The notes beneath the pieces are model-generated. The model did no database searches, was not told the origin of the DNA, and saw only the letters and a list, made by a program, of their open reading frames with translations. A DNA stretch of 64,000 nt from Flavobacterium sp. TR2. GTDB lineage: Bacteria > Bacteroidota > Bacteroidia > Flavobacteriales > Flavobacteriaceae. The position numbers and the translations under genes are program-made. Below are positions 1 through 64,000 of this stretch, one piece after another (the first letter of the stretch is position 1; each line of letters begins with the position of its first letter). The stretch spans positions 4,898,001-4,962,000 of the forward strand of contig NZ_CP104307.1 of NCBI RefSeq assembly GCF_025252405.1. Direction: 5' to 3'.

Positions 1-512
1 TCATTTGCTTGCGGACTAAAAGTCGGATTCCATAAAGGCAAAAAGAAATAATGCGCTTCTTGCGTAGAAACGCCATTTTGCACCATTCCGAGATTGACAC
101 CGCGAACGATATTTCCTAGAGCAATCCCGAAAAAGAGAGCTAAGAGCAAACTTGCAATTCCGAAAGCTTTATCCCAAATGCTCTCCCACATATGGTTATG
201 AATCTGTCCACGCATTTCGAGTCCAATGGCACGGAAAATCAATAGCCATAAAATCATAATCAGAGGCAGGTAAAAACCGCTGAAAGACGAAGCGTATAAA
301 GTTGGAAAAGCAAAAAACAAAACGCCTCCTGCTGCAATAAGCCAAACTTCATTGGCATCCCAAAACGGTCCAATCGAGTTGACAATTACTTTTTTATCTC
401 TTTCAGTATTGGCAAAAAACAAATGAATAATTCCTGCACCAAAATCATAACCGTCTAAAACCAGATAAACAGCCAGAATTCCCATTAAAACTACGTACCA
501 AAAAAATTCCAT
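1..512 (-). CDS. cydB: Cytochrome bd quinol oxidase subunit II, N-terminal part (cut by window edge)
   Basis: Subunit II of the membrane-bound cytochrome bd oxidase, which oxidises quinol and reduces oxygen with high affinity. About 170 N-terminal residues are visible; the C-terminal half lies outside the window. The protein starts MEFFWYVVLMG and contains DGYDFGAG near residues 20-27 and WDANEVWL near residue 50, both typical of CydB, followed by hydrophobic membrane segments. The ATG lies 2 nt after the cydA stop codon, so the two genes form one operon transcribed right to left from the promoter before cydA. Identification is firm; the only uncertainty is the missing end. Confidence 0.95.
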   Translation of the reverse strand, partial: MEFFWYVVLMGILAVYLVLDGYDFGAGIIHLFFANTERDKKVIVNSIGPFWDANEVWLIAAGGVLFFAFPTLYASSFSGFYLPLIMILWLLIFRAIGLEMRGQIHNHMWESIWDKAFGIASLLLALFFGIALGNIVRGVNLGMVQNGVSTQEAHYFFLPLWNPTFSPQAN

Positions 513-514
513 AT

Positions 515-1861
515 TTATATTTTTTCTGTTGAAAGTTCCACATGACGCGGACCTATATTGATAATTTTTCCAATCAAAAGCAAAAACAGCATTCCCAGCA
601 AAAGGTACAAGCCAATAAAACCAAGGAGTGTAAACAAAGTATTTCCCGAAGAAACCGTCGGCGAAGCTCCCGATGCTGTTCGCATTAAATTATAAACCAG
701 CCAAGGCTGTCTTCCTAATTCGGCCGTATACCACCCTGTAGTATTAGCAATATATGGAAATGGCATCATGAACATGAGCGACCATAAAAGCCATTTGGTT
801 TCAAACAATTTTCCTCGAATCAATTGAAAGAGAGAAAGCACCATTAAACCGATAAAAACGGTTCCCAATCCAACCATGATATGATAAGCATAATACAATC
901 CCGAGATATTGGTTGGATGCAAATCTTCTTCAAACTGGTCTAAACCTTGAATTTCCTGATTCCAATTTCCATACGTCAGGAAACTCAAAATATTTGGAAC
1001 GGCTATTTTATTATCCAGTTTTTTGTCTTTAACGTCGGGCTGCCCGATTAAAACAATTTCAGAACCTTTTTTCTCGGTATGAAAAATTCCTTCCATCGCA
1101 GCAAAAGTTACGGGTTGATATTTAACCACATTTTTTGCCAATAAATCTCCCGTAGGAACTGCTACAATAATGCTGGAAATCAATCCGAAGATTACTCCTG
1201 TTTTCAAGAACAATTTCCCGAAAGAAATATTTTTATTGCTTAAAATATAGAAAGCGCCAATTCCAGCTACAACAAAAGAACTGGTTACCAAAGAAGCGGC
1301 CTGATTATGCAAAAACGAAGGCCAAAGCCAAGGATTTAAGAATAAAGCTTGAAAATTGTTCAATACAAATTTTCCGTTTTCAAGAATTTCGTAGCCAACA
1401 GGATTCTGCATCCAAGAATGCGTGGCGATGATTAAAAATCCGCTGGCCCATGAACCAATGCAAATTAGCAATCCGGTTACAAAATGCCATTTATGTCCGA
1501 GGAGTTTTTCTCCAAATAAAAATAATCCGAGGAAAGAAGATTCGAGAAAGAAAGAAAACATTCCTTCCATTGCGAGCGTTTGCCCAATAATTCCTCCCGT
1601 TAATTCGGAGAACTTAGCCCAATTGGTTCCAAATTGAAACTCCATCGGTATTCCAGTTACAACTCCCATTGCAAAATTGAGGGCGAAGATTTTCATCCAG
1701 AAATGGGTGGCGTGATTGTATTGTTCTTCTTTAGTTTTGAGATATTTCCACTTGAAGTACACAATGATGAGCGAAAGACCCATTGTAAGTTGTGGAAAGA
1801 GATAATGAAAAGTAATGGTGAAGGCAAATTGCATTCGGTCATAAAAGAGCATTTCTTCCAT
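515..1861 (-). CDS. cydA: Cytochrome bd quinol oxidase subunit I
   Basis: Haem-carrying subunit of cytochrome bd oxidase, 448 aa, with about nine membrane segments. The signature GRQPW occurs in TGWYTAELGRQPW, and the glutamate-rich haem pocket is seen in AMEGMFSFFLESS. The ATG at 1861 gives MEEMLFYDRMQF and places a histidine at residue 19, the position of a known haem ligand in the Escherichia coli protein. An upstream TTG at 1889-1891 is in frame but lies inside the -7 promoter box, so it cannot start translation from that transcript. The gene is followed by cydB after 2 nt. At 448 aa it is shorter than the E. coli protein, suggesting a short Q-loop. Confidence 0.96.
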   Translation of the reverse strand: MEEMLFYDRMQFAFTITFHYLFPQLTMGLSLIIVYFKWKYLKTKEEQYNHATHFWMKIFALNFAMGVVTGIPMEFQFGTNWAKFSELTGGIIGQTLAMEGMFSFFLESSFLGLFLFGEKLLGHKWHFVTGLLICIGSWASGFLIIATHSWMQNPVGYEILENGKFVLNNFQALFLNPWLWPSFLHNQAASLVTSSFVVAGIGAFYILSNKNISFGKLFLKTGVIFGLISSIIVAVPTGDLLAKNVVKYQPVTFAAMEGIFHTEKKGSEIVLIGQPDVKDKKLDNKIAVPNILSFLTYGNWNQEIQGLDQFEEDLHPTNISGLYYAYHIMVGLGTVFIGLMVLSLFQLIRGKLFETKWLLWSLMFMMPFPYIANTTGWYTAELGRQPWLVYNLMRTASGASPTVSSGNTLFTLLGFIGLYLLLGMLFLLLIGKIINIGPRHVELSTEKI

Positions 1862-1888
1862 AAGTGGTATTTGTTTTATGAAGTTCCA

Positions 1889-1896
1889 CAAATTTA
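1889..1896 (-). promoter_or_regulatory. -7 box of the cydAB promoter
   Basis: The minus strand reads TAAATTTG, matching the Bacteroidota consensus TAnnTTTG. It lies 27 nt before the cydA ATG at 1861. It also overlaps an in-frame TTG that might otherwise be taken as the start codon. No convincing -33 TTG element was found. Confidence 0.65.
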
Positions 1897-1950
1897 ACCA
1901 TTAGAACCCGAATTGCCTCTTAAAACAACAGTTTCTTTTTAAAATTTTAA

Positions 1951-2020
1951 ACCATATAAGTCACATAAGTAAATATAATTTTTGCGTAAAACTAAAATGA
2001 ACTTATATAACTTATATGGT
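1951..2020. repeat. Intergenic palindrome, accatataag family, copy 1
   Basis: The left arm ACCATATAAGTCACATAAGT (1951-1970) and the right arm ACTTATATAACTTATATGGT (2001-2020) are complementary at 18 of 20 positions around a 30 nt loop. Related copies are at 4259-4345 and 55084-55137. It lies between cydA and the HD-domain gene. Confidence 0.85.
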
Positions 2021-2025
2021 TCAAT

Positions 2026-2616
2026 CTATTTCTCCAAAATACCTTTTTCTACACTTTCGTTAATCAAACCTTCAGCGTAATTCCAAATTGAGCTTGACCC
2101 TTCTTTAATAACGCTTTTCTTTTCATAAACTTTATCGTATTTCACTCCAAACTCTTTCCAAGTTCCGCCATTGTTAGATGTATTTTGCAATAAAGGTTCA
2201 AGCCTGTCCATCGATTTTGCAAATTTGGCTTCGTTGGTTTCGCCTGCTTCAAATTCTTCCCAAATAGCAATTAACTCTTCGGCTTGTTTTTTAGGCAGCA
2301 GTCCAAAAATTCGATTTGCGGCCAAACGTTCTTCCTCTGTATTCGAATGATTTTTTACCGTATCATAAATAAACACATCTCCCGCATCAATTTCTACGAT
2401 ATCGTGTATCAAAACCATTTTCACTACTTTCAGAACATCAATCGGTTCATTTGAATGTTCTGCTAAAACTATTGCCATCAAAGCAAGGTGCCAGCTGTGT
2501 TCTGCATCATTTTCGCATCTATCGCTATTGAATAGTTTGGTCTTGCGCTGAATGTATTTTACTTTATCAATTTCTTTTATAAAAGCAATCTGATCCAATA
2601 AGTCTTGTGTGTTCAT
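2026..2616 (-). CDS. HD-domain hydrolase, YfbR/HDDC2-like (probable 5'-nucleotidase)
   Basis: Small soluble metal-dependent phosphohydrolase of the HD superfamily, 196 aa. Metal ligands are visible as H40 in DAEHSWHLA, H71-D72 in LIHDIVEIDAGD and a later aspartate in KSMDRLEPLL. The N-terminal region FIKEIDKVKYIQRKT resembles the start of YfbR/HDDC2 proteins, which dephosphorylate deoxynucleoside monophosphates. Two upstream in-frame starts (TTG 2655, ATG 2649) lie in or right after the -7 box, so the ATG at 2616 is chosen. The gene stands alone and ends next to a palindromic repeat. The substrate is inferred from the family only. Confidence 0.8.
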   Translation of the reverse strand: MNTQDLLDQIAFIKEIDKVKYIQRKTKLFNSDRCENDAEHSWHLALMAIVLAEHSNEPIDVLKVVKMVLIHDIVEIDAGDVFIYDTVKNHSNTEEERLAANRIFGLLPKKQAEELIAIWEEFEAGETNEAKFAKSMDRLEPLLQNTSNNGGTWKEFGVKYDKVYEKKSVIKEGSSSIWNYAEGLINESVEKGILEK

Positions 2617-2652
2617 TTTTCTTTTTTGTTTTGAAATGACATTCGTCATATG

Positions 2653-2660
2653 CAAAATTA
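2653..2660 (-). promoter_or_regulatory. -7 box before the HD hydrolase gene
   Basis: The minus strand reads TAATTTTG, matching TAnnTTTG, 36 nt before the ATG at 2616. It overlaps the in-frame TTG at 2653-2655 and so helps to reject that start. Confidence 0.6.
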
Positions 2661-2786
2661 AAGCTTAAAGCGTAATTGCCCTCCCTAAAATTAATTTATC
2701 TCGCACTGTATGACAAAATCCATATTATTTTACACAAAAACCTAATTTCTGTAACATTAGTCACCTATTTTTCTAAAAAACAAGAC

Positions 2787-2794
2787 TACCTTTG
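2787..2794 (+). promoter_or_regulatory. -7 box before the MBL/rhodanese gene
   Basis: TACCTTTG matches the TAnnTTTG consensus and ends 26 nt before the ATG at 2821. It probably drives the sulfur module through 5512 and perhaps the acetyltransferase gene. Confidence 0.65.
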
Positions 2795-2820
2795 TCTTCC
2801 ATTATTTTTATTACTGAATC

Positions 2821-4239
2821 ATGAAAATAGAACAAATTTACACCGGATGTCTCGCTCAAGGTGCATATTATATCACTTCAAATGGCGAAGCGGCCATTAT
2901 TGATCCGCTTAGAGAAATTCAGCCTTATCTGGATCGTTTAGAGCGTGACGGAGTGAAGCTGAAATATATTTTTGAAACGCATTTTCACGCCGACTTCGTT
3001 TCTGGACACGTCGATTTGAGCAAAGAAACTGGAGCTCCAATCGTTTATGGACCAAATGCTGCCTGCGAATTTGACTGCATTTCTGCAAAAGACGGACAGG
3101 AATTCAAAATCGGAAAAGTGACTATTAAAGTTTTGCACACTCCTGGCCATACTATGGAGAGCACTACTTTTTTATTAATCGATGAAAACGGAAAAGATCA
3201 CGCCATTTTTTCTGGAGACACTTTATTTATTGGAGATGTCGGACGTCCTGATTTAGCTCAAAAAGCAGCCGGAATGACACAGGACCAATTGGCTGGAATT
3301 TTATTTCATTCTCTAAGAGATAAAATCATGACTCTTGCGGATGATGTAATCGTATATCCTGCGCACGGTGCCGGAAGCGCCTGCGGAAAAAACATGAGTA
3401 AAGAAACTGTTTCAACTATCGGAAACCAAAAAGCGACCAATTATGCTTTGCGTGCTAATATGACTGAAGAAGAATTCATAAAAGAAGTTACCGATGGCCT
3501 ATTGCCTCCTCCTGCTTATTTCAGCATGAACGTTGCAATGAACAAAGGTGGCTACGAAAGCTTTGAAACTGTACTGCACAACGGAATGAGAGCGATAAAT
3601 GTAAAAGAATTTGAAGCTGTAGCCGAAGAAACTGGAGCTTTGATTCTAGATACAAGAAGCGCGGCCGATTTCAGCAAAGGATTTATTCCGCAATCTATTA
3701 ATATAGGAATCAACGGTGATTTTGCTCCGTGGGTTGGAACTCTAATTGCCGATGTAAAACAGCCAATTATATTGGTTACCCCAGCTGGTATGGAAGAAGA
3801 AACTGTGACTCGTTTGAGCCGCGTTGGTTTTGATACTATTATCGGACATTTGGAGGGCGGTTTTGAAGCTTGGCAAAATGCTGGTTTCGAAATTGATACT
3901 GTAAATAGAATCACTGCAGAACAATTTGCAAATGAATTTAAATCTGGAGAAGATAAAGTTGTAGATATTCGTAAGGAAACAGAATACGCTGCAGAACATA
4001 TTGATGATGCCTACAGCAAACCGCTGGCTTATATTAATGACTGGGTAAAAGACATTGACCCAAATGAACATTTTTATCTGCATTGTGCCGGCGGATACAG
4101 AAGTATGATTGCCGCTTCTATCCTTCAAGCAAGAGGTTTTAGAAATTTCTCTGAAGTAGAAGGAGGTTTTGGAGCGATTTCAAAAACTAATGTTCCAAAA
4201 TCAGATTTTGTTTGTCAAAGCAAGGTGTTGAAAGCATAA
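2821..4239 (+). CDS. Metallo-beta-lactamase fold hydrolase with two rhodanese domains (persulfide dioxygenase-like)
   Basis: Cytoplasmic protein of 472 aa that probably processes persulfide sulfur. The N-terminal metallo-beta-lactamase domain (about 1-240) shows H54, H56, D58 and H63 in THFHADFVSGH, H110 in HTPGHTMES, D133 in SGDTLF and H182 in YPAHGAGS, the metal ligand set of ETHE1-like dioxygenases. Two rhodanese domains follow. The second (about 365-465) has the active-site loop HCAGGYRS with C422. The first (about 265-355) has TPAGMEEE at that place, with no cysteine, so it is probably inactive. It is followed by two YeeE/YedE genes, which supports a role in sulfur handling. The exact substrate is not shown by sequence. 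Confidence 0.88.
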   Translation: MKIEQIYTGCLAQGAYYITSNGEAAIIDPLREIQPYLDRLERDGVKLKYIFETHFHADFVSGHVDLSKETGAPIVYGPNAACEFDCISAKDGQEFKIGKVTIKVLHTPGHTMESTTFLLIDENGKDHAIFSGDTLFIGDVGRPDLAQKAAGMTQDQLAGILFHSLRDKIMTLADDVIVYPAHGAGSACGKNMSKETVSTIGNQKATNYALRANMTEEEFIKEVTDGLLPPPAYFSMNVAMNKGGYESFETVLHNGMRAINVKEFEAVAEETGALILDTRSAADFSKGFIPQSINIGINGDFAPWVGTLIADVKQPIILVTPAGMEEETVTRLSRVGFDTIIGHLEGGFEAWQNAGFEIDTVNRITAEQFANEFKSGEDKVVDIRKETEYAAEHIDDAYSKPLAYINDWVKDIDPNEHFYLHCAGGYRSMIAASILQARGFRNFSEVEGGFGAISKTNVPKSDFVCQSKVLKA

Positions 4240-4258
4240 CAATTGAATATAAATTTTG

Positions 4259-4345
4259 ACCATATAAGCAATATAAGTTCATTTTAGTTTGAGTGCGATC
4301 TCAAAATACGCTCCAATTTATAATTTCTTATATCACTTATATGGT
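4259..4345. repeat. Intergenic palindrome, accatataag family, copy 2
   Basis: The arms ACCATATAAGCAATATAAGT (4259-4278) and TCTTATATCACTTATATGGT (4326-4345) are nearly complementary around a 47 nt loop. The copy lies inside the sulfur operon, directly before a second repeat of another family. Confidence 0.85.
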
Positions 4346-4372
4346 AAAAAAAATAAAAAAGTCTAATTTTTT

Positions 4373-4449
4373 AAGGAACAGAGCAACAAAGGTGCAAAGC
4401 GACAAAGTTTTTCCCTTTGAACCTCTGCCCCTTTGAACCTTTGAACCTA
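4373..4449. repeat. Intergenic palindrome, tttgaacct family, copy 1
   Basis: The left arm contains ACAAAGGTGCAAAGCGACAAAG (in part) and the right arm contains CTTTGAACCTCTGCCCC followed by CTTTGAACCTTTGAACC. It folds back around a loop of about 10 nt and ends 7 nt before the ATG at 4456. Other copies are at 35812-35908, 43228-43731 (split by a gene) and 54113-54207. Confidence 0.8.
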
Positions 4450-4455
4450 AAAAAA

Positions 4456-5025
4456 ATGAGTATACTCGAAATCATAAAAGAACCTTGGCCTTGGTACGTT
4501 GCAGGCCCATTAATTGGATTAACAGTTCCAATTTTATTGATTATCGGAAATAAATCTTTCGGGATTAGTTCTTCTCTTCGCCATATTTGTGCAGCTTGCA
4601 TTCCTGCAAATATTTCGTTTTTCAAATACGATTGGAAAAAAGAAAGCTGGAACTTATTCTTTGTCTTAGGAATATTTTTAGGCGGTTTTATCGCTGCTCA
4701 TTTTTTATCGAATCCAAATCCTGTCGAAATTGCTCCCAAATTATCAGAGAAATTAGCTACTTATGGAATTACAGATCATACGGGGTTAGTTCCTGCGCAA
4801 TTATTTTCTTGGGAAAGTTTATTAACGCTTCGCGGATTTATCATGATTGTCGTGGGCGGATTCTTGGTAGGCTTTGGAACTCGTTACGCTGGTGGCTGCA
4901 CGAGCGGGCACGCGATCATGGGATTATCAAACTTACAATGGCCATCATTGGTAGCAACGATCTGTTTTATGATTGGAGGCTTTGTAATGGCTCTTTTGAT
5001 TTTACCTTATATTCTTTCACTTTAA
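4456..5025 (+). CDS. YeeE/YedE family membrane protein, first half-transporter
   Basis: Integral membrane protein of 189 aa with about five hydrophobic segments, from the YeeE/YedE sulfur-transport family (the PmpA type). Family marks are the conserved glycines and cysteines in [19 protein letters not shown] near residues 145-165 and the N-terminal RHICAACIP. An in-frame upstream start at 4417 would place the N-terminus inside the palindromic repeat, so the ATG at 4456 ([13 protein letters not shown]) is preferred. The next gene, 10 nt downstream, encodes the matching second half. With the persulfide-type hydrolase upstream, the pair probably moves a reduced sulfur compound. Substrate and direction are inference. 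Confidence 0.85.
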
Positions 5026-5035
5026 AATTTCAAAA

Positions 5036-5512
5036 ATGAGTTTAGAAAATAAAAATATAGACGGCGAAGGAATTAACGCAAGCCAGAAAAAAGAAACCGC
5101 ATTAGGAAACCTAAAATACTTAATCGTTGGAATCTTTTTCGGAATTGTATTTGTAAAAGCAGAAATCATAAGCTGGTTCCGAATTCAGGAAATGTTCAAT
5201 CTAGAATCATTTCATATGTATGGTGTAATTGGATGTGCTGTAGCTGTTGGATTAATATCTGTGCAATTGATTAAAAAATTCAATATCAAAACCCTTCAAG
5301 GAGAAAAAATCGAAATTCAGCCAAAGACTTTCAATAAAGGACAAATCTATGGCGGATTATTATTTGGTTTCGGATGGGCCATTACTGGCGCTTGTCCAGG
5401 TCCGCTTTTTGCTCAAATTGGTACAGGAGCAACAGTAATTGTTGTTACGCTTGTAAGTGCAATTGCAGGAACTTGGGTTTATGGTTTGATTAAAGATAAA
5501 TTGCCTCATTAA
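5036..5512 (+). CDS. YeeE/YedE (DUF6691) family membrane protein, second half-transporter
   Basis: Membrane protein of 158 aa with about four hydrophobic segments. The motif GWAITGACPGPLFAQIGTG near residues 115-135 is the YeeE/YedE cysteine motif, here in the second (PmpB-type) half. It starts 10 nt after the first half-transporter and ends 3 nt before the acetyltransferase start, so all are likely cotranscribed. Together the two halves match one full-length YeeE protein, with one conserved cysteine motif in each. The N-terminal 30 residues are hydrophilic. The function in uptake of a sulfur species is inferred from the family and the upstream hydrolase. Confidence 0.85.
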   Translation: MSLENKNIDGEGINASQKKETALGNLKYLIVGIFFGIVFVKAEIISWFRIQEMFNLESFHMYGVIGCAVAVGLISVQLIKKFNIKTLQGEKIEIQPKTFNKGQIYGGLLFGFGWAITGACPGPLFAQIGTGATVIVVTLVSAIAGTWVYGLIKDKLPH

Positions 5513-5515
5513 AAA

Positions 5516-6034
5516 ATGAATACGACAGAAAAGCTATTCCTAAGAAAAGCAAATCTTTCAGAAATACCTCAAATCTGGGGAATCCTGCAAGATGCAATCG
5601 AACAAAGACGATTAGACGGGAGCTCACAATGGCAAGATGGATATCCGAATGAACTTTCCATTAAAAGCGATATCGAAAATGGCTACGGATATGTTTTTAC
5701 AGAAGGCGAATCGATTTTGGCTTATGCAGCCATTATTTTTGACAAAGAGCCAGCTTACGAAAATATCGAAGGCAAATGGCTAACCGATGGCGATTATACT
5801 GTTGTGCATCGTGTAGCGGTTTCAAAATTGGCAAAAGGAAAAGGGGTTGCAACCAAACTATTTGAAAGCATCGAAAGTTTGGCTATCAAAAATAAAATTT
5901 ACAGTATAAAAGTAGACACAAACTTCGATAATGTTCCGATGTTGAAAATTTTAGACCGATTAAAATATACGTATTGCGGAGAAGTCTATTTTAGAGGTTC
6001 GGCACGAAAAGCATTTGAAAAACGATTGATATAA
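5516..6034 (+). CDS. GNAT family N-acetyltransferase
   Basis: Soluble acetyl-CoA-dependent acyltransferase, 172 aa. The GNAT fold is supported by VVHRVAVSKLAKGKGVATKLF near residues 98-118, which includes the acetyl-CoA pyrophosphate-binding loop (R/Q-x-x-G-x-G/A form, here KGKGVA), and by the beta5/alpha4 region IKVDTNFDNVPMLKILDRLKY. It starts 3 nt after the second YeeE/YedE gene and ends before a strong terminator, so it is the last gene of that transcript. The acceptor cannot be told from sequence. It may be an unrelated passenger in the sulfur operon. Confidence 0.85.
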   Translation: MNTTEKLFLRKANLSEIPQIWGILQDAIEQRRLDGSSQWQDGYPNELSIKSDIENGYGYVFTEGESILAYAAIIFDKEPAYENIEGKWLTDGDYTVVHRVAVSKLAKGKGVATKLFESIESLAIKNKIYSIKVDTNFDNVPMLKILDRLKYTYCGEVYFRGSARKAFEKRLI

Positions 6035-6058
6035 ATATAACAATCCTTTAAAATTGAT

Positions 6059-6096
6059 AACCCGATTGGTTTTAAAACCGGTTGGGTTATTTTTTT
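6059..6096 (+). terminator. Rho-independent terminator after the acetyltransferase gene
   Basis: AACCCGATTGGTTTT (6059-6073) pairs with AAAACCGGTTGGGTT (6074-6088), with one G-T-type irregularity, and is followed by a run of T. It ends the sulfur/acetyltransferase operon. Confidence 0.85.
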
Positions 6097-6180
6097 AAGA
6101 TTCGGCAAACCTGAAACTTGAAACCTGAAACAAAACATAACCCGAAACTCTTTCTTCATCAATTTTTAATTTCATTTCGT

Positions 6181-6188
6181 TAAGTTTG
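6181..6188 (+). promoter_or_regulatory. -7 box before glpD
   Basis: TAAGTTTG matches TAnnTTTG and ends 26 nt before the ATG at 6215. A fragment of a tttcaag-type repeat (about 6109-6146) lies upstream. Confidence 0.6.
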
Positions 6189-6214
6189 CTTTAAACAAAA
6201 AGTCCCATAAATAT

Positions 6215-7792
6215 ATGAACCGCTCCGAGCAATTGATTAAACTGCAGAATACCGAAAAATGGGACGTGATAATAATTGGCGGAGGCGCAAGCGGTCTCGG
6301 GACGGCTGTTGACGCAGCTAGCCGTAGCTACAAAACAGTTTTGCTTGAAGCTGTAGATTTTGCAAAAGGAACTTCTAGCCGAAGCACCAAATTGGTTCAT
6401 GGTGGCGTTCGATATTTAGCCCAGGGAGATGTGCATCTGGTTCGCGAAGCCTTAAAAGAACGAGGATTATTAGCGCAAAATGCAACTCATTTAGTCAAAA
6501 ACCAATCGTTTGTAATTCCGAATTATCATTTGCTAAGCGGTTATTTTTATACGATCGGATTAAAAATTTATGATTTATTATCGGGCTTTTTAAGTTTAGG
6601 AAGTTCTAAATATCTTTCCAAAAAGAAAACCATTGAACTGCTCCCAAACGTTGAGGAAAAAGGTTTGGTAAATGGCGTTATTTATCATGACGGACAATTT
6701 GATGATTCTCGTCTGGCAATTAATCTTGCTCAAACGGCTGTAGAAAACGGAGCTTGTCTTTTAAATTATATAAAGGTTACTAATTTATTGAAAGACGATC
6801 AAAATCAAATTTTTGGCGTTCAGGTACAAGATCAGGAAAGCGGAATCAAATATGATGTAAAAGGTTCTGCGGTAATAAATGCTACAGGAGTTTTTACAAA
6901 CGCCATCATGAAATTAAATGATAAAGTTTATAAAAAATATATTGTTCCAAGTCAGGGAATTCATTTGGTCCTTGACAAATCTTTTCTGCCCGGCGAAAAT
7001 GCTTTAATGATTCCGAAAACAAAAGACGGAAGAGTTTTATTCGCTGTTCCGTGGCATAACCGCGTTGTGGTTGGAACAACCGATACTTTAATTAAAAAAC
7101 AAAGTTTAGAGCCTATCGCATTAGAAAGCGAAATCCAATTTGTTCTGGAAACTGCCCAGCGCTTCTTAGCAAAAAAACCCACAAGAGCCGACGTATTATC
7201 TGTTTTTGCAGGATTGCGTCCGTTGGCCGCACCGAAAGAAGAAGGCAAAAGCACTAAAGAAGTTTCTAGAAGCCATAAAATTATAGTTTCTGAAACTGGC
7301 CTCATTACCATTACTGGAGGAAAATGGACAACCTACAGAAAAATTGCCGAAGATATTATTGATAAAGCCATTAAAACGGGCAAACTACAACCGAAAGAAT
7401 GCAGCACAGAGCATCTTTTTATTCATGGAAATAAACCTACCACTTCTGCTGATAGAGAAAATCACCTTTATATATATGGTTCTGACATTCCGAAAATAAT
7501 TGAATTACAGGAAAACGAACCTGAACTAAAAGAAAAACTGCATCCTAATCACGAATTTACAATCGCAGAAGTCGTTTGGGCTATTCGTTATGAAATGGCT
7601 AGAACAGTAGACGATATTTTAGCCCGAAGGGTTCGTTTACTATTCTTAGATGCCAGAGCTGCGATTGAAGTTTCGGAGAAAACAGCAAGAGTAATTGCGA
7701 AAGAATTAGAACACGATGAAGCATGGATACGCTCAGAAATTGCCAATTTTAGACAAATTGCGAAAGGTTTTCTCTTGTCTGAATTCCAATAA
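6215..7792 (+). CDS. glpD: FAD-dependent glycerol-3-phosphate dehydrogenase/oxidase
   Basis: Oxidises sn-glycerol 3-phosphate to dihydroxyacetone phosphate and passes electrons to quinone at the inner face of the membrane. The 525 aa length is normal for the family. The FAD dinucleotide fold is at residues 18-45 (DVIIIGGGASGLGTA), followed by the family signature GTSSRSTKLVHGGVRYL (about 51-67). Further conserved blocks are VPWHNRVVVGTTDT, FAGLRPLAAP and GLITITGGKWTTYRKIAED. The C-terminal domain (about 400-525) is the usual GlpD helical domain. The gene stands alone with its own -7 box; no glycerol kinase or facilitator is next to it. Confidence 0.95.
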   Translation: MNRSEQLIKLQNTEKWDVIIIGGGASGLGTAVDAASRSYKTVLLEAVDFAKGTSSRSTKLVHGGVRYLAQGDVHLVREALKERGLLAQNATHLVKNQSFVIPNYHLLSGYFYTIGLKIYDLLSGFLSLGSSKYLSKKKTIELLPNVEEKGLVNGVIYHDGQFDDSRLAINLAQTAVENGACLLNYIKVTNLLKDDQNQIFGVQVQDQESGIKYDVKGSAVINATGVFTNAIMKLNDKVYKKYIVPSQGIHLVLDKSFLPGENALMIPKTKDGRVLFAVPWHNRVVVGTTDTLIKKQSLEPIALESEIQFVLETAQRFLAKKPTRADVLSVFAGLRPLAAPKEEGKSTKEVSRSHKIIVSETGLITITGGKWTTYRKIAEDIIDKAIKTGKLQPKECSTEHLFIHGNKPTTSADRENHLYIYGSDIPKIIELQENEPELKEKLHPNHEFTIAEVVWAIRYEMARTVDDILARRVRLLFLDARAAIEVSEKTARVIAKELEHDEAWIRSEIANFRQIAKGFLLSEFQ

Positions 7793-8023
7793 ATTCGATA
7801 ATCCAGCTGATTCTGAGAATCTTCAACCTTAATATTGTCTTACAAAAAATGGTTTGATGAATGTCTTCGAGTAAAATTATTTTCAAGCATTAAGAAATAA
7901 TTAATTAACAATATATCAATACATTAAAGCACAAAATTATTCTAATTTTATGCTCTCAAAAGCCATTATTTTAATGCTACAGAAAATGCTTTTAAACACA
8001 TTAACAAAAAATTAACACAACAC

Positions 8024-8066
8024 TTGTATATACAAATATTAAAAGTCATACATTTGTATATACAAA
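8024..8066 (+). promoter_or_regulatory. Twin operators and promoter of the marR-nitroreductase-yceI operon
   Basis: Two copies of the perfect 12-bp palindrome TTGTATATACAA lie at 8024-8035 and 8054-8065, 30 bp apart, so on about the same face of the helix. The -7 box TACATTTG (8049-8056) overlaps the second copy. A TTG at 8024-8026 in the first copy is 22 nt upstream of it, within the spacing reported for Flavobacterium promoters. Binding of the MarR protein encoded at 8083 would block both elements, which suggests autorepression. The binding protein is inferred from position. Confidence 0.75.
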
Positions 8067-8082
8067 TTATACACTTACGACT

Positions 8083-8541
8083 ATGACAATTGAAGAGGTT
8101 ATTAAGAGTACGGTTAAGATGGATAATGCGAAAAAAGTTATTCTGAATATCATGTACACGCAAAATGTTATCCAAGATCATTTCAACGATTTAATTAAAT
8201 CGTATGATCTGTCTGGAGAACAATATAATGTGTTGCGTATATTAAGAGGACAAAAAGGAAAACCTGCTAATATGTGCGTGATACAAGAGCGTATGCTTGC
8301 CAAAACGAGCAATACGACACGACTGGTAGACAAATTATTATTGAAAGAGCTTGTTACGCGAAATGTCTGTCCGGATAATAGAAGAAAAATTGAAGTTTTG
8401 ATTACTCAAAAAGGATTAGACGTTTTAAAAGAATTAGATCCGAAAGTAGATGCGCATGAACAAACATTTGCAGACAATTTAAAACCAGAAGAATTAATTT
8501 TATTAAATCAATTATTAGAAAAATATAGAACCAACAAATAA
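8083..8541 (+). CDS. MarR family transcriptional regulator
   Basis: Winged-helix DNA-binding protein, 152 aa, probably a dimer. The recognition region LRGQKGKPANMCVIQERML followed by AKTSNTTRLVDKLLLKEL (about 65-100) and the wing VTRNVCPDNRRKIEVLIT are typical of MarR proteins. Members of this family usually repress their own operon until a phenolic or oxidising ligand binds. Twin palindromes lie directly upstream over the promoter. A nitroreductase and a YceI protein gene follow, so the regulon probably answers electrophile or redox stress. The inducer is unknown. Confidence 0.9.
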   Translation: MTIEEVIKSTVKMDNAKKVILNIMYTQNVIQDHFNDLIKSYDLSGEQYNVLRILRGQKGKPANMCVIQERMLAKTSNTTRLVDKLLLKELVTRNVCPDNRRKIEVLITQKGLDVLKELDPKVDAHEQTFADNLKPEELILLNQLLEKYRTNK

Positions 8542-8554
8542 AATAATAAAAACT

Positions 8555-9187
8555 ATGAGCAATTTTTTAGAAAATCAAAATTGGAGATACGCTACTAAAC
8601 AGTTTGATGCTACAAAAAAGATATCTGATGCAGATTTAAATACATTAAAAGAAGCCGTTAGGTTAAGTGCTTCTTCATACGGACTACAACCTTATAAAGT
8701 TATTCTTGTTGAAAATCCAGAATTAAGAGAAAAATTAAAAGGTGCAGCTTGGGGACAAACTCAAATTACAGACGCTTCTCACCTATTCATTTTTGCAAAT
8801 GACTTAAAGCTTGATGCAGGGTCTGTTGACAAATACATTAGCAACATCAGCGAAGTAAGAGGTGTTCCTACTGAAGCTTTAGGCGGATTTAGCGATATGA
8901 TGAAAAATGTAATTGCAAATTTATCTGAAGACGCAAAACACATCTGGACTGCAAAACAAACTTACTTGGCTTTAGGCAACCTATTAAACGCGGCAGCCGA
9001 ACTAAAAATTGATGCAACGCCAATGGAAGGTTTCAATGCGGCTCAATTTAATGAAATCTTAGGTTTCGATAAATTAGGTTTAAATGCTTCAGTTATTGCA
9101 ACTGTAGGCTACAGACATGATGACGACAAATCTCAGCACCAGAAAAAAGTTAGAAAATCACACGAGGAATTATTTATCACTATATAA
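8555..9187 (+). CDS. NAD(P)H-dependent nitroreductase family protein (NfsB-like)
   Basis: Soluble FMN flavoenzyme of 210 aa that reduces nitro, quinone or related compounds. It starts with the NfsB-type region NWRYATKQFDATKKIS. SSYGLQPYKVILV (about 40-52) matches the FMN-binding SS-x-N-x-Q-P segment, and the C-terminus has TVGYRHDDDKSQ. It lies 13 nt after the MarR gene and 39 nt before the YceI gene, so all three are probably cotranscribed. The pairing of a MarR repressor with a nitroreductase suggests detoxification. The physiological substrate is not known. Confidence 0.9.
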   Translation: MSNFLENQNWRYATKQFDATKKISDADLNTLKEAVRLSASSYGLQPYKVILVENPELREKLKGAAWGQTQITDASHLFIFANDLKLDAGSVDKYISNISEVRGVPTEALGGFSDMMKNVIANLSEDAKHIWTAKQTYLALGNLLNAAAELKIDATPMEGFNAAQFNEILGFDKLGLNASVIATVGYRHDDDKSQHQKKVRKSHEELFITI

Positions 9188-9226
9188 TTATTTATTAATC
9201 AAATTCAAATTTTAATTTTAACAAAC

Positions 9227-9793
9227 ATGAAAAATTTAAAAACTATTGCAATAGCATTATTCGTAGCAGCAGCTGGAATCTCAGTAAACGCTCAAACTAA
9301 AAAAATCGACGTAAAAGCATCTACTATCAAATGGGTAGGTAAAAAAGTAACTGGAGAGCACTCTGGAACTGTAAACTTAAAAGAAGGTGCTGTAGTTTTC
9401 AAAGGAAAAAAATTAGCTGGAGGTAACTTTACAGTTGACATGACTTCATTAACTTCTACAGATTTAACTGGAGAATACCAAGGAAAATTAAACGGTCACT
9501 TAAAAGCTGACGATTTCTTCGGAACTGATAAATTCCCAACTTCAAAATTAGTTTTCAAAACTATCGGTGCAAAATCTGCTGATGTTTATACTGTAACTGC
9601 AGACTTAACTATCAAAGGAATTACTAAACCAGTAACTTTTGATATCACTGTAAAAGGAAACACTGCTACAACTGCTTTCAAAGTTGACAGAACTAAATAC
9701 GATATTAAATATGGTTCTGGTAGCTTCTTCGACGGTTTAGGAGATAAAACTATCAACGACGAATTCGAATTGGCAGTAGCTTTAAAATTCTAA
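9227..9793 (+). CDS. YceI family periplasmic lipid-binding protein
   Basis: Secreted lipocalin-like protein of 188 aa. A signal peptide covers about residues 1-22 (MKNLKTIAIALFVAAAGISVNA, cleaved after NA). The rest is the YceI domain, with FTVDMTSLTSTDL, a DDFFGTDKFPTSKLVF block near residues 92-107, and LTIKGITKPVTFDITVKG near residues 125-142. YceI proteins hold isoprenoid-like or other hydrophobic molecules in an eight-stranded barrel. It is the last gene of the MarR operon and ends before a strong hairpin terminator. Its part in the redox response is inferred. Confidence 0.92.
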   Translation: MKNLKTIAIALFVAAAGISVNAQTKKIDVKASTIKWVGKKVTGEHSGTVNLKEGAVVFKGKKLAGGNFTVDMTSLTSTDLTGEYQGKLNGHLKADDFFGTDKFPTSKLVFKTIGAKSADVYTVTADLTIKGITKPVTFDITVKGNTATTAFKVDRTKYDIKYGSGSFFDGLGDKTINDEFELAVALKF

Positions 9794-9820
9794 TTTAAGC
9801 ACATTAAATCCATACAAAGA

Positions 9821-9857
9821 AAAAACCTAACAGAATAATTCTGTTAGGTTTTTATAT
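9821..9857. terminator. Bidirectional terminator between the YceI gene and the broken toxin
   Basis: AAAAACCTAACAGAAT (9821-9836) and ATTCTGTTAGGTTTTT (9838-9853) form a 16-bp inverted repeat with A- and T-runs at its ends. It can stop transcription from both sides. Confidence 0.85.
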
Positions 9858-9860
9858 TTT

Positions 9861-10179
9861 TTATATACTCCTTTTAATATCGATTGGATTTTGTCTTGTA
9901 TCAAAAACATCCAAAATTTCAATTGAATCTTTCTTTAAATTAATCCAATAAATAATTTTATAATTTTTATAAACCAAATATCGTATCTCTTCAGAATAAC
10001 TTTCTAAAAGTTCTTCTTTTTGCCCTATTGCATTTGTTGGCTTCGGTTTTAACTTTATCGTCTCTTTGGTAATCCCAAGCACAATCTTCAACAGCTAGAC
10101 TTGCTTCTTTCTTATAATAATCAAAAATCTTTTTTAATTCAGTTTTAGCAAAATCAGTCCAATAAATTTTCAACTCCAT
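9861..10179 (-). pseudogene. RelE/ParE-type toxin, frameshifted
   Basis: Remnant of a toxin of about 105 aa. The first frame from 10179 encodes MELKIYWTDFAKTELKKI and continues to a valine at codon 30. The second frame then encodes KIVLGITKE and runs to DVFDTRQNPIDIKRSI, ending at 9861. Aligned with the intact paralogue at 21308-21625 (shared WTQFA, KEELL, YKIIYWI, VFDTRQNPI), the joined product has the same length when one extra base near 10089 is skipped. The start overlaps the antitoxin end by 10 nt, exactly as in the intact pair. A sequencing error cannot be excluded. Confidence 0.8.
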
Positions 10180-10406
10180 TTCTCAATCTCAGAAATTAAC
10201 TCATCAACACCTGTTATTCTTTCATTTTTAGAATCGTCCATAGAGGCATCAATCCTTTTATGAAATTCAGCAATAGACATTGGTTTTAATTCTAAATCTT
10301 CTTTAATTTCCTTTTTTAATAATTTTTCAAACTGAGAAATTGCCTTCTCACTTTCAAGTTTAAGAAAGTCTCTAATAAAAATCACTTTTCTAGTATCTAA
10401 ATCCAT
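10170..10406 (-). CDS. Antitoxin of the frameshifted RelE/ParE pair
   Basis: Small helical protein, 78 aa, starting MDLDTRKVIFIRDFLKLES. It aligns over its length with the antitoxin at 21075-21317: MDLxxRK, FLxL, QxEKLL, KPMS, DxSxxD, RIT and KW at the end. Such proteins neutralise a cognate RelE/ParE toxin and often repress their own operon. The ATG at 10406 is preferred because the in-frame TTG at 10422-10424 lies in the -7 box. The reading frame is intact although the toxin partner is broken, so it may now only regulate or protect against the paralogous toxin. Confidence 0.8.
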   Translation of the reverse strand: MDLDTRKVIFIRDFLKLESEKAISQFEKLLKKEIKEDLELKPMSIAEFHKRIDASMDDSKNERITGVDELISEIEKWS

Positions 10407-10421
10407 TTCTTTTATTTTTAT

Positions 10422-10429
10422 CAAAGTTA
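10422..10429 (-). promoter_or_regulatory. -7 box of the minus-strand antitoxin operon
   Basis: The minus strand reads TAACTTTG, matching TAnnTTTG, 15 nt before the ATG at 10406. The intact paralogous operon has TACCTTTG at nearly the same distance. Confidence 0.6.
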
Positions 10430-10582
10430 CAAATTATCTTTAAATGAAAATTTAATTCAAAACAATTTTGAAATAGGCATTTACAGCTACGAAACTTTAA
10501 TCCTTTTCAAAAATTTAACATTCTTAATAATATAGTAACTCTTTCGTAATAAGCATCAAGGCTTTGATTAACATACGGCTTC

Positions 10583-10590
10583 TATTTTTG
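10583..10590 (+). promoter_or_regulatory. -7 box before the secreted beta-helix-like gene
   Basis: TATTTTTG matches TAnnTTTG and ends 42 nt before the ATG at 10633. Confidence 0.5.
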
Positions 10591-10632
10591 GGACAATTAA
10601 AAAATCAAAAACTAGAAATTAAAATCATAGTT

Positions 10633-11913
10633 ATGAAAACAAAATTACGCATTGCATATATAACCTTCATTATCAGCTTTTTCGCACAAGCTCAACAACA
10701 GCCAAAAGGGATTATTGGCACTTCAAACTGGATGACCAACTGGACGAGTTTTAAACCTGCTGGAAACGACTATGGTGAAGCGACCAATATAATAGCTGGG
10801 ACTATTGACAAAGACACGCGCTTAGTAAAACGAAACATATATCATCTCGTTGGTGTTGTGTATGTTACAAATAACGCAACTCTTACTATTGAGCCCGGAA
10901 CTGTTATACGAGGCGACGATAAAACCTGCGGAACTCTTGTAATTACTAATGGCTCAAAAATCATGGCAGAAGGGTTAGAAACAGATCCAATTGTTTTTAC
11001 TTCTGAAAACGAAATAAACAACAGAAAACCAGGTGACTGGGGCGGAATTATTATTTTAGGAAAAGCTCCGATAAACTCTTTAGGCGGCATTCATACTTTG
11101 CCTTTCGACCTTGATCCAACTCTGAATCATTATGGAGGCCAAGATCCAGAAGATAATTCAGGAATTTTGAAGTATGTAAGAATCGAATATGCCGGCAGAA
11201 AATTAAGTGCTTCTAAAGAATTAAACGGTCTTTCTCTTGCTGGTGTTGGAAGAAAAACAACGGTTAGTCACGTTCAAATCAGTTTTTCAAATGATGATTC
11301 TTTCGAATGTTATGGCGGAGATTTGAATCTAAGCAATTTAGTTTCATTTCGAACAACAGACGATGATTTTGATTTTACGCAAGGCGCTCAAATTAATATC
11401 AGCAATAGCATTGCCGTTCGCCACCCTTTTTCTTCTGACATCTCAGGTTCAAGATGTTTTGAGGTCGACTCATACGAAAAAGTTGCGACTACAGATATGA
11501 CCAAAAAAATGACCAAAATAAATGCGAACAATATTACTTTGGTCAATTTAGAAGAAAACAATCAAGGTTTGGTAAGAGAATCTGCTTATATTAGAGAAAA
11601 TACATTCTTTAATTTAACGAATAGCGTTGTTTCTGGATTTGCTCCTTTTATTTTATTGGAAGGAAATATAGGAAATGGTGAAGCAAATTTGTCTAAAATT
11701 AGTTTTAAAAATGTTGTAGCAAACAATTGCCAAGGTCAAATCGAAAGCGAATCGGGAAGCAATATTCCAGGCATAAAAAGCTATTATGGCAACCCAGCTT
11801 ACGGAATAGAATATACTAAAATGAAACTTAACGAGCTGTTTGCGCTTCCAAACATAAAAGGAAATCCAGATTTCAGATTAAGCGTAAATAACACGATAGC
11901 AAGTGGAAACTAA
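10633..11913 (+). CDS. Secreted protein, probable parallel beta-helix fold
   Basis: Exported protein of 426 aa with unknown role. The ATG at 10633 begins a clear signal peptide (MKTKLRIAYITFIISFFAQA, cleaved before QQ); an upstream in-frame start would bury it behind 23 extra residues. The mature part has stacked short strands and phrases such as TLTIEPGTVIRGD, SKIMAEG, GDWGGIIILGKAP, KYVRIEYAGR and SFECYGGDLNLSNLVSFRTTDDDFDFTQ (in part), seen in Bacteroidota surface proteins with beta-helix repeats. No T9SS sorting domain or lipobox is present, so it may stay periplasmic. The family is often given misleading transporter names; nothing here supports transport. Confidence 0.75.
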   Translation: MKTKLRIAYITFIISFFAQAQQQPKGIIGTSNWMTNWTSFKPAGNDYGEATNIIAGTIDKDTRLVKRNIYHLVGVVYVTNNATLTIEPGTVIRGDDKTCGTLVITNGSKIMAEGLETDPIVFTSENEINNRKPGDWGGIIILGKAPINSLGGIHTLPFDLDPTLNHYGGQDPEDNSGILKYVRIEYAGRKLSASKELNGLSLAGVGRKTTVSHVQISFSNDDSFECYGGDLNLSNLVSFRTTDDDFDFTQGAQINISNSIAVRHPFSSDISGSRCFEVDSYEKVATTDMTKKMTKINANNITLVNLEENNQGLVRESAYIRENTFFNLTNSVVSGFAPFILLEGNIGNGEANLSKISFKNVVANNCQGQIESESGSNIPGIKSYYGNPAYGIEYTKMKLNELFALPNIKGNPDFRLSVNNTIASGN

Positions 11914-12010
11914 GGAGTTATAAAAACACTCTCGATTAAAATTTAACAAATTTTACAGATTCGAAAAGATTTTTTTGAAATTTTATGCACTCTATTTAAA
12001 ATTACATTTA

Positions 12011-12018
12011 TATCTTTG
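12011..12018 (+). promoter_or_regulatory. -7 box of the trp operon promoter
   Basis: TATCTTTG matches TAnnTTTG and ends 18 nt before the leader peptide ATG at 12037. Transcription from here would cover the leader, the attenuator and the trp genes. Confidence 0.75.
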
Positions 12019-12036
12019 TCACATCAAAATAAAGAA

Positions 12037-12093
12037 ATGAGAACAATTTTAAACAATACTTGGTGGTGGAGCAATTTACGTCAGACGTCGTGA
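12037..12093 (+). CDS. trpL: trp operon leader peptide
   Basis: An 18-codon open frame encodes MRTILNNTWWWSNLRQTS and stops at TGA 12091-12093. Codons 9-11 (12061-12069) are three consecutive Trp codons, which are very rare by chance. It lies between a TATCTTTG promoter box and a strong terminator hairpin in front of trpE. This is the normal layout of ribosome-mediated attenuation: ribosomes stall at the Trp codons when charged tRNA-Trp is scarce. No other role is expected for the peptide. Confidence 0.92.
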   Translation: MRTILNNTWWWSNLRQTS

Positions 12094-12166
12094 ACGAAGC
12101 TTCCTATGGTATTGTAAAAAATATAAAAATATAAAGGGCTTGTCATCACGACAAGCCCTTTTTTTT
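12087..12166 (+). promoter_or_regulatory. trp attenuator: terminator hairpin and competing antiterminator
   Basis: The terminator stem pairs AAAGGGCTTGTC (12133-12144) with GACAAGCCCTTT (12150-12161), loop ATCAC, followed by T to 12166. The competing pairing joins GTCGTGA (12087-12093) with TCACGAC (12146-12152), and AAGC (12097-12100) with GCTT (12138-12141), with a small internal loop. The first of these strands covers the leader stop codon. A ribosome at the stop codon would mask it and let the terminator form. One stalled at 12061-12069 would leave it free and prevent termination. The pairing is seen in sequence; the mechanism is inferred by analogy with known trp attenuators. Confidence 0.88.
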
Positions 12167-12212
12167 GATCCAAACCGAAAATAGATTAACGAACAACATA
12201 AAACTATATATT

Positions 12213-13613
12213 TTGAAACCTTTTATTCTTAATACACATTACAAACAAATTCTGGCCGATACGGTTACGCCAGTAAGCATTTATTTCAAAATTAGAGATA
12301 AATTCCCAAATAGTTTATTGCTAGAAAGTAGCGATTACCACGGAAATGACAACAGTTTCTCTTACATCTGCTGCAATCCGATTGCAACTATAAAGATTGA
12401 AAACGAAGTTATTTCTAAAACTTTTCCTGATGGAACTTCAGAAAAAATCGCTATCGATAATTCGACCAATATTCCACAAGTAATTCAGGAATTTTCAAGT
12501 CAGTTTAAATCTGAAAAAAACGATTTTAAATTCATCAACAATGGTTTATTTGGCTACATTTCTTATGATGCCGTTCGTTACTTCGAAAAAGTTTCAATTG
12601 CAAAAAAAGACAATGCTACTTCTATTCCAGATGTTTTTTATGCGGTTTACCAGAATATTATCGCAATTAACCACTTCAAAAACGAGGCTTACATTTTCTG
12701 CCATAGCGTTGACGGAAAAAACAACATTGCAGAAATAGAACAATTGCTGCAATCTAGAAATATAGCTTCTTATAAATTTTCTAAAGAAGGCGAAGGATTT
12801 TCAAATTTAACTGATGAAGAATTTAAAGCAAATGTAGCTTTGGCCAAAAAACACTGCTACCGTGGCGATGTTTTCCAATTGGTATTGTCTCGCCGATTTA
12901 CGCAAGGTTTTAAGGGAGACGAATTTAATGTGTACAGAGCTTTAAGAAGCATTAACCCTTCTCCATATTTATTCTTTTTTGATTATGGCGATTTCAAAAT
13001 ATTTGGCTCTTCACCAGAAGCTCAAATTATCGTAAAAAACAGAAAAGCCGAAATTCACCCAATTGCAGGAACTTTCAAAAGAACAGGAAATGATGAACGC
13101 GATGCGCTTTTAGCAAAAGAACTTTCTGAAGATAAAAAAGAAAACAGCGAACACGTTATGCTAGTAGATTTGGCAAGAAATGATTTAAGCCGAAACGGAC
13201 ATGATGTAAATGTTGAGAAATACAGAGAAGTTCAATTTTTCTCTCACGTTATTCACTTGGTTTCTAAAGTTACAGGACATTTACATGATAAAGCAACCAC
13301 GATGCAGGTCGTAGCAGATACTTTCCCAGCAGGAACTTTGAGTGGCGCTCCTAAACACAGAGCGATGCAGTTGATTGAAGAATGCGAAAAAACAAATCGC
13401 AACTTCTACGGAGGCGCAATCGGTGTTATGGACTTTGACGGAAACTTTAACCACGCCATTATGATTCGGACTTTCCTTTCTAAAAATCACCAATTGCATT
13501 GTCAGGCAGGAGCCGGAATCGTAGCAAGTTCTGACGAAGAAAGCGAAATGCAAGAAGTTTATAATAAATTAAGAGCATTGAACACAGCTCTAGAAATGGC
13601 AGAAAAAATATAA
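12213..13613 (+). CDS. trpE: Anthranilate synthase component I
   Basis: Converts chorismate, with ammonia from TrpG, to anthranilate in the first step of tryptophan synthesis. It is 466 aa from the TTG at 12213 (then KPFILNTHYKQ). An earlier in-frame TTG at 12165 lies in the T-run of the attenuator and cannot be used; no in-frame ATG is available near the start. The feedback-site motif LLESS is near residue 37. The catalytic domain has IHPIAGTFKRTG, HVMLVDLARND, GTLSGAPKHRAMQ and a C-terminal GAGIVASSDEESE block. It is the first structural gene of the trp operon and is controlled by the attenuator. Confidence 0.95.
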   Translation: MKPFILNTHYKQILADTVTPVSIYFKIRDKFPNSLLLESSDYHGNDNSFSYICCNPIATIKIENEVISKTFPDGTSEKIAIDNSTNIPQVIQEFSSQFKSEKNDFKFINNGLFGYISYDAVRYFEKVSIAKKDNATSIPDVFYAVYQNIIAINHFKNEAYIFCHSVDGKNNIAEIEQLLQSRNIASYKFSKEGEGFSNLTDEEFKANVALAKKHCYRGDVFQLVLSRRFTQGFKGDEFNVYRALRSINPSPYLFFFDYGDFKIFGSSPEAQIIVKNRKAEIHPIAGTFKRTGNDERDALLAKELSEDKKENSEHVMLVDLARNDLSRNGHDVNVEKYREVQFFSHVIHLVSKVTGHLHDKATTMQVVADTFPAGTLSGAPKHRAMQLIEECEKTNRNFYGGAIGVMDFDGNFNHAIMIRTFLSKNHQLHCQAGAGIVASSDEESEMQEVYNKLRALNTALEMAEKI

Positions 13614-13627
13614 TTCACAATACGTTT

Positions 13628-13711
13628 CCCGAGGTTGAAACCTCGGGCTATATTTGAAAAACGATCGTAAAAAAATGCCAAGTAAATATAGCCAGCGGTT
13701 TCAACCGCTGG
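13628..13711. repeat. Intergenic double-hairpin repeat, copy 1
   Basis: The hairpin CCCGAGGTT/AACCTCGGG (13628-13647) and the hairpin CCAGCGGTT/AACCGCTGG (13692-13711) flank an inner stem GGCTATATTT (13646-13655) with AAATATAGCC (13684-13693). Similarly built elements are at 30870-30984 and 40183-40297. It lies inside the trp operon, between trpE and the lipoprotein gene. Confidence 0.8.
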
Positions 13712-13775
13712 AGACAAAGATTGACAAAACCATAAACTTGAAACAATTAAAAACAAACTATAAAAACCACAAACT

Positions 13776-14219
13776 ATGAAAAAAGCAGTATCAATTTTAG
13801 TTTTAATCATCACCCTGACTTCTTGTAATTCAGAAAAAAAGCAAAATCCAATTGAAGGAACCTGGCGACTTATATCAGCTGAAACCACTGAAAAAGATTC
13901 CACTTTTTCAACTTTCAATCCAAAAACAAAAATGATTAAAATTATTAACGATACGCACTTTGCATTTTTTAACCATGACTTAAAACACGGAAAAGACTCA
14001 ACAGCGGCATTGTTCTTTGGCGGAGGCGGAAAATATACATTAAAAGACAGCACTTACACTGAGCATTTAGAGTTTTTCAACAACCGCGAATGGGAAGACA
14101 ACAAATTTGAATTTGTGGTGAAAGTTCAAAACGACACTTTAATTCAAAAGGGAATAGAAAAAGTAGAAAAATTAGGAGTCGATCGTGTTATTGTAGAAAA
14201 ATACGTTCGAGAAAAATAA
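13776..14219 (+). CDS. Small lipoprotein, DUF4488/lipocalin-like, within the trp operon
   Basis: Predicted lipoprotein of 147 aa. The signal peptide MKKAVSILVLIITLTSC carries the lipobox LTSC with lipidated C17. The mature part starts NSEKKQNPIEGTWRLIS, where IEGTWRL is the opening strand of small lipocalin-like folds, and continues with repeated short strands (KYTLKDSTYTEHLEF, EFVVKVQNDTLIQKG). It lies between trpE and trpG in the same direction, with spacers made of palindromic repeats. Nothing ties it to tryptophan synthesis. It may be a passenger gene. Membership of the DUF4488-like group is a moderate guess. Confidence 0.75.
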   Translation: MKKAVSILVLIITLTSCNSEKKQNPIEGTWRLISAETTEKDSTFSTFNPKTKMIKIINDTHFAFFNHDLKHGKDSTAALFFGGGGKYTLKDSTYTEHLEFFNNREWEDNKFEFVVKVQNDTLIQKGIEKVEKLGVDRVIVEKYVREK

Positions 14220-14225
14220 AATTTA

Positions 14226-14304
14226 GTTTCAAGTTTTATTTGTTTCAAGTTTCAAGTTAACCAAAACCTGCAACTTGAAACCTGAAACTTTGAAACTTTG
14301 AAAC
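14226..14304. repeat. Intergenic palindrome, tttcaag family
   Basis: The left arm holds GTTTCAAGTTTCAAGTT (about 14242-14258) and the right arm AACTTGAAACCTGAAAC (about 14271-14287), with extra GTTTCAAG or TTGAAAC units outside. A partial single arm of the same family lies at about 6109-6146. The element fills the gap before trpG. Confidence 0.8.
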
Positions 14305-14317
14305 AAAAAACAACACA

Positions 14318-14884
14318 ATGAAAAAGATTTTAGTTATAGACAATTACGATAGCTTCACTTACAATTTAGTGCACTATTTAGAAGACTTAAACTGCGAAGT
14401 TACCGTTTACAGAAACGATGAATTTGATATTGATGAAATCGCTTCTTTTGAGAAAATTTTACTTTCTCCAGGACCTGGAATTCCAGATGAGGCAGGCTTA
14501 TTAAAAGCAGTAATCGAAAAATACAGCCCAACAAAAAGCATTCTTGGAGTTTGTTTAGGACAGCAGGCAATTGGGGAAGTCTTTGGTGGCACGCTTTCTA
14601 ACCTTGATAAAGTATATCATGGAGTTGCAACCAATGTAAAAACATTAGTTTCAGACGAAATTTTATTTGAAGGTTTAGGAAACGAATTTGAAGTTGGAAG
14701 ATACCATTCATGGGTTGTCGACAGCAATTTACCAGAAGATTTAGAAGCAACTTCGGTAGATGAAAATGGACAGATCATGTCATTAAGACACAAAAATTAT
14801 GACGTAAGAGGCGTTCAGTTTCACCCAGAAAGCGTTTTGACACCAAACGGAAAAAGAATTTTAGAGAATTGGATTAAGAGTTAG
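14318..14884 (+). CDS. trpG: Anthranilate synthase component II (glutamine amidotransferase)
   Basis: Supplies ammonia from glutamine to TrpE. The 188 aa length matches a single-domain TrpG. The protein starts KKILVIDNYDSFTYNLVHYL, a strong family mark. The catalytic triad is visible: cysteine in GVCLGQQAIGE (about residue 79), and the histidine and glutamate in VQFHPESVLTP (about 168-172). The oxyanion region is SPGPGIPDEAG. It is the third gene after the attenuator and is expected to form the synthase complex with TrpE. It is not fused to trpD, unlike in enterobacteria. Confidence 0.96.
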   Translation: MKKILVIDNYDSFTYNLVHYLEDLNCEVTVYRNDEFDIDEIASFEKILLSPGPGIPDEAGLLKAVIEKYSPTKSILGVCLGQQAIGEVFGGTLSNLDKVYHGVATNVKTLVSDEILFEGLGNEFEVGRYHSWVVDSNLPEDLEATSVDENGQIMSLRHKNYDVRGVQFHPESVLTPNGKRILENWIKS

Positions 14885-15000
14885 TCGAAAGTCATAAAGT
14901 CAAAAAGGGCTTTCACTATTTTAAAACTAAAAAATCCAAGCAAAAAATGATTTATGAAGTCAAGGCCTTTAAGACCTTCGACTTTAGACTTTAAGACTAA
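14885..15000. repeat. Intergenic palindrome, aagtc family
   Basis: The left arm AGTCGAAAGTCATAAAGTC (from about 14883) opposes the right arm with CGACTTTAGACTTTAAGACT (to about 14998); an inner pair GGGCTTT and AAGGCCTTT is also present. It spans the whole gap between trpG and trpD. Confidence 0.7.
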
Positions 15001-15006
15001 ATTTCA

Positions 15007-15999
15007 ATGAAAACGATATTAAACAAATTAATCAACCACGAAGTGCTTTCTAAAGAAGAAGCCAAACAGGTATTGATTAATATTTCAAGCGGTCAGTATA
15101 ATCCAAGTCAAATTTCGGCATTTCTGACTGTTTTTATGATGCGAAGCATTACAATTGAAGAACTTTCAGGATTTCGCGAAGCGCTATTAGATTTATGCAT
15201 CCGCGTCGATCTATCGGCCTATAACACAATCGATTTGTGCGGAACGGGCGGTGACGGAAAAGATACTTTCAATATTTCAACTTTAGCCTCTTTTGTATCG
15301 GCAGGAGCAGGAATTAAAATTGCTAAACACGGAAATTATGGAGTTTCATCTATTTCAGGATCAAGCAACGTAATGGAAAAAATGGGAATAAAATTTAGCA
15401 ACGATCCTAACTTTTTAGAAAAATGTATCGACAAAGCTGGAGTCTGCGTTTTGCACGCTCCCCTATTTCACCCAGCAATGAAAAATGTTGGTCCGATTAG
15501 AAAAGAATTGGCTGTAAAAACATTTTTCAATATGTTGGGGCCAATGGTAAATCCGTCGTTTCCACAAAATCAATTGGTTGGTGTTTTCAACTTAGAGTTG
15601 GCAAGAATGTATGCTTATTTGTATCAAAATACCGATGTTAATTTTACCATCCTGCATTCGCTTGACGGATATGACGAAATTTCATTGACTGGTCCAACAA
15701 AAACAATTTCGAACCACATGGAAGGAATGCTAAATCCGGAAGATTTTGGCGTTCATCTTTTGTCTCAAAATGAAATTGAAGGCGGAAAAACTATTGATGA
15801 ATCTGCAGAGATTTTTACCAATATAATTTCAGGAAAAGGAACCGAAGCGCAGAATAATGTAGTTTGTGCCAATGCTGCAATGGCAATCGCAACGGTCACA
15901 AAATGTTCTCCAAAAGAAGGATTTGAACTGGCTAAAGAAAGTTTGTTATCTGGAAAAGGATTAAAAGCATTACAGAAATTACAAGAATTAAGTAAATAA
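15007..15999 (+). CDS. trpD: Anthranilate phosphoribosyltransferase
   Basis: Transfers phosphoribose from PRPP to anthranilate, step two of the pathway. It is 330 aa, as is usual. The helical N-terminal domain has LINHEVLSKEEAKQVL. The PRPP-binding glycine loop is LCGTGGDGKDTFNIST (about residues 78-93). Further family blocks are KHGNYGVSSISGSSNVMEKMG and GPIRKELAVKTFFNMLGPM (about 160-180), which contains the substrate-binding arginine. It starts with ATG at 15007 after a palindromic spacer and lies between trpG and trpC in the operon. Confidence 0.96.
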   Translation: MKTILNKLINHEVLSKEEAKQVLINISSGQYNPSQISAFLTVFMMRSITIEELSGFREALLDLCIRVDLSAYNTIDLCGTGGDGKDTFNISTLASFVSAGAGIKIAKHGNYGVSSISGSSNVMEKMGIKFSNDPNFLEKCIDKAGVCVLHAPLFHPAMKNVGPIRKELAVKTFFNMLGPMVNPSFPQNQLVGVFNLELARMYAYLYQNTDVNFTILHSLDGYDEISLTGPTKTISNHMEGMLNPEDFGVHLLSQNEIEGGKTIDESAEIFTNIISGKGTEAQNNVVCANAAMAIATVTKCSPKEGFELAKESLLSGKGLKALQKLQELSK

Positions 16000-16013
16000 A
16001 AAAACAAACAAAA

Positions 16014-16062
16014 ATTTCACGAATTAGCACTAATTAAATTTGCGTCTTTGTGACTTCGTGGC
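16014..16062. repeat. Intergenic palindrome, ttcgtggc family, copy 1 (degenerate)
   Basis: The left arm TTTCACGAATTAGCACTAATT and a right arm ending GACTTCGTGGC form a weak fold-back between trpD and trpC. The right-arm end TTCGTGGC is shared with the copies at 16861, 27519, 27836, 28290 and 60481. Confidence 0.6.
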
Positions 16063-16074
16063 AAAACAACAACA

Positions 16075-16854
16075 ATGAATATCTTAGATAAAATAATAAT
16101 AGACAAAAAACGAGAAGTTGTTCTAAAAAAATCGATCATTCCTGTTTCGCAATTGGAAGCTTCTGTATTTTTTGGAAAACAAACCATTTCGCTTAGCCAA
16201 AAATTAAAAGAAAGCAATTCTGGAATTATTGCCGAACATAAACGCCGTTCTCCTTCAAAATCAATCATCAACAATAATTTTACCGTTGAAGAAGTTGTAA
16301 AAGGATATGAAAATGCCGGTGCCTGCGGAATTTCAGTTTTAACCGACGGAAAATATTTTGGCGGTTCTCTAGACGATTTACTTTTAGCAAGAGCTGCAGT
16401 AAATATTCCGCTTTTACGAAAAGAGTTTATTGTAGACGAATATCAAATCCTTGAAGCAAAAGCACACGGAGCCGATTTGATTTTATTGATCGCAGCGGTT
16501 TTATCTCGAGAAGAAATCAAATCGTTGTCTGAATTTGCGAAGAAATTAGGGTTAGAAGTTCTTTTGGAAGTTCATAATCAGGAAGAACTAGAAAAATCAA
16601 TCATGCCAAGTTTAGATATGATTGGAGTAAATAACAGAAACTTAAAAACATTTGAAGTAAGCTTAGATTTCAGCAAACAACTAGCAGCGCAAATTCCGGA
16701 CGAATTCGTAAAAGTTTCTGAAAGCGGTATTTCATCAATCGAAGCGATTCATGAACTAAAACCATACGGCTACAAAGGTTTCCTAATTGGAGAAAACTTC
16801 ATGAAAACCGATAACGCTGGACAAGCCGCAACTGAATTTATTAAACAGCTATGA
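16075..16854 (+). CDS. trpC: Indole-3-glycerol phosphate synthase
   Basis: Closes the ring of the phosphoribosyl-anthranilate derivative to give indole-3-glycerol phosphate. It is a single-domain enzyme of 259 aa with a TIM barrel fold. It starts NILDKIIIDKKREVVLKK, and the motif IIAEHKRRSPSKSIIN (about residues 56-71) holds the catalytic lysine and the glutamate. Other strands are GISVLTDGKYFGGS, LLRKEFIVDEYQI, LLEVHNQEEL, IGVNNRNLKTFEV and VSESGISS. It lies between trpD and trpF as a separate gene, not fused to trpF. Confidence 0.96.
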   Translation: MNILDKIIIDKKREVVLKKSIIPVSQLEASVFFGKQTISLSQKLKESNSGIIAEHKRRSPSKSIINNNFTVEEVVKGYENAGACGISVLTDGKYFGGSLDDLLLARAAVNIPLLRKEFIVDEYQILEAKAHGADLILLIAAVLSREEIKSLSEFAKKLGLEVLLEVHNQEELEKSIMPSLDMIGVNNRNLKTFEVSLDFSKQLAAQIPDEFVKVSESGISSIEAIHELKPYGYKGFLIGENFMKTDNAGQAATEFIKQL

Positions 16855-16860
16855 AAAGTT

Positions 16861-16919
16861 GCCACTAATTTCACAAATTAGCACGAATTGAATTAGTGAA
16901 AATTCGTGGAATTCGTGGC
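16861..16919. repeat. Intergenic palindrome, ttcgtggc family, copy 2
   Basis: The left arm GCCACTAATTTCACAAATT and the right arm ending GTGGAATTCGTGGC face each other around AGCACGAATTGAATTAG. It lies between trpC and trpF. Confidence 0.75.
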
Positions 16920-16924
16920 GAAAA

Positions 16925-17006
16925 ATCAACACAAAGCTTTGCGAACTTAGCGTTTTTAAGCATAATTAAAGGCAAAAAACCTTAGCGCACTTTGCGTTAA
17001 AAAACA
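16925..17006. repeat. Intergenic palindrome, ctttgcg family
   Basis: AACACAAAGCTTTGCGAACTT (from about 16928) opposes TTAGCGCACTTTGCGTTAAAA (to about 17003), with inner GCGTTTTTAAGC and AAAGGC/ACCTTAGCG pieces. A related element is at 26494-26625. It directly follows the previous palindrome, so two different families share one gap. Confidence 0.65.
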
Positions 17007-17016
17007 CAAAACGAAA

Positions 17017-17649
17017 ATGAAACTCAAAATATGCGGCATGAAATATCCCGAAAACATTCTCGAAGTAGGCGCACTCCTACCCGATTATATGGGATTTATT
17101 TTCTGGGAAAAATCCGCTAGATATTGCAATGGGAATGTTCCCGAATTGATAAAAACAATCAAAAAAGTGGGCGTTTTTGTCGATCAAAGTCAGGAAGAAA
17201 TTCTGGAGAAAGTTGCTAAATACAATTTACAAGCCGTTCAGCTTCACGGACATGAATCGATTGAATTTTGTTCAGAATTAAAAAAGCAATTGCCAAAGAA
17301 AATTGAAATCATAAAAGTATTTTCTGCTGATGAAAATTTTGATTTTGAAGTCATTAAACCTTTCGAAGATGTCTGCGATTATTTTCTGTTCGATACAAAA
17401 GGAAAATTGCCTGGCGGAAACGGCACAACTTTCGACTGGAGCATCTTAAAAAAATACAATTCGAAAAAACCTTTCTTTTTGAGCGGCGGAATCGGAATGA
17501 GCGAATTAGAAGCCATTGAAGAAATTTCAAAAACTAAATTACCTATTTATGCAGTAGATGTAAACAGTAAATTTGAAACTAAACCAGGGCTAAAAAATAA
17601 AAATCTATTAAGCAATTTTAAACGCAAATTTGAAATTGTAAACATTTAA
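17017..17649 (+). CDS. trpF: Phosphoribosylanthranilate isomerase
   Basis: Isomerises N-(5-phosphoribosyl)anthranilate in tryptophan synthesis. It is a TIM barrel of 210 aa. The start KLKICGMKYPENI has the catalytic cysteine of the KICG motif. YMGFIFWEKSARY (about 25-37) holds the phosphate-contacting GFIF-x-x-S-x-R block, then VGVFVDQ, VQLHGHES and DYFLFDTKGKLPGGNGTTFDW with the catalytic aspartate. FFLSGGIGMSE and AVDVNSKFETKPGLKN complete the barrel. It ends 11 nt before trpB. Confidence 0.95.
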   Translation: MKLKICGMKYPENILEVGALLPDYMGFIFWEKSARYCNGNVPELIKTIKKVGVFVDQSQEEILEKVAKYNLQAVQLHGHESIEFCSELKKQLPKKIEIIKVFSADENFDFEVIKPFEDVCDYFLFDTKGKLPGGNGTTFDWSILKKYNSKKPFFLSGGIGMSELEAIEEISKTKLPIYAVDVNSKFETKPGLKNKNLLSNFKRKFEIVNI

Positions 17650-17660
17650 ACTTTAAAAAA

Positions 17661-18842
17661 ATGAGTTTTAACGTCAACGAAAAAGGATATTACGGAGAAT
17701 TTGGAGGAGCCTACATTCCTGAAATGCTATATCCAAATGTAGAAGAATTACGCCAGAAGTATTTAAGCATAATGGATGAACCTGATTTTAAAGCAGAGTT
17801 CAATCAATTATTGAAAGATTACGTTGGACGTCCTAGTCCGTTGTATTTTGCAAAACGTCTATCTGAAAAATACAATACCAAAGTTTATCTAAAAAGAGAA
17901 GACTTAAACCATACCGGAGCGCACAAAGTAAATAACACTATCGGTCAGATCTTATTAGCAAAACGTTTAGGCAAAAAAAGAATTATTGCCGAAACTGGGG
18001 CCGGACAACATGGTGTAGCAACAGCAACGGTTTGCGCTTTAATGGGAATTGAATGCATCGTGTACATGGGCGAAATTGACATTGCACGTCAAGCGCCAAA
18101 CGTAGCACGTATGAAAATGTTAGGCGCAGAAGTTCGTCCAGCACTTTCAGGCTCAAGAACATTAAAAGATGCAACAAACGAAGCCATCCGCGATTGGATT
18201 AATAATCCAGTTGATACACATTACATTATTGGATCTGCCATTGGCCCGCATCCTTATCCAGATATGGTGACGCGTTTTCAAAGCATCATTTCTGAGGAAA
18301 TCAAATGGCAGCTAAAAGAAAAAGAAGGACGTGAAAATCCTGATTATGTTGTGGCTTGTATCGGTGGAGGAAGTAATGCCGCAGGAACTTATTATCACTT
18401 TTTGCACGAACCAGAAGTTGGAATCATTGCAGTAGAAGCTGCGGGAAAAGGCGTTGACAGCGGTCATAGCGCTGCAACCAGCAAATTAGGAAAAGTTGGT
18501 GTTATTCATGGCTGTAAAACACTTTTAATGCAAACGCCAGACGGACAAATTACAGAACCGTATTCTATTTCTGCCGGATTAGATTATCCCGGAGTTGGCC
18601 CTTTGCACGCACATCTGGCTCAAACAGGACGCGGAGAATTTTTCTCTGTAACAGATGACGATGCTATGAATGCAGGCCTACAATTGACAAAATTGGAAGG
18701 AATTATTCCTGCAATTGAGAGCGCACACGCGTTTGCAGTCTTGGATCAAAAGCAATTCAAACCAAGCGATATTGTTGTAATCAGCCTTTCTGGCCGTGGC
18801 GATAAAGATTTAGATAATTATATCGAATATTTTAAATTGTAA
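17661..18842 (+). CDS. trpB: Tryptophan synthase beta chain
   Basis: PLP enzyme that condenses indole with serine to make tryptophan, in complex with TrpA. It is 393 aa, normal for TrpB1. The PLP lysine is in HTGAHKVNNTIGQ (about residues 83-95). Further marks are AETGAGQHGVATATV, MGEIDIARQAPNVARMK, ACIGGGSNAAGTYYHF (phosphate-binding glycines) and the C-terminal SLSGRGDKDLDNY. trpA lies 1.36 kb downstream, separated by two unrelated genes, which is less common than a direct trpBA pair. Confidence 0.97.
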   Translation: MSFNVNEKGYYGEFGGAYIPEMLYPNVEELRQKYLSIMDEPDFKAEFNQLLKDYVGRPSPLYFAKRLSEKYNTKVYLKREDLNHTGAHKVNNTIGQILLAKRLGKKRIIAETGAGQHGVATATVCALMGIECIVYMGEIDIARQAPNVARMKMLGAEVRPALSGSRTLKDATNEAIRDWINNPVDTHYIIGSAIGPHPYPDMVTRFQSIISEEIKWQLKEKEGRENPDYVVACIGGGSNAAGTYYHFLHEPEVGIIAVEAAGKGVDSGHSAATSKLGKVGVIHGCKTLLMQTPDGQITEPYSISAGLDYPGVGPLHAHLAQTGRGEFFSVTDDDAMNAGLQLTKLEGIIPAIESAHAFAVLDQKQFKPSDIVVISLSGRGDKDLDNYIEYFKL

Positions 18843-18925
18843 TAAAAGTTATACTTTTGATGTTACCGCTTAGCGGCTCAGGATTTTATTCTAAATCAAA
18901 ACTACTAACGAGAAAAATAATAATT

Positions 18926-19246
18926 ATGGAAAAATTATTTTCATACGGAACATTACGATCTAAACAAATTCAGATGCAGATTTTCAACAAAGTACTAACG
19001 GGAACTGCAGATCAGCTTCTTGGCTACAAACTAAAAAGCCTCCAGATAGAAGAAGAATTTGGAATGGCCGATTATGTGGTTGCGATACCAAGTGAAAACG
19101 CAGCAGAAACCATTCATGGCGTTGTTTTTAATGTTACCAATGCAGATTTAGCAAAAGTAGATTTATTCGAATCCAATTCGTACAGAAGAATTCAGGTTAA
19201 GCTAAAATCTGGAATAGTTGCTTGGGTTTATACCGAAAATAAATAA
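18926..19246 (+). CDS. Gamma-glutamylcyclotransferase (AIG2-like) family protein
   Basis: Small protein of 106 aa. The ATG at 18926 gives EKLFSYGTLRSKQIQ, where YGTLR is the substrate-cradle motif of this fold; an upstream in-frame start at 18857 adds 23 unlike residues and is rejected. Later strands include TADQLLGYKLKSLQI, HGVVFNVTNADLAKVDLFES (in part) and YRRIQVKLKSGIVAWVY. Members act on gamma-glutamyl or related amide bonds, but the reaction of this short type is mostly untested. It is 6 nt before the nitrilase gene and sits between trpB and trpA. Confidence 0.82.
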   Translation: MEKLFSYGTLRSKQIQMQIFNKVLTGTADQLLGYKLKSLQIEEEFGMADYVVAIPSENAAETIHGVVFNVTNADLAKVDLFESNSYRRIQVKLKSGIVAWVYTENK

Positions 19247-19252
19247 TTAGAA

Positions 19253-19990
19253 ATGATTTTAGCAGCCGCTCAGACAAAACCTAAACGTGGAAATATTGCT
19301 TCAAACTTATTGAACCATTATCAGCTCATTGAATTGGCTGCTCAAAATGGCGCTCAATTAATTGCTTTTCCTGAAATGTCAATCACTGGATATGAACGGG
19401 AAAATGCTATGGAATTGGCTTTCGCTGAAGATGATTACAGAATAGATCATCTGAAAGATTTGGCAACTGACAACAATATCGTCATTATTGCTGGCGCTCC
19501 AATTTTAATTGAAAATCAATTGTTTATTGGCGAATTTATAATAGCTCCCAACGATTCGGTTTCTGTTTATACGAAACAGTTTTTGCATGAAGGCGAGGAT
19601 GAATTTTTCCAGTCTTCGTTTGACAACAATCCGACAGTTACAATTGAAAATCAGAATATTGCATTTGCGATTTGTGCCGATATTGATAACCCGAAACATC
19701 CTGAAAATGCTTCAAAAAATAATGCAGACATATATATTGCGAGCATTTTCTTTTCTCCAAACGGAATTCCGAATGCGTACAGAGATTTGCAAAATTATGC
19801 AGAAAAACATCAAATGAATGTTTTGATGGCCAATTTCAGCGGTGAGTCTTGGGGATCGCCTTCAGCAGGACAGAGTGCTTTTTGGAATAATAAAGGCGAA
19901 TTAGTTGGACAAATGAATGAATCTGACTCTGGATTGTTACTTATTAAAAAACAAGGTGACGATTGGGAAAGTCGAATCGTAAAATTTTAA
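19253..19990 (+). CDS. Carbon-nitrogen hydrolase (nitrilase superfamily)
   Basis: Soluble amidase-type enzyme of 245 aa. The catalytic triad of the nitrilase fold is visible: glutamate in AFPEMSITGYE (about residue 42), lysine in SVYTKQFLHEGE (about 107) and cysteine in FAICADIDNP (about 143). The order and spacing fit the superfamily. It follows the gamma-glutamylcyclotransferase-like gene by 6 nt, so the two may act on the same amide compound. Both are placed between trpB and trpA in the same direction and would be read with the trp operon. No specific substrate can be named. Confidence 0.88.
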   Translation: MILAAAQTKPKRGNIASNLLNHYQLIELAAQNGAQLIAFPEMSITGYERENAMELAFAEDDYRIDHLKDLATDNNIVIIAGAPILIENQLFIGEFIIAPNDSVSVYTKQFLHEGEDEFFQSSFDNNPTVTIENQNIAFAICADIDNPKHPENASKNNADIYIASIFFSPNGIPNAYRDLQNYAEKHQMNVLMANFSGESWGSPSAGQSAFWNNKGELVGQMNESDSGLLLIKKQGDDWESRIVKF

Positions 19991-20011
19991 AATATAATGC
20001 CATAGATTAAC

Positions 20012-20120
20012 CGATTAGTATAAGTATTTTTTTGTTTCACACAGATTCTGCAGATTAAAACAGATATAAATTATAAATCTGTTGAATCAGCTTAAATCAT
20101 TTTAAATCTGCGTGAAATAA
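20012..20120. repeat. Intergenic palindrome, aatctg family
   Basis: TTCACACAGATTCTGCAGATT (from about 20036) opposes AAATCTGCGTGAAATAA (about 20103-20119), with an inner ACAGATATAAATTATAAATCTGT hairpin (given here by its halves ACAGAT at about 20059 and ATCTGT at about 20076). It lies before trpA. A related fragment with AATCTGTGTTCATCCGCG is at about 49119-49137. Confidence 0.65.
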
Positions 20121-20156
20121 ACTTCTAATCTTTGGCTAAAGCAAAACATAAACATC

Positions 20157-20183
20157 CCTAACAGGTTTTGGAAACCTGTTAGG
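20157..20183. repeat. Perfect hairpin before trpA
   Basis: CCTAACAGGTTT (20157-20168) and AAACCTGTTAGG (20172-20183) form a 12-bp perfect stem with a 3-nt loop, 16 nt before the trpA ATG. No T-run follows, so it is not a normal terminator. It may protect the mRNA end or be one more repeat. Confidence 0.75.
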
Positions 20184-20199
20184 ATAAAAAATACTAAAA

Positions 20200-20961
20200 A
20201 TGAACAGAATAACTCAAAAATTACAAGAAGATAAAAAGATCCTTTCGATCTATTTTTCTGCCGGATATCCGAACTTAAATGATACTGTGCAGATTATTCA
20301 AGATTTAGAAAAAAACGGAGTTGATCTAATCGAAATCGGACTTCCTTTTAGTGACCCTTTGGCAGATGGGCCAACCATTCAGGCGAGTTCTACGCAGGCG
20401 CTTCATAACGGAATGACCACTCAAATTCTTTTTGATCAGCTGAAAAACATTCGCGAAAGCGTAAAAATTCCGTTGATTATCATGGGATATTTTAATCCAA
20501 TGCTACAATACGGAGTTGAAGCTTTTTGCCAAAAATGTGCAGAAATCGGAATTGACGGCTTAATTATTCCAGATCTTCCCGTTGATGTGTATGCGGATGA
20601 GTACAAAGCGATTTTTGAAAAATACGGATTAATAAATGTATTCTTGATTACGCCTCAAACTTCAGAAGAACGCATTCGTTTTATTGACAGCGTTTCAGAC
20701 GGATTTATTTATATGGTAAGTTCTGCTAGTGTTACAGGATCTCAATCTGGTTTTGGCGACATTCAAGAAAGCTACTTCGAAAGAATTGCCGAAATGAATT
20801 TGAAAAACCCTCAAATTGTTGGTTTCGGAATTTCAAATAAAGAGACTTTCAATCAGGCGACAAAATATGCAAAAGGCGCTATTATTGGAAGTGCTTTTAT
20901 TAAACATTTAAGCGAAAACGGAAGCGGGAAAATTGCTGAGTTTGTTGGAGATATTCGATAA
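20200..20961 (+). CDS. trpA: Tryptophan synthase alpha chain
   Basis: Cleaves indole-3-glycerol phosphate and channels indole to TrpB. It is a TIM barrel of 253 aa. Catalytic residues are visible: glutamate in DLIEIGLPFSDPLADGPTIQ (about residue 47 of the block) and the aspartate of the SDPLADG loop. IMGYFNPMLQYG, GLIIPDLPVD, FLITPQTSEERI, YMVSSASVTGSQ and GFGISNKE follow in order. It is the last gene of the trp operon, after a perfect hairpin. No terminator is evident before the next promoter at 21051. Confidence 0.96.
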   Translation: MNRITQKLQEDKKILSIYFSAGYPNLNDTVQIIQDLEKNGVDLIEIGLPFSDPLADGPTIQASSTQALHNGMTTQILFDQLKNIRESVKIPLIIMGYFNPMLQYGVEAFCQKCAEIGIDGLIIPDLPVDVYADEYKAIFEKYGLINVFLITPQTSEERIRFIDSVSDGFIYMVSSASVTGSQSGFGDIQESYFERIAEMNLKNPQIVGFGISNKETFNQATKYAKGAIIGSAFIKHLSENGSGKIAEFVGDIR

Positions 20962-21050
20962 ATTATTTCATAGACCGCGTTTAAAAACAATTTTTAAATA
21001 CCGTTTTTTAATTTTAAGAATCTATAAACATAACCTCTTCAAATATTTTA

Positions 21051-21058
21051 TACCTTTG
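21051..21058 (+). promoter_or_regulatory. -7 box of the intact toxin-antitoxin operon
   Basis: TACCTTTG matches TAnnTTTG and ends 16 nt before the antitoxin ATG at 21075. Confidence 0.65.
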
Positions 21059-21074
21059 AATAAAATCAAATATC

Positions 21075-21317
21075 ATGGATTTAGAAGCTCGTAAAATATC
21101 ATTTGTACAAGAATTTCTTAGATTGCAAAATGAAGAAATAGTAAATCAGCTCGAAAAATTGCTTCATGAGCAAAAAGTGCAATTATTGGATTTGGAAATG
21201 AAACCGATGAGTTTAGATCGATTTAATAATGAAATTGATCAATCTATAAATGATGTTGCTGAAGGTCGAATTACTTCAGCTAAAGATTTAAAATCAAGAA
21301 TCCAAAAATGGGATTAA
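21075..21317 (+). CDS. Antitoxin of a RelE/ParE-type pair
   Basis: Small, largely helical, charged protein of 80 aa, starting MDLEARKISFVQEFLRLQN. It aligns with the antitoxin at 10170-10406 across the full length. Its stop overlaps the toxin start by 10 nt, so translation is probably coupled. Such proteins bind and silence the toxin, and the complex usually represses the operon. No typical DNA-binding fold (ribbon-helix-helix or helix-turn-helix) was clearly seen. The type is inferred mainly from the partner. Confidence 0.82.
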   Translation: MDLEARKISFVQEFLRLQNEEIVNQLEKLLHEQKVQLLDLEMKPMSLDRFNNEIDQSINDVAEGRITSAKDLKSRIQKWD

Positions 21318-21625
21318 CTGTTTACTGGACTCAATTTGCAGAGGATAAACTAACAGATATTTTTGAGTATTATAAATTTAAAACTGGAATAAAAGTTGCA
21401 AAAGCATTGATAGATGGTTTAGTAGATTCTTCTCTTTCACTCGAATATAATGCTTATGGTGGCCAGAAAGAAGAACTTTTATCAGAAAGAATTCAGAATT
21501 TTAGATATTTAGTTTTTAACAATTATAAAATTATTTACTGGATTGATGAATACAGAAATGTTGTGTATGTTACCAACGTATTTGACACCAGACAAAATCC
21601 GATCAAAATAAAATTAGACCAATAA
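21308..21625 (+). CDS. RelE/ParE family toxin
   Basis: Toxin of 105 aa from the RelE/ParE superfamily, which cuts mRNA at the ribosome (RelE) or poisons gyrase (ParE). It starts GLTVYWTQFAEDKLTDIFEYY, with the usual first strand and two helices. The C-terminal half has NFRYLVFNNYKIIYWID and VYVTNVFDTRQNP, where DTRQNP is a common ending in this superfamily. The frame is intact, in contrast to its paralogue at 9861-10179. Which activity it has cannot be decided from sequence. Confidence 0.86.
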   Translation: MGLTVYWTQFAEDKLTDIFEYYKFKTGIKVAKALIDGLVDSSLSLEYNAYGGQKEELLSERIQNFRYLVFNNYKIIYWIDEYRNVVYVTNVFDTRQNPIKIKLDQ

Positions 21626-21632
21626 ACTCCTT

Positions 21633-21670
21633 AAGAGCTGAAATACTAAAAGTATTTCAGCTCTTTTATT
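21633..21670 (+). terminator. Terminator after the RelE/ParE toxin
   Basis: AAGAGCTGAAATACT (21633-21647) pairs perfectly with AGTATTTCAGCTCTT (21651-21665) around AAA and is followed by T-rich sequence. Confidence 0.88.
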
Positions 21671-21741
21671 TTACCAGATTCCAGAACAAATTAACATAAA
21701 TTATCGAAAACGCTTTATGTTAATATTATGTTAAAACAAAA

Positions 21742-21779
21742 TTAAACAAGCGTTTAAATTAAACAAGTGTTTAATTTTG
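21742..21779 (+). promoter_or_regulatory. Twin operators and promoter of the tetR-efflux operon
   Basis: TTAAACAAGCGTTTAA (21742-21757) and TTAAACAAGTGTTTAA (21759-21774) are two direct copies of a palindrome with arms TTAAAC and GTTTAA. The -7 box TAATTTTG (21772-21779) overlaps the end of the second copy and lies 21 nt before the tetR ATG at 21801. A TetR dimer on each copy would block RNA polymerase. That the encoded TetR binds here is inferred. Confidence 0.75.
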
Positions 21780-21800
21780 CATTCGATTAGAAACAATACC

Positions 21801-22430
21801 ATGTCACACATCGAATTGAACGATAAAAAAATTCAGATTCTTAATGTTGCAGAAAGGCTTTTTTCTGAGAAAGGATTTGAGGGTACATCGATACGGGATA
21901 TCTCCAAAGAGGCCAAAATTAACATTGCCATGGTCTCGTATTATTTTGGTTCAAAAGAAAGACTACTAGAAGCCTTAATTTTTCACAAAACCGTTGATTT
22001 AAAGCTACAGCTCGAAAATTTATTGCAAGAAGAGATAGAACCTCTTGAAAAAGTCAATAAATTGATCGAAATTTACATCAACAGAATTTGCCTTAACAAA
22101 GGGATTTACAGGGTTTTACATTTTGAACTTTACAATAAAAAGCGAGAAAAAAGCCTTCAAGCTTTTACTGAACTTAAAAAAGGAAATTTGAAATCAGTTG
22201 AAAGCATTATCAAACAAGGTCAAGCCCAAGGAGTTTTTAGAAAAGATGTCAATATCCAACTCATTACTCCGACAATTATTGGAACCTTTTTTCACTTTCA
22301 CATGAATCGCTCTTTCTTCGAAGAATTATTTGATTTAAAAACAGAAGAAATGTTTAACAATTACATTAAAAACGATCTTACAAAGCACATTCAACAAACT
22401 ATAAAAGCGCTACTTGTTTATGAAAATTAG
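21801..22430 (+). CDS. TetR family transcriptional regulator of the efflux operon
   Basis: Repressor of 209 aa. The N-terminal helix-turn-helix is KKIQILNVAERLFSEKG followed by TSIRDISKEAKINIAMVSYYF (about residues 8-47), the standard TetR form. The C-terminal ligand domain is helical and not specific. A TTG at 21777 is in frame but lies in the -7 box, so the ATG at 21801 is used. The end overlaps the start of the TolC gene by 11 nt, so the regulator leads the operon it probably controls. Members next to HlyD/EmrB pumps respond to drugs, bile salts or fatty acids. Confidence 0.92.
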   Translation: MSHIELNDKKIQILNVAERLFSEKGFEGTSIRDISKEAKINIAMVSYYFGSKERLLEALIFHKTVDLKLQLENLLQEEIEPLEKVNKLIEIYINRICLNKGIYRVLHFELYNKKREKSLQAFTELKKGNLKSVESIIKQGQAQGVFRKDVNIQLITPTIIGTFFHFHMNRSFFEELFDLKTEEMFNNYIKNDLTKHIQQTIKALLVYEN

Positions 22431-23739
22431 TCAATTAATGCTCTTTGGAGTTTTCTTTATCGGAATATCTTCAATAGAAGCACAAGAAAAAACAAGTTTA
22501 ACCTTAGGCGAAGCCGTGAAAATGGCATGGGAAAAGAGTGACGAAGTTACGCTTGCCAACACTAAGGTAAACACAAAAAAATACGAATTACAGACGGTTA
22601 AGAATAACCAATATCCTGATTTAAAAATTTCTGGCCAATACCAGCGTCTTACAAAAGCTTCTATTGATTTGCCAAATCAGGGGCAAAGTGCTTCTCTAGC
22701 TTCACCTGACCGTGCAATGCTTGGAATGGCTAACTTAAGTTTACCAATTTTTGCAGGATTTAAAATCCAAAGCAGCATCGATGCGTACGATAGTATGTAT
22801 GAAGCTGAAACGGCTACTGCCGCAAAAACAAAAGAAGATGTAGCTTTAAGAGTAATCACTTACTACACAGCTTTATACAAAGCACAAAAGACTTTAGATG
22901 CTCTAAATGAAAATCAAAAAAGCGCTAAACAGCGTGTTACTGATTTTATCGAATTGGAGAAAAACGGAATTATTCCGAGAAACGATTTATTGAAAGCGCA
23001 GTTATTGGTTTCAAAAACGCAATTATCTATTGATGAAGCTAATAATAATATCAATAACATCAATTTCTATCTGACAACATTGCTTAAATTAGACTCAAAT
23101 GTTAAAATACAAGTAAATGAGGATGATTTTTTCAATTTAAAAACAACAGGTGCGCCTACAACAGACGGACTAGCTCTTGAAAACAGAAAAGATCTGGAAG
23201 CTATTCGTTTGCAGCAAAAAGCTTCTGAAGCAAATGTTAAGATTGCCAAAGCAGGATATTACCCAACGCTTTCATTACTTGGAGGTTATACAGCTCTGGA
23301 TCTTAAAGATATTATTACTGTAAAATATGCAATGAATTTTGGTTTAGGTTTGTCTTATGATTTATCTGGAATTCTAAAAAACAATGCACACGTTAGAGAA
23401 GCTGAAAGCAAAGCTCTTGAAGTAAAAAATACAGAAGCCATTATGACTGACCGCATTAAGGTTGAAGTTCAGAAATCTATTGAAGATTATGACTTAGCGA
23501 TCAATCAAAGTGTGGTGTATGACGAAGCACTTCAACAAGCTGCAGAAAACTACAGATTGGTAAAAGATAAATTTGACAACGGTCTTGCTGATACCAACGA
23601 TTTGGTTGAAGCTGATGTTGAACAATTAAGCGCAAAAATCAATACTGCTGTAGCAAAAGCAACCATTATTCAAAAATATTACGAATTACTTTCAGTATCA
23701 GGACAATTATCACAATCATTCAATCTTTCTAAAATATAA
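22420..23739 (+). CDS. TolC family outer membrane efflux protein
   Basis: Outer membrane channel of the pump encoded by this operon, 439 aa. A signal peptide (about 1-22, ending IEAQ) is followed by two similar halves of long helices typical of TolC: LGEAVKMAWEKSDEVTLANTK near the start and EAESKALEVKNTEAIMTDRIK near residue 325. The phrase NGLADTNDLVEADVEQL (about 390-406) is the usual conserved site. The ATG at 22420 is preferred over a TTG two codons earlier. It overlaps the tetR end and lies 12 nt before the HlyD gene. Confidence 0.92.
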   Translation: MKISQLMLFGVFFIGISSIEAQEKTSLTLGEAVKMAWEKSDEVTLANTKVNTKKYELQTVKNNQYPDLKISGQYQRLTKASIDLPNQGQSASLASPDRAMLGMANLSLPIFAGFKIQSSIDAYDSMYEAETATAAKTKEDVALRVITYYTALYKAQKTLDALNENQKSAKQRVTDFIELEKNGIIPRNDLLKAQLLVSKTQLSIDEANNNINNINFYLTTLLKLDSNVKIQVNEDDFFNLKTTGAPTTDGLALENRKDLEAIRLQQKASEANVKIAKAGYYPTLSLLGGYTALDLKDIITVKYAMNFGLGLSYDLSGILKNNAHVREAESKALEVKNTEAIMTDRIKVEVQKSIEDYDLAINQSVVYDEALQQAAENYRLVKDKFDNGLADTNDLVEADVEQLSAKINTAVAKATIIQKYYELLSVSGQLSQSFNLSKI

Positions 23740-23751
23740 TCGATAGCTCTC

Positions 23752-24831
23752 ATGGAAAAGAAAAAAACAAATAAAAAATTCATCATCATACTTGCAGTTC
23801 TGATTTTAGGAGGCGGAACTTACGGAATATCTAAATACCTACACTCTCAAGCTCACGAAGAAACAGATGATGCACAGATCGAGAAAAGAATGAATCCCAT
23901 CATCCCGAGAGTTTCAGGATATATCAGCAAAGTATATGTGAAAGATAATGATTATGTAAAAAAAGGAGATACTTTGTTTACAATTGACAAAAGAGATTAT
24001 CAATTAAAGATTGACGAAGCTAATGCCGCTCTATTAGGAGCTGAAGGCCAGTATGAAGCTGCTAAGGCAGATATTGGAAGTGCAAATGCAAGCATCTCAG
24101 TTTCTGATGCTCAAATGAAATCTGCAACTGGTTCTATCGAAAGTGCAAAAATTAGATTGAGACAGCTTACAAACGATTATAACCGTTACAATAACTTGTA
24201 CAAGACACATACTATTACAAAACAGCAATATGAGCAGGCTTTAACTGCAAAAGAAGAAGCTGAAAACCAAGTACGTGTTTTAGAACAACAACAAAGAGCT
24301 AGTTCTTACCAAAAATCGGTTATTCAGTCAAAATCTAAAGTTTCTGACAAACAGACAGAAGTTGCTGCGGCAAACATTAAAAAAGCAAAAACAATGCTTG
24401 ATGTCGCTCACTTAAACCTTTCTTATACAGTAGTTACAGCTGCAATCGATGGTCAGGTTTCTAAAGTTGACATTCAGCCAGGACAATTAGTTCAACCGGG
24501 ACAATCTTTATTCTACATCATCAATAATAATGAAGCTTGGGTTGTAGCTAACTTTAAAGAAACACAATTAAACAAAATGGTTATCGGACAAAAAGTAAGC
24601 TTAAAAGTAGATGCTTATCCAAACTATGAGTTTAAAGGAACTGTAACTTCTTTCTCTCCTGCAACAGGATCTCGTTTTTCATTATTGCCACCTGATAATG
24701 CAACAGGAAACTTCGTAAAAACAATTCAGAGATTACCAGTAAAAATTAGCATAGACGAGTCTAACGATCCTGAAAAAGTAAAACTTTTAAGACCAGGTAT
24801 GAACGTTGACGTAGATGTACATTTGAAATAA
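23752..24831 (+). CDS. HlyD/EmrA family membrane fusion protein
   Basis: Periplasmic adaptor of 359 aa linking the inner membrane pump to TolC. One N-terminal membrane segment (IIILAVLILGGGTYGISKYL, about 11-30) anchors it. The biotinyl-lipoyl half-domains are IIPRVSGYISKVYVKDNDYV (about 49-68) and DGQVSKVDIQPGQLVQPGQ (about 231-249), separated by a long coiled coil (about 85-215). The C-terminal barrel has VVANFKETQLNKMVIGQKV. Adaptors of the EmrA type pair with DHA2 transporters, as here. The next gene starts 5 nt downstream. Confidence 0.93.
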   Translation: MEKKKTNKKFIIILAVLILGGGTYGISKYLHSQAHEETDDAQIEKRMNPIIPRVSGYISKVYVKDNDYVKKGDTLFTIDKRDYQLKIDEANAALLGAEGQYEAAKADIGSANASISVSDAQMKSATGSIESAKIRLRQLTNDYNRYNNLYKTHTITKQQYEQALTAKEEAENQVRVLEQQQRASSYQKSVIQSKSKVSDKQTEVAAANIKKAKTMLDVAHLNLSYTVVTAAIDGQVSKVDIQPGQLVQPGQSLFYIINNNEAWVVANFKETQLNKMVIGQKVSLKVDAYPNYEFKGTVTSFSPATGSRFSLLPPDNATGNFVKTIQRLPVKISIDESNDPEKVKLLRPGMNVDVDVHLK

Positions 24832-24836
24832 AATAA

Positions 24837-26423
24837 ATGGCAACAGCAGTACAAGACGACGATTTAGTAGAATACGGTTTCCGACGCGTTATCATTACGA
24901 TTACAGCAGTACTTTGCGCACTGCTGGAAATTGTTGATACGACGATTGTAAACGTAGCGCTGACAGACATGCGCGGAAGTCTTGGTGCTACCTTGACCGA
25001 TGTGGCATGGGTAATTACAGCATACGCAATTGCGAATGTTATTGTAATTCCGATGACGAGCTGGCTATCGCAGCAATTTGGAAGACGTAATTATTTTGTG
25101 GCTTCCATTATAATATTTACAGTCTGTTCTTTTTTGTGTGGTAACGCCACCAATATTTGGGAACTTGTAGCCTTCCGTTTCGTACAAGGTATGGGCGGTG
25201 GAGCATTGCTTGTAACAGCCCAAACTATTATTACAGAAAGTTACCCAGTAGCAAAACGTGGAATGGCACAGGCCATTTACGGAATGGGTGTAATTGTTGG
25301 ACCAACACTTGGACCGCCATTAGGAGGATATTTAGTAGATAATTACTCTTGGCCTTATATTTTCTACATCAATATTCCGCTGGGAATTATTGCTACCATT
25401 TTGGCTTTAACCTTTGTTAGAAGTCCGAAATACGGAGAGAAATTGAAAGCCAATCAGGTTGACTGGTGGGGAATTATTTTGCTGAGCACTTTTATCGGAT
25501 CTTTACAATTTGTTTTGGAACACGGACAGCAGGATGACTGGTTTAACGATTCATTAATCGTAACCTTGAGTGTTGTTACAGTTCTAGGTTTAATTTTGTT
25601 TATCTGGAGAGAGCTTACATACAAACATCCAATTGTAAACTTGAGTGTTTTAAAAGATGGTAATTTAAGAATTGGAACTGTTATGTGTTTCATTCTTGGT
25701 TTCGGTTTATATGGTTCAACTTTAATTATCCCAATTTATACGCAGTCTATTTTAGGATGGACCGCAACTGATGCAGGTTTATTGTTGATTCCAGGATCTA
25801 TCACAACGGCGATTATGATGCCATTTGTGGGTAATATGATACAGAAAGGCGTTCCTCAAGGGTATATGGTTGGAGTAGGATTTTTAATTTTCTTCTTCTT
25901 TACTTTCATGATGTACAGCCGTATGACACCTGACACTGGTGTAGAACATATGTATTGGCCATTAATTTTGAGAGGAATTGGATTAGGACTATTGTTCGTT
26001 CCTATTACAACACTTTCGCTATCTACATTGAAAGGAAAACAAATTGGTGAAGGAGCTGCATTTACGGGAATGATGCGCCAGTTGGGCGGATCTTTTGGTA
26101 TTGCAATTATTACCACTTTCATCACGCGTTTTAGCCAATCGCATAGAGTAGATTTGATCAATAATTTAGATCCAGCCAAATTTGAAGTACAACAGCGAAT
26201 TGCAGGAATGCAACACGCTTTTATGGCAAAAGGATATAGCGCAGATGTTGCTTTGAAAAAAGCGTATCAGGCTATAGAATATTCTGTAATGAAACAAAGT
26301 ACTGTAATGGCTTATATGGATATTTTCCTTTATTTAGGAATTATGTTTTTATGTTGCATACCGATTATTCTCTTTATCAAAAAAGGGAAGAACAAAATTA
26401 GTGCAGCCGACGCAATGCATTAA
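24837..26423 (+). CDS. DHA2 family MFS drug transporter (EmrB-like)
   Basis: Proton-driven exporter of 528 aa with 14 predicted membrane segments. Motif C-type and DHA2 marks include LEIVDTTIVNVAL (motif D1, about 24-36), WLSQQFGRRNYF (motif A, about 77-88), RFVQGMGGGALL (motif B, about 117-128) and GPTLGPPLGGYLVD (motif C, about 157-170). It pumps drugs or other amphipathic compounds across the inner membrane and hands them to the HlyD-TolC pair encoded upstream. It is the last gene of the tetR operon, followed by a terminator. The substrate range is unknown. Confidence 0.94.
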   Translation: MATAVQDDDLVEYGFRRVIITITAVLCALLEIVDTTIVNVALTDMRGSLGATLTDVAWVITAYAIANVIVIPMTSWLSQQFGRRNYFVASIIIFTVCSFLCGNATNIWELVAFRFVQGMGGGALLVTAQTIITESYPVAKRGMAQAIYGMGVIVGPTLGPPLGGYLVDNYSWPYIFYINIPLGIIATILALTFVRSPKYGEKLKANQVDWWGIILLSTFIGSLQFVLEHGQQDDWFNDSLIVTLSVVTVLGLILFIWRELTYKHPIVNLSVLKDGNLRIGTVMCFILGFGLYGSTLIIPIYTQSILGWTATDAGLLLIPGSITTAIMMPFVGNMIQKGVPQGYMVGVGFLIFFFFTFMMYSRMTPDTGVEHMYWPLILRGIGLGLLFVPITTLSLSTLKGKQIGEGAAFTGMMRQLGGSFGIAIITTFITRFSQSHRVDLINNLDPAKFEVQQRIAGMQHAFMAKGYSADVALKKAYQAIEYSVMKQSTVMAYMDIFLYLGIMFLCCIPIILFIKKGKNKISAADAMH

Positions 26424-26447
26424 TAATAATAGATTTATAATACGCAG

Positions 26448-26489
26448 AAACGCCGAATTCATCATTTAGAATTCGGCGTTTATTTTTTA
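26448..26489 (+). terminator. Terminator after the efflux operon
   Basis: AAACGCCGAATTC (26448-26460) pairs perfectly with GAATTCGGCGTTT (26469-26481) and is followed by T-rich sequence. Confidence 0.9.
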
Positions 26490-26493
26490 ATTT

Positions 26494-26661
26494 AACCGCA
26501 AAGGGCGTAAAGAATTTTATTTCTGAGAAGCTTAAAAACGTAAAGTTTGCAAAGCTTTATGATAAAACCTTTACGCCCCGAGGCTTCGGGATTGCGTTAA
26601 TCTTTGCGTGCTTTGCAGTTAAAAAACTCAGAACCTTAGTAGCTCAGAACCTTATCAGCTT
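26494..26661. repeat. Composite intergenic repeat: ctttgcg family plus cagaacctta unit
   Basis: AACCGCAAAGGGCGTAAAGA (about 26494-26513) opposes TCTTTGCGTGCTTTGCAGTT (about 26602-26621). Between them are an inner CGTAAAG/CTTTACG pair and a small CCGAGGCTTCGG hairpin (about 26578-26589). It is followed by two copies of CTCAGAACCTTA (about 26629 and 26644), a word also found in the element at 35589-35704. It fills the gap between the converging efflux and yaaA genes. Confidence 0.65.
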
Positions 26662-26668
26662 AAAAAAA

Positions 26669-27427
26669 TTACCTTGTAAAAACCAAATGATTTCCTTTCG
26701 AAAGATTCGCGTCAAACTGATAATCTTCGTAATTAAAACCTTTTAAATCATCAATAGTTTCAGCGTTGGTATCAATAATGTAGCGAACCATCATACCCCT
26801 CGCCTTTTTAGCAAAGAAGCTGATCATTTTTAATTTTCCATCTTTATAATCTTTAAAATCTGGAGTGATAACAGGAACTTTTAAAGCTTTTACATCAACC
26901 GCTGAAAAGTATTCGTTGCTTGCTAAATTCACAAACAATTCATCTTTTTTCAATTCTTTGTTTAAAGCTTTAGTCACTGTTGGTTTCCAGAATTCATGCA
27001 AGTTTTTAGATTCGCCAACCGGCATTTTTGTCCCCATTTCCAAACGATACGCCTGCATTAAATCTAAGGGTTTTAAAAGACCATAAAGGCCCGATAAAAT
27101 TCTCAGCTTATCTTGCAAAACATCAAGTTTTTCTAACGGAATGGTATACGCATCCAAACCTGTGTATACATCTCCGTCAAATGTATAAACGGCTGGACGA
27201 GCATTTTCTGGCGAAAAAGGCGTTTTCCATTCCTGATTGCGTTTCCAGTTTAAGTCGGCTAGCTTGTCTGAGATAGACATTAGTTCCGATAATTCTGAAG
27301 GCTTTTTTTGTTTTACTACTTTATGAACCACTCTGGCTTCTTTTAAGAATGAAGGTTCTGTATATTGAGATGTTGGCAATTCTTTTTCGAAATTCAGTGA
27401 TTTCGCAGGAGATATAACAATTTTCAT
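26669..27427 (-). CDS. yaaA: Peroxide stress protein YaaA (DUF328)
   Basis: Cytoplasmic protein of 252 aa from the YaaA family, which lowers free iron damage during hydrogen peroxide stress in E. coli. The start KIVISPAKSLNFE and the blocks FTFDGDVYTGLDA (in VYTFDGDVYTGLDAY, about 92-106), LRILSGLYGLLKPLDL (about 127-142), LASNEYFSAV and ISFFAKKARGMMVRYII are all family signatures. The biochemical activity is not well known. It stands alone on the minus strand with its own -7 box. Confidence 0.94.
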   Translation of the reverse strand: MKIVISPAKSLNFEKELPTSQYTEPSFLKEARVVHKVVKQKKPSELSELMSISDKLADLNWKRNQEWKTPFSPENARPAVYTFDGDVYTGLDAYTIPLEKLDVLQDKLRILSGLYGLLKPLDLMQAYRLEMGTKMPVGESKNLHEFWKPTVTKALNKELKKDELFVNLASNEYFSAVDVKALKVPVITPDFKDYKDGKLKMISFFAKKARGMMVRYIIDTNAETIDDLKGFNYEDYQFDANLSKGNHLVFTR

Positions 27428-27447
27428 GTGTGCTTTTTTCTATGATT

Positions 27448-27455
27448 CAAAAATA
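27448..27455 (-). promoter_or_regulatory. -7 box before yaaA
   Basis: The minus strand reads TATTTTTG, matching TAnnTTTG, 20 nt before the ATG at 27427. Confidence 0.55.
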
Positions 27456-27518
27456 CAAATTGAAATTTTAAAAATTATCGTTTACAATTGTTTTGTTCTA
27501 TTGTTATATTTTTTTTAA

Positions 27519-27636
27519 GCCACGAATTCACGAATTATTTTTTTTACAATCTTTGAGTTTAATTTTCGCATAAATTCGTGTAATTCATTACTCTAATTTA
27601 TGCGAAATGATTTAAATTAATTCGTGAATTCGTGGC
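27519..27636. repeat. Intergenic palindrome, ttcgtggc family, copy 3
   Basis: GCCACGAATTCACGAATT (27519-27536) and AATTCGTGAATTCGTGGC (27619-27636) are perfect 18-nt inverted arms around an 82-nt loop. The loop contains a further related piece, AAATTCGTGTAATTC. Confidence 0.92.
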
Positions 27637-27769
27637 AGAAAAATTTAGATCATGGCAAAAAATCAAAAATTAAGCTTTGCCATTTTTTATTTAAATAAAA
27701 TTCAATTGAAAAATTGTGAATTTATTCAAAAAAGTGAACGATAGATTATAAAAGGCATTTTCTATGTTG

Positions 27770-27777
27770 TAAATTTG
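27770..27777 (+). promoter_or_regulatory. -7 box before the GxxExxY and nucleotidyltransferase genes
   Basis: TAAATTTG matches TAnnTTTG. It lies 136 nt before the GxxExxY gene, and a palindromic element separates the two. It may be the original promoter of the nucleotidyltransferase gene at 28302. Confidence 0.5.
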
Positions 27778-27835
27778 CAACCATAAAATTCCAAAAACAT
27801 TTTCAATACAAAAGAAAGTTGTATTCTAAATATTA

Positions 27836-27895
27836 GCCACGAATTCACGAATTAACTTTTTAAAAATTAATTAGAAAAATTCGTGAATTCGTGGC
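27836..27895. repeat. Intergenic palindrome, ttcgtggc family, copy 4
   Basis: GCCACGAATTCACGAATT (27836-27853) and AATTCGTGAATTCGTGGC (27878-27895) are perfect 18-nt inverted arms around a 24-nt loop, directly before the GxxExxY gene. Confidence 0.92.
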
Positions 27896-27913
27896 GGAAA
27901 AAAAATTTAGATC

Positions 27914-28288
27914 ATGACCAAAATATTGTATCAACAGGAAAGTTATCAGATAATCGGAATTTTATTTGATGTTCATAGAAATTTAGGTGGTGGCTTTTCT
28001 GAAATTGTATATAAAGATGCTTTAGAATATGAATTCAAGAAAGCAAATATTCCATTTGAAAGAGAAAAAGAATATTTAGTAAATTATAAAGACATTATTT
28101 TAGATCACAGGTTTTATGCTGACTTTGTTTTGTTTGATAAAATTATACTTGAAATAAAATCAAGTGATTTTCTGCATCCAAAATATATTTCTCAATGTAT
28201 TAACTATTTAAAAGTATCCAAAAACAATTTAGCGATTTTGGCAAACTTCAATTCTACCTCACTTGAACACAAACGTATTATTTTATAA
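27914..28288 (+). CDS. GxxExxY family protein
   Basis: Small protein of 124 aa. The family motif is GGGFSEIVYKDALEYEF (about residues 24-40, G-x-x-E-x-x-Y). The second conserved part, FYADFVLFDKIILEIKSSDFL (about 57-77, in pieces), has D-x-E-x-K spacing like a PD-(D/E)XK nuclease core. The function is not established. Genes of this family are scattered and often multi-copy in Bacteroidota. A perfect palindrome lies 18 nt before the start, and one more arm of the same family begins 1 nt after the stop, so it looks like an insert between promoter and nucleotidyltransferase gene. Confidence 0.88.
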   Translation: MTKILYQQESYQIIGILFDVHRNLGGGFSEIVYKDALEYEFKKANIPFEREKEYLVNYKDIILDHRFYADFVLFDKIILEIKSSDFLHPKYISQCINYLKVSKNNLAILANFNSTSLEHKRIIL

Positions 28289-28289
28289 A

Positions 28290-28306
28290 AATTAGTGATT
28301 CGTGGC
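28290..28306. repeat. Single right arm of the ttcgtggc family
   Basis: AATTAGTGATTCGTGGC resembles the right arms at 27619 and 27878, with one base missing and one changed. It begins 1 nt after the GxxExxY stop and contains the GTG start codon (28302-28304) of the next gene. Confidence 0.8.
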
Positions 28307-29735
28307 GATACAGACAAACTATAAAACTGCTTTACAAAGCAAAATCTTCGATATCATTTCGAAAGCATCTCAGGAATTAAATGTTGACTCTTATGTGATA
28401 GGAGGATTTGTTCGTGATCTGCTTTTAAACCGAGGCTCTAAAAAAGACATTGATGTAGTTGCTGTTGGTAGCGGCATCGAATTGGCGCTTAAAGTTTCTG
28501 AATTACTTCCGAACAAACCCAAAGTTCAGGTTTTTAAAACCTACGGAACAGCCATGCTTCGTTTTGAAGATACGGATATTGAATTTGTAGGTGCCCGAAA
28601 AGAATCGTATACCCGAGACAGCCGCAATCCGATTGTCGAAAACGGAACTTTACAAGATGATCAAAATCGTCGCGATTTTACCATCAATGCGTTGGCTTTA
28701 TCTTTAAACTCAACTAATTTTGGAGATCTTTTAGATCCTTTTGATGGATTAACAGATTTAGAAAATAAAACAATCAAAACACCTTTGGATCCAGATATTA
28801 CTTATTCTGATGATCCTTTGCGAATGTTGCGTGCCATTCGTTTTGCTACTCAATTGAATTTTGAAATTGAAGAAAATTCATTAAATGCGATCACAAAAAA
28901 TGCTGAAAGGATTAAAATTATTTCTGGCGAAAGAATCGTTGATGAATTAAACAAAATTCTTCTAACAGATAAACCTTCAACAGGATTTTTACTTTTATAC
29001 AAAACTGGGCTTTTAGATTTAATCTTACCTGAATTGACCGCTTTAAATCAGGTTGAGGAAATTGAAGGCCATACACATAAAAACAATTTTTACCATACGC
29101 TTGAGGTTGTAGACAACATTTGTCCAAACACAGATGATGTTTGGCTGCGTTGGGCGGCTTTATTGCACGATATTGGAAAAGCACCAACAAAACGTTTCAC
29201 TAAAAAACAAGGCTGGACTTTTCACGGACATGAATTTTTAGGCGGAAAAATGGCGAAGAAAATCTTCGAGCGTTTACATATGCCTTTGAACCATAAAATG
29301 AAATTCGTTCAGAAAATGGTTATTATGAGTTCGCGTCCGATTGTTTTAGCTCAGGATATTGTAACCGACAGCGCAGTTCGTCGTTTGGTTTTTGATGCTG
29401 GCGAAGATGTAGAAAATTTAATGACTTTATGTGAAGCGGATATCACAACCAAAAATCCATCAAAATTCAAGAAATACCATAAAAATTTCGAGCTTGTCCG
29501 CAAGAAAATTGTGGAAGTAGAAGAACGCGATCATGTTCGTAATTTCCAGCCTCCTATTTCTGGAGAAGAAATTATGGAAATATTCGATCTAAAGCCTTCA
29601 CGCGAAATCGGAATTTTAAAAGAAGCAGTAAAAGAAGCTATTTTAGAAGGCGTTATTCCAAATGAATATCAGGCGGCTTATGATTTTGTGATTAAAAGAG
29701 CTGAAAAGTTAGGCTTAAAAAAAATAGAGAAATAA
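28302..29735 (+). CDS. CCA tRNA nucleotidyltransferase / polynucleotide adenylyltransferase family protein with HD domain
   Basis: Enzyme of 477 aa that probably adds or repairs the CCA end of tRNA. The nucleotidyltransferase core has YVIGGFVRDLLLNRGSKKDIDVV (about 31-53, in pieces: GGFVRD and DIDVV metal aspartates) and the RRDFTINAL motif near residue 127. The head/neck region has DPLRMLRAIRFATQLNF. A C-terminal HD domain follows (WAALLHDIGKAPTK near 285-298, then FHGHEFLGGKMAKKI). The only usable start after the upstream stop at 28296 is the GTG at 28302, which lies inside a repeat arm. ctaA starts 15 nt downstream. Confidence 0.93.
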   Translation: MAIQTNYKTALQSKIFDIISKASQELNVDSYVIGGFVRDLLLNRGSKKDIDVVAVGSGIELALKVSELLPNKPKVQVFKTYGTAMLRFEDTDIEFVGARKESYTRDSRNPIVENGTLQDDQNRRDFTINALALSLNSTNFGDLLDPFDGLTDLENKTIKTPLDPDITYSDDPLRMLRAIRFATQLNFEIEENSLNAITKNAERIKIISGERIVDELNKILLTDKPSTGFLLLYKTGLLDLILPELTALNQVEEIEGHTHKNNFYHTLEVVDNICPNTDDVWLRWAALLHDIGKAPTKRFTKKQGWTFHGHEFLGGKMAKKIFERLHMPLNHKMKFVQKMVIMSSRPIVLAQDIVTDSAVRRLVFDAGEDVENLMTLCEADITTKNPSKFKKYHKNFELVRKKIVEVEERDHVRNFQPPISGEEIMEIFDLKPSREIGILKEAVKEAILEGVIPNEYQAAYDFVIKRAEKLGLKKIEK

Positions 29736-29750
29736 GTATTATTTAATAAA

Positions 29751-30776
29751 ATGAAAAAAGAGAATAAATCAGTAATCATTTGGTTACTATCGGGCTGTGT
29801 TTTATTATTTTTAATGGTTGTCGTGGGAGGAATTACGCGTTTGACCAATTCGGGTTTATCTATGACCGACTGGCATTTGGTAACCGACACCTTCCCGCCT
29901 TTGACAGAAGCTAAATGGCAAGCCGCTTTTGACGAATACAAAAAATTTCCTGAATACCAGAAAATCAATATTCACAACGATTTTCAATTAGCTGACTATA
30001 AATTCATTTATTTTTGGGAATGGTTTCACCGTTTCATTGGCCGCATTATTGGTTTGGTTTTCTTTGTTCCGTTTGTTTACTTTTTAGCAAAAAAGAAATT
30101 AGATACTGATACGATTAAAAAATGCATCGTCCTTTTGGCGATGGGAGCTTTCCAAGGATTTTTAGGATGGTTTATGGTGAGAAGCGGCTTAATTGACAAT
30201 CCAGATGTAAGCCATTTTAGACTTTCATTGCACCTGACTTTTGCCTTTATCACTTTCGCCTACACGCTTTGGGTAGCGCTAGATTTGATTTATCCAGAAC
30301 GAAACATCAACAAAATTTTACCTCTTAGAAATATTGCGCGTTATGCTTTAGCGGCTCTTCTAATCCAGATTATTTATGGCGGATTTGTGGCGGGATTAAA
30401 CGCAGGGTTAATTCACAATCACTGGCCGTTGATGAGCGACGGAGAATTTATTCATGAATCGGTTTTTATTGAGCAGTCTTCTTTAGTAAAAAATTTAATT
30501 GAAGGAAAAAGCGGCGTTCAGTTTGTACACAGAACTTTTGCTTATGTTGTAGTGGGCATTATTCTTTTCCTTTTCTTCAAAAGCAAAAAATATACGCTTA
30601 CACATACGCAGGCAAACGGAATCAAAACTTTGGTTGTTTTTGTTTTCATTCAGTTCTTGCTTGGAGTTTTCACTTTATTATATAGTGTTCCTTTGGCTTT
30701 AGGATTAATCCATCAGATTATGGCGTTTTTCCTTTTGAGTGCCATGACGTATACATTGCATAGATTAAGCAAATAA
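29751..30776 (+). CDS. ctaA: Haem A synthase (COX15/CtaA family)
   Basis: Membrane enzyme of 341 aa that oxidises haem O to haem A for the aa3-type cytochrome c oxidase. About eight membrane segments are seen. Haem-ligand histidines are in WEWFHRFIGRIIGL (about 82-95), HFRLSLHLTFAF (about 152-163), FVHRTFAYVVVG (about 258-269) and LIHQIMAFFLLS (about 318-329). The N-terminal GGITRLTNSGLSMTDW block is a COX15 signature. With cydAB this shows that the organism can make both haem-copper and bd-type oxidases. A terminator follows. Confidence 0.93.
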   Translation: MKKENKSVIIWLLSGCVLLFLMVVVGGITRLTNSGLSMTDWHLVTDTFPPLTEAKWQAAFDEYKKFPEYQKINIHNDFQLADYKFIYFWEWFHRFIGRIIGLVFFVPFVYFLAKKKLDTDTIKKCIVLLAMGAFQGFLGWFMVRSGLIDNPDVSHFRLSLHLTFAFITFAYTLWVALDLIYPERNINKILPLRNIARYALAALLIQIIYGGFVAGLNAGLIHNHWPLMSDGEFIHESVFIEQSSLVKNLIEGKSGVQFVHRTFAYVVVGIILFLFFKSKKYTLTHTQANGIKTLVVFVFIQFLLGVFTLLYSVPLALGLIHQIMAFFLLSAMTYTLHRLSK

Positions 30777-30798
30777 ATTCGAAACATATCAAAATATA

Positions 30799-30830
30799 AA
30801 AAAGCTGTCTCAAAAGGACAGCTTTTTGTT
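30799..30830 (+). terminator. Terminator after ctaA
   Basis: AAAAAGCTGTC (30799-30809) pairs with GACAGCTTTTT (30817-30827) around TCAAAAG, ending in T-rich sequence. Confidence 0.88.
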
Positions 30831-30869
30831 GAAAGGCATATTATTTTTAAAATTTATTTATATGTAAAA

Positions 30870-30984
30870 CCCTAGCAGGGTAAAATATTTATAGAGTTAC
30901 ATTGAGACAAAAAAATGTCGCTCCTCTGGAGCTTTATATTGGAACCATTTATCTTTTGCTATAAATATTTCGCTTCTCCGAAGC
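30870..30984. repeat. Intergenic double-hairpin repeat, copy 2
   Basis: The hairpins CCCT-AGC-AGGG (30870-30880) and GCTTC-TCC-GAAGC (30972-30984) flank an inner stem AAATATTTATAG (30883-30894) with CTATAAATATTT (30959-30970). A third hairpin, GCTCC-TCT-GGAGC (30920-30932), lies in the loop. The layout matches the elements at 13628-13711 and 40183-40297. Confidence 0.75.
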
Positions 30985-30997
30985 TAACAAAAAGCTT

Positions 30998-31765
30998 CTA
31001 TCCTAGCCAAGCTTTAAAATCCTGCACTTTTTCTCGGCTTACAATTACCTCATCATCTTTATAACTTGGCAAAATCACTTTTAAGCGTGAATTGGTATAT
31101 ACCTGAATTTCCTTAATTGCTTTTAACGGAACAATAAATTTTCTGCTTACGCGAAAGAAATCCTTTTTATCGAGTTCTTGTTCCAATATCTCTAAAGTCG
31201 AATCTATGAGATAATCGCGATTTTCGTAGGTATGAATGTAGGTTCCTTTATTTTCACTGAAAAAGCATTCTATTTCTTCTGTCGTAATGACTTTTAAATG
31301 CTGTCCTATTTTAACTGTAAATCTTTTTTTGTACGTTTTCTCGAAAGGATTAGACAGCATTTGGCGAATCTGTTCAAAATCCAATTGCATATTTGAACTT
31401 TCTGCCGTTGCTTTTGGAAGGCGCGATTTGTATTTTGATACAGCGGTTTCCAGATCATCCTCGTCAATTGGTTTTAAAAGATAATCGATGCTGTTTAATT
31501 TGAACGCTTTTAAAGCATATTCATCATACGCTGTAGTAAAAATGATTGCGCTTTTAATGTCTATTTTTTCAAAAATTTCAAATGACAAGCCATCGGAAAG
31601 CTGGATATCCAAAAAAATCAAATCTGGATGCGGGTTATTTTCAAACCATTGAACCGATTCTTCTACAGAATGCAGCATGGTTTCTACGGTTACATCCAAC
31701 TTTTCAAGTTTTCTCTGCAGCAATCTTGCCGCTGGCTTTTCGTCTTCTATAATTAATGTGATCAT
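30998..31765 (-). CDS. LytTR-type response regulator
   Basis: Two-component regulator of 255 aa. The receiver domain (about 1-120) has acidic residues in IIEDEKPAARLL, the phosphoacceptor aspartate in LIFLDIQLSDG (about residue 53), and the TTAYDEYALKAF and YLLKPID (conserved lysine) motifs. The C-terminal LytTR DNA-binding domain (about 150-250) shows FTVKIGQHLKVITTEEIECFF and FFRVSRKFIVPLKAIKEI. It is the last gene of a minus-strand operon whose LytS-type kinase is encoded at 33147, the expected partner. LytTR proteins bind paired repeats about 21 bp apart; no target was identified. Confidence 0.94.
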   Translation of the reverse strand: MITLIIEDEKPAARLLQRKLEKLDVTVETMLHSVEESVQWFENNPHPDLIFLDIQLSDGLSFEIFEKIDIKSAIIFTTAYDEYALKAFKLNSIDYLLKPIDEDDLETAVSKYKSRLPKATAESSNMQLDFEQIRQMLSNPFEKTYKKRFTVKIGQHLKVITTEEIECFFSENKGTYIHTYENRDYLIDSTLEILEQELDKKDFFRVSRKFIVPLKAIKEIQVYTNSRLKVILPSYKDDEVIVSREKVQDFKAWLG

Positions 31766-31804
31766 TTACTATGCTGTAAAATTTGAAAAAATATGAATTC
31801 AAAG

Positions 31805-32191
31805 TTACTCCCATTTATTTTTATTTGCGGCATCTTTTTCCATGTATTTTTGAATTTTTCTTTGTTCCCAATCGGAACCAAAAAACCAATCAGCGCCAAA
31901 AACAGATAACGCGTGAGCCAACAAACCAATTCCCCAGAAAAATGCAGTAGAATAAGTTCGTGATTCTAATAAACCGCTTAAATCCATTACCATTACGCCA
32001 GTAAATTTATCTCGCGTTAAACTTGATACGATGATAATGATGTTTACAATTATATAAATTTTCAAATGAGAGTAAAATCTCTTAAGTCTTCTTACTCTTC
32101 TATAAGCTGCATTGTAATTTGGATCGTCTGTATATTCTCCAAAATGCTCTTTTGTGTAATCATCGTACATATTTCTTCTAAAACGTCCCAT
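31805..32191 (-). CDS. 2TM domain-containing protein (fifth in the array)
   Basis: Small membrane protein of 128 aa with the 2TM fold: a charged N-terminal helix ending RRLKRFYSHLKIYIIVN, two membrane segments (about 44-62 and 80-100) and a charged tail with SDWEQRKIQKYMEKD. It is the longest and most divergent of five consecutive 2TM domains between the LytS-type kinase and the LytTR regulator genes. The function of the domain is unknown. Its place in this operon suggests a role in membrane sensing. It starts 15 nt after the previous 2TM gene ends. Confidence 0.85.
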   Translation of the reverse strand: MGRFRRNMYDDYTKEHFGEYTDDPNYNAAYRRVRRLKRFYSHLKIYIIVNIIIIVSSLTRDKFTGVMVMDLSGLLESRTYSTAFFWGIGLLAHALSVFGADWFFGSDWEQRKIQKYMEKDAANKNKWE

Positions 32192-32205
32192 AACTATGTT
32201 TTAAA

Positions 32206-32511
32206 CTATTTCCACTTGTTTTTATTCTGTTTTTCCTTCTCCATAAACTCTTTGATTTTTCTTTCTTCCCATTCCTTGCCCATTCCTGGAAAAACTTCAA
32301 AGACTTTTAATCCGTGAAAAACAACTCCAACTCCCCACCATAGCAATGGCCAGAAAAACCATAAATAGCTAGGCGACGTATACAAATTAATAAAAATTAA
32401 AATCGCATTTACTAGCACAAAAGCAAGAAGATTTCCATAAAATCCTTTAATATTTTCTACCTTCTTTTTGGCTTGGATATATTTTTCCTCTTCACTTAAA
32501 TTCCTTTCCAT
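32206..32511 (-). CDS. 2TM domain-containing protein (fourth in the array)
   Basis: Membrane protein of 101 aa, starting MERNLSEEEKYIQAKKKVENI, then GFYGNLLAFVLVNAILIFINL (in part) as first membrane segment, a second hydrophobic segment with a WWGVGVVFHGLKVF turn, and the tail EWEERKIKEFMEKEK. The ATG at 32511 is chosen over one at 32523 because its product begins ME like its paralogues METNLN and MENNFT and starts just after the upstream stop (32514). The function is unknown; it resembles the 2TM domain fused to the kinase. Confidence 0.85.
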   Translation of the reverse strand: MERNLSEEEKYIQAKKKVENIKGFYGNLLAFVLVNAILIFINLYTSPSYLWFFWPLLWWGVGVVFHGLKVFEVFPGMGKEWEERKIKEFMEKEKQNKNKWK

Positions 32512-32513
32512 AA

Positions 32514-32843
32514 CTATTCCCATTTTTGTTTTTTATACTTTTTTTCTAAAATGCTTCTTAGTTTTCGCTCTTCCCATTCCTGTCCAAAAATCTTATAAGA
32601 AGCAAACAGATCGATTGCCGAACCCACAATTACGGCTGTCCAAATAATTACAATCACCCAATTTATATATTTGATCGGAAAAATTTGCAAGGGCAGATTG
32701 GTGTATTCTTTTAGAAGAAAAACAATCAATGCAATGGTGTAAAAGAACAAATGCTTGTAAAAAGATTTTAGCTGAATTACTTTTTTGCTGGCTAATTCTT
32801 CCAGCATTACTTGTTCCTGATCATTATTCAAATTTGTTTCCAT
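32514..32843 (-). CDS. 2TM domain-containing protein (third in the array)
   Basis: Membrane protein of 109 aa, starting METNLNNDQEQVMLEELASK, followed by IQLKSFYKHLFFYTIALIVF and a second hydrophobic segment (INWVIVIIWTAVIVGSAIDLF, in part), then EWEERKLRSILEKKY. The GFY/SFY-x-x-L and EWEERK blocks tie it to the other four 2TM domains here. The ATG at 32843 overlaps the end of the preceding 2TM gene by 20 nt, a sign of coupled translation. An alternative start at 32855 is less likely. Confidence 0.84.
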   Translation of the reverse strand: METNLNNDQEQVMLEELASKKVIQLKSFYKHLFFYTIALIVFLLKEYTNLPLQIFPIKYINWVIVIIWTAVIVGSAIDLFASYKIFGQEWEERKLRSILEKKYKKQKWE

Positions 32844-33147
32844 GATTATTTTCAAGTCGTTTTTGGTTTTCTTTTTCTAAAATTTCCTGAATCTTTTTCT
32901 GTTCCCACTTTTTATTAAAAAAAGGCGGATATTCAAAAGCTTTTAATCCATGCAAGATAATGGCCATTCCCCATCCTGCTACAGACCATATCCACCAGAG
33001 GTATTCTGGAAAAGTCATGTAATTTACAACAATCACAATCGGGTTACATAAAACATATACAGTCAAATGCTCATAAAATCCTCTTATTTCTTTTACTTTT
33101 TTCTGAGCATCATAATAACGGTCTGCTTCTGTGAAATTATTTTCCAT
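32824..33147 (-). CDS. 2TM domain-containing protein (second in the array)
   Basis: Membrane protein of 107 aa, starting MENNFTEADRYYDAQKKVKEI and continuing GFYEHLTVYVLCNPIVIVVNY (in part), a second segment WWIWSVAGWGMAIILHGLKAF and the tail KKWEQKKIQEILEKE. Its ATG (33145-33147) shares a base with the TAA stop of the kinase gene, giving the TAATG overlap of coupled genes. An in-frame GTG three codons upstream is rejected for that reason. The function is unknown. Confidence 0.85.
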   Translation of the reverse strand: MENNFTEADRYYDAQKKVKEIRGFYEHLTVYVLCNPIVIVVNYMTFPEYLWWIWSVAGWGMAIILHGLKAFEYPPFFNKKWEQKKIQEILEKENQKRLENNHGNKFE

Positions 33148-34484
33148 TATTTCCACGTTTTTTGTCGGTTATCTTTCTCCAAAATCTCTCGAATTTTTCT
33201 TTCTTCCCAATCAGAGCTGTAGCCAAAAACTTTAAAAGCGTGCATGGCAACTCCAAATCCCCATCCTAATGCCGAAAACCAAAACCATTGAAATCCTGGC
33301 GAAAATTTTAAATTAATAAAGACCAAGAACGGAATTACGCAACAATATGAAATTATATTTCCGTAAAATCCTTTTAATTCTTCTACTCTTTTTTTAGCTC
33401 TATAATAAGCTTTTGCTTCGTCTGTATATTCTGCACTCATTTCCATAACCGTAATTTGTTTGGTTAAAATTGGAATTTTAACGGTAAAATTCTTTTCATC
33501 TTCCTCAATCTTCACTTTTCTATCCGTTACAATTCCGTATCTATTTACAATATTCTGCAGTCCGACACCTTGTCTATCCTGCAACACTTCTTTTTTCTGA
33601 AGATCATTCTGAATAGCAAGATAATCCCGATCAACAAAAATTCTAATATGAAGCGGTTTTTGTTCGCTTACTACATTATGCTTTACCGTATTTTCCAACA
33701 AAAGCTGTAAAGAGAGCGGCACCACTTTGGCTTCCGGATTAATGTTTTCTGTTGGCAATTCGTAAAACAAACTATTTTCGAAACGCATTTTCAGCAGGTT
33801 CATATAGGTTTTTGCAAATGACAATTCGTCTTCTACCGAAACCAGTTCTTTGTCTTTCTGCTCTAAAACATATCTATAGATTTTAGAAAGAGAAGTTGTA
33901 AAACGCTGGGCATTATCTGGATTCTCTTCTATTAAAGAGCTAAGAACATTTAAACTGTTGAAAAGAAAATGCGGATCGATCTGGTTTTTTAAACTTTCAA
34001 ATTTTGCATTTGCCGTACCCGCAATAATTTTCTGCTGCGTAACTTTATTTTCCTGATAGAGTTTATAAAAATTAAGCCCGTGAAAAAACAATAAGACAAT
34101 AAAGGTCATTACCGCAGATTCAATATAATTTTCTGCCTTCTCATTGGCCAGAAAACCTAAAATTGTTTTATTGTCGATGATTACGCTGGTAAACAAACGC
34201 AATACTACAATGATAATCATCGACACTAAAAATGAACTTGCAAAACCAATTAAGATTCTCTTTATCGAATACGGATTTGACCTGAAAACTCTATCTAAAA
34301 ACTCAAAAAGAACAACGTTTACGATATATAAAACCACACTGTAAAGCATGCAGTACAAGAAATAAATAGAAAGATTCTTGGTAAAAACTGCTGTTCCTAC
34401 AGAAGCAAACCGAATTAGAAAAGAAAATAAAAATACTATTCCTCCAACTAAGCACGCCTTTAACAAATTTGGTTTTAATATCAT
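33147..34484 (-). CDS. LytS-type sensor histidine kinase fused to a C-terminal 2TM domain
   Basis: Membrane kinase of 445 aa and partner of the LytTR regulator at 30998. Four membrane segments lie in about 9-140. The His_kinase domain has the phosphoacceptor H172 in NQIDPHFLFNSLNVLSSLI and the N-box LLLENTVKHN (about 261-270), with GVGLQNIVNRYG as the ATP lid region. After the kinase ends near residue 345 (KIPILTKQITV), the frame continues without a stop into MEMSAEYTDEAKAYYRAKK and a complete 2TM domain (about 347-445). That start resembles the separate 2TM genes, so this looks like a gene fusion by loss of a stop codon. Confidence 0.9.
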   Translation of the reverse strand: MILKPNLLKACLVGGIVFLFSFLIRFASVGTAVFTKNLSIYFLYCMLYSVVLYIVNVVLFEFLDRVFRSNPYSIKRILIGFASSFLVSMIIIVVLRLFTSVIIDNKTILGFLANEKAENYIESAVMTFIVLLFFHGLNFYKLYQENKVTQQKIIAGTANAKFESLKNQIDPHFLFNSLNVLSSLIEENPDNAQRFTTSLSKIYRYVLEQKDKELVSVEDELSFAKTYMNLLKMRFENSLFYELPTENINPEAKVVPLSLQLLLENTVKHNVVSEQKPLHIRIFVDRDYLAIQNDLQKKEVLQDRQGVGLQNIVNRYGIVTDRKVKIEEDEKNFTVKIPILTKQITVMEMSAEYTDEAKAYYRAKKRVEELKGFYGNIISYCCVIPFLVFINLKFSPGFQWFWFSALGWGFGVAMHAFKVFGYSSDWEERKIREILEKDNRQKTWK

Positions 34485-34505
34485 GATGTTTTATAAACTA
34501 TTGAA

Positions 34506-35126
34506 TTACTTACAAGTTTTTTGAATTTCTAACGCTCTATCCAATCCCCATTTTGGAGAATAAGGCGTAGCTGGTTTAAAAGTATTAAAAAGTTCGATAG
34601 ATTTGTCAACTTGCGCGCATAAAGGTTTTGTGTCTACACCTGTCCATTTTGCACCGCCTAACTGATAATCTGCTTCACCAAAAACCGCTCTCGGATTATT
34701 TGGATCTAATGCTTTTGCTTTTGCATAAGCTTCCATTACTTTAGCAGAATATTTCATTCCATTTGTCATCGGATCTGCCACAACATATCCCGTATAAATT
34801 AAAGCCTGCATTACATACAATTCTGAATTGGCTTGGTCCTTTATCAATTCAATATCTAAGGCATCTTGCGCTTTTGTCAATAACAAATCGATTTTGGTTT
34901 TATCTTTTTCTGTAAAAACAGCTGTTGCATTAATTAAAGCTACGTAATAATTTGGCAGATAACTATTTTTTTCGGCAGCAGCAATTCTTTCAAATAAAGC
35001 AGAAGCCTCGGTATTTTTTCCTTCTTTCCAAAGTCCGAACGCTTTATTCATTCCTTGTTCGAATTGTGTTTGCGCTGAACTTATTACGACAACAAATAGT
35101 GCAACTAAAGTGATGATTTTTTTCAT
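34506..35126 (-). CDS. Exported TPR-like repeat protein
   Basis: Secreted or periplasmic protein of 206 aa. The signal peptide is MKKIITLVALFVVVISSAQ. The rest is helical with TPR-like spacing: GMNKAFGLWKEGKNTEASALF (in part, about 25-46), a region with NSELYVMQALIYTGYV and one with AYAKAKALDPNNPRAVFGEA (about 132-151), the last being a clear TPR-type motif. It lies between the DUF2141 gene and the kinase gene on one minus-strand transcript. It probably acts in protein contacts on the periplasmic side of this surface system. No enzyme motif was seen. Confidence 0.8.
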   Translation of the reverse strand: MKKIITLVALFVVVISSAQTQFEQGMNKAFGLWKEGKNTEASALFERIAAAEKNSYLPNYYVALINATAVFTEKDKTKIDLLLTKAQDALDIELIKDQANSELYVMQALIYTGYVVADPMTNGMKYSAKVMEAYAKAKALDPNNPRAVFGEADYQLGGAKWTGVDTKPLCAQVDKSIELFNTFKPATPYSPKWGLDRALEIQKTCK

Positions 35127-35167
35127 TTTATAAGTTATTTAATGGTTTGTTTATATAGATTAGTTAT

Positions 35168-35575
35168 TTAGAATACAATTTCGACTTTTGAGTCTTTGCT
35201 GACAGTAAATTTGGCATCTTGATACGAAGGAGGCCCCATAAATCCTTTTGCATTGTTAGAAGCGGCATATTCTTCAGATGGAGCTCCCATTGCATTTCTA
35301 TCAAGTTTTCCGTTGCTGTTTTCGTCATGGTAAGTCGAAATTGCATATTCTCCCGCAGGAAGATTTTCAAATGTTACAACAGCCTGATTGTTTTTAATTT
35401 CGGAAGCAAGGCTTTTATATGTTGTTTTAAGAAACGTTCCGTCTGAATTATATAATCCTACTTTAAGGACTCCTGTATCATTTTTTAAACCTGAAACAGC
35501 AACAGTCAATTTTACATTTTGTGCAGACATTAAACTGCAGATAAATAACATGGTAATTGTAATAATTTTGGTCAT
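35168..35575 (-). CDS. DUF2141 domain-containing exported protein
   Basis: Small exported protein of 135 aa. The signal peptide is MTKIITITMLFICSLMSAQ. The DUF2141 domain is marked by LKNDTGVLKVGLYNSDGTFL (about 34-53), NLPAGEYAISTYHDENSNGKLD (in pieces, about 74-95) and the ending GPPSYQDAKFTVSKDSK. Members often accompany TonB receptor genes in Flavobacteriia, as here, where it follows the receptor gene after a repeat-filled gap. The molecular function is unknown. Confidence 0.88.
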   Translation of the reverse strand: MTKIITITMLFICSLMSAQNVKLTVAVSGLKNDTGVLKVGLYNSDGTFLKTTYKSLASEIKNNQAVVTFENLPAGEYAISTYHDENSNGKLDRNAMGAPSEEYAASNNAKGFMGPPSYQDAKFTVSKDSKVEIVF

Positions 35576-35906
35576 GATTTCTATTTTTTTAAGGTTCTGA
35601 AATTCTAAGTTTTTTTGTTGATGATTAAAACTTTTTTTTAGCCTCTAAGTTTTTAAGAAATCTAAGATTCAAAGCTTTTTAAACTTAGCCTCTCAGAACC
35701 TTAACCACTTATCGACTTTTTAATTTACACTTCAAAAGTATGCTGGTTTTTAGTCTTTTAAAATTAAATGATACTGAGTTGTTGATTTTGGTTACTGAAT
35801 TGTTTTTTTTTTAAGGTGCAAAGGTTCAGAGGTTCAAAGGCACAAAGATTTCTTTGCCGATTTAAAAAACTTTGCCCCTTTGAGCCTTTGCCACTTTGTT
35901 CCTTTG
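35576..35906. other. 331-nt gap with two different palindromes
   Basis: The first element (35589-35704) has perfect 12-nt end arms, TTAAGGTTCTGA and TCAGAACCTTAA, and inner CTAAGTTTTTAAG-like pieces. About 100 T-rich bases follow without recognisable signals. The second element (35812-35908) belongs to the tttgaacct family. No gene was seen. Confidence 0.7.
35589..35704. repeat. Intergenic palindrome, cagaacctta family
   Basis: TTAAGGTTCTGA (35589-35600) and TCAGAACCTTAA (35693-35704) are perfect inverted arms. Inside, AGCCTCTAAGTTTTTAAG and AAACTTAGCCTCTCAG hold further short complementary pieces. The same word AGAACCTTA occurs twice near 26630-26655. Confidence 0.75.
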
Positions 35907-35908
35907 TT
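35812..35908. repeat. Intergenic palindrome, tttgaacct family, copy 2
   Basis: The left arm reads AAGGTGCAAAGGTTCAGAGG then TTCAAAGGCACAAAG. The right arm reads CTTTGCCCCTTTGAGCC then TTTGCCACTTTGTTCCTTTG. The arms fold back over a loop of about 30 nt. It lies right after the TonB receptor stop codon. Confidence 0.8.
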
Positions 35909-38072
35909 AAAGATTTTTCAACTGATTCTCATTTTTGTTTTGGCTGATCGTCCAGAAGAAACCTACGAAGAAGAATCGGTCAGCATTAGGCACTACGGCC
36001 TGTCTCTGATATACTCCGCTTGCATCTGGAGTTTTTGCGTAATCGTATCCAAAAATATTTTGAGTTCCTAGAACATTTGAAACTGAGAAATAAAGGATTT
36101 TTTGTGTTGTCAATAAATACGCCCAGCTGAAACTTAAACTATTATACGATTTTGTTTTTTCGTTCATAAACTGCGTCTTATTTGGGTCGTTGTACGGGCG
36201 TCCTGTACTGAAACTGTTGGTTAAACTAACTTGAGATTTCCAGTCTGTAATAAAATATTTTGCAACTACAGATAAATTATGATTGGCAATAAAACTTGGA
36301 GTTGCCATTTTTGGAAAGTTTTTATATTGTCTTTCTGAATCTATATAAGAATACGAAATCCAATATTCTAAGTTTTTATGCAAATTGCTGTCTCTCCAAA
36401 ATAAATCCAACCCTTTTGCATAACCCGATCCGTTATTATTGAAAACCGAATTGTACTGAATATCTCTCGTATCGTACTGCACCAAATTGCTGTAATCTTT
36501 GTAATAAGCCTCTGCTCTAAGCGTTTGTCCAGGTCTTGTAAACGTATAATTTAAAATATAATGACTGGCTTTCTCGCTTTCAAACTGATGGTATTTAGAA
36601 AATTTAATATAATCTACAACCGGCGTTTGAGAATAATCTCCGTAGGCAAAAGAGAACTGGCTGCTTTTTGAAACTTTGTATCCTAATGAAGCTCTTGGCG
36701 CAATATTGTTTTCGTTTAAAAGGCTGTTGTTTGAATACCTCAAGCCAACTTTTAAAGCTAATTTTTTAGAAAATAAAATATCTCCTTCTGTGTAAGCTGC
36801 AAAAATGTTTGAGTCGTAGCCATTTGTAACATCAAGAGCAATATTATCTGCTAGGTTTTCATCATATTTTGTAATGAAATAATCTGTTCCAAAAGATAAT
36901 TTAAAATAATTTGAAAATTTCTTGCTTAGCTTCAGTTTCAATTGTGCAGCATTTTCCTGACTGTCAATTCCTGTGATATTGTATTTTAATTTGTTTTTGC
37001 TGTAACCGTAACTCACTCCAGAAGTAATCTGCCATCCTGTTCCAAAACTTCCTTTGTAAGATGAATTCAAATAGAAGTTGTTGTTGTTCATATCTGTTCT
37101 AATCGGATTTTCGAAATTGACATTTTTCTGATTCAAATCAAATTTTTCAGAATCAAAAGAAGCATACAGTTTAAATATTCCGTTTGTAAAATTGTATCTG
37201 TAAACTGTCTCTCCACCAAGTGACTGATAAGGATTGTTCCAATCTACGTTTTGCGGAATAACAGCTTGATACGGAGCCAAATTGATGTAAGCCATATTTA
37301 CGCTCAAAGAGCTTTTTTTGAATTTCTGCGTGTTTCCTAAACTTAATCCGACCGTCATAAGTCCGATATCTGTTTTTTCATGATCTTCTTCATCTTGTGT
37401 ATTTAAAAGCAAAACACTCGATAAAGCTTCACCGTATTCTGCAGAATAGCCTCCAGTTGAAAATGCGATTCCGCTAAACAAAAAAGGAGAAAAACGGCTT
37501 CGAGTTGGCAAATTATTTGTCGTTGCGCCATAAGGTTGCGCTACACGAATTCCGTCAACAAAGGTCTGCGTTTCGCTCGCCTCTCCCCCACGTACAAACA
37601 AACGCCCATCTTCACCTACAGTCTGCGTTCCCGGCAGAGTCTGCAATGCCGCTACAATATTTCCGGCTGAGCCTGCTGTGGTCACAATATCTAAAGGTTT
37701 TAAAACAGAAACCCTTGCTTTGTCTCCAGACTCTAAAGTTCCCGCTGTAATGACAACTGCATCTAGAGCATTAACATTTTCTCTTAATTTTACTGTCTGA
37801 TCTTTATAATTTGCAACATCAATTTCTTGCTTGTAAGTTTCAAAAAGCAAAAAACTAACCACTAAAAATTTGTTTCCTGTTTCTGTAGTTTCAAAAGAAA
37901 AATCTCCTGTTTCAGAACTTGTTGCTCCGTCGTAAGTCCCATCAATATAAATATTTGCGCCTGCAACTGGTTTTCCTTTTTGATCTACCACTTTTCCCGA
38001 AATAGTATTTTGAGCAAAAATTAAAGCTGTAAAAAATAAAAAACTAACTGTAAATAATAATCTGGTTTTCAT
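35907..38072 (-). CDS. TonB-dependent receptor with carboxypeptidase-regulatory-like N-terminal domain
   Basis: Outer membrane receptor of 721 aa that takes up a bound ligand with energy from TonB. The signal peptide is MKTRLLFTVSFLFFTALIFAQ. A CarboxypepD_reg-like domain follows (GKVVDQKGKPVAGANIYIDG, about 26-45). The plug domain is seen in VLKPLDIVTTAGSAGNIVAALQTLPG (in part, about 123-150), with RLFVRGGEASETQTFVDGI near 158-176. The remaining 500 residues are amphipathic beta strands. It is the first gene of the operon with DUF2141, TPR-like, LytS/2TM and LytTR genes. The ligand is unknown; no SusD partner is present, so glycan uptake is not favoured. Confidence 0.93.
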   Translation of the reverse strand: MKTRLLFTVSFLFFTALIFAQNTISGKVVDQKGKPVAGANIYIDGTYDGATSSETGDFSFETTETGNKFLVVSFLLFETYKQEIDVANYKDQTVKLRENVNALDAVVITAGTLESGDKARVSVLKPLDIVTTAGSAGNIVAALQTLPGTQTVGEDGRLFVRGGEASETQTFVDGIRVAQPYGATTNNLPTRSRFSPFLFSGIAFSTGGYSAEYGEALSSVLLLNTQDEEDHEKTDIGLMTVGLSLGNTQKFKKSSLSVNMAYINLAPYQAVIPQNVDWNNPYQSLGGETVYRYNFTNGIFKLYASFDSEKFDLNQKNVNFENPIRTDMNNNNFYLNSSYKGSFGTGWQITSGVSYGYSKNKLKYNITGIDSQENAAQLKLKLSKKFSNYFKLSFGTDYFITKYDENLADNIALDVTNGYDSNIFAAYTEGDILFSKKLALKVGLRYSNNSLLNENNIAPRASLGYKVSKSSQFSFAYGDYSQTPVVDYIKFSKYHQFESEKASHYILNYTFTRPGQTLRAEAYYKDYSNLVQYDTRDIQYNSVFNNNGSGYAKGLDLFWRDSNLHKNLEYWISYSYIDSERQYKNFPKMATPSFIANHNLSVVAKYFITDWKSQVSLTNSFSTGRPYNDPNKTQFMNEKTKSYNSLSFSWAYLLTTQKILYFSVSNVLGTQNIFGYDYAKTPDASGVYQRQAVVPNADRFFFVGFFWTISQNKNENQLKNL

Positions 38073-38095
38073 GTTCTCTTTGGTTTTTGATGAAG

Positions 38096-38103
38096 CAAAT
38101 GTA
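38096..38103 (-). promoter_or_regulatory. -7 box before the TonB receptor operon
   Basis: The minus strand reads TACATTTG, matching TAnnTTTG, 23 nt before the ATG at 38072. Confidence 0.65.
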
Positions 38104-38215
38104 TTTTAACAATTCATGTTAAAAAATATATAATAACCCAATTGTAGATTTTCGAGGATGAGTTGTAAAATACTAATTTGTATCTTAGCTAACGCGTTTC
38201 TAAAAACTATTAACT

Positions 38216-38674
38216 ATGTCAGAAAGTAAAAGAGTTTCGAATTTGTATCAATCCATTTATAATGGAAATCCATGGCTTGAAGTGACCTTAGCAGATACTT
38301 TAAAAGATATAACTGCTGCTCAGGCTTATAAAAAAATCAATCCTAATTTAAACACAATTTGGGAAATTGTCAATCACCTAATACAATGGAGAAGAAACAT
38401 ATTAAAGCGTGTTCAAGGAGAAATAATTACGACTCCCGATCATAATTATTTTGTGCCTATTATAGATTCATCTGAACCCGCTTGGGAACAATCACTACAA
38501 AATCTGGCAAAATCTCAGGAATTATGGAGTGCTTGTCTAAGTGATTTTAATGATGAGGATTTCGAGAAAATAGATCTAAATAATAATCACAATTTTTATG
38601 AAGATATTCACGGAATCATTCAACATGATGTCTATCATTTAGGACAGATTGTTATTTTGAAGAAACTGCTTTAA
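38216..38674 (+). CDS. DinB family protein
   Basis: Four-helix protein of 152 aa with the DinB/YfiT-like metal site. Three histidines stand where the family has its metal ligands: VNHLIQWRRN (about residue 48), a middle helix, and QHDVYHLGQIVIL (about 136-148), where H-x-x-x-H spacing is seen. Members include thiol transferases and stress-induced proteins; many have unknown roles. It starts with ATG at 38216 and is followed by the YciI gene after 12 nt. Confidence 0.87.
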   Translation: MSESKRVSNLYQSIYNGNPWLEVTLADTLKDITAAQAYKKINPNLNTIWEIVNHLIQWRRNILKRVQGEIITTPDHNYFVPIIDSSEPAWEQSLQNLAKSQELWSACLSDFNDEDFEKIDLNNNHNFYEDIHGIIQHDVYHLGQIVILKKLL

Positions 38675-38686
38675 AAATTCATAATT

Positions 38687-39145
38687 ATGAAAAAGCCACT
38701 TTTAATTTTTGTTTTTTTAGTAATGAGTGCAATCGGCTTTTCACAGGAAACCGAAATCAAATACGATGAAAACCTTGCAAAATCGCTTCATGCCGACGAA
38801 TACGGAATGAAGAAATATGTTTTTTGCCTTTTAAAATCTGGAAGCAACACGACGGCTTCGAAAGAAGAAACCAAAAAACTTTTTGAAGGCCATATGGAAA
38901 ACATTGGCAAATTGGCCAAAGAAGGAAAACTGGCTGTTGCAGGACCTTTTATGAAAAATGACCGAAATTATCGCGGCATTTACATCTTCAATGTCGAAAC
39001 GATAGAAGAAGCCAAAGCCCTCGTAGCTACAGATCCAGCCATAAAAGCCAATTTGCTCGAAGCCGAATTAACACCTTGGTATTGTACGGCAGCTCTGCAG
39101 GAAATACCAAAAATGCACGACAAAATTGCCAAGAAGAAAATGTAA
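38687..39145 (+). CDS. Exported YciI-related protein
   Basis: Protein of 152 aa. A signal peptide covers about 1-20 (MKKPLLIFVFLVMSAIGFSQ). The rest is a YciI-like ferredoxin fold: KKYVFCLLKSGSNTTASKEE (about 42-61), LFEGHMENIGKLAKEGKLAVAG (in part, with the central histidine), GPFMKNDRNYRGIYIFNVET, then ALVATDPAIKANLLEAELTPWY. The histidine of GHMENI and an aspartate in ATDPAI are usual family residues. Secreted forms of this domain occur in Bacteroidota; their function is not known. The gene is 3 nt before the acetyltransferase gene. Confidence 0.86.
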   Translation: MKKPLLIFVFLVMSAIGFSQETEIKYDENLAKSLHADEYGMKKYVFCLLKSGSNTTASKEETKKLFEGHMENIGKLAKEGKLAVAGPFMKNDRNYRGIYIFNVETIEEAKALVATDPAIKANLLEAELTPWYCTAALQEIPKMHDKIAKKKM

Positions 39146-39148
39146 AGC

Positions 39149-39724
39149 ATGAAAACCGAAAAAGAAAAAATGATTTCTGGCGAATATTATAATGCCTTTG
39201 ATCCCGAATTGGTAAAAGGGCGCCGAACAGCCAAGAATCTTTTGCATACCTTAAATGTAAAAGAATATCGAGTTACCAAAAAAGCAAAAGAAATCCTGAA
39301 AGAACTAATTCCAAATGCTGGAGCTGGCTTTTATATCGAACCTCCTTTTCACTGCGATTATGGCTATAATATCTTTGCCGGAGAAAACGTTTATTTTAAT
39401 GTAAATTGCGTGGTTTTGGATTGCGCCCCTGTAAATATCGGGTCAAATGTTTTTATTGCGCCAAATGTTCAAATTTATACGGCATCGCATCCGCTTGACG
39501 CTGAACTACGAAAAACACTCGAAAATGCATATCCGGTTACCATTGGCGACGATTGCTGGATTGGAGGAAATTCGGTTATCTGTCCTGGCGTAACAATTGG
39601 AAAAGGCTGTGTTATTGGAGCAGGATCAGTCGTTACAAAAGATATTCCTGAGAATTCACTAGCCGTTGGAAACCCTGCAAAAGTTATTCGAAAATTAAAT
39701 CAAGAACCTGAATCTAAAAAATAA
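39149..39724 (+). CDS. maa: Maltose/galactoside O-acetyltransferase family protein (left-handed beta helix)
   Basis: Trimeric acetyl-CoA-dependent sugar O-acetyltransferase of 191 aa. The N-terminal MAC domain has MISGEYYNAFDPELVKGRR (about 8-26). Hexapeptide repeats follow, ending IGDDCWIGGNSVICPGVTIG, KGCVIGAGSVVTKDIP and NSLAVGNPAKVIRKL. The catalytic histidine is in TASHPLDAELR (about residue 113). The natural acceptor of such enzymes is uncertain. Its stop overlaps the VOC gene start by one base (TAATG), so the two are translationally coupled. Confidence 0.92.
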   Translation: MKTEKEKMISGEYYNAFDPELVKGRRTAKNLLHTLNVKEYRVTKKAKEILKELIPNAGAGFYIEPPFHCDYGYNIFAGENVYFNVNCVVLDCAPVNIGSNVFIAPNVQIYTASHPLDAELRKTLENAYPVTIGDDCWIGGNSVICPGVTIGKGCVIGAGSVVTKDIPENSLAVGNPAKVIRKLNQEPESKK

Positions 39725-40113
39725 TGCTTACCCTTAATAAAGTTCACCATATTGCCATTTTATGTTCCGATTACGAAAAATCGAAATATTTCTATACTCA
39801 GATTTTAGGTTTAACTATTATTCGTGAAATCTACCGTGAAGAACGTCAATCGTATAAATTAGATTTGGCTTTAAATGGCACTTACGTTGTCGAATTATTT
39901 TCATTTCCAAATCCGCCGCAAAGACCCTCAAGACCAGAAGCGGTTGGTTTGCGTCATTTGGCTTTTGAAGTTATTAATCTGGAAGAAACGATTGCGTTTT
40001 TAAATTCAAAAAACATAGAATCTGAACCGATCAGAATTGATGAAACAACCGAAAAGCGTTTTACTTTCATTGCTGATCCTGATTTACTGCCTATTGAGTT
40101 TTATGAGCGTTAG
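39724..40113 (+). CDS. VOC family protein (glyoxalase I-like, YaeR type)
   Basis: Small metal-site protein of 129 aa with the vicinal oxygen chelate fold. Metal ligands are H in VHHIAILCSDYEKSKYFY (about residues 7-8), E in YVVELFSFPNPP (about 57), H in GLRHLAFEVINLEET (about 77) and E in LLPIEFYER (near 126). Members of this branch look like glyoxalase I, but the substrate has rarely been tested. It is the last gene of the DinB-YciI-maa-VOC cluster and is coupled to maa by a one-base overlap. Confidence 0.9.
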   Translation: MLTLNKVHHIAILCSDYEKSKYFYTQILGLTIIREIYREERQSYKLDLALNGTYVVELFSFPNPPQRPSRPEAVGLRHLAFEVINLEETIAFLNSKNIESEPIRIDETTEKRFTFIADPDLLPIEFYER

Positions 40114-40182
40114 GCTTTTTTGCCGCTAAGGCGCTAAGACACAATGTTTTTTATCTTTTTAATATTTAAAGATTGAATAGCG

Positions 40183-40297
40183 TCCAGCTTTAGCTGGATG
40201 AATAATTATAGGCTCAAAGAGGGCTTTAGCCAAACAAATATTATTTGGCTAAAGCCTTTTATTATTTAAAACTTACTCCCCTAGCTGAAGCTAGGGG
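40183..40297. repeat. Intergenic double-hairpin repeat, copy 3
   Basis: Three hairpins occur in a row: TCCAGCT with AGCTGGA (about 40184-40199); GGCTTTAGCCAAA (40222-40234) with TTTGGCTAAAGCC (40244-40256), followed by TTTT; and CCCCTAGCT (40278-40286) with AGCTAGGGG (40289-40297). AATAGC before the first and GCTATT after the last are also complementary. The middle hairpin may act as a terminator for the upstream genes. Confidence 0.75.
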
Positions 40298-40443
40298 CTA
40301 TTAAAAATATCTTTGCTACTCGACGACTTTGCGAGCAATTTCTCAACACTTTGTCAAGCAAAATGAATGAAAGATTTTTCTTATTTACATTCGTTTTAAC
40401 ACACTAAAATGATTATTTCCTAGAATAAACCGAATTTGATGCT

Positions 40444-40451
40444 TAATTTTG
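40444..40451 (+). promoter_or_regulatory. -7 box before the CLC channel gene
   Basis: TAATTTTG matches TAnnTTTG and ends 40 nt before the ATG at 40492. Confidence 0.6.
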
Positions 40452-40491
40452 TGACCCGCATAAAAAAAATGCGACTTCAAATTTCCTTCTG

Positions 40492-41772
40492 ATGAACAAA
40501 ACGGCGCAAATCAAAAAAAATCATCAATTAATCAAACTCCGAAAATTAGTTATTGTTTCTATCTTAATTGGCTTTCTTTCTGCCTTTCTCGGAATTTCAC
40601 TCAAAAAAATAACTGAATATTACGAAGAAATCTTTTTTCACGAAGTATCAGTTCATCCCCTTTTTTACATCCTATTTCCTGCTTTCGGTTTATCGGTAAT
40701 TTATTTCTTAAGACATTATATTTTCAAGAAAAAAGAAAATAAAGGTATGAAAGAAGTTTTTGAAAGTACAGCCTCAAAAACCAAAAATCTTCCGTCCTAT
40801 AAAATTCCATCTCACTTCATAAACGGCTTATTAACTGTTATTTTTGGAGGTTCCACAGGAATTGAAGTCTCTACAGTTGTAGCCACAGCAACGATTGGCT
40901 CGGTTGCTCATGAGAAAGAAAATGTTTTCCGTCAATACAAAACCGAATTAATATGCGCGGGTGTTGCGGCGGGAGTAACGGCACTTTTCAGCAGTCCGAT
41001 TGCAGGAGTTCTATTTGCTTTTGAAGTAATTTCAAGAAAAGTAACGCGAGCATTTGTGATTTCAAATTTAATTGCCGTTTCCATCGCTTTTGGTTTGCTG
41101 ACCATTTTAAAAGAGGAACCGTTGTTTGCAGTTTCAATTACAACATGGAATTTAAAAGCGATTCCGTACTTCATTCTTTTAGGGATTTTGGCCGGAATGA
41201 ATTCAGTTTACTTAACACGCTGTGTTTTATTTTTCAAATCGCAATTTGGCAAAATCGACACCCATTATTACAAAATCATCATAGGATCTGCTGTTTTAAG
41301 CCTTTCCCTATTCTTTTTTCCACAATTATACGGAGAAGGTTACCATGCTATTAAAGGAATCTTCGGAAATGCGCATCAAACTCAACTGACCATAACTTTA
41401 GCATTGACTTTTATAGGCATTTTAATTCTAAAACCAGTTGTCACTTCAATCACATTGGCTTCTGGCGGCGACGGTGGTGTTTTTGCACCCAGCTTATTCA
41501 TCGGAGCATTTTTAGGTTTGCTGCTGGCTTCAATCTTAAACAGTTTTTTTCATGTAAATGTAATTCCGATTAACTTTATGATTATAGGAATGGCTGCCGT
41601 GTTGAGTGCAAGCATTCATGCCCCTTTTACGGCAATTTTCTTGGTTTGCGGTTTAACAAACGATTATACCTTATTCTTTCCAATTCTTGCAGTTTGTTTA
41701 ATTTCAAAATATACTGCAAAAACAATTTATCCATATACGGTTTACAGTTATTCTCCAAGCCTAATTAAATAA
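40492..41772 (+). CDS. CLC family chloride channel/antiporter
   Basis: Membrane protein of 426 aa with about ten hydrophobic segments. The CLC ion-path motifs are recognisable: GGSTGIEVSTVVATATIGS (about 121-139, in the place of GKEGP), FSSPIAGVLFAFEV (about 163-176) and GGDGGVFAPSLFIGAFLG (about 323-340, in the place of GxFxP). The first motif has E replaced in part (GIEVS), so the gating glutamate is possibly the E of that block. No cytoplasmic CBS domains follow, unlike in many CLC proteins. It has its own promoter and precedes an HPP gene by 101 nt. Confidence 0.9.
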   Translation: MNKTAQIKKNHQLIKLRKLVIVSILIGFLSAFLGISLKKITEYYEEIFFHEVSVHPLFYILFPAFGLSVIYFLRHYIFKKKENKGMKEVFESTASKTKNLPSYKIPSHFINGLLTVIFGGSTGIEVSTVVATATIGSVAHEKENVFRQYKTELICAGVAAGVTALFSSPIAGVLFAFEVISRKVTRAFVISNLIAVSIAFGLLTILKEEPLFAVSITTWNLKAIPYFILLGILAGMNSVYLTRCVLFFKSQFGKIDTHYYKIIIGSAVLSLSLFFFPQLYGEGYHAIKGIFGNAHQTQLTITLALTFIGILILKPVVTSITLASGGDGGVFAPSLFIGAFLGLLLASILNSFFHVNVIPINFMIIGMAAVLSASIHAPFTAIFLVCGLTNDYTLFFPILAVCLISKYTAKTIYPYTVYSYSPSLIK

Positions 41773-41873
41773 TCTCAAACTAACCCGCTACAGATTTACA
41801 AAGCAATTAAAGGCTAAAAATATACAGCAAAGTATATTAAAAAACATAACGAGCAAAATAATACCACAATACT

Positions 41874-42473
41874 ATGCCCACTGACAAAATAAAAAGAAGC
41901 TATCGCAAAACTCGCTACATTCTTTACAAAGAAACTTTAATTGATTATAAAGAACATTTTTGGTCCTTTTTAGGCTCTTTTGTCGGAATTGGAATTTTAG
42001 CTTATCTAGAAGCTTCACAATTTACAGGGAGCGATGTAGTTTATTTAATTGGCTCTTTTGGCGCTTCGAGTGTTTTGATTTACGGAATTATACAAAGTCC
42101 GTTTTCACAGCCACGAAATTTAATTGGAGGCCATCTTATCTCTGCATTTATTGGTGTCACTGTAAATAAATTAGTGCCAGACATTATCTGGATTACTGCT
42201 CCTCTTGCTGTTTCGCTTTCGATTATTTTCATGCAGATTACAAAAACATTGCATCCGCCAGGAGGTGCGACAGCCTTAATTGCGGTTACAGGTTCGCCCC
42301 AAATAAAAGCTTTAGGATATATGTATGTGATTTCTCCAGTTCTAATTGGCGTTTTAATCCTATTTATAACAGCCTTGTTTTTTAATAATATCACTTCAAG
42401 CAGAAGTTACCCGAGCCATAGCACTTATCACAAACATTATCATAAAATTAGAAAAAGGCTGGCAAGAAAGTAA
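41874..42473 (+). CDS. HPP family membrane protein
   Basis: Integral membrane protein of 199 aa with about four or five hydrophobic segments. The name-giving motif is in KTLHPPGGATALIAVTGSP (about 125-143). FWSFLGSFVGIGILAYL and SFGASSVLIYGIIQSPFSQPRN (in part, about 62-83) are further family marks. Some HPP proteins transport nitrite across membranes; the function here is open. The C-terminus is rich in His, Tyr and basic residues (YPSHSTYHKHYHKIRKRL). It is in the same direction as the CLC gene and may be read with it. Confidence 0.9.
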   Translation: MPTDKIKRSYRKTRYILYKETLIDYKEHFWSFLGSFVGIGILAYLEASQFTGSDVVYLIGSFGASSVLIYGIIQSPFSQPRNLIGGHLISAFIGVTVNKLVPDIIWITAPLAVSLSIIFMQITKTLHPPGGATALIAVTGSPQIKALGYMYVISPVLIGVLILFITALFFNNITSSRSYPSHSTYHKHYHKIRKRLARK

Positions 42474-42647
42474 AAGTTTTTAAGCCTCGTTTGTCACCCT
42501 AAACGATCCCGAAACTTCGGGAGAAGGACTTTCCTATTGGAAAAAGGCTTCGACTTCGCTCAGTCAGACAAACTAATTGAAAATCAATTTACTAAAAATC
42601 TTTTCAACAAATCGCAATTCGAGATTCGAATTTCGTTTTTTATATTT

Positions 42648-42655
42648 TACCTTTG
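42648..42655 (+). promoter_or_regulatory. -7 box before the pRiA4b-type gene
   Basis: TACCTTTG matches TAnnTTTG and ends 23 nt before the ATG at 42679. It also argues against the longer in-frame start at 42577. Confidence 0.65.
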
Positions 42656-42678
42656 ACCTCTCAATAAAAACAAAGATT

Positions 42679-43221
42679 ATGGTTTATAAATTTAGAGTTA
42701 TTCTAGACGCCGAAGAAGATATTTTTAGAGACATTGCAATTCTTGAGGAAGATACTCTTGAGGATTTGCACAATGCAATCTTCAACGCTTTTGGCTTTGA
42801 CGGATCAGAAGTGGCTTCATTTTATACTTGCGATGATACATGGAATCAAGAAGATGAAATTCCGCTTTTTGATACAGGAGATGTTCCTGGCGAAATGAGA
42901 ACCATGAACGATTATCCGTTATCTAGTATTTTAGACAAAGAAAATACAAAGATTATCTACGTTTATGATTTCATTAGTATGTGGACGTTCTTAGTAGAAT
43001 TGGCCGCTATCGAAGATGAAACCGTTGGAGCAACATACCCAGAAACTTTATTTTCTCACGGTGAAATGCCAGACGAAGCTCATGAAAAAAACTTTGAAGC
43101 TGATGATATGCACGACGATATCTACGGAGAATTTGAAGACGACCTAGACGAAGACGATCTTGATATGTTCGAAGGAGATGATAGCTTCGAAGATTATGGA
43201 TTTGAGGAAAATTGGAATTAG
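42679..43221 (+). CDS. Plasmid pRiA4b ORF-3-like / IS1096 TnpR-like domain protein
   Basis: Acidic soluble protein of 180 aa. The N-terminal domain VYKFRVILDAEEDIFRDIAI then EEDTLEDLHNAIFNAFGFD (about 2-43) is the start of the pRiA4b ORF-3 domain, also found as a passenger of IS1096. HLIYVYDF-type strand KIIYVYDFISMWTFLVEL (about 93-110) follows. The C-terminal 50 residues are very rich in Asp and Glu (for example DDLDEDDLDMFEGDD). The name does not mean that it is mobile here: no transposase or inverted ends are near. The function is unknown. Confidence 0.82.
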   Translation: MVYKFRVILDAEEDIFRDIAILEEDTLEDLHNAIFNAFGFDGSEVASFYTCDDTWNQEDEIPLFDTGDVPGEMRTMNDYPLSSILDKENTKIIYVYDFISMWTFLVELAAIEDETVGATYPETLFSHGEMPDEAHEKNFEADDMHDDIYGEFEDDLDEDDLDMFEGDDSFEDYGFEENWN

Positions 43222-43227
43222 TTCTTA

Positions 43228-43263
43228 AGGTTCAAAGAGGCATAGGTACAAAGGTTCAGAGGT
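43228..43263. repeat. tttgaacct family, left arm before the four-helix-bundle gene
   Basis: The arm reads AGGTTCAAAGAGGCATAGGT then ACAAAGGTTCAGAGGT. Compared as reverse complement with the arm at 43696-43731, 26 of 35 positions match. The pair thus brackets the gene at 43337-43696. Confidence 0.75.
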
Positions 43264-43336
43264 CTTTTTTAAAATCTTGCGATTTTAAAATGTAATATTT
43301 TTCTTTATTTTTATGTTTTAATTCTTAAAATATAAA

Positions 43337-43696
43337 ATGAAAACTTTTCGCGACCTTTTAATCTGGCAAAAATCTATGAATCTGGTAACTAAAATTTACC
43401 AATTAACAAATTCATTTCCAAAAGAAGAAATTTATGGACTATCTTCACAAATCAGAAGATATTCAATATCAATACCTAGCAATATTGCGGAAGGATATGG
43501 TAGAGATGGAAATAGTGATTATTTGAGATTTTTAAATATTTCCATTTCATCTCTATTCGAAATGCAGACTCAGCTAGAAATTTCATTCAATCTAAAATAT
43601 ATAACCGAGTACCAATTCAGTAAAATAAATGGAGAAAGCAGAGAATTAGAACAAATGTTAAGTTCTTTTATTCGAAGAATAAAAGACAGAAAATAA
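43337..43696 (+). CDS. Four-helix bundle protein (23S rRNA intervening-sequence type)
   Basis: Helical protein of 119 aa. The family start is seen in FRDLLIWQKSMNLVTKIY (about 4-21), followed by FPKEEIYGLSSQIRRYSISIPSNIAEGYGR (in pieces, about 28-57), where SQIRR-x-x-x-S-I-x-x-NIAEG is diagnostic. The founding members are encoded within insertions in Leptospira 23S rRNA genes; the free-standing forms have no settled function. Here the gene is bounded by two opposed arms of the tttgaacct repeat, with the stop codon at 43694-43696 touching the right arm. This suggests that it is cargo of that palindrome. Confidence 0.9.
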   Translation: MKTFRDLLIWQKSMNLVTKIYQLTNSFPKEEIYGLSSQIRRYSISIPSNIAEGYGRDGNSDYLRFLNISISSLFEMQTQLEISFNLKYITEYQFSKINGESRELEQMLSSFIRRIKDRK

Positions 43697-43731
43697 CCTT
43701 TGTCCCTTTGAACCTCTGCACCTCTAAACCT
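43696..43731. repeat. tttgaacct family, right arm after the four-helix-bundle gene
   Basis: The arm reads AACCTTTGTCCCTTTGAACC then TCTGCACCTCTAAACC. It starts at the four-helix-bundle stop codon and ends 8 nt before the ATG of the nucleoid-associated protein gene. Confidence 0.75.
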
Positions 43732-43739
43732 AAAAATAA

Positions 43740-44798
43740 ATGATAAATTTATTCAACACCCACATCGAGACGCTGTCAATACACCGCGTAGGGAACAAAA
43801 GCAGAAACGAAGCGATTTTTTTATCAGAGCAGCCATTTAATTTAAATGATGAAATTGTTCCTTTGATTAAAGAGTTCTTTTTCAAGCCTTTTAGAGAAAA
43901 AGAAGAAAACTATTATCAGTTTGCACACGAAGTGGACTTGGACTACAACGATATGTTTAAATATGCAACTGAGATTTTTGCTAATCCATCAAATGTGCAT
44001 GAAGTTTCTAAAAACATTACAAAACATTTGTTTGAGCAGTCAAATCATCCGCACATTAAAAATGGAGAGGTTTATGTAACGTATTTGACAAACTTAAGCA
44101 TCGATAATAACGTAGTTGATGCAATCGGAATCTTTAAAAGTGAGCTTCAAGCAGACTTTTTACAGTTTGAAGAAAACGGAAGCAATCTTGAAATGATTTT
44201 ACAGCAAGGCATCAACTTGAGTAAATTAGATAAAGGATGTTTGATTTTCAATTATAAAAAAGAAGAAGGTTATAAAATCCTGACCGTAGATAGCAACCGT
44301 TACGACGCGCGCTACTGGTTAGAGCACTTTTTGTCTGTTGACGCTTTTGAAGATGAAAACTTCATCACTAAAAAATATTTAAAATTCTGTCAAAACTTCG
44401 CAAAAGACGTGGTTTTGCCAGCAGAAGACAAGAAAGAGGAAGTAATGTTTATGAACCGATCTGTGAATTATTTCGCTAAAAATGATCAGTTTGAAGAGCA
44501 GAATTTCTTGAATGAAGTACTAGACAATCCTGATTTGATCCCTGAATTTAAAAACTATAAAGTTGATAAAGGAGAAAAATACAGCATCGAAGATGTAACC
44601 TCATTCCCTATTGCCAACGCAGCAGTTTCTGACGCCAGAAAATCGATTAAAAACGTAATTAATCTGGATACTCACATCCAGATTAAAATGGATTTCATTA
44701 ATCCTGAAAGTGCAGAAAAATTCGTTGAAAAAGGCTGGGATGAAGAAAAACAAATGTATTACTACTTAGTTTACTTCAACAAAGAAGAAAAAAACTAA
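43740..44798 (+). CDS. Nucleoid-associated protein (NdpA/YejK family)
   Basis: Protein of 352 aa matching the 37-kDa nucleoid-associated protein family, whose E. coli member YejK is found on the chromosome. Family features are the start VHRVGN-like SIHRVGNKSRNEAIFLSEQ, a middle block NVHEVSKNITKHLFEQSNHP (about 87-106), GEVYVTYLTNLSIDNNVVDAIGIFK (in pieces) and DSNRYDARYWLEHFL (about 184-198). The biochemical role is not clear; binding to topoisomerase or cell-cycle proteins has been proposed for relatives. The start follows the repeat arm by 8 nt, and no -7 box is evident after the cargo gene. Confidence 0.88.
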   Translation: MINLFNTHIETLSIHRVGNKSRNEAIFLSEQPFNLNDEIVPLIKEFFFKPFREKEENYYQFAHEVDLDYNDMFKYATEIFANPSNVHEVSKNITKHLFEQSNHPHIKNGEVYVTYLTNLSIDNNVVDAIGIFKSELQADFLQFEENGSNLEMILQQGINLSKLDKGCLIFNYKKEEGYKILTVDSNRYDARYWLEHFLSVDAFEDENFITKKYLKFCQNFAKDVVLPAEDKKEEVMFMNRSVNYFAKNDQFEEQNFLNEVLDNPDLIPEFKNYKVDKGEKYSIEDVTSFPIANAAVSDARKSIKNVINLDTHIQIKMDFINPESAEKFVEKGWDEEKQMYYYLVYFNKEEKN

Positions 44799-44833
44799 GA
44801 AGTTTTCATTTTCTATTACTTACTTATTAATAC

Positions 44834-44870
44834 AAAAAACGGCAGCTACATTTGTAACTGCCGTTTTTTA
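44834..44870. terminator. Bidirectional terminator between the nucleoid protein and tetR genes
   Basis: AAAAAACGGCAG (from 44834) pairs with CTGCCGTTTTTT (to 44869), and the inner bases continue with one mismatch. A- and T-runs on both sides let it work in both directions. Confidence 0.88.
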
Positions 44871-44885
44871 TTAGAAACAAATTTT

Positions 44886-45467
44886 CTAAAACAAAGCAAA
44901 AATCGATTTCAAAATATCGTCGTAAACTTGCTTGTCTTTCTCTCCTGTTCGTGCTAGAACCCGTATTCCTGAATAGTTATTGAAGATAAAACGCGCTAAG
45001 GACCTAGCCTCTTGTTTATCTGAAATTTGGCCTGACGCCTGCCCTTTTTTTACAGCATTATAAAAAATCTCTTCTACCACTTTCTGGTTATCATGAACAA
45101 TTTTTGCAATTTCAGGATCGTGCATCGCCAATTCTACCGCCGAATTTACCATAAAACAGCCCTTTGTTATGCGGTCTTGAAGACTTTCTATAACAGCTTG
45201 CTTAAAAATATCAGTTAAGGCTGTTTTGATGTTTTCAGCATTTTCAAAAAGCGTTTTAAGACCATCTAAATTTTGTTTTTGGTAGCGCTTTAATGATTTT
45301 ACAAATAGTTTTTGCTTATCGCCAAAAGTATCGTACAGACTTGAACGGCTCAATCCTAAATGATTTACCAAATCTTGAGCAGAAGTGCCATTATAGCCTT
45401 TGTGCCAAAAAATTTCTATTGCCTTATCCAAAGCCTGTTCTTCATTAAACTCTTTCGTTCTAGCCAT
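44886..45467 (-). CDS. TetR/AcrR family transcriptional regulator
   Basis: Repressor of 193 aa. The N-terminal helix-turn-helix is seen in ALDKAIEIFWHKGYNGTSAQ and DLVNHLGLSRSSLYDTFGDKQ (about 12-52), in the LmrA/YxaF-like form with SSLYDTFGDK. The C-terminal ligand domain contains VNSAVELAMHDPEIAKIV. The ATG at 45467 is used rather than an in-frame TTG three codons earlier. An operator-like palindrome lies directly before its promoter, and the same motif precedes the SDR gene upstream. This argues for control of both. Confidence 0.92.
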   Translation of the reverse strand: MARTKEFNEEQALDKAIEIFWHKGYNGTSAQDLVNHLGLSRSSLYDTFGDKQKLFVKSLKRYQKQNLDGLKTLFENAENIKTALTDIFKQAVIESLQDRITKGCFMVNSAVELAMHDPEIAKIVHDNQKVVEEIFYNAVKKGQASGQISDKQEARSLARFIFNNYSGIRVLARTGEKDKQVYDDILKSIFALF

Positions 45468-45489
45468 AACATTCAAATTAAATTCAATG

Positions 45490-45520
45490 CAAAGATATGA
45501 AAATACGGAACAATCGTTCC
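45490..45520 (-). promoter_or_regulatory. tetR promoter and operator
   Basis: The -7 box TATCTTTG (minus strand, 45497-45490) lies 22 nt before the ATG at 45467. Nine nt upstream of it lies the palindrome GGAACAATCGTTCC (45507-45520). The same arrangement is found before the SDR gene at 46334-46370. Confidence 0.75.
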
Positions 45521-45537
45521 TTAATTAGTCAAAAAAA

Positions 45538-46290
45538 TTATAACACAGTGTTTACAATAAGACCACCGTCAACAACAATCTCTGATCCTGTAATGAATGA
45601 AGCATCGTCTGAGGCTAAGAAACTAACTGTTTTTGCTACTTCAGCAGCTTGCCCAAAACGTTTCAATAAAATTTTCTCACCCAAAGCAGATCCTAAACCT
45701 TCTACTGCTTCTTTTTCTAAACCAACTTTTCCATACAATGGTGTTTCAATTGGGCCAGGAGAAACTGCATTTACTCTAATTTTTCTAGATGCCAGTTCTA
45801 CAGAAAAAACTTTATTTAGCGATAAAACAGCAGCTTTACTTGCAGCATAAACACTTGAATTTGGCATTCCTACATGAGCATTTACAGAAGTATTAAAAAT
45901 TATAGACCCGCCATCATTCAAAATTGGAAGCACTTTTTGAACTGTAAAATAAACTCCTTTCACATTCACATTCATGATGGTATCGTAATGATCTTCTGAA
46001 GCAGAATCTAAAGGAGCAAAAGCCGCTATTCCAGCATTCAAAAACAGAATGTCAACTTTTCCAAATTTTGCTTTTACTTCTTCAACCAAATTGTCGATTG
46101 ATTTTAAATCGGATTGATCGGCCACAATTCCTGTAACGTTTAATTCAGTTTCTGCTTTCGCTAAAGCTGCTTTGTTTCTTCCTGTTACAATTACTTTTGC
46201 ACCTTTTGCTGCTAAATCTGCTGCAGCTGCGTATCCAATTCCGCTATTGCCTCCTGTCACGATTGCTACTTTGTTTTCTAAATTTTTCAT
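45538..46290 (-). CDS. SDR family NAD(P)-dependent oxidoreductase
   Basis: Classical short-chain dehydrogenase of 250 aa. The cofactor-binding TGGNSGIGYAAA (about 12-23) is present. LFLNAGIAAF (about 81-90) is the NAG motif, and the catalytic Ser, Tyr and Lys are in NTSVNAHVGMPNSSVYAASKAA (in part, about 133-154: S, Y and K in SVYAASK). VNAVSPGPIETPL follows, and the end is SFITGSEIVVDGG. Such enzymes reduce or oxidise alcohols and ketones. It is upstream of tetR on the same strand and has a matching operator, so it is probably repressed by that TetR until its substrate is present. Confidence 0.93.
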   Translation of the reverse strand: MKNLENKVAIVTGGNSGIGYAAAADLAAKGAKVIVTGRNKAALAKAETELNVTGIVADQSDLKSIDNLVEEVKAKFGKVDILFLNAGIAAFAPLDSASEDHYDTIMNVNVKGVYFTVQKVLPILNDGGSIIFNTSVNAHVGMPNSSVYAASKAAVLSLNKVFSVELASRKIRVNAVSPGPIETPLYGKVGLEKEAVEGLGSALGEKILLKRFGQAAEVAKTVSFLASDDASFITGSEIVVDGGLIVNTVL

Positions 46291-46333
46291 TTTTATTATT
46301 ATTTAAGTTATTGATTATTCAATTATTACAGTA

Positions 46334-46370
46334 CAAAGATATAATAACGGAATGATTGTTCCGTTATTAT
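46334..46370 (-). promoter_or_regulatory. SDR gene promoter and operator
   Basis: The -7 box TATCTTTG (minus strand, 46341-46334) lies 43 nt before the ATG at 46290. Overlapping its upstream edge is a perfect palindrome: arms ATAATAACGGAA (46341-46352) and TTCCGTTATTAT (46359-46370) around TGATTG. Its core GGAATGATTGTTCC matches the operator core before tetR. Confidence 0.8.
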
Positions 46371-46491
46371 TGATGTTAATTTCTTGTTAAAACAATAATT
46401 ACCCTTCGCAATGTCTTTATTTCAAAGGCAATCAGCTATTTAACTATAAGCGAAAGAAATTATAAAATGTCGGACATTCTTAATTTATGCT

Positions 46492-46499
46492 TAATTTTG
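46492..46499 (+). promoter_or_regulatory. -7 box before the GAF protein gene
   Basis: TAATTTTG matches TAnnTTTG and ends 18 nt before the ATG at 46518. Confidence 0.6.
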
Positions 46500-46517
46500 C
46501 ATTAAAAAATAACTCAG

Positions 46518-48887
46518 ATGGATATTCAATTTTTTAAAGAAAGTCCTTTTACCACTATAATTTCATTTCATAAGCTTATTGAATCTTTTGAAGAAATTGC
46601 TTTGTCAGACGTTGATTACAGATCAGATTACGCCAAAGCGATTTTAAAACAAATCGAATTAATTCCAGAACTTAGGACTGGTATTCAGGATTATTCGGTT
46701 ATAAAAGACAACGAAGCCTTAATCAAAAATATTTTAGCCGATTTATTCCCAACTGCATTGACGCACAACGAAATAAAAGCGGTAACCATTCCATTTCAAA
46801 ATATCTCCTTTAATTATACAGAGCGTTTCAAGAAAATCTTAAAAAATGCAGGAGATGAGTTTTATATGGAGATTCGTGATTTTAGCGAGCATCAATTCTA
46901 TATCAATAACTGCTGTTTAATTTTGAGCAGTTATTACAAGCAGCACATCGATTTCAATCAGCCTTTTTTCTACGATATTCCGGATGAAAATGGCATCGAA
47001 AAACATTATCGAATTTTGTATAATGCCGATTTCATGGAAATTACTCCTACTGAAAATGCTGTTCATTTAACTCAGGAAGATATCGATCAATTAATCGATA
47101 ATTACAGTGATATTAATTTATGGAAATCTAAATTCCCGAAAGGAAGCTGGGTTCTGAGAGGTTTCGGAATTGTTTCTTTATTTGATGCCACTACTGAAAG
47201 CGCAATTTCAATTTTGAAAAGCAATCTTTTGAAGCCTGGCCCAAAAACAGTTACAACTGATGAAGAAGTCTCTAACATTTTTCAGTCTATTTTTAATCTT
47301 CCGAATTTAAAAGTCGGGTTTATCATTTATAATCCTGAGGAAGAGAAATTTATCAGACCTGCGAAGTACGAAAATCAGATGAAAAGCTTTTTACTTTCTG
47401 CGGACCAGGAAGTGGATTGCAAAAATGCTTTTTTTGGATGTTCTTTCGAAAATTTATTAGACAACAGAGAACCTTTTGTTATTTCAAATGTCAGCAAATT
47501 TACTGAAGAGTCGACAAACAAGAGACTTGGCGAACATTTACTGTCGCAGAATATTCAAAGCTGCATTTTTGCTCCAGTTATTAAAAGCGGGCATTTGTTG
47601 GGTGTTGTTGAATTGGTTTCAGAAAATCCAAGAGATTTAAACAGCGTAAATGCAACAAAACTAGATTTGGTTCTGCCATATTTGACGGATACTATCGATC
47701 GCTACAATACAGATATGCAGCATCAGATCGAGGCAATTATCCAACGAGAATACACAACGATTCACCCGAGTGTGTATTGGAAATTTAAAAGGGAATCGCA
47801 GAATTACTTTCAAAATATGAATCATACTAAAGACTATATTTTTAAAGAAATTGTTTTTAAGAATGTATATCCGCTGTATGGTCAGATTGACATCAAAAGT
47901 TCATCAGAGCATCGAAACGAAACGGTAAAAATTGATTTAAAAAACCAGCTTTCGGCTCTTTTGGAGATTTTCGAAAACGAGGAGGCAAACTCTAATCTGG
48001 TGCTTCTGGAACAACGAAAATTTGAACTGGAATCGCTACGAAACGAGCTTGATTTCCCTTTAAAAGCCGATACAGAACAGCATATTCAGCGTTATATTGA
48101 AGAAGAAATTCATCCAATACTTAAAAATACGAAAAGCAATTCTACAACTGAAAAGCTAGAAAAAGTATATTTTGATAATCTGGACGAAAAAACAGGAATG
48201 TTTTATCAGGAAAGAAAGAAGTTTGACAATGCTATGTCGATTATCAATAAAAGACTGGCAACCGTTTTAGACAGGAAACAAGTTGAAGCCCAGCAGATTT
48301 ATCCGCATTACTACGAACGTTTTAAAACGGATGGTGTTGAGCACAATTTATACATTGGAGCTTCGATATCGCCAACAAAACCTTTCGACATTATGTATCT
48401 GCATAACCTTCGTCTATGGCAATTGCAGACGTTGTGCGAAATGGAACTCGAGCATCATGAACTTAAAGCATCTCTGCCATACGAATTGGATGTTACCTCA
48501 TTAATTCTAGTTTTCAGTTCTGCGCTTTCTATACGTTTCAGAATGGACGAAAAACGTTTTGATGTGGATGGAACTTACAACGCGAGATATGAAGTGGTTA
48601 AAAAACGAATTGACAAATCGCATATTAAAGGAACAACTGAAAGAATTACTGAAAAAGAAAAAATTACAATTGTATATTCTCAAAACAGCGAGGAAGCAGA
48701 ATATTTAAAATACATTAAATATCTGCAGCACAAGAAAATTCTGGAACCTTCTATTGAACAATTTGAAGTTGAAGATCTTCAGGGAGTTTCTGGTTTAAGA
48801 GCCATACGAGTAAAAGTAATCAACAATAATTCTAACCCAGGAGTCAAAAAAATAACCTATCAGGATTTACTTGATGAGCTCAACTAA
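46518..48887 (+). CDS. Large GAF domain-containing protein
   Basis: Cytoplasmic protein of 789 aa without membrane segments or signal peptide. A GAF-like domain lies at about 255-395, marked by VGFIIYNPEEEKFIRPAKYENQ (in part), FVISNVSKF and QSCIFAPVIKSGHLLGVVELVSENPRDLNSV (in pieces). The N-terminal 230 residues and C-terminal 390 residues match no domain that I recognise; the C-terminal part is rich in Glu and Lys helices (for example LEIFENEEANSNLVLLEQRK). No kinase, cyclase or phosphodiesterase motif is seen. It may be a sensor scaffold. It stands alone and ends in a terminator. Confidence 0.75.
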   Translation: MDIQFFKESPFTTIISFHKLIESFEEIALSDVDYRSDYAKAILKQIELIPELRTGIQDYSVIKDNEALIKNILADLFPTALTHNEIKAVTIPFQNISFNYTERFKKILKNAGDEFYMEIRDFSEHQFYINNCCLILSSYYKQHIDFNQPFFYDIPDENGIEKHYRILYNADFMEITPTENAVHLTQEDIDQLIDNYSDINLWKSKFPKGSWVLRGFGIVSLFDATTESAISILKSNLLKPGPKTVTTDEEVSNIFQSIFNLPNLKVGFIIYNPEEEKFIRPAKYENQMKSFLLSADQEVDCKNAFFGCSFENLLDNREPFVISNVSKFTEESTNKRLGEHLLSQNIQSCIFAPVIKSGHLLGVVELVSENPRDLNSVNATKLDLVLPYLTDTIDRYNTDMQHQIEAIIQREYTTIHPSVYWKFKRESQNYFQNMNHTKDYIFKEIVFKNVYPLYGQIDIKSSSEHRNETVKIDLKNQLSALLEIFENEEANSNLVLLEQRKFELESLRNELDFPLKADTEQHIQRYIEEEIHPILKNTKSNSTTEKLEKVYFDNLDEKTGMFYQERKKFDNAMSIINKRLATVLDRKQVEAQQIYPHYYERFKTDGVEHNLYIGASISPTKPFDIMYLHNLRLWQLQTLCEMELEHHELKASLPYELDVTSLILVFSSALSIRFRMDEKRFDVDGTYNARYEVVKKRIDKSHIKGTTERITEKEKITIVYSQNSEEAEYLKYIKYLQHKKILEPSIEQFEVEDLQGVSGLRAIRVKVINNNSNPGVKKITYQDLLDELN

Positions 48888-48904
48888 TAGTTGAGCTTTT
48901 TTTA
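48877..48904 (+). terminator. Terminator overlapping the end of the GAF protein gene
   Basis: AGCTCAAC (48877-48884) pairs with GTTGAGCT (48890-48897) around TAATA and is followed by a T-run. The stem includes the last codons, and the TAA stop is in the loop. Confidence 0.85.
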
Positions 48905-48905
48905 T

Positions 48906-49049
48906 TTTTTAAACACATAGAAACATAGATTTTGAAACTTAAAAAAGGCGTTTCACTTGCATCAATTCACATAGCTATGTGTGAGAAACTAGTTTCTTTC
49001 TTTATTCTTTTTTTACAAAATAAAATCTATGTTTCTATGTGTTTAAAAA
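48906..49049. repeat. 144-bp MITE-like element with perfect 28-bp inverted ends
   Basis: The left end (48906-48933) consists of TTTTT then AAACACATAGAAACATAG and ATTTT. The right end (49022-49049) is its exact reverse complement, a perfect 28-bp match. The 88-nt interior holds a nested palindrome around CACATAGCTATGTG (about 48971-48984), which repeats the ACACATAG word of the ends, and GAAACTAGTTTC (about 48987). No open reading frame is inside. No clear target-site duplication was recognised. Confidence 0.88.
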
Positions 49050-49118
49050 TTTTTCTGTATAAAAAACTTTGTCAAAGTTCTATAGACACGAATAAAACGG
49101 TTTTTAATTTAAATCAAA

Positions 49119-49175
49119 AAATCTGTGTTCATCCGCGTTTTCGCGATAGCGAACCCGTAAAATCAGCGTCTAATT
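49119..49175. repeat. Fragment of an aatctg-type intergenic repeat
   Basis: AATCTGTGTTCATCCGCG and the inner pair TTTTCGCG/CGCGATAGCG-like pieces, then AAAATCAGCG, resemble the element before trpA and common flavobacterial spacer repeats. It is a single degenerate copy before the end of the HD-PycTM gene. Confidence 0.45.
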
Positions 49176-50354
49176 TTAAATAGATTTAAACGCAATCACA
49201 AACGCGATCACCGTTATGATAATTCCGAACATGAAAAAATTGTAGGCGATTCGGAGCAGATTATACTTTCGCTGTAAAACCAATCCTAAATAATACAAAT
49301 CTTTGATCATGGTTGAGTACAGATAATCACGGTCTTTCATCATTTCATTCATTGCCCAGTCATAATCTTCAAGCGGCATTTTGTAGAAATTTCCAAAAAA
49401 CATCAAATTCACTTTTTTAGCCTCAACATCGTCTCGAGTAAAAAATCCAGAAGTTACTTTTGGACGTGTAGAAAGAATGGCAAAAATAATTGTGATTACG
49501 CTCGACATCAGCATAATAAACGTTGGAACAACCAAATGAGCATTCTTCGGACTATCCAATTTTGGAATAATAGACGATAGTGCAATCGAAATAATAATTG
49601 CATTTACAGACAGTAAAATATTGGCTTTACTATCTGCAATACCGCTTAAACGGGTGTGATTCCCTAGTGTAACACGAAACAAAGTATCAATTCCGCGGTC
49701 TGGTTTTTCTACCTTTTCTTTCTTTTTATTTTCTTCTTCGAGCGCTGCGGCGGCTTTCACTTCCTGCTTATTGATTTTTTTCTGAATCATCAATAGATTT
49801 TTTTCTTTTAAGGGTTGCCATTTTCTTAAAGCATAATCGGTATAAAATCTATGTTTGTTCAGCAAGAAGTTTAGATTCTCTCTTGTCCATTCGGCATTAG
49901 AAAAACTTACTATTCCTGCATTTTTTAATTCCAGACGAAGCAGTTCGCAAGTTGTAGCATATTCGGCTCCCATCAAATGGGCGTAGTCAGCGTCACGTAT
50001 AATTTTTTCTAAGTGAGTTCTTGGCTCATATTCTTTAACTGTAGCCAAAATCAAACTGGAAACCAGCGCTATAAATTCTTCCGATTTTCCTTTTTCACGC
50101 AAAAAATCAGCAGCAATTTTAGTGCTTGTCTTTTCATGGTTTTCATATCCTTCAACATATCCTGTATCATGAAACCATGCTGCAATCAAAAGTGCCTCTT
50201 TGTCATCACCTTCTACATCTTCTTTTTTGCACAGCTCTTTTACAGCATTAACTACTGTGAAAGTATGGTTAAAATTATGGTAAGAATATAAATTAGAAAG
50301 TTTATCTTTGAGTAAATTACTGACGAAATCTTCGGATTGTTCTATTAGATTCAT
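49176..50354 (-). CDS. HD domain fused to a Pycsar effector (PycTM, DUF5706) membrane domain
   Basis: Membrane protein of 392 aa with two parts. The N-terminal HD domain (about 1-195) shows H26 and H30 in YHNFNH, H62-D63 in AAWFHDTGYVEGYENHEK and D122 in IIRDADYAHLMG, the full metal site of an HD phosphohydrolase. A charged linker (about 200-225) follows. The C-terminal PycTM-type domain has RLSGIADSKANILLSVNAIII, then membrane segments at about 250-276, 283-306 and 366-388. PycTM proteins are membrane effectors of cUMP/cCMP antiphage (Pycsar) systems. No pyrimidine cyclase gene is nearby, so the ligand and an antiphage role are unproven. Confidence 0.85.
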   Translation of the reverse strand: MNLIEQSEDFVSNLLKDKLSNLYSYHNFNHTFTVVNAVKELCKKEDVEGDDKEALLIAAWFHDTGYVEGYENHEKTSTKIAADFLREKGKSEEFIALVSSLILATVKEYEPRTHLEKIIRDADYAHLMGAEYATTCELLRLELKNAGIVSFSNAEWTRENLNFLLNKHRFYTDYALRKWQPLKEKNLLMIQKKINKQEVKAAAALEEENKKKEKVEKPDRGIDTLFRVTLGNHTRLSGIADSKANILLSVNAIIISIALSSIIPKLDSPKNAHLVVPTFIMLMSSVITIIFAILSTRPKVTSGFFTRDDVEAKKVNLMFFGNFYKMPLEDYDWAMNEMMKDRDYLYSTMIKDLYYLGLVLQRKYNLLRIAYNFFMFGIIITVIAFVIAFKSI

Positions 50355-50380
50355 AAAGAATATTTTTATACCACTAAATT

Positions 50381-53300
50381 ATGAAATTGTTTTTGGATAA
50401 TCATTTTATTGCTAAGATTAAAAAATACGCATTAGCAATAATGGCACTATTCATTGTTTATTCCTGTGCAACACGCAAGCCCCAATATGGAAAAAATGTT
50501 AGTGCTAACGAAACAGAAAACGCTACCGATACTATAAAAATTGCACATACTTTTTTCTTGGTTGGTGATGCTGGAAATGCCGACGAAGAGCAAGCACAGC
50601 AGACGTTAGAACTTTTACATCAAAAACTTAAGAAAGCAAGCAAAAAATCGACACTTCTGTTCTTGGGCGATAATATTTATCCAAAAGGCTTTCCTAACGA
50701 CAAACACCCTGAAGATAAGGCTTTGGCCGAGACCAAACTAACCAATCAGTTAAAATTGACAAAAGGTTTTAAAGGAAAAACTATTGTAATTCCCGGAAAT
50801 CATGATTGGTACAGCGGCATCAAAGGTCTAGAGCGTCAAGCCGATTTTGTAACTAAATATTTAAATGATAAAAAAGCATTTCTTCCAAGAAAAAGCTGCC
50901 CTATCGAAAACGTTAAAATCGACAGCACCACTACTTTGATAGCTATTGACAGTGAATGGTTTCTGGAAGACTGGAACGATCATCCCACTATAAACGACAA
51001 TTGCGAAATTAAAACCAGAGAAGCTTTTTTTGAAGAATTGGAGGGGCTTTTGAACAAAAACCAAGAAAAAACGGTTGTTTTGGCAATTCATCATCCATTA
51101 TTGAGCAACGGAACACATGGCGGACAATTTTCGTTAGAAAAGCAATTGTTTCCTTTAGAACAAAAGATTCCTTTGCCAATAATTGGCTCATTCATTAATT
51201 TATTGCGAAAAACATCTGGTGTAAGTCCGCAGGATATTCAGAACAAACAATACACGATTTATGCTAAGAGAATTAAAACGCTTTTGCAAAAACAGAAAAA
51301 TGTCATTGTAGTTTCTGGACACGACCACAACCTGCAATACATCAGCAAAGAAAACATCCAGCAGATTATCAGCGGCGCAGGATCAAAATCTGAAGCTGCT
51401 AGAGCTATCAGCCCATACGATTTTTCATATGGCGGAAATGGTTATGCAACTTTAACCATGTTTAACAGCGGTGATGCAAAAGTTTGTTTTTATGGAAATG
51501 AAAACGGTAAAGAAAAACTGCTTTTTGAACGAGAAATCATAAAAGCAAAAGAAATCAACTGGGCTGCAGATATTCCGAATACCTTTCCAGCAAAAGTGAC
51601 CACTTCGATTTATTCTCCAAAAATGACTCAAAAAAGTGCTTTTCACAGATTTTTATTCGGCCAACATTACAGAAAATATTACAGTATGCCTATTGAGGCG
51701 ACAACTGCTACGGTTGACACTCTAAAAGGCGGTCTGAAACCCATTCGCGAAGGCGGAGGACATCAATCTGTTTCTTTGAGAATGTCTGATCCTCAAGGCC
51801 GTGAATATGTAATGCGCGCCATGAAGAAAAGCGCGACTGTATTTTTGCAGTCAGTTGCTTTTAAAGACCAATATGTAGTAAATGAATTCGAAAAGACATA
51901 CGCCGAGGATTTCTTATTTGATTTCTACACTACTTCTCATCCTTATTCTTCTTTCGCCATTGGCAGTATGTCCGATCAAATTGGTCTTAGACACACCAAC
52001 CCTATTTTATACTACATTCCAAAACAAAATGGTTTAGGCGAATTTAACGCGAGTTTTGGAGATCAATTGTATATGGTTGAAGAAAGGCCTGCTGACAATC
52101 ATCTTGATGGGAAAAATTTTGGAAAACCAAACAACATTATCGGAACTGATGATATGATGCTGAATCTTCATAAGGACGAAAAATATGTGGTCGATGAAAA
52201 AGAATATATAAAAGCGCGTTTGTTTGACATACTTTTAGGAGATTGGGACAGACATAGCGATCAATGGCGTTGGGCTGAATATAAAGAAGATGGCAAAGTG
52301 ATTTACAAACCGATTCCGCGTGACCGTGATCAAGCGTTTGTAAAATATGATGGCGCTTTACTTTCGCTTTTAATGAATATGCCTCCCCTTCGTCATATGC
52401 GATCTTTTAAAGGTGACAGAATAAATGTGAAATGGCTTGGAAGAGAGCCTTACCCAATGGATTTGGCATTTTTAAAAACAGCCCAAGAAAAAGATTGGGT
52501 GGAGCAGGCCAAATATATTCAGGAAAATTTGACTGATGCAGATATTGACGAAGCTTTCAAAAACTTGCCAAAAGAAGTCCAAGACGAAACGATTGACGAA
52601 ATCAAGGCAAAACTAAAAAGCAGAAAAAAAGATCTTCAGAAATATGCTCGCGAGTATTCTGATGTCTTAAGCAGAACAATTATGATCGCAGGAACAGACA
52701 AAAAAGACAAGTTTGTTTTGAATCATAATGTAAAGAAAGGAATTGAAATTCAGGTTTTCAGAATCAAAAAGGAAGGAGACGAATTGCTTTACACCAAAAA
52801 CGTAACCGATGATAAAACCAAAAATCTTTGGATTTACGGTTTAGACGACAATGATGTTTTTGAAGTAAAAGGAAACGAAAAATCCAGCATTAAAATTCGT
52901 TTGATTGGAGGCCAGAACAACGATACTTATAACATTGAAAACGGAAGAAAGGTTATTGTTTACGATTTCAAATCAAAAGAGAACACGTACAACCTAGATT
53001 CGAAAACGCAAACGCAGCTAACAGATGATTATGATGTTAATGCCTATAATTACGAAAAACCAAAATACAATGTGGTTTCAGGTCTGCCAAACATTGGATA
53101 CAATCCAGATGATGGTGTGAAAATGGGGGTTAATGTAAATTATACTGTCAATAATTTTAAACAAAATCCATACACGCAAAGACATATTTTTAATGCTTTC
53201 TACTATTTTGCTACAGGCGGTTTAGAGTTTAATTATGCGGCGCATTTTCCAGGGTTATTAGGCAAATGGGTTATTGACGTGGAATCATTATATACGACTC

Positions 53301-54112
53301 CAAATTTTGCCATGAACTATTTTGGATATGGAAATGAGTCAAAATATGATGACGATTTAGGAATGGATTATAATCGTGTGCGTATTAGAAAATTTAATGC
53401 TTCGGGCGCCATTCGACACGTAGGACGATACGGAAGCGAATTTAGCATTCAGCCAATTTTCCAGCGAATGACGGTTGAAGATACCGAAAATAGATACATA
53501 AACATTCCTGGAATTGTAAATCCTGAGGTATTTGACAGTCAGAATTTTGGAAGCTTAAAAGTTAAGTATGTATTTAAAAATTCAGATTTTGCTGCCAAAC
53601 CTACTTTAGGAATGGCGTTTATGCTTGCAGCGACTTGGACAACCAATTTGGATAATACAAAGAAAAATTTCCCAACATTGGAGAGTTTCTTAGGATTTAC
53701 CCATAAAATTGATCACAACGGAAAATTGATATTGGCCACTTACGTGAAAGGAAAAGCTATTTTCAACAATAATTATGAGTTTTATCAAGGTGCTTCTCTA
53801 GGTGGCGATACCGATTTGCGCGGTTTCAGAAACGAACGTTTCCTAGGAAGTTCATACTTCTCTCAAAGCTCTGATCTGCGTTTAAGCATCGGGAAAATCC
53901 GTAAAACGATTGTTCCTTTTACTTATGGAATTTTAGGAGGTTTTGACTACGGAAGGGTTTGGCTTGATGGCGAAAATTCTAAAAAATGGCATCAAGATTA
54001 CGGCGGAGGACTCTGGCTGAATGCGATAAACGTTATTACAGCAAGAATCTCTTATTTCAAATCTCCTGATGAAGTTGGAAGATTGATTTTTGGAGCGGCA
54101 TATAGCTTTTAG
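50381..54112 (+). CDS. Lipoprotein with metallophosphoesterase domain and C-terminal outer-membrane beta barrel
   Basis: Very large protein of 1243 aa. The signal peptide ends in a lipobox (FIVYSCATRK, C29). The metallophosphoesterase domain (about 55-370) has all five blocks: FFLVGDAGNADE, LLFLGDNIYPKG, VIPGNHDWYSG, LAIHHPLLS and VVSGHDHNLQY. A middle region (about 430-850) includes LLGDWDRHSDQWRWAEY and PIPRDRDQAF, which look like a kinase-type catalytic loop. The C-terminal part (about 890-1243) is a beta barrel ending with GGDTDLRGFRNERFLG, the LRGF mark of the BamA/D15 surface-antigen superfamily. The substrate is unknown. It is probably anchored in the outer membrane. Confidence 0.87.
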   Translation: MKLFLDNHFIAKIKKYALAIMALFIVYSCATRKPQYGKNVSANETENATDTIKIAHTFFLVGDAGNADEEQAQQTLELLHQKLKKASKKSTLLFLGDNIYPKGFPNDKHPEDKALAETKLTNQLKLTKGFKGKTIVIPGNHDWYSGIKGLERQADFVTKYLNDKKAFLPRKSCPIENVKIDSTTTLIAIDSEWFLEDWNDHPTINDNCEIKTREAFFEELEGLLNKNQEKTVVLAIHHPLLSNGTHGGQFSLEKQLFPLEQKIPLPIIGSFINLLRKTSGVSPQDIQNKQYTIYAKRIKTLLQKQKNVIVVSGHDHNLQYISKENIQQIISGAGSKSEAARAISPYDFSYGGNGYATLTMFNSGDAKVCFYGNENGKEKLLFEREIIKAKEINWAADIPNTFPAKVTTSIYSPKMTQKSAFHRFLFGQHYRKYYSMPIEATTATVDTLKGGLKPIREGGGHQSVSLRMSDPQGREYVMRAMKKSATVFLQSVAFKDQYVVNEFEKTYAEDFLFDFYTTSHPYSSFAIGSMSDQIGLRHTNPILYYIPKQNGLGEFNASFGDQLYMVEERPADNHLDGKNFGKPNNIIGTDDMMLNLHKDEKYVVDEKEYIKARLFDILLGDWDRHSDQWRWAEYKEDGKVIYKPIPRDRDQAFVKYDGALLSLLMNMPPLRHMRSFKGDRINVKWLGREPYPMDLAFLKTAQEKDWVEQAKYIQENLTDADIDEAFKNLPKEVQDETIDEIKAKLKSRKKDLQKYAREYSDVLSRTIMIAGTDKKDKFVLNHNVKKGIEIQVFRIKKEGDELLYTKNVTDDKTKNLWIYGLDDNDVFEVKGNEKSSIKIRLIGGQNNDTYNIENGRKVIVYDFKSKENTYNLDSKTQTQLTDDYDVNAYNYEKPKYNVVSGLPNIGYNPDDGVKMGVNVNYTVNNFKQNPYTQRHIFNAFYYFATGGLEFNYAAHFPGLLGKWVIDVESLYTTPNFAMNYFGYGNESKYDDDLGMDYNRVRIRKFNASGAIRHVGRYGSEFSIQPIFQRMTVEDTENRYINIPGIVNPEVFDSQNFGSLKVKYVFKNSDFAAKPTLGMAFMLAATWTTNLDNTKKNFPTLESFLGFTHKIDHNGKLILATYVKGKAIFNNNYEFYQGASLGGDTDLRGFRNERFLGSSYFSQSSDLRLSIGKIRKTIVPFTYGILGGFDYGRVWLDGENSKKWHQDYGGGLWLNAINVITARISYFKSPDEVGRLIFGAAYSF

Positions 54113-54207
54113 TTAGGTACAAAGGGCACATAGCGACAAAGGTTCAAAGGTTTTTAGTTCTATCTTAAAAAATCTTTGATCCTTTGTTCCTTTGCAACTT
54201 TGAGACT
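54113..54207. repeat. Intergenic palindrome, tttgaacct family, copy 4
   Basis: The left arm AGGTACAAAGGGCACATAGC then GACAAAGGTTCAAAGG opposes the right arm CTTTGATCCTTTGTTCC then TTTGCAACTTTGAGACT over a loop of about 30 nt. It separates two converging genes. Confidence 0.8.
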
Positions 54208-54210
54208 AAA

Positions 54211-55068
54211 TTAGAGACTAAACTCATAAACCTTCCCTCCTATCTTATTTGTTTTTTCGTCAGCAATCAATAAAGTATTGTTATCTTTAAAAACGATTGC
54301 TTCTTTTTGTGAAAAGTGGTTCAGATTTAATTCTGTTTGTGTACCGCTATGAAACAAATCTCCTTTAAATCCTTTAAACAAAAGCACTTTATCATGACTC
54401 AACAAAGCTACTTTTTTTCCGTCGGGACTTATTGTGGCACTCGTTAAGACACAGTGATTATAATTGCTGCACGTTTTAAATTCTCCAATTTTAACCGCTT
54501 TTTGAGTTCCTGCAGCATTTTTAATTTTGTAGATAAAAGCTGTTCCGTCAAAACCTTTGCTTCTGTTTTTCGTAAAAAGATAAAAATAGCCGCCTTGTTC
54601 GAAGAAACCTTCAACGTCGAAAAACATTTCTTTTTTCTTTGGCGGAAACTCTTTTTGCTCCGGATACGAAAATGAAACTTTATATTCAGCCTTAGCCAAA
54701 TCATTATTCAACTGATTTTTTGCCACTTTATAAATGCATAAATCTCTTCTTTCGTTATCATTATTTCCAAAATCGCCAATGTAAACATTTCCAGCCTTAT
54801 CCTTTGTAATATCTTCCCAATCGATATTTGTAGCATTCGAGATCGTAATGGTCTTAGCTAATTTTCCTTTAGAATCAATTGCATAAATCGCATTTTTATT
54901 TCCACTGTCTTCTAGCGTGTAAAGAATTTTTGTTTCAGGAAAATAAGTGATTCCGGAAACTTCCTTTAATTTTTTAGGAAGCGAATAAAGTTCTTTTAAA
55001 TCAGAACCAGATTGTTTCTGACAAGCTAATAAAACAATAGAAACGGCTACTAAAAATGATTTTTTCAT
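54211..55068 (-). CDS. Lipoprotein, probable beta-propeller
   Basis: Lipoprotein of 285 aa with signal MKKSFLVAVSIVLLAC (lipobox LLAC, C16). The mature part has repeated short motifs that fit a propeller: LKEVSGITYFPETKILYTLEDSG (in pieces, about 35-57), KNAIYAIDSKGKLAKTITIS, NIDWEDITKDKAGNVYIGDFGNN (in pieces, about 82-104), and LTSATISPDGKKVALLSHDKV (about 208-228). The pattern resembles SdiA-regulated or SMP-30-like propellers. No catalytic residues are evident. It probably faces the periplasm or cell surface. Specific function unknown. Confidence 0.78.
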   Translation of the reverse strand: MKKSFLVAVSIVLLACQKQSGSDLKELYSLPKKLKEVSGITYFPETKILYTLEDSGNKNAIYAIDSKGKLAKTITISNATNIDWEDITKDKAGNVYIGDFGNNDNERRDLCIYKVAKNQLNNDLAKAEYKVSFSYPEQKEFPPKKKEMFFDVEGFFEQGGYFYLFTKNRSKGFDGTAFIYKIKNAAGTQKAVKIGEFKTCSNYNHCVLTSATISPDGKKVALLSHDKVLLFKGFKGDLFHSGTQTELNLNHFSQKEAIVFKDNNTLLIADEKTNKIGGKVYEFSL

Positions 55069-55083
55069 AAAACTATTTTTTAA

Positions 55084-55137
55084 ACCATATAAGTTATAAA
55101 AAGATTGGCTGAAATGAACTTATATAACTTATATGGT
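55084..55137. repeat. Intergenic palindrome, accatataag family, copy 3
   Basis: ACCATATAAGTTATAAAAAG (55084-55103) and ACTTATATAACTTATATGGT (55118-55137) are inverted arms with a 14-nt loop. The right arm is identical to that of copy 1 at 2001-2020. Confidence 0.88.
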
Positions 55138-55145
55138 GAAATGAT

Positions 55146-56198
55146 TTAAACTAAGTTAGTGTTTTTAAAATTACGGGTAATAAATTCAAATGCGGCGTGC
55201 ATGATGTGCCCCATTGATTTTGCGTTTTTGAATTTCATATCGTTTGTATAACGATACAACTCCATTTTTAATTGCAGTAAATGCTCGTGCGTCGAAATGG
55301 TATCGTGACACATTATATTCAGTAATTTTTTAATTCTAGTTTCGGCTGAATGGATACGTTTTGCCAGAATCGCTCTCTCCTCATCTTTATACTGAATGAT
55401 CGAACGCTCTTCTAATTTTTCTTTGATTAATTGAATCATTGGAAAATTTTCCTTGAAAAACTGCGGACGATATACCTTAAAATTTCCTTCGTAACATTGC
55501 TGGTCAAAGTCGATCGGGCGAATTTTATAAACTACCTGATCAAAATCGTGAATCGGAACAATTACATAATTATATGCCCTCATGTCACCCAAAAGCCGAA
55601 TCATACAGCGCTCGTTAAATTTCACAAACTCTTTGGCAATCTGTGCTTTTTCCATTTCGCTGCATTTATCAAGCAGCGTATCCATAAAAACATCTCCTGG
55701 AATTCCGATAATATGCTCTTCGATCAAAGTATCTTTGTAAACCAGAAAGTTAATTTTATCTGGCGACAGAATATCTTCCAATTCCAGTCCGTAAATACGG
55801 GAGGCATCTGCTTTTTTGATGTAAAAATGAACATAGTTATCGTTGAGAATATTTCGAACTTTAATTCTAAAAGGTTTCGAATTTCCAAAAGTACAATAAT
55901 CAATTGCGTCGACATTCAAGTATTGAATGATTTCGCTATTTCCATCAGAATGCAATAGCGAATATATTTTTTTTAGATTTAAATCAATTTCATTGCGCTC
56001 AAATTCGCCGTAATATACCCGAATCCAAAGCGTATCGGTATCATTTTTATCGTAAACGTTTATAGAGCCCGAAAAACGAAGCAAGTCATCATAAAACACA
56101 GAAACTTTAGAAATACGCTCGTATCGCTCTAAATAACTTAATAGGGGCTGTGTTAAAGGGTAAGACGGTTTTTTTAAAACCATTAAAGGCTCGCTCAT
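55146..56198 (-). CDS. Conserved protein of unknown function
   Basis: Soluble protein of 350 aa that I do not recognise as a named family. It has no signal peptide or membrane segment. In the middle is LLGDMRAYNYVIVPIHDF followed by VYKIRPIDFDQQCYEG (about 213-250). This order, with G-D-x-x-x-x-N and then D-F-D, resembles the catalytic loop and metal aspartate of kinase-like phosphotransferases, though the similarity is weak. The C-terminal 90 residues are helical (EERAILAKRIHSAETRIKKL). It has its own promoter, divergent from the ABC transporter genes. Confidence 0.7.
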   Translation of the reverse strand: MSEPLMVLKKPSYPLTQPLLSYLERYERISKVSVFYDDLLRFSGSINVYDKNDTDTLWIRVYYGEFERNEIDLNLKKIYSLLHSDGNSEIIQYLNVDAIDYCTFGNSKPFRIKVRNILNDNYVHFYIKKADASRIYGLELEDILSPDKINFLVYKDTLIEEHIIGIPGDVFMDTLLDKCSEMEKAQIAKEFVKFNERCMIRLLGDMRAYNYVIVPIHDFDQVVYKIRPIDFDQQCYEGNFKVYRPQFFKENFPMIQLIKEKLEERSIIQYKDEERAILAKRIHSAETRIKKLLNIMCHDTISTHEHLLQLKMELYRYTNDMKFKNAKSMGHIMHAAFEFITRNFKNTNLV

Positions 56199-56215
56199 TT
56201 TGAATATCTTTATTA

Positions 56216-56223
56216 CAAATTTA
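56216..56223 (-). promoter_or_regulatory. -7 box before the unknown protein at 55146
   Basis: The minus strand reads TAAATTTG, matching TAnnTTTG, 17 nt before the ATG at 56198. Confidence 0.6.
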
Positions 56224-56304
56224 CATCAATACGATTTAAAGTTAGAATTTAAAGTAACAAAAATCAACTTGGCTCGTCATACTAAAAACTAAAACCAGAA
56301 AAAT

Positions 56305-57216
56305 TTGGAAACCATATTAACCATTGAGAATTTAAGCAAAAGATACGGCCGAATCCAGGCTTTGAAAAATGTATCTTTTCAAATACAAAAAGGTCGTGTT
56401 TATGGCATTCTAGGGCCAAACGGCAGCGGAAAATCGACTACATTGGGAATTGTTTTGAATGTTGTCAATAAATCGTCTGGCAATTATCGCTGGTTTGACG
56501 GGAATGTTGAAACACATGACGCATTAAAAAAAGTGGGCGCCATTATAGAAAGACCCAATTTCTACCCGTACATGACGGCCGAGCAAAACTTAAAATTGGT
56601 TTGCAAAATCAAAAATATAAATTATTCTAAGGTCAATGAAAAACTAGAATTGGTTGGTCTGAGCGAAAGAAAAGACAGCAAATTCAGCACTTTTTCTTTA
56701 GGAATGAAACAGCGTCTGGCAATTGCATCGGCGCTTTTAAACGACCCTGAAATTTTAATTTTAGATGAACCTACTAACGGCTTAGATCCGCAGGGAATTC
56801 ATCAGATTCGCGATATTATAAAAAAAATTGCATCTCAGGGAACTACTATCTTGCTTGCTTCCCATTTATTGGACGAAGTGGAAAAAGTCTGCTCCCAAGT
56901 AATTGTTCTGAGAAAAGGTGAAGTTTTATACTCTGGTTCTGTTGACGGAATGTCTTCAAATGAAGGCTTCTTCGAAGTGCAGTCAAATGATAACTTAGTT
57001 TTAAAAACGGCTTTACAGGATCATCCTGCAGTTGAGAGAATTGCAGAAGAAGACGGAAAAGTTCTGGTTTACCTAAAATCTGAATTATCAGCTTCAGAAT
57101 TAAACCAGTTTTTATTTTCTAAAAACATCGTATTAAGCCATTTAGTAAAACGTAAAAACAGTCTGGAAGCTCAATTTTTAGAATTAACCAAAAATGCCAT
57201 TGCTCAAAAAAACTAA
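56305..57216 (+). CDS. ABC transporter ATP-binding protein (BcrA/CcmA-like)
   Basis: ATPase of 303 aa. Walker A is GPNGSGKST (about 38-46), the signature motif is FSLGMKQRLAIASALL (about 131-146), Walker B is ILILDEPTNGLDPQG (about 151-165), and the H-loop is LLASHLLDEV. The C-terminal 90 residues form the extra domain typical of the drug/lantibiotic export branch. No ATG is available: the frame opens at TTG 56305 (then ETILTIENLSKRYGR), which is the best start. The permease gene follows after 3 nt. Relatives export bacitracin, lantibiotics or other compounds; the cargo is unknown. Confidence 0.92.
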   Translation: METILTIENLSKRYGRIQALKNVSFQIQKGRVYGILGPNGSGKSTTLGIVLNVVNKSSGNYRWFDGNVETHDALKKVGAIIERPNFYPYMTAEQNLKLVCKIKNINYSKVNEKLELVGLSERKDSKFSTFSLGMKQRLAIASALLNDPEILILDEPTNGLDPQGIHQIRDIIKKIASQGTTILLASHLLDEVEKVCSQVIVLRKGEVLYSGSVDGMSSNEGFFEVQSNDNLVLKTALQDHPAVERIAEEDGKVLVYLKSELSASELNQFLFSKNIVLSHLVKRKNSLEAQFLELTKNAIAQKN

Positions 57217-57219
57217 ACC

Positions 57220-58056
57220 ATGAAAAGACTTCTTTCTATAGAATTGCAAAAAATCTGGATGAACAAAGCCAGCCGCATATTAACCTTAACTTACTTTATA
57301 CTACTTTCTTTTATAGCCTTAATCGCTGCTATAAAATTTGATATTGGCCCTTTCAAATTTCATTTGGCAGAAATGGGAATTTTTAATTTCCCGTTTATCT
57401 GGCATTTCAATACTTATGTAGCCGCTTGGCTTAAATTCTTTTTAGCCATTGTAATCGTTTCGATGATGGCAAACGAATATAGCTACGGAACTTTAAAACA
57501 AAACTTAATTGATGGCCTCAGTAAAAAAGAATTTATTTTATCCAAATTCTTAACTGTAGTTTTATTTGCATTTGGATCTACTCTTTTTGTTTTTATAATG
57601 AGTTTATTTCTAGGATTATGCTTTTCTTCTTATACAGAATTTGGCATTATCTTTAGCGATTTGGATTATCTTCTTGCCTTTTTTATAAAATTGACAGGTT
57701 TCTTTTCTTTCTGTTTATTTCTAGGCATTTTAGTAAAGCGTTCTGCATTTGCATTGGGTTTTCTTTTAGTTTGGAATATAATTGAAGCTATTATAAGAGG
57801 TACTTTAGCCTTTAAAATTTTCCCAGATAGCGATGCAGATAAAAAAATTACGCAATTTTTACCTTTAGAATCAATGTCTAATTTAATTGTCAATCCAGGC
57901 CCGAGATTATCTGTTGTTAAAAATATTGGAACACAAATGGGAATCGAAACCGACACCGATTTTAGCGTTGATTATTCTGCTGTTTTGATCGTTTTAGTAT
58001 GGACTTTTCTATTTATTTATTTTTCTTACAAATTATTAAAAAATAGAGATTTGTAG
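57220..58056 (+). CDS. ABC transporter permease
   Basis: Membrane protein of 278 aa with six predicted segments, of the ABC-2 type. It begins with a short cytoplasmic helix (MKRLLSIELQKIWMNKASRI), as in permeases of the BcrB/LanFEG kind, and has EYSYGTLKQNLIDGLSKKEFILSKF (in pieces, about 88-112), where the Y-x-x-G-T-x-K/R loop contacts the ATPase. It starts 3 nt after the ATPase gene and probably forms a homodimer with two ATPase subunits. It ends 13 nt before the T9SS protein gene. Confidence 0.9.
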   Translation: MKRLLSIELQKIWMNKASRILTLTYFILLSFIALIAAIKFDIGPFKFHLAEMGIFNFPFIWHFNTYVAAWLKFFLAIVIVSMMANEYSYGTLKQNLIDGLSKKEFILSKFLTVVLFAFGSTLFVFIMSLFLGLCFSSYTEFGIIFSDLDYLLAFFIKLTGFFSFCLFLGILVKRSAFALGFLLVWNIIEAIIRGTLAFKIFPDSDADKKITQFLPLESMSNLIVNPGPRLSVVKNIGTQMGIETDTDFSVDYSAVLIVLVWTFLFIYFSYKLLKNRDL

Positions 58057-58064
58057 TATATTTG
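58057..58064 (+). promoter_or_regulatory. Possible -7 box before the T9SS protein (leaderless start)
   Basis: TATATTTG matches TAnnTTTG but ends only 5 nt before the ATG at 58070. If used, the transcript would begin at or next to the start codon. The match could be accidental. Confidence 0.35.
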
Positions 58065-58069
58065 TTACT

Positions 58070-60424
58070 ATGAGTCCTTCAAGAGTTTTATTTCTATTTT
58101 TATTTTTGTGCTGTTTTTATAATAAAATTACTGCACAGGCTATTTCTGTCAATGCCACAGTATCACCAGAAGATTTAATTCAAAATGTTTTAATAAATAG
58201 CTCTTGCATTGAGACTCAAAGCGTAAGTGCAAAAGGAAACCCAACGCCAAATGAACAAAGCTACGGCTCTTTTACAGCGGGCGCCAACTTTCCATTTTCT
58301 CACGGAATTGTTTTAAGCACTTCTCCCAGCAAAAGAGCCGAAGGTCCCTTTGACCAACAAGATTCTAAAGGTGTAAAAGTGCCAAGCTGGAGTGGCGATT
58401 CAGATCTTAATCAAGCTTTAGGAATTAATAACAGCACGCAAGCAACCGTTTTAGAATTTGACTTTATAGCATTGACCAATTCAATCAGCTTCAATTATAT
58501 TTTTGCTTCGAATGAATATCAACTTAATTTCCCTTGTATTTATTCAGACGGATTTGCTTTTTTGATTAAAGAAGCCGGAAGCAGTGAAAACTATAAAAAT
58601 CTTGCTGTTTTACCCAATACCTCAATAGCAGTTTCCGCAACAACAGTCCATCCAAAAATTGAAAACATGAATGGTGCTGGCGGAGAACCAATGATTGGCT
58701 GTGCAGCCGTAAATGAAAACTATTTTGACGACTATAATACAGCTTCCAGCCCTATTAATTATGCTGGCCAAACTGTAGTAATGAACGCTTCTACAGACGT
58801 AGTTCCTAATAAAAAGTACCATTTAAAATTGGTTATTGCCGATGATGCAACAAGACAGTACAATTCGGCAGTTTTTATTGAAGCTGGCAGTTTTGTAACG
58901 AAAATAAATTTTGGAGAAGACAGAACTGTAGCTAATAATAATCCTGTCTGTTTTGGCGAAAATTACGTTTTAACCACCAATTTGAATCCTGCCAATTACA
59001 GTTTTAAATGGTTTACAAAAGACGCTTCCAATAATTATGTTCAAATTCCTGGTGCAACATCTGCCTCTTACACTGTTACTGCAACAGGAACTTATAAAGC
59101 AGAAGCAACTTTAGGCAGTACAACCTGTGTGTCAATTGGAGAAATTACAGTGGAATTTTCACCAGAAATTCCGTCAACAAATACTTCCCTCTTGCAATGT
59201 GATGATGATACAGACGGCATTACCATTTTTGATTTGACAAAAACGGCTAATATTGTAAAGAACAACAACCCACAGATTACCAATCAAGGATATTACGAAA
59301 CGTTGGCAGATGCGCAAGTTAAAACAAATCCGATTTTAAATCCACAGCGATATACTAATAAAGCTCCAAATCAGATCGTTTTTGCTAGGATTGAAAATTC
59401 TTTTGGATGTAGTGCAGTAGCTCAAATTACATTGACTATTTCTAATGCGGTCATCCCAAACCAATCTCCAGTAGAGACTTGCGATGGAGACACAACACAA
59501 GACGGTTTATATCAATTTGATTTGGCAGCAGAAGTAACGCCTCAAATTATGGTTGGTTTACCTTCTGGCTTGGTAATCAATTATTTTTCAACAGCTTCTG
59601 ATGCAATTACCGAAACAAATCAGCTGGCGAATATTTTCAAAAATACAACGCCAAACCGCCAGACTATTTATGCTCGTGCCGCAAATGGTTCTAATTGTTA
59701 TGACATCACTCCAATCGAATTGATTGTACATACTTTTGATCCGCCCAATTTTGAAGATGCAACACAATATCTTTGCAAAGGAGATGAAATAACATTGTCT
59801 GTAGCCACTGGTTTTAGCAGCTATGCTTGGTCTGATAACTTAGGCACAACAAATTCAATTCAAGTTAGCCCCCCTGGCGATTACTCAGTAACTGTCACAG
59901 ATGCAAATGGATGTCCAAAAACTAAAAAATTCAAAGTAGTTTTATCTGAACCGGCGACAATTACGGGAGCAGATGTGAAGGATTTTTCTGGAGTAGACAA
60001 TTCTGTAAAAATTCTATATACTGGAGCAGGAAACTACGAGTTTTCTCTTGATGGAACCGTTTTCCAAGATGACCCAACTTTCACACAAATAAGCCCAGGC
60101 GTTTACAATGCGATTGCAAGAGACAAAAACGGCTGCGGCTTGTCTAATGTGTTTCAAGTATACGTTTTAGATTATCCTCGTTTCTTTACTCCAAATGGTG
60201 ACGGATTCAATGATTTATGGGCTATTAAAAATATTGACCAAATGCCAGATTATACCATTTCGATTTTTGACCGTTACGGAAAATTGTTAAAACAAATGAA
60301 TCAGAATGGTTCGGGTTGGAACGGAATTTTCAATGGAAGAGAAATGCCTTCGGATGATTATTGGTTTACGCTTCTTTTTGTTAACGGAAAAAATGTAAAA
60401 GGACATTTTAGTTTGAAAAGATAA
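58070..60424 (+). CDS. T9SS-secreted surface protein with choice-of-anchor L domain and type B sorting domain
   Basis: Secreted protein of 784 aa. The signal peptide is about residues 1-24 (ending NKITAQA). A choice-of-anchor L-type domain follows (about 25-280): SPEDLIQNVLINSSCIETQS, FPFSHGIVLSTS, LEFDFIALTNSISFNYIFASNEYQLNFP (in pieces) and DGFAFLIK. Middle repeats contain paired-cysteine-like LLQCDDDTDGITIFDLTK and ETCDGDTTQDGLYQFDL, seen in gliding-motility-associated proteins. The end, FFTPNGDGFNDLWAI to GHFSLKR (about 705-784), is the type B T9SS sorting domain. It is probably an adhesin attached to or released from the surface. It lies 13 nt after the ABC permease gene. Confidence 0.93.
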   Translation: MSPSRVLFLFLFLCCFYNKITAQAISVNATVSPEDLIQNVLINSSCIETQSVSAKGNPTPNEQSYGSFTAGANFPFSHGIVLSTSPSKRAEGPFDQQDSKGVKVPSWSGDSDLNQALGINNSTQATVLEFDFIALTNSISFNYIFASNEYQLNFPCIYSDGFAFLIKEAGSSENYKNLAVLPNTSIAVSATTVHPKIENMNGAGGEPMIGCAAVNENYFDDYNTASSPINYAGQTVVMNASTDVVPNKKYHLKLVIADDATRQYNSAVFIEAGSFVTKINFGEDRTVANNNPVCFGENYVLTTNLNPANYSFKWFTKDASNNYVQIPGATSASYTVTATGTYKAEATLGSTTCVSIGEITVEFSPEIPSTNTSLLQCDDDTDGITIFDLTKTANIVKNNNPQITNQGYYETLADAQVKTNPILNPQRYTNKAPNQIVFARIENSFGCSAVAQITLTISNAVIPNQSPVETCDGDTTQDGLYQFDLAAEVTPQIMVGLPSGLVINYFSTASDAITETNQLANIFKNTTPNRQTIYARAANGSNCYDITPIELIVHTFDPPNFEDATQYLCKGDEITLSVATGFSSYAWSDNLGTTNSIQVSPPGDYSVTVTDANGCPKTKKFKVVLSEPATITGADVKDFSGVDNSVKILYTGAGNYEFSLDGTVFQDDPTFTQISPGVYNAIARDKNGCGLSNVFQVYVLDYPRFFTPNGDGFNDLWAIKNIDQMPDYTISIFDRYGKLLKQMNQNGSGWNGIFNGREMPSDDYWFTLLFVNGKNVKGHFSLKR

Positions 60425-60480
60425 TTTTTTAACATTCTAAGTTTTAAAATTCCAAATTCCAAACTGATTCGGGTAATTTT

Positions 60481-60532
60481 CCGCCACGAATTCACGAATC
60501 TTTTTTTTAATTAATTCGTGAATTCGTGGCGG
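60481..60532. repeat. Intergenic palindrome, ttcgtggc family, copy 6
   Basis: CCGCCACGAATTCACGAAT (60481-60499) and ATTCGTGAATTCGTGGCGG (60514-60532) are perfect 19-nt inverted arms around a short T/A-rich loop, between converging genes. Confidence 0.92.
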
Positions 60533-60548
60533 AAAAAATTACACAAAA

Positions 60549-60585
60549 AAAATCCCAAACTCCATAATTGAAATTTGGGATTTTA
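60549..60585. terminator. Bidirectional terminator between the T9SS protein and typA genes
   Basis: AAAATCCCAAA (60549-60559) pairs with TTTGGGATTTT (60574-60584), flanked by A- and T-rich runs, so it can end both converging transcripts. Confidence 0.82.
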
Positions 60586-60606
60586 TTATTTGAAATTTAA
60601 ATCGAA

Positions 60607-62403
60607 TTAGATTTTGTATCTTTTTCTATCAGTTTCACTTAAGTAAATCTTTCTTAAACGTAAAGATTTTGGAGTAACTTCAACATATTCATCTTTTTGA
60701 ATGTACTCTAAAGCTTCTTCTAAAGAGAATTTGATAGCTGGAATAATTCTAGCTTTATCATCAGCTCCAGAAGAACGTACGTTAGAAAGTTTTTTCGTTT
60801 TAGTAACGTTTACAGTCATATCGTCGCTACGAGTGTTTTCTCCAATTACCTGACCTTCATAGATATCCTCGTTTGGATCAACGAAGAATTTACCACGATC
60901 TTGTAATTTATCGATAGAGTAAGGAATTGCTTTTCCGTTTTCCATAGAGATTAATGAACCGTTGTTACGTCCAGGAATTTCTCCTTTGTATGGCTCATAC
61001 CCAATGAAACGGTGTGCCATAATAGCCTCACCAGCAGTAGCTGTAAGCAATTGATTTCTCAAACCAATAATTCCACGAGATGGAATGTTGAATTTAATAA
61101 TCATACGCTCACCTTTACCTTCCATAGAAAGCATTTCACCTTTACGGATAGTTACGAACTCAACCGCTCTACCTGAAAGGTTTTCTGGCAAGTCGATAGT
61201 TAATTCCTCAATTGGCTCACATTTAACGCCATCAATTTCTTTGATGATAACTTGTGGCTGACCAATTTGAAGTTCGTATCCTTCTCTTCTCATTGTTTCG
61301 ATAAGAACAGACAAGTGAAGTACACCACGACCAAAAACCATGAATTTATCAGCAGAATCAGTTTCTCCAACTTTCATTGCTAAGTTTTTCTCAAGCTCTT
61401 TTGTTAATCTTTCACGAATATGACGAGAAGTAACAAATTTACCTTCTTTACCAAAGAAAGGAGAATCGTTAATTGTAAACAACATACTCATTGTTGGCTC
61501 ATCGATCGCAATAGTTTGTAAAGCTTCTGGGTTTTCAAAGTCAGCGATTGTATCACCAATTTCAAAACCTTCAATACCTACAACAGCACAAATATCACCA
61601 GCAACAACTTCTTCAACTTTTCTACGGCCTAAACCTTCAAAAGTATGCAATTCTTTAATTCTAGATTTGATGATTTTGCCATCTCTCTTTACCAAAGAAA
61701 TTGGCATTCCTTCTTTCAAAGTACCTCTTTCAAGACGTCCGATAGCGATACGACCTGTAAATGAAGAGAAATCAAGAGAAGTAATCAACATTTGTGGAGT
61801 TCCTTCAGAAACTTTTGGAGCTGGAACATTCGCAATAACCATATCTAGCAAAGGCTCAATGTTTTGCGTTTGCACTTTCCAATCGTCAGACATCCAGTTG
61901 TTTTTAGCAGAACCATAAACTGCTGGAAAATCTAACTGCTCTTCAGTAGCTCCTAATTCGAACATTAGATCGAAAACCTTCTCATGAACTTCTTCTGGAG
62001 TACAGTTTTCTTTATCTACTTTATTGATAACCACACAAGGCTTTAATCCTAAATCGATCGCTTTTTGCAAAACGAAACGAGTTTGAGGCATTGGACCTTC
62101 AAAAGCATCAACTAGCAAACATACACCATCGGCCATGTTCAATACACGTTCTACTTCACCTCCAAAATCGGCGTGGCCAGGAGTGTCAATAATATTGATT
62201 TTTGTTCCTTTATATTGAACTGATACGTTTTTAGAAGTAATTGTAATACCTCTCTCGCGCTCTAAATCGTTATTATCTAAGATTAAATCACCTGTGTTTT
62301 CGTTTTCACGAAATAACTGACAGTGATACATAATTTTATCAACCAAAGTTGTTTTACCGTGATCGACGTGGGCAATAATTGCAATGTTTCTAATAGATTC
62401 CAT
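60607..62403 (-). CDS. typA: Translational GTPase TypA/BipA
   Basis: Ribosome-binding GTPase of 598 aa related to EF-G and LepA, needed for ribosome assembly or growth under stress and cold. The G domain has [14 protein letters not shown] (G1), [11 protein letters not shown] (switch I), [15 protein letters not shown] (G3) and [10 protein letters not shown] (G4). Domains II and V follow, with [11 protein letters not shown] and the TypA-specific C-terminal region near [18 protein letters not shown] and [15 protein letters not shown]. Length and order fit the family completely. It stands alone with a clear -7 box. Confidence 0.97.
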
Positions 62404-62422
62404 CTGTGATTTTTAATGGGCG

Positions 62423-62430
62423 CAAAGGTA
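62423..62430 (-). promoter_or_regulatory. -7 box before typA
   Basis: The minus strand reads TACCTTTG, matching TAnnTTTG, 19 nt before the ATG at 62403. Confidence 0.7.
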
Positions 62431-62543
62431 CACTTTATTTTCTAAAAAAAAATGTTTCTGCCATAGTTTGCGTATATACAATCAATTAGTTAATATAAAA
62501 CATTAAAATATCGGTTTCAAAATGACATTAACATACGTTTAAT

Positions 62544-62566
62544 TATAGTTAAATTAACTATATTTG
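62544..62566 (+). promoter_or_regulatory. Palindromic operator candidate over the PAS kinase promoter
   Basis: TATAGTTAA (62544-62552) and TTAACTATA (62554-62562) form a 19-bp palindrome around one base. It overlaps the -7 box TATATTTG (62559-62566), which ends 5 nt before the ATG at 62572. A protein bound here would block the promoter. No candidate regulator is encoded next to it. Confidence 0.5.
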
Positions 62567-62571
62567 AAGTG

Positions 62572-64000
62572 ATGAAAAGTAAAACTCTCCAAATTACTCT
62601 TATTTATACAATCATCTCGATAATTATGGCGGTCTTATGTCATAAATTACTCACAGCCTACTTTTCTTCTTCAGAATATTTATATTTATCTTTAATAAAA
62701 GACGTTGCATTTATTCTAATTACAGGATTGGTTTTTAGATTTATACTTTCAAAAAATGACAAAAGAAACATTACCATCTTTGAAAAATTAAACAGAACCA
62801 ATGAAGAAATAAAAGAATCTAATGAGAAATATGACATTGTAGCAAAAGCGACTAGTGATACTATTTGGGATTGGAAAATTCAAGAGGACAGTATTAATTG
62901 GAACAAAGGAATTGAAGGTGTTTTTGGTTATGACCCGAAAGAAGTTGGCAAAACTTCTAAATGGTGGTTCGACAAAATTCACCCAGAAGACAGCATCCGA
63001 ATGTCAATAAAACTCTATTCTTTTATAGAGCAAAAAACTGAAAAATGGCAGGATCAATATCGTTTTAGATGCGCTGACGGAACATACAAATACGTTTTGG
63101 ATCGAGGTTTTCTTTTAAAGGATGAAAACGGAAGAGCAATCAGAATGATTGGGGCGATTCAGGACATTACAAAACAAAAAGAAGAAGAACAAAGGCTAAA
63201 ACTTTTAGAAACTGTAATTACACAATCTAAAGACTCTATTTTAATTACCGAAGCCAATTCTTCTGAAAGAAAAATACCGAAAATAGTGTATGTTAATCCA
63301 GCATTTTCTCAAATGTCAGGTTATCAATCAAATGAAATAATTGGAAAATCGCCTAACATTTTTAAAGGTCCAAAATCAGATTCTGATGAATTAAAAAAAC
63401 TTTTAAAAGCCATAAAAAATGAGGAGGAATGTCTAATTGAAACCATTACTTATACCAAAAAAAAAGAAGAATACTGGGTACGCTTTTCTATGATTCCTAT
63501 TTTTAATAATGAAGGGATAATTTCGCACTGGATTTCGATACAAAGAGACATCACCGACGAGAAAAAACTAGAAACAGAAAAAGAACATCTTATTCGAGAA
63601 TTAACACAAAACAACAAAGACCTAAAACAATTCTCTTATATCACATCGCACAATCTTAGAGCACCTCTTTCAAATTTAATCGGACTTTTAAATTTAATAG
63701 AAGACATTCCGATCGAAAACGAAGAACTCGAAGAAATACTAGCCGGATTCACCAAATCGACCCATTTGCTAAATGAGACCATCAATGATTTAGTAAAAGT
63801 TATTATCATTAAAGACAACCCTTCAATGCAAAAAGAAGAAGTATCTTTAAAAGAAGTTTTTGAAAATGTATTTAGCCAGCTTTCATTTCAAATTGAGTTA
63901 CACAAACCAATAATTAAACTCAAATTTGATAAAGTACCAGAACTTATTACAAACAAAGCCTACATTGAAAGTATTTTATTAAATCTGCTCACCAATTCTA
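62572..64000 (+). CDS. PAS domain sensor histidine kinase, N-terminal part (cut by window edge)
   Basis: Membrane-anchored sensor kinase; 476 residues are visible and the ATPase domain continues outside the window. Two membrane segments lie at about 7-25 and 39-62. A first PAS domain (about 85-205) has TIWDWKIQEDSINWNKGIEGV (in part), FDKIHPED and RMIGAIQDITKQKEE. A second (about 210-335) has YVNPAFSQMSGYQSNEIIGK and SIQRDITDEKKLE. The phosphoacceptor histidine is in FSYITSHNLRAPLSNLIGL (about residue 359). The start of the ATP-binding domain shows YIESILLNLLTNS. No partner regulator is visible in the window. Confidence 0.92.
   Translation, partial: MKSKTLQITLIYTIISIIMAVLCHKLLTAYFSSSEYLYLSLIKDVAFILITGLVFRFILSKNDKRNITIFEKLNRTNEEIKESNEKYDIVAKATSDTIWDWKIQEDSINWNKGIEGVFGYDPKEVGKTSKWWFDKIHPEDSIRMSIKLYSFIEQKTEKWQDQYRFRCADGTYKYVLDRGFLLKDENGRAIRMIGAIQDITKQKEEEQRLKLLETVITQSKDSILITEANSSERKIPKIVYVNPAFSQMSGYQSNEIIGKSPNIFKGPKSDSDELKKLLKAIKNEEECLIETITYTKKKEEYWVRFSMIPIFNNEGIISHWISIQRDITDEKKLETEKEHLIRELTQNNKDLKQFSYITSHNLRAPLSNLIGLLNLIEDIPIENEELEEILAGFTKSTHLLNETINDLVKVIIIKDNPSMQKEEVSLKEVFENVFSQLSFQIELHKPIIKLKFDKVPELITNKAYIESILLNLLTNS

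Follow-up and report, generated by a model that had tools for sequence, protein, structure and literature searches.

Open reading frames of the S23p type are known from 23S rRNA intervening sequences (IVSs), where they lie in inserts with terminal inverted repeats, for instance in Leptospira and Coxiella. In Coxiella, the ORF of the IVS is preceded by tandem heptamers, the number of which varies by strain (PMC4990558). These inserts have been proposed to be remnants of transposition (Burgin 1990, as cited in PMC4990558), and their ORF to be a component of mobility (Ralph and McClelland 1993, as cited in PMC4990558). Insertions in the 16S and 23S rRNA of CPR bacteria are also reported to contain the protein family, IVP (PMC11270868), and a figure legend in a paper on CRISPR-linked systems includes the 23S rRNA IVP in its list of domain abbreviations (PMC10910872). 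A second system of reference are the RAYT genes and their REP palindromes: the RAYT ORF always lies between two inverted palindromes, protein and palindrome co-evolve, and the abundance of the cognate palindrome is tied to the resident gene (PMC2817692).

Here, we describe an IVP gene between two inverted repeat arrays in Flavobacterium sp. TR2, located in a window of 64,000 nt (the whole stretch of DNA analysed). To our knowledge, no function has been assigned to IVP/S23 genes so far. We consider it probable that the gene and its two arms form one small mobile element that is found across bacteria and consists of an Avd-like IVP gene between inverted 7-/8-nt arrays, with a role of the protein that we infer. 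The locus is composed of the following features:

42679..43221, plus strand: upstream neighbour, pRiA4 ORF-3-like (PF07929), an anchor in the comparison of relatives
43228..43263, plus strand: left arm, about four 8-nt units, mostly RAGnnnCW, starting 6 nt past the stop codon (43219-43221) of the pRiA4-ORF3-like gene
43337..43696, plus strand: IVP gene, 119 aa, PF05635 23S_rRNA_IVP / TIGR02436 four helix bundle protein
43696..43731, plus strand: right arm, the left-arm unit inverted, ending 8 nt before the ATG of NA37
43740..44798, plus strand: downstream neighbour, 37-kDa nucleoid-associated protein NA37 (PF04245), an anchor in the comparison of relatives

The left arm reads, unit by unit, AGGTTCAA AGAGGCAT AGGTACAA AGGTTCAG AGGT; within the 8-nt unit, RAG and a C are mostly fixed and three letters are free. 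With a gap of 432 nt between them, the two arms agree at 27 of 36 positions in one register, while each of five neighbouring registers gives 15 of 36 or fewer. This bears out an initial annotation of this DNA that had noticed arms complementary at 26 of 35 positions (43228-43263 and 43696-43731). Their alignment score of 40 (L037) was reached by none of 200 dinucleotide shuffles (mean 19.3, sd 3.7). The arms are therefore real beyond shuffles, although not as the simple palindromes of that annotation: they are inversely oriented tandem arrays of 8-nt units. The complete four-helix-bundle gene that it described in the loop, with the stop codon touching the right arm, is present; the final A of its TAA is shared with the start of the right arm.

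In a profile search, the IVP protein matched PF05635 with 132.3 bits (E 1e-38, curated cut-off 33.8) and TIGR02436 with 128.8 bits (curated cut-off 24). The structure model is all-helical with a pLDDT of 95, and the closest solved structures are 2GSC and 2RLD (TMq 0.88 to 2GSC_B), with DGR Avd next. A protein of 87 % identity is encoded in F. saccharophilum (L355), upstream of the same downstream gene, NA37. An Rfam search returned no family at the element and no rRNA in the 64-kb window. Elsewhere in the window, a Bacteroidete tryptophan peptide leader RNA (RF01692, 71.8 bits) is located at 12017-12144.

With the 23S rRNA IVSs, the window element shares the protein family and the position of the ORF between terminal inverted repeats. 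Unlike them, it lies between protein genes and outside 23S rRNA, and so do the other elements presented here as far as examined, apart from one on a plasmid of Azospirillum (L107), which has heptamer arms and sits within an apparent 23S rRNA (recognised from its sequence, without a tool). A further difference is that the present arms are gene-specific arrays of 7-8-nt units with dispersed gene-less copies. Like a RAYT gene, the window gene is placed between two inverted palindromes; however, the IVP protein is a four-helix bundle without known catalysis and not an HUH tyrosine transposase, and its arms are arrays of 7-8-nt units. For DGR Avd, the structure model predicts the same fold, matching 4DWL and chains of the DGR RNP with TMq 0.76-0.79, whereas the window protein remains below the curated bAvd and DGR Avd cut-offs (26.6 bits for a cut-off of 40, and 29.2 for one of 80) and the two genes flanking it (PF07929, PF04245) are not reverse transcriptases.

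The genome of the window strain encodes six IVP genes, and all of them are situated between inverted arrays (6/6 above threshold). For this analysis, the arm score is that of the best match between one flank and the inverse of the other, and the threshold of 32 is exceeded by 5 % of 116 control ORFs (95th percentile). The units of the six genes all differ (by eye about aagtctaa, aaggttca, gaagcaag, aagtcgaa, ttaattgt and aattatga), and arms with TTTGAACCT were found on none of the other five. The initial annotation had taken the gene for cargo of a single palindrome family; since the five other IVP genes each have a unit of their own, the window gene appears to belong to the element itself instead.

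In the wider comparison, 239 of 252 IVP genes had enough flanking sequence for scoring. Arms above the threshold were present in 66 of 77 genes of an all-bacteria sample (one genome per species, many phyla, the best 80 of 585 loci; 11 misses), in 65 of 70 Flavobacterium genes (5 misses), in 38 of 57 genes at the level of the phylum (19 misses), in 9 of 16 further genes from the NA37 site (7 misses) and in all 13 distinct plasmid genes, for which 14 of 46 matching records had been fetched. The difference between the flanks of IVP genes and those of the control ORFs is highly significant (Mann-Whitney p 8e-42). The plasmid genes, from cyanobacteria, Azospirillum, Gemmatirosa and Riemerella, lie between inverted arrays of mostly 7-nt units. 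Of 198 genomes sampled from the phylum of the window, 157 contain IVP/S23 genes; the phage records searched gave no IVP match. Arms on nearly every IVP gene speak against a model, in our view an unlikely one, in which the short-repeat palindromes would be mobile and the IVP genes passengers captured in their loops.

Repeat period and mismatches were counted in the 203 of 239 elements with a score of at least 32. Across bacteria, 54 of 69 elements (drawn from the best 80 of 585 loci) have 7 as their best period, as do 11 of the 13 on plasmids. In Flavobacterium, the best period is 8 for 36 of 65 elements, a set to which orthologues of the window gene contribute strongly. Period 7 versus 8 was rejected as a clade trait: on a poorly resolved tree with 70 of 118 elements, the eight period-8 elements need at least six changes. 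The register test could be applied to 84 of the 203 elements and showed that the order of units agrees between the arms in register, with the own score exceeding the unit-permuted one in 77 of 84 (p 5e-14). Unit consensi were obtained for 88 of the 203; those of the left arm contain AG in 64 of 88 and CT in 14 of 88. Together with the low C content of the left arms (6-12 %), this preference gives the arms a polarity with respect to the gene.

The polarity is left unexplained by a purely mutational account, in which slippage and template switching would homogenise inverted arrays of no function around a gene that is a resident regulator. In its favour, both arms change together between species at one site. 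It leaves equally unexplained the linkage of unit and protein and the two-copy case described below, and we regard it as the least likely of the readings considered.

Matching in register is also in line with an account at the level of RNA, which we judge to be distinctly improbable: the arms of the transcript would pair, RNase III would excise the insert or split the host mRNA, and the pairing would be under selection. Further points that agree with it are the fold of the window element, which is better than that of shuffles (z -5.05), the orientation of 79 of the 96 elements with an ORF on both sides, which is that of both neighbouring genes, and the excision of the Coxiella IVS by RNase III in vitro (PMC4990558). 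The arms, however, tolerate many mismatches. Those compatible with G:U pairing in the sense RNA numbered 353 vs 438, a slight deviation in the opposite direction (p 0.003), and the missing excess speaks against selection for an RNA stem. The G:U asymmetry thus led us to reject such selection, and the constraint at the RNA level suggested by the initial annotation finds no support. Pairing of the transcript would nevertheless be compatible with a mobile element, as a means to soften the insertion.

To relate proteins and arms, 118 site clusters, one per genomic site, were used to represent the 203 elements. Pairs of elements at different sites with less than 50 % protein identity show a background arm similarity of about 15. 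The value increases to 21.9 for identities of 60-70 % and averages 41 from 70 % upwards, where six of seven pairs score at least 36; one of these seven close pairs (L074/L227) occupies neighbouring stretches of one region. Over all 118 clusters, a Mantel test was weak: 47 of 500 permutations reached its value, and the GC-partialled correlation was -0.03. The link between protein and arm is thus visible at close range only and weakens as distance grows. At the NA37 site, RAGnnnCW arms accompany 41 of 41 type-1 and none of 7 type-2 proteins, and TTTAAA arms 7 of 7 type-2 and 3 of 41 type-1 proteins. The types were first assigned by eye, and the best protein match agrees in 48 of 48 cases; the protein of a 49th gene (L170) fits neither type. 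By eye, a similar RAGnnnCA unit recurs among type-1 relatives whose sites are unrelated to that of the window: two come from other genomes of this phylum (L133, L260), and two from a KSB1 and a Syntrophaceae metagenome bin (L350 and L343) that could hold stray contigs; in L343, the right flank with the same unit looks direct and not inverted. That close protein relatives elsewhere keep the same arm unit is the second point against captured passengers.

The NA37 site was compared in 120 sequences. An IVP gene lies between the pRiA4-like and the NA37 gene in 49 of them, at least six of these encoding a fragment, and 67 are without IVP gene, including one with an apparent decayed copy (L158). Two sequences, ending at a contig end (L149) or containing an N gap (L150), could not be judged, and two represent second NA37 copies elsewhere (L224, L225). 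The arm test skipped L149, L170, L224, L225 and six spacers shorter than 35 nt (including L150). A gene standing here without arms in most relatives, the case which the initial annotation had set against its own reading, was not observed: 46 of 48 testable gene-bearing sites have matched arms (p<=0.05). Among the testable gene-less sites, 34 of 62 have a palindrome (p<=0.05), usually of different sequence, and this frequency of gene-less palindromes is what the passenger model has in its favour. In three of the sequences (L141, L142, L146), the spacer at this site holds another inverted repeat, around CTCTCCAAAGGAGAGGG.

On the tree of the neighbouring host gene, the state of the site (no gene, type 1 or type 2) changes at least 20 times. 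For dN/dS, 41 of the 49 genes were entered and 179 pairs passed the identity filters, resulting in a median of 0.116 for the IVP gene vs 0.043 for the neighbour gene. The IVP protein is under purifying selection. Recurrent changes of state together with selection point to the NA37 site as an old address, repeatedly gained, lost and swapped, and not as a recent insertion; judged from these sequences, the gene in the window appears to be old and recurrent rather than freshly inserted.

Copies of the window unit also occur without a gene. Three gene-less palindromes are found in the window itself:

4373..4448, no strand assigned: gene-less palindrome with the 8-nt unit of the window
35813..35898 (right end approximate), no strand assigned: gene-less palindrome with the 8-nt unit of the window
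54115..54206 (right end approximate), no strand assigned: gene-less palindrome with the 8-nt unit of the window, just past the stop of ORF 50381-54112

All three, which the initial annotation had placed near 4373, 35812 and 54113, are real. TTTGAACCT occurs seven times in the window vs 1.25 times expected, and AGGTTCAAAGG 61 times in the genome vs twice for its backwards control. From 221 genomic sites of TTTGAACCT, 30 were fetched: eight of them, at five places, lie outside long ORFs in arrays of three or four units, one further site has two units, and sites within long ORFs contain at most one. All 30 are more than 20 kb away from any IVP gene.

At least ten copies of AGGTTCAAAGG and AGGTTCTAAGG, counted together, are present in 26 of 41 genomes with a type-1 gene, in none of 7 with a type-2 gene and in none of 67 without IVP gene at the NA37 site. 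A link of dispersed copies to the gene, as described for RAYT/REP, is strong in the raw counts (p 2e-12) but not significant once ancestry is controlled, since ten independent pairs comprise one to three concordant, no discordant and seven to nine tied ones. The abundance of gene-less copies with a matching gene is confounded by ancestry. In the 26 genomes with at least ten copies, the dispersed variant (AGGTTCAAAGG or AGGTTCTAAGG) tracks the variant of the arms weakly (Spearman 0.35, p 0.08), with a majority of A among the dispersed copies in 9 of 10 CA-arm genomes and of T in 7 of 16 CT-arm genomes. A stronger relation (p 0.006), seen in 13 genomes with arms chosen by eye, was not upheld on all 26. 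The weakness of this link on the full set makes a mobile element of gene and arms slightly less probable.

The spacers orthologous to that of the 4373 palindrome were inspected in 15 relatives and contain a palindrome of the CAAAG kind in four, of the CTAAG kind in four and of other sequence in seven. Directly before this palindrome, the window has another palindromic stretch at 4240-4360 (accatataagcaatataag...cttatatggt), a version of which stands alone in three relatives (L396, L403, L407). At the orthologous sites of the 54113 palindrome, a second palindrome is nested in the loop in 11 of 15 cases (by eye), which shows that loops take inserts and is thus a further point for genes as passengers. 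Examples are L425, L428, L434 and L436, with a nested palindrome (gccacgaattcacgaat...) in the loop of the octamer arms.

Evidence for movement comes from the genome of one relative (G151), which has two copies of a 455-bp unit (L274 and L279) with 80 % identity and unrelated genes alongside. The homology extends over 1420-1874 and 1420-1871, beginning at the outer ends of the arms and ending within about four bases of them; the arms of L279 score 28 and are below the threshold of 32. In a congener (L365), the genes flanking the L274 copy are adjacent, separated by a short spacer that lacks the element and is too diverged for mapping of the junctions. No target-site duplication was seen. Likewise, an element of the window genome (L004) and one of another species (L239) have gene and arms in common and differ in their neighbours. 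Movement of gene and arms as one unit is well supported. A candidate pair of occupied and empty NA37 sites (L150/L156, 97.8 % alike) was rejected, as L150 contains a run of N from an assembly gap.

The initial annotation had viewed the palindrome as a mobile or RNA-level element able to carry a small gene as cargo. Of this reading, the existence of an element beyond chance and the kinship with 23S rRNA intervening sequences stand, and a mobile unit is the best interpretation, whereas cargo is disfavoured and an RNA-level constraint is not supported. The best reading is a transposon-like unit of about 0.43-0.6 kb with RAYT/REP-like organisation, combining an Avd-like protein with inverted short-repeat arrays. 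The IVP protein, for which crystals of solved relatives contain five chains, would bind the unit in DNA or RNA and, together with host enzymes, might copy or move the palindrome into spacers between genes. Gene-less arrays would relate to such elements as REPs do to RAYTs, being their non-autonomous derivatives. At the window site, the gene has long been in place under selection, and within the genus it has been acquired, lost or exchanged again and again. We know of no nuclease or recombinase motif in the IVP family, and the most economical reading is that the protein may serve as a specificity or mobility factor.

Orphan heptamer repeats are known as GGGAATC in Xanthomonas, TAACTGA in Beggiatoaceae and cyanobacteria, and STRR in cyanobacteria. 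Similar units are found in the arms of IVP genes: two TAACTGA units (with up to two mismatches) occur in 5 of 118 clusters and GGGAATC in 4 of 118, counts made without a shuffled control, and the arms of a Dyella element (L293) consist of GGGAATA/GGGAATC. We hypothesise a common origin of IVP arms and orphan heptamers. A word search of two papers on these repeats (PMC4692102, PMC4679880) returned no mention of S23 or four-helix genes, and a statement of the general rule that IVP genes lie between repeat arrays was not found in the open literature, subscription papers being mostly outside our coverage.

A broader proposal, which we put forward tentatively and hold to be somewhat less probable than its opposite, is that IVP/S23 proteins are the mobility proteins of bacteria-wide miniature transposable elements without a known recombinase. 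An Avd-like pentamer would recognise the 7-8-nt array at each end, many orphan heptamer repeats (STRR, GGGAATC, TAACTGA) and the Flavobacterium octamers would be gene-less derivatives, and the 23S rRNA IVSs would be copies that landed in rRNA genes. If arms and gene form one element, the widespread IVP/S23 genes would be given a role, the 23S rRNA IVSs would join a bacteria-wide family of operon-spacer insertions, an origin would be offered for several families of orphan heptamers, and each IVP protein would be predicted to recognise the unit of its own arms. The suggestion made in 1993 of a mobility function for the ORF (cited in PMC4990558) would become directly testable, and an IVP protein that proves to drive movement would be categorically new.

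Such insertions could also account for the connection to CRISPR. Three of the plasmid IVP genes (L099, L110, L106) split genes that are usually adjacent, twice as cas6-IVP-cas4 and once as cas10-IVP-cmr3, and insertion into cas operons could explain the association, so that published CRISPR links may be hitchhiking. A further plasmid gene lies antisense between two ribonucleotide reductase genes. An IVP gene was also found in an archaeal (Methanophagales) metagenome bin, where it could belong to a stray contig (L356). Finally, two plasmids of one Calothrix brevissima strain (L097 and L098) carry the same IVP element next to the same neighbours, which means that a larger segment is duplicated.
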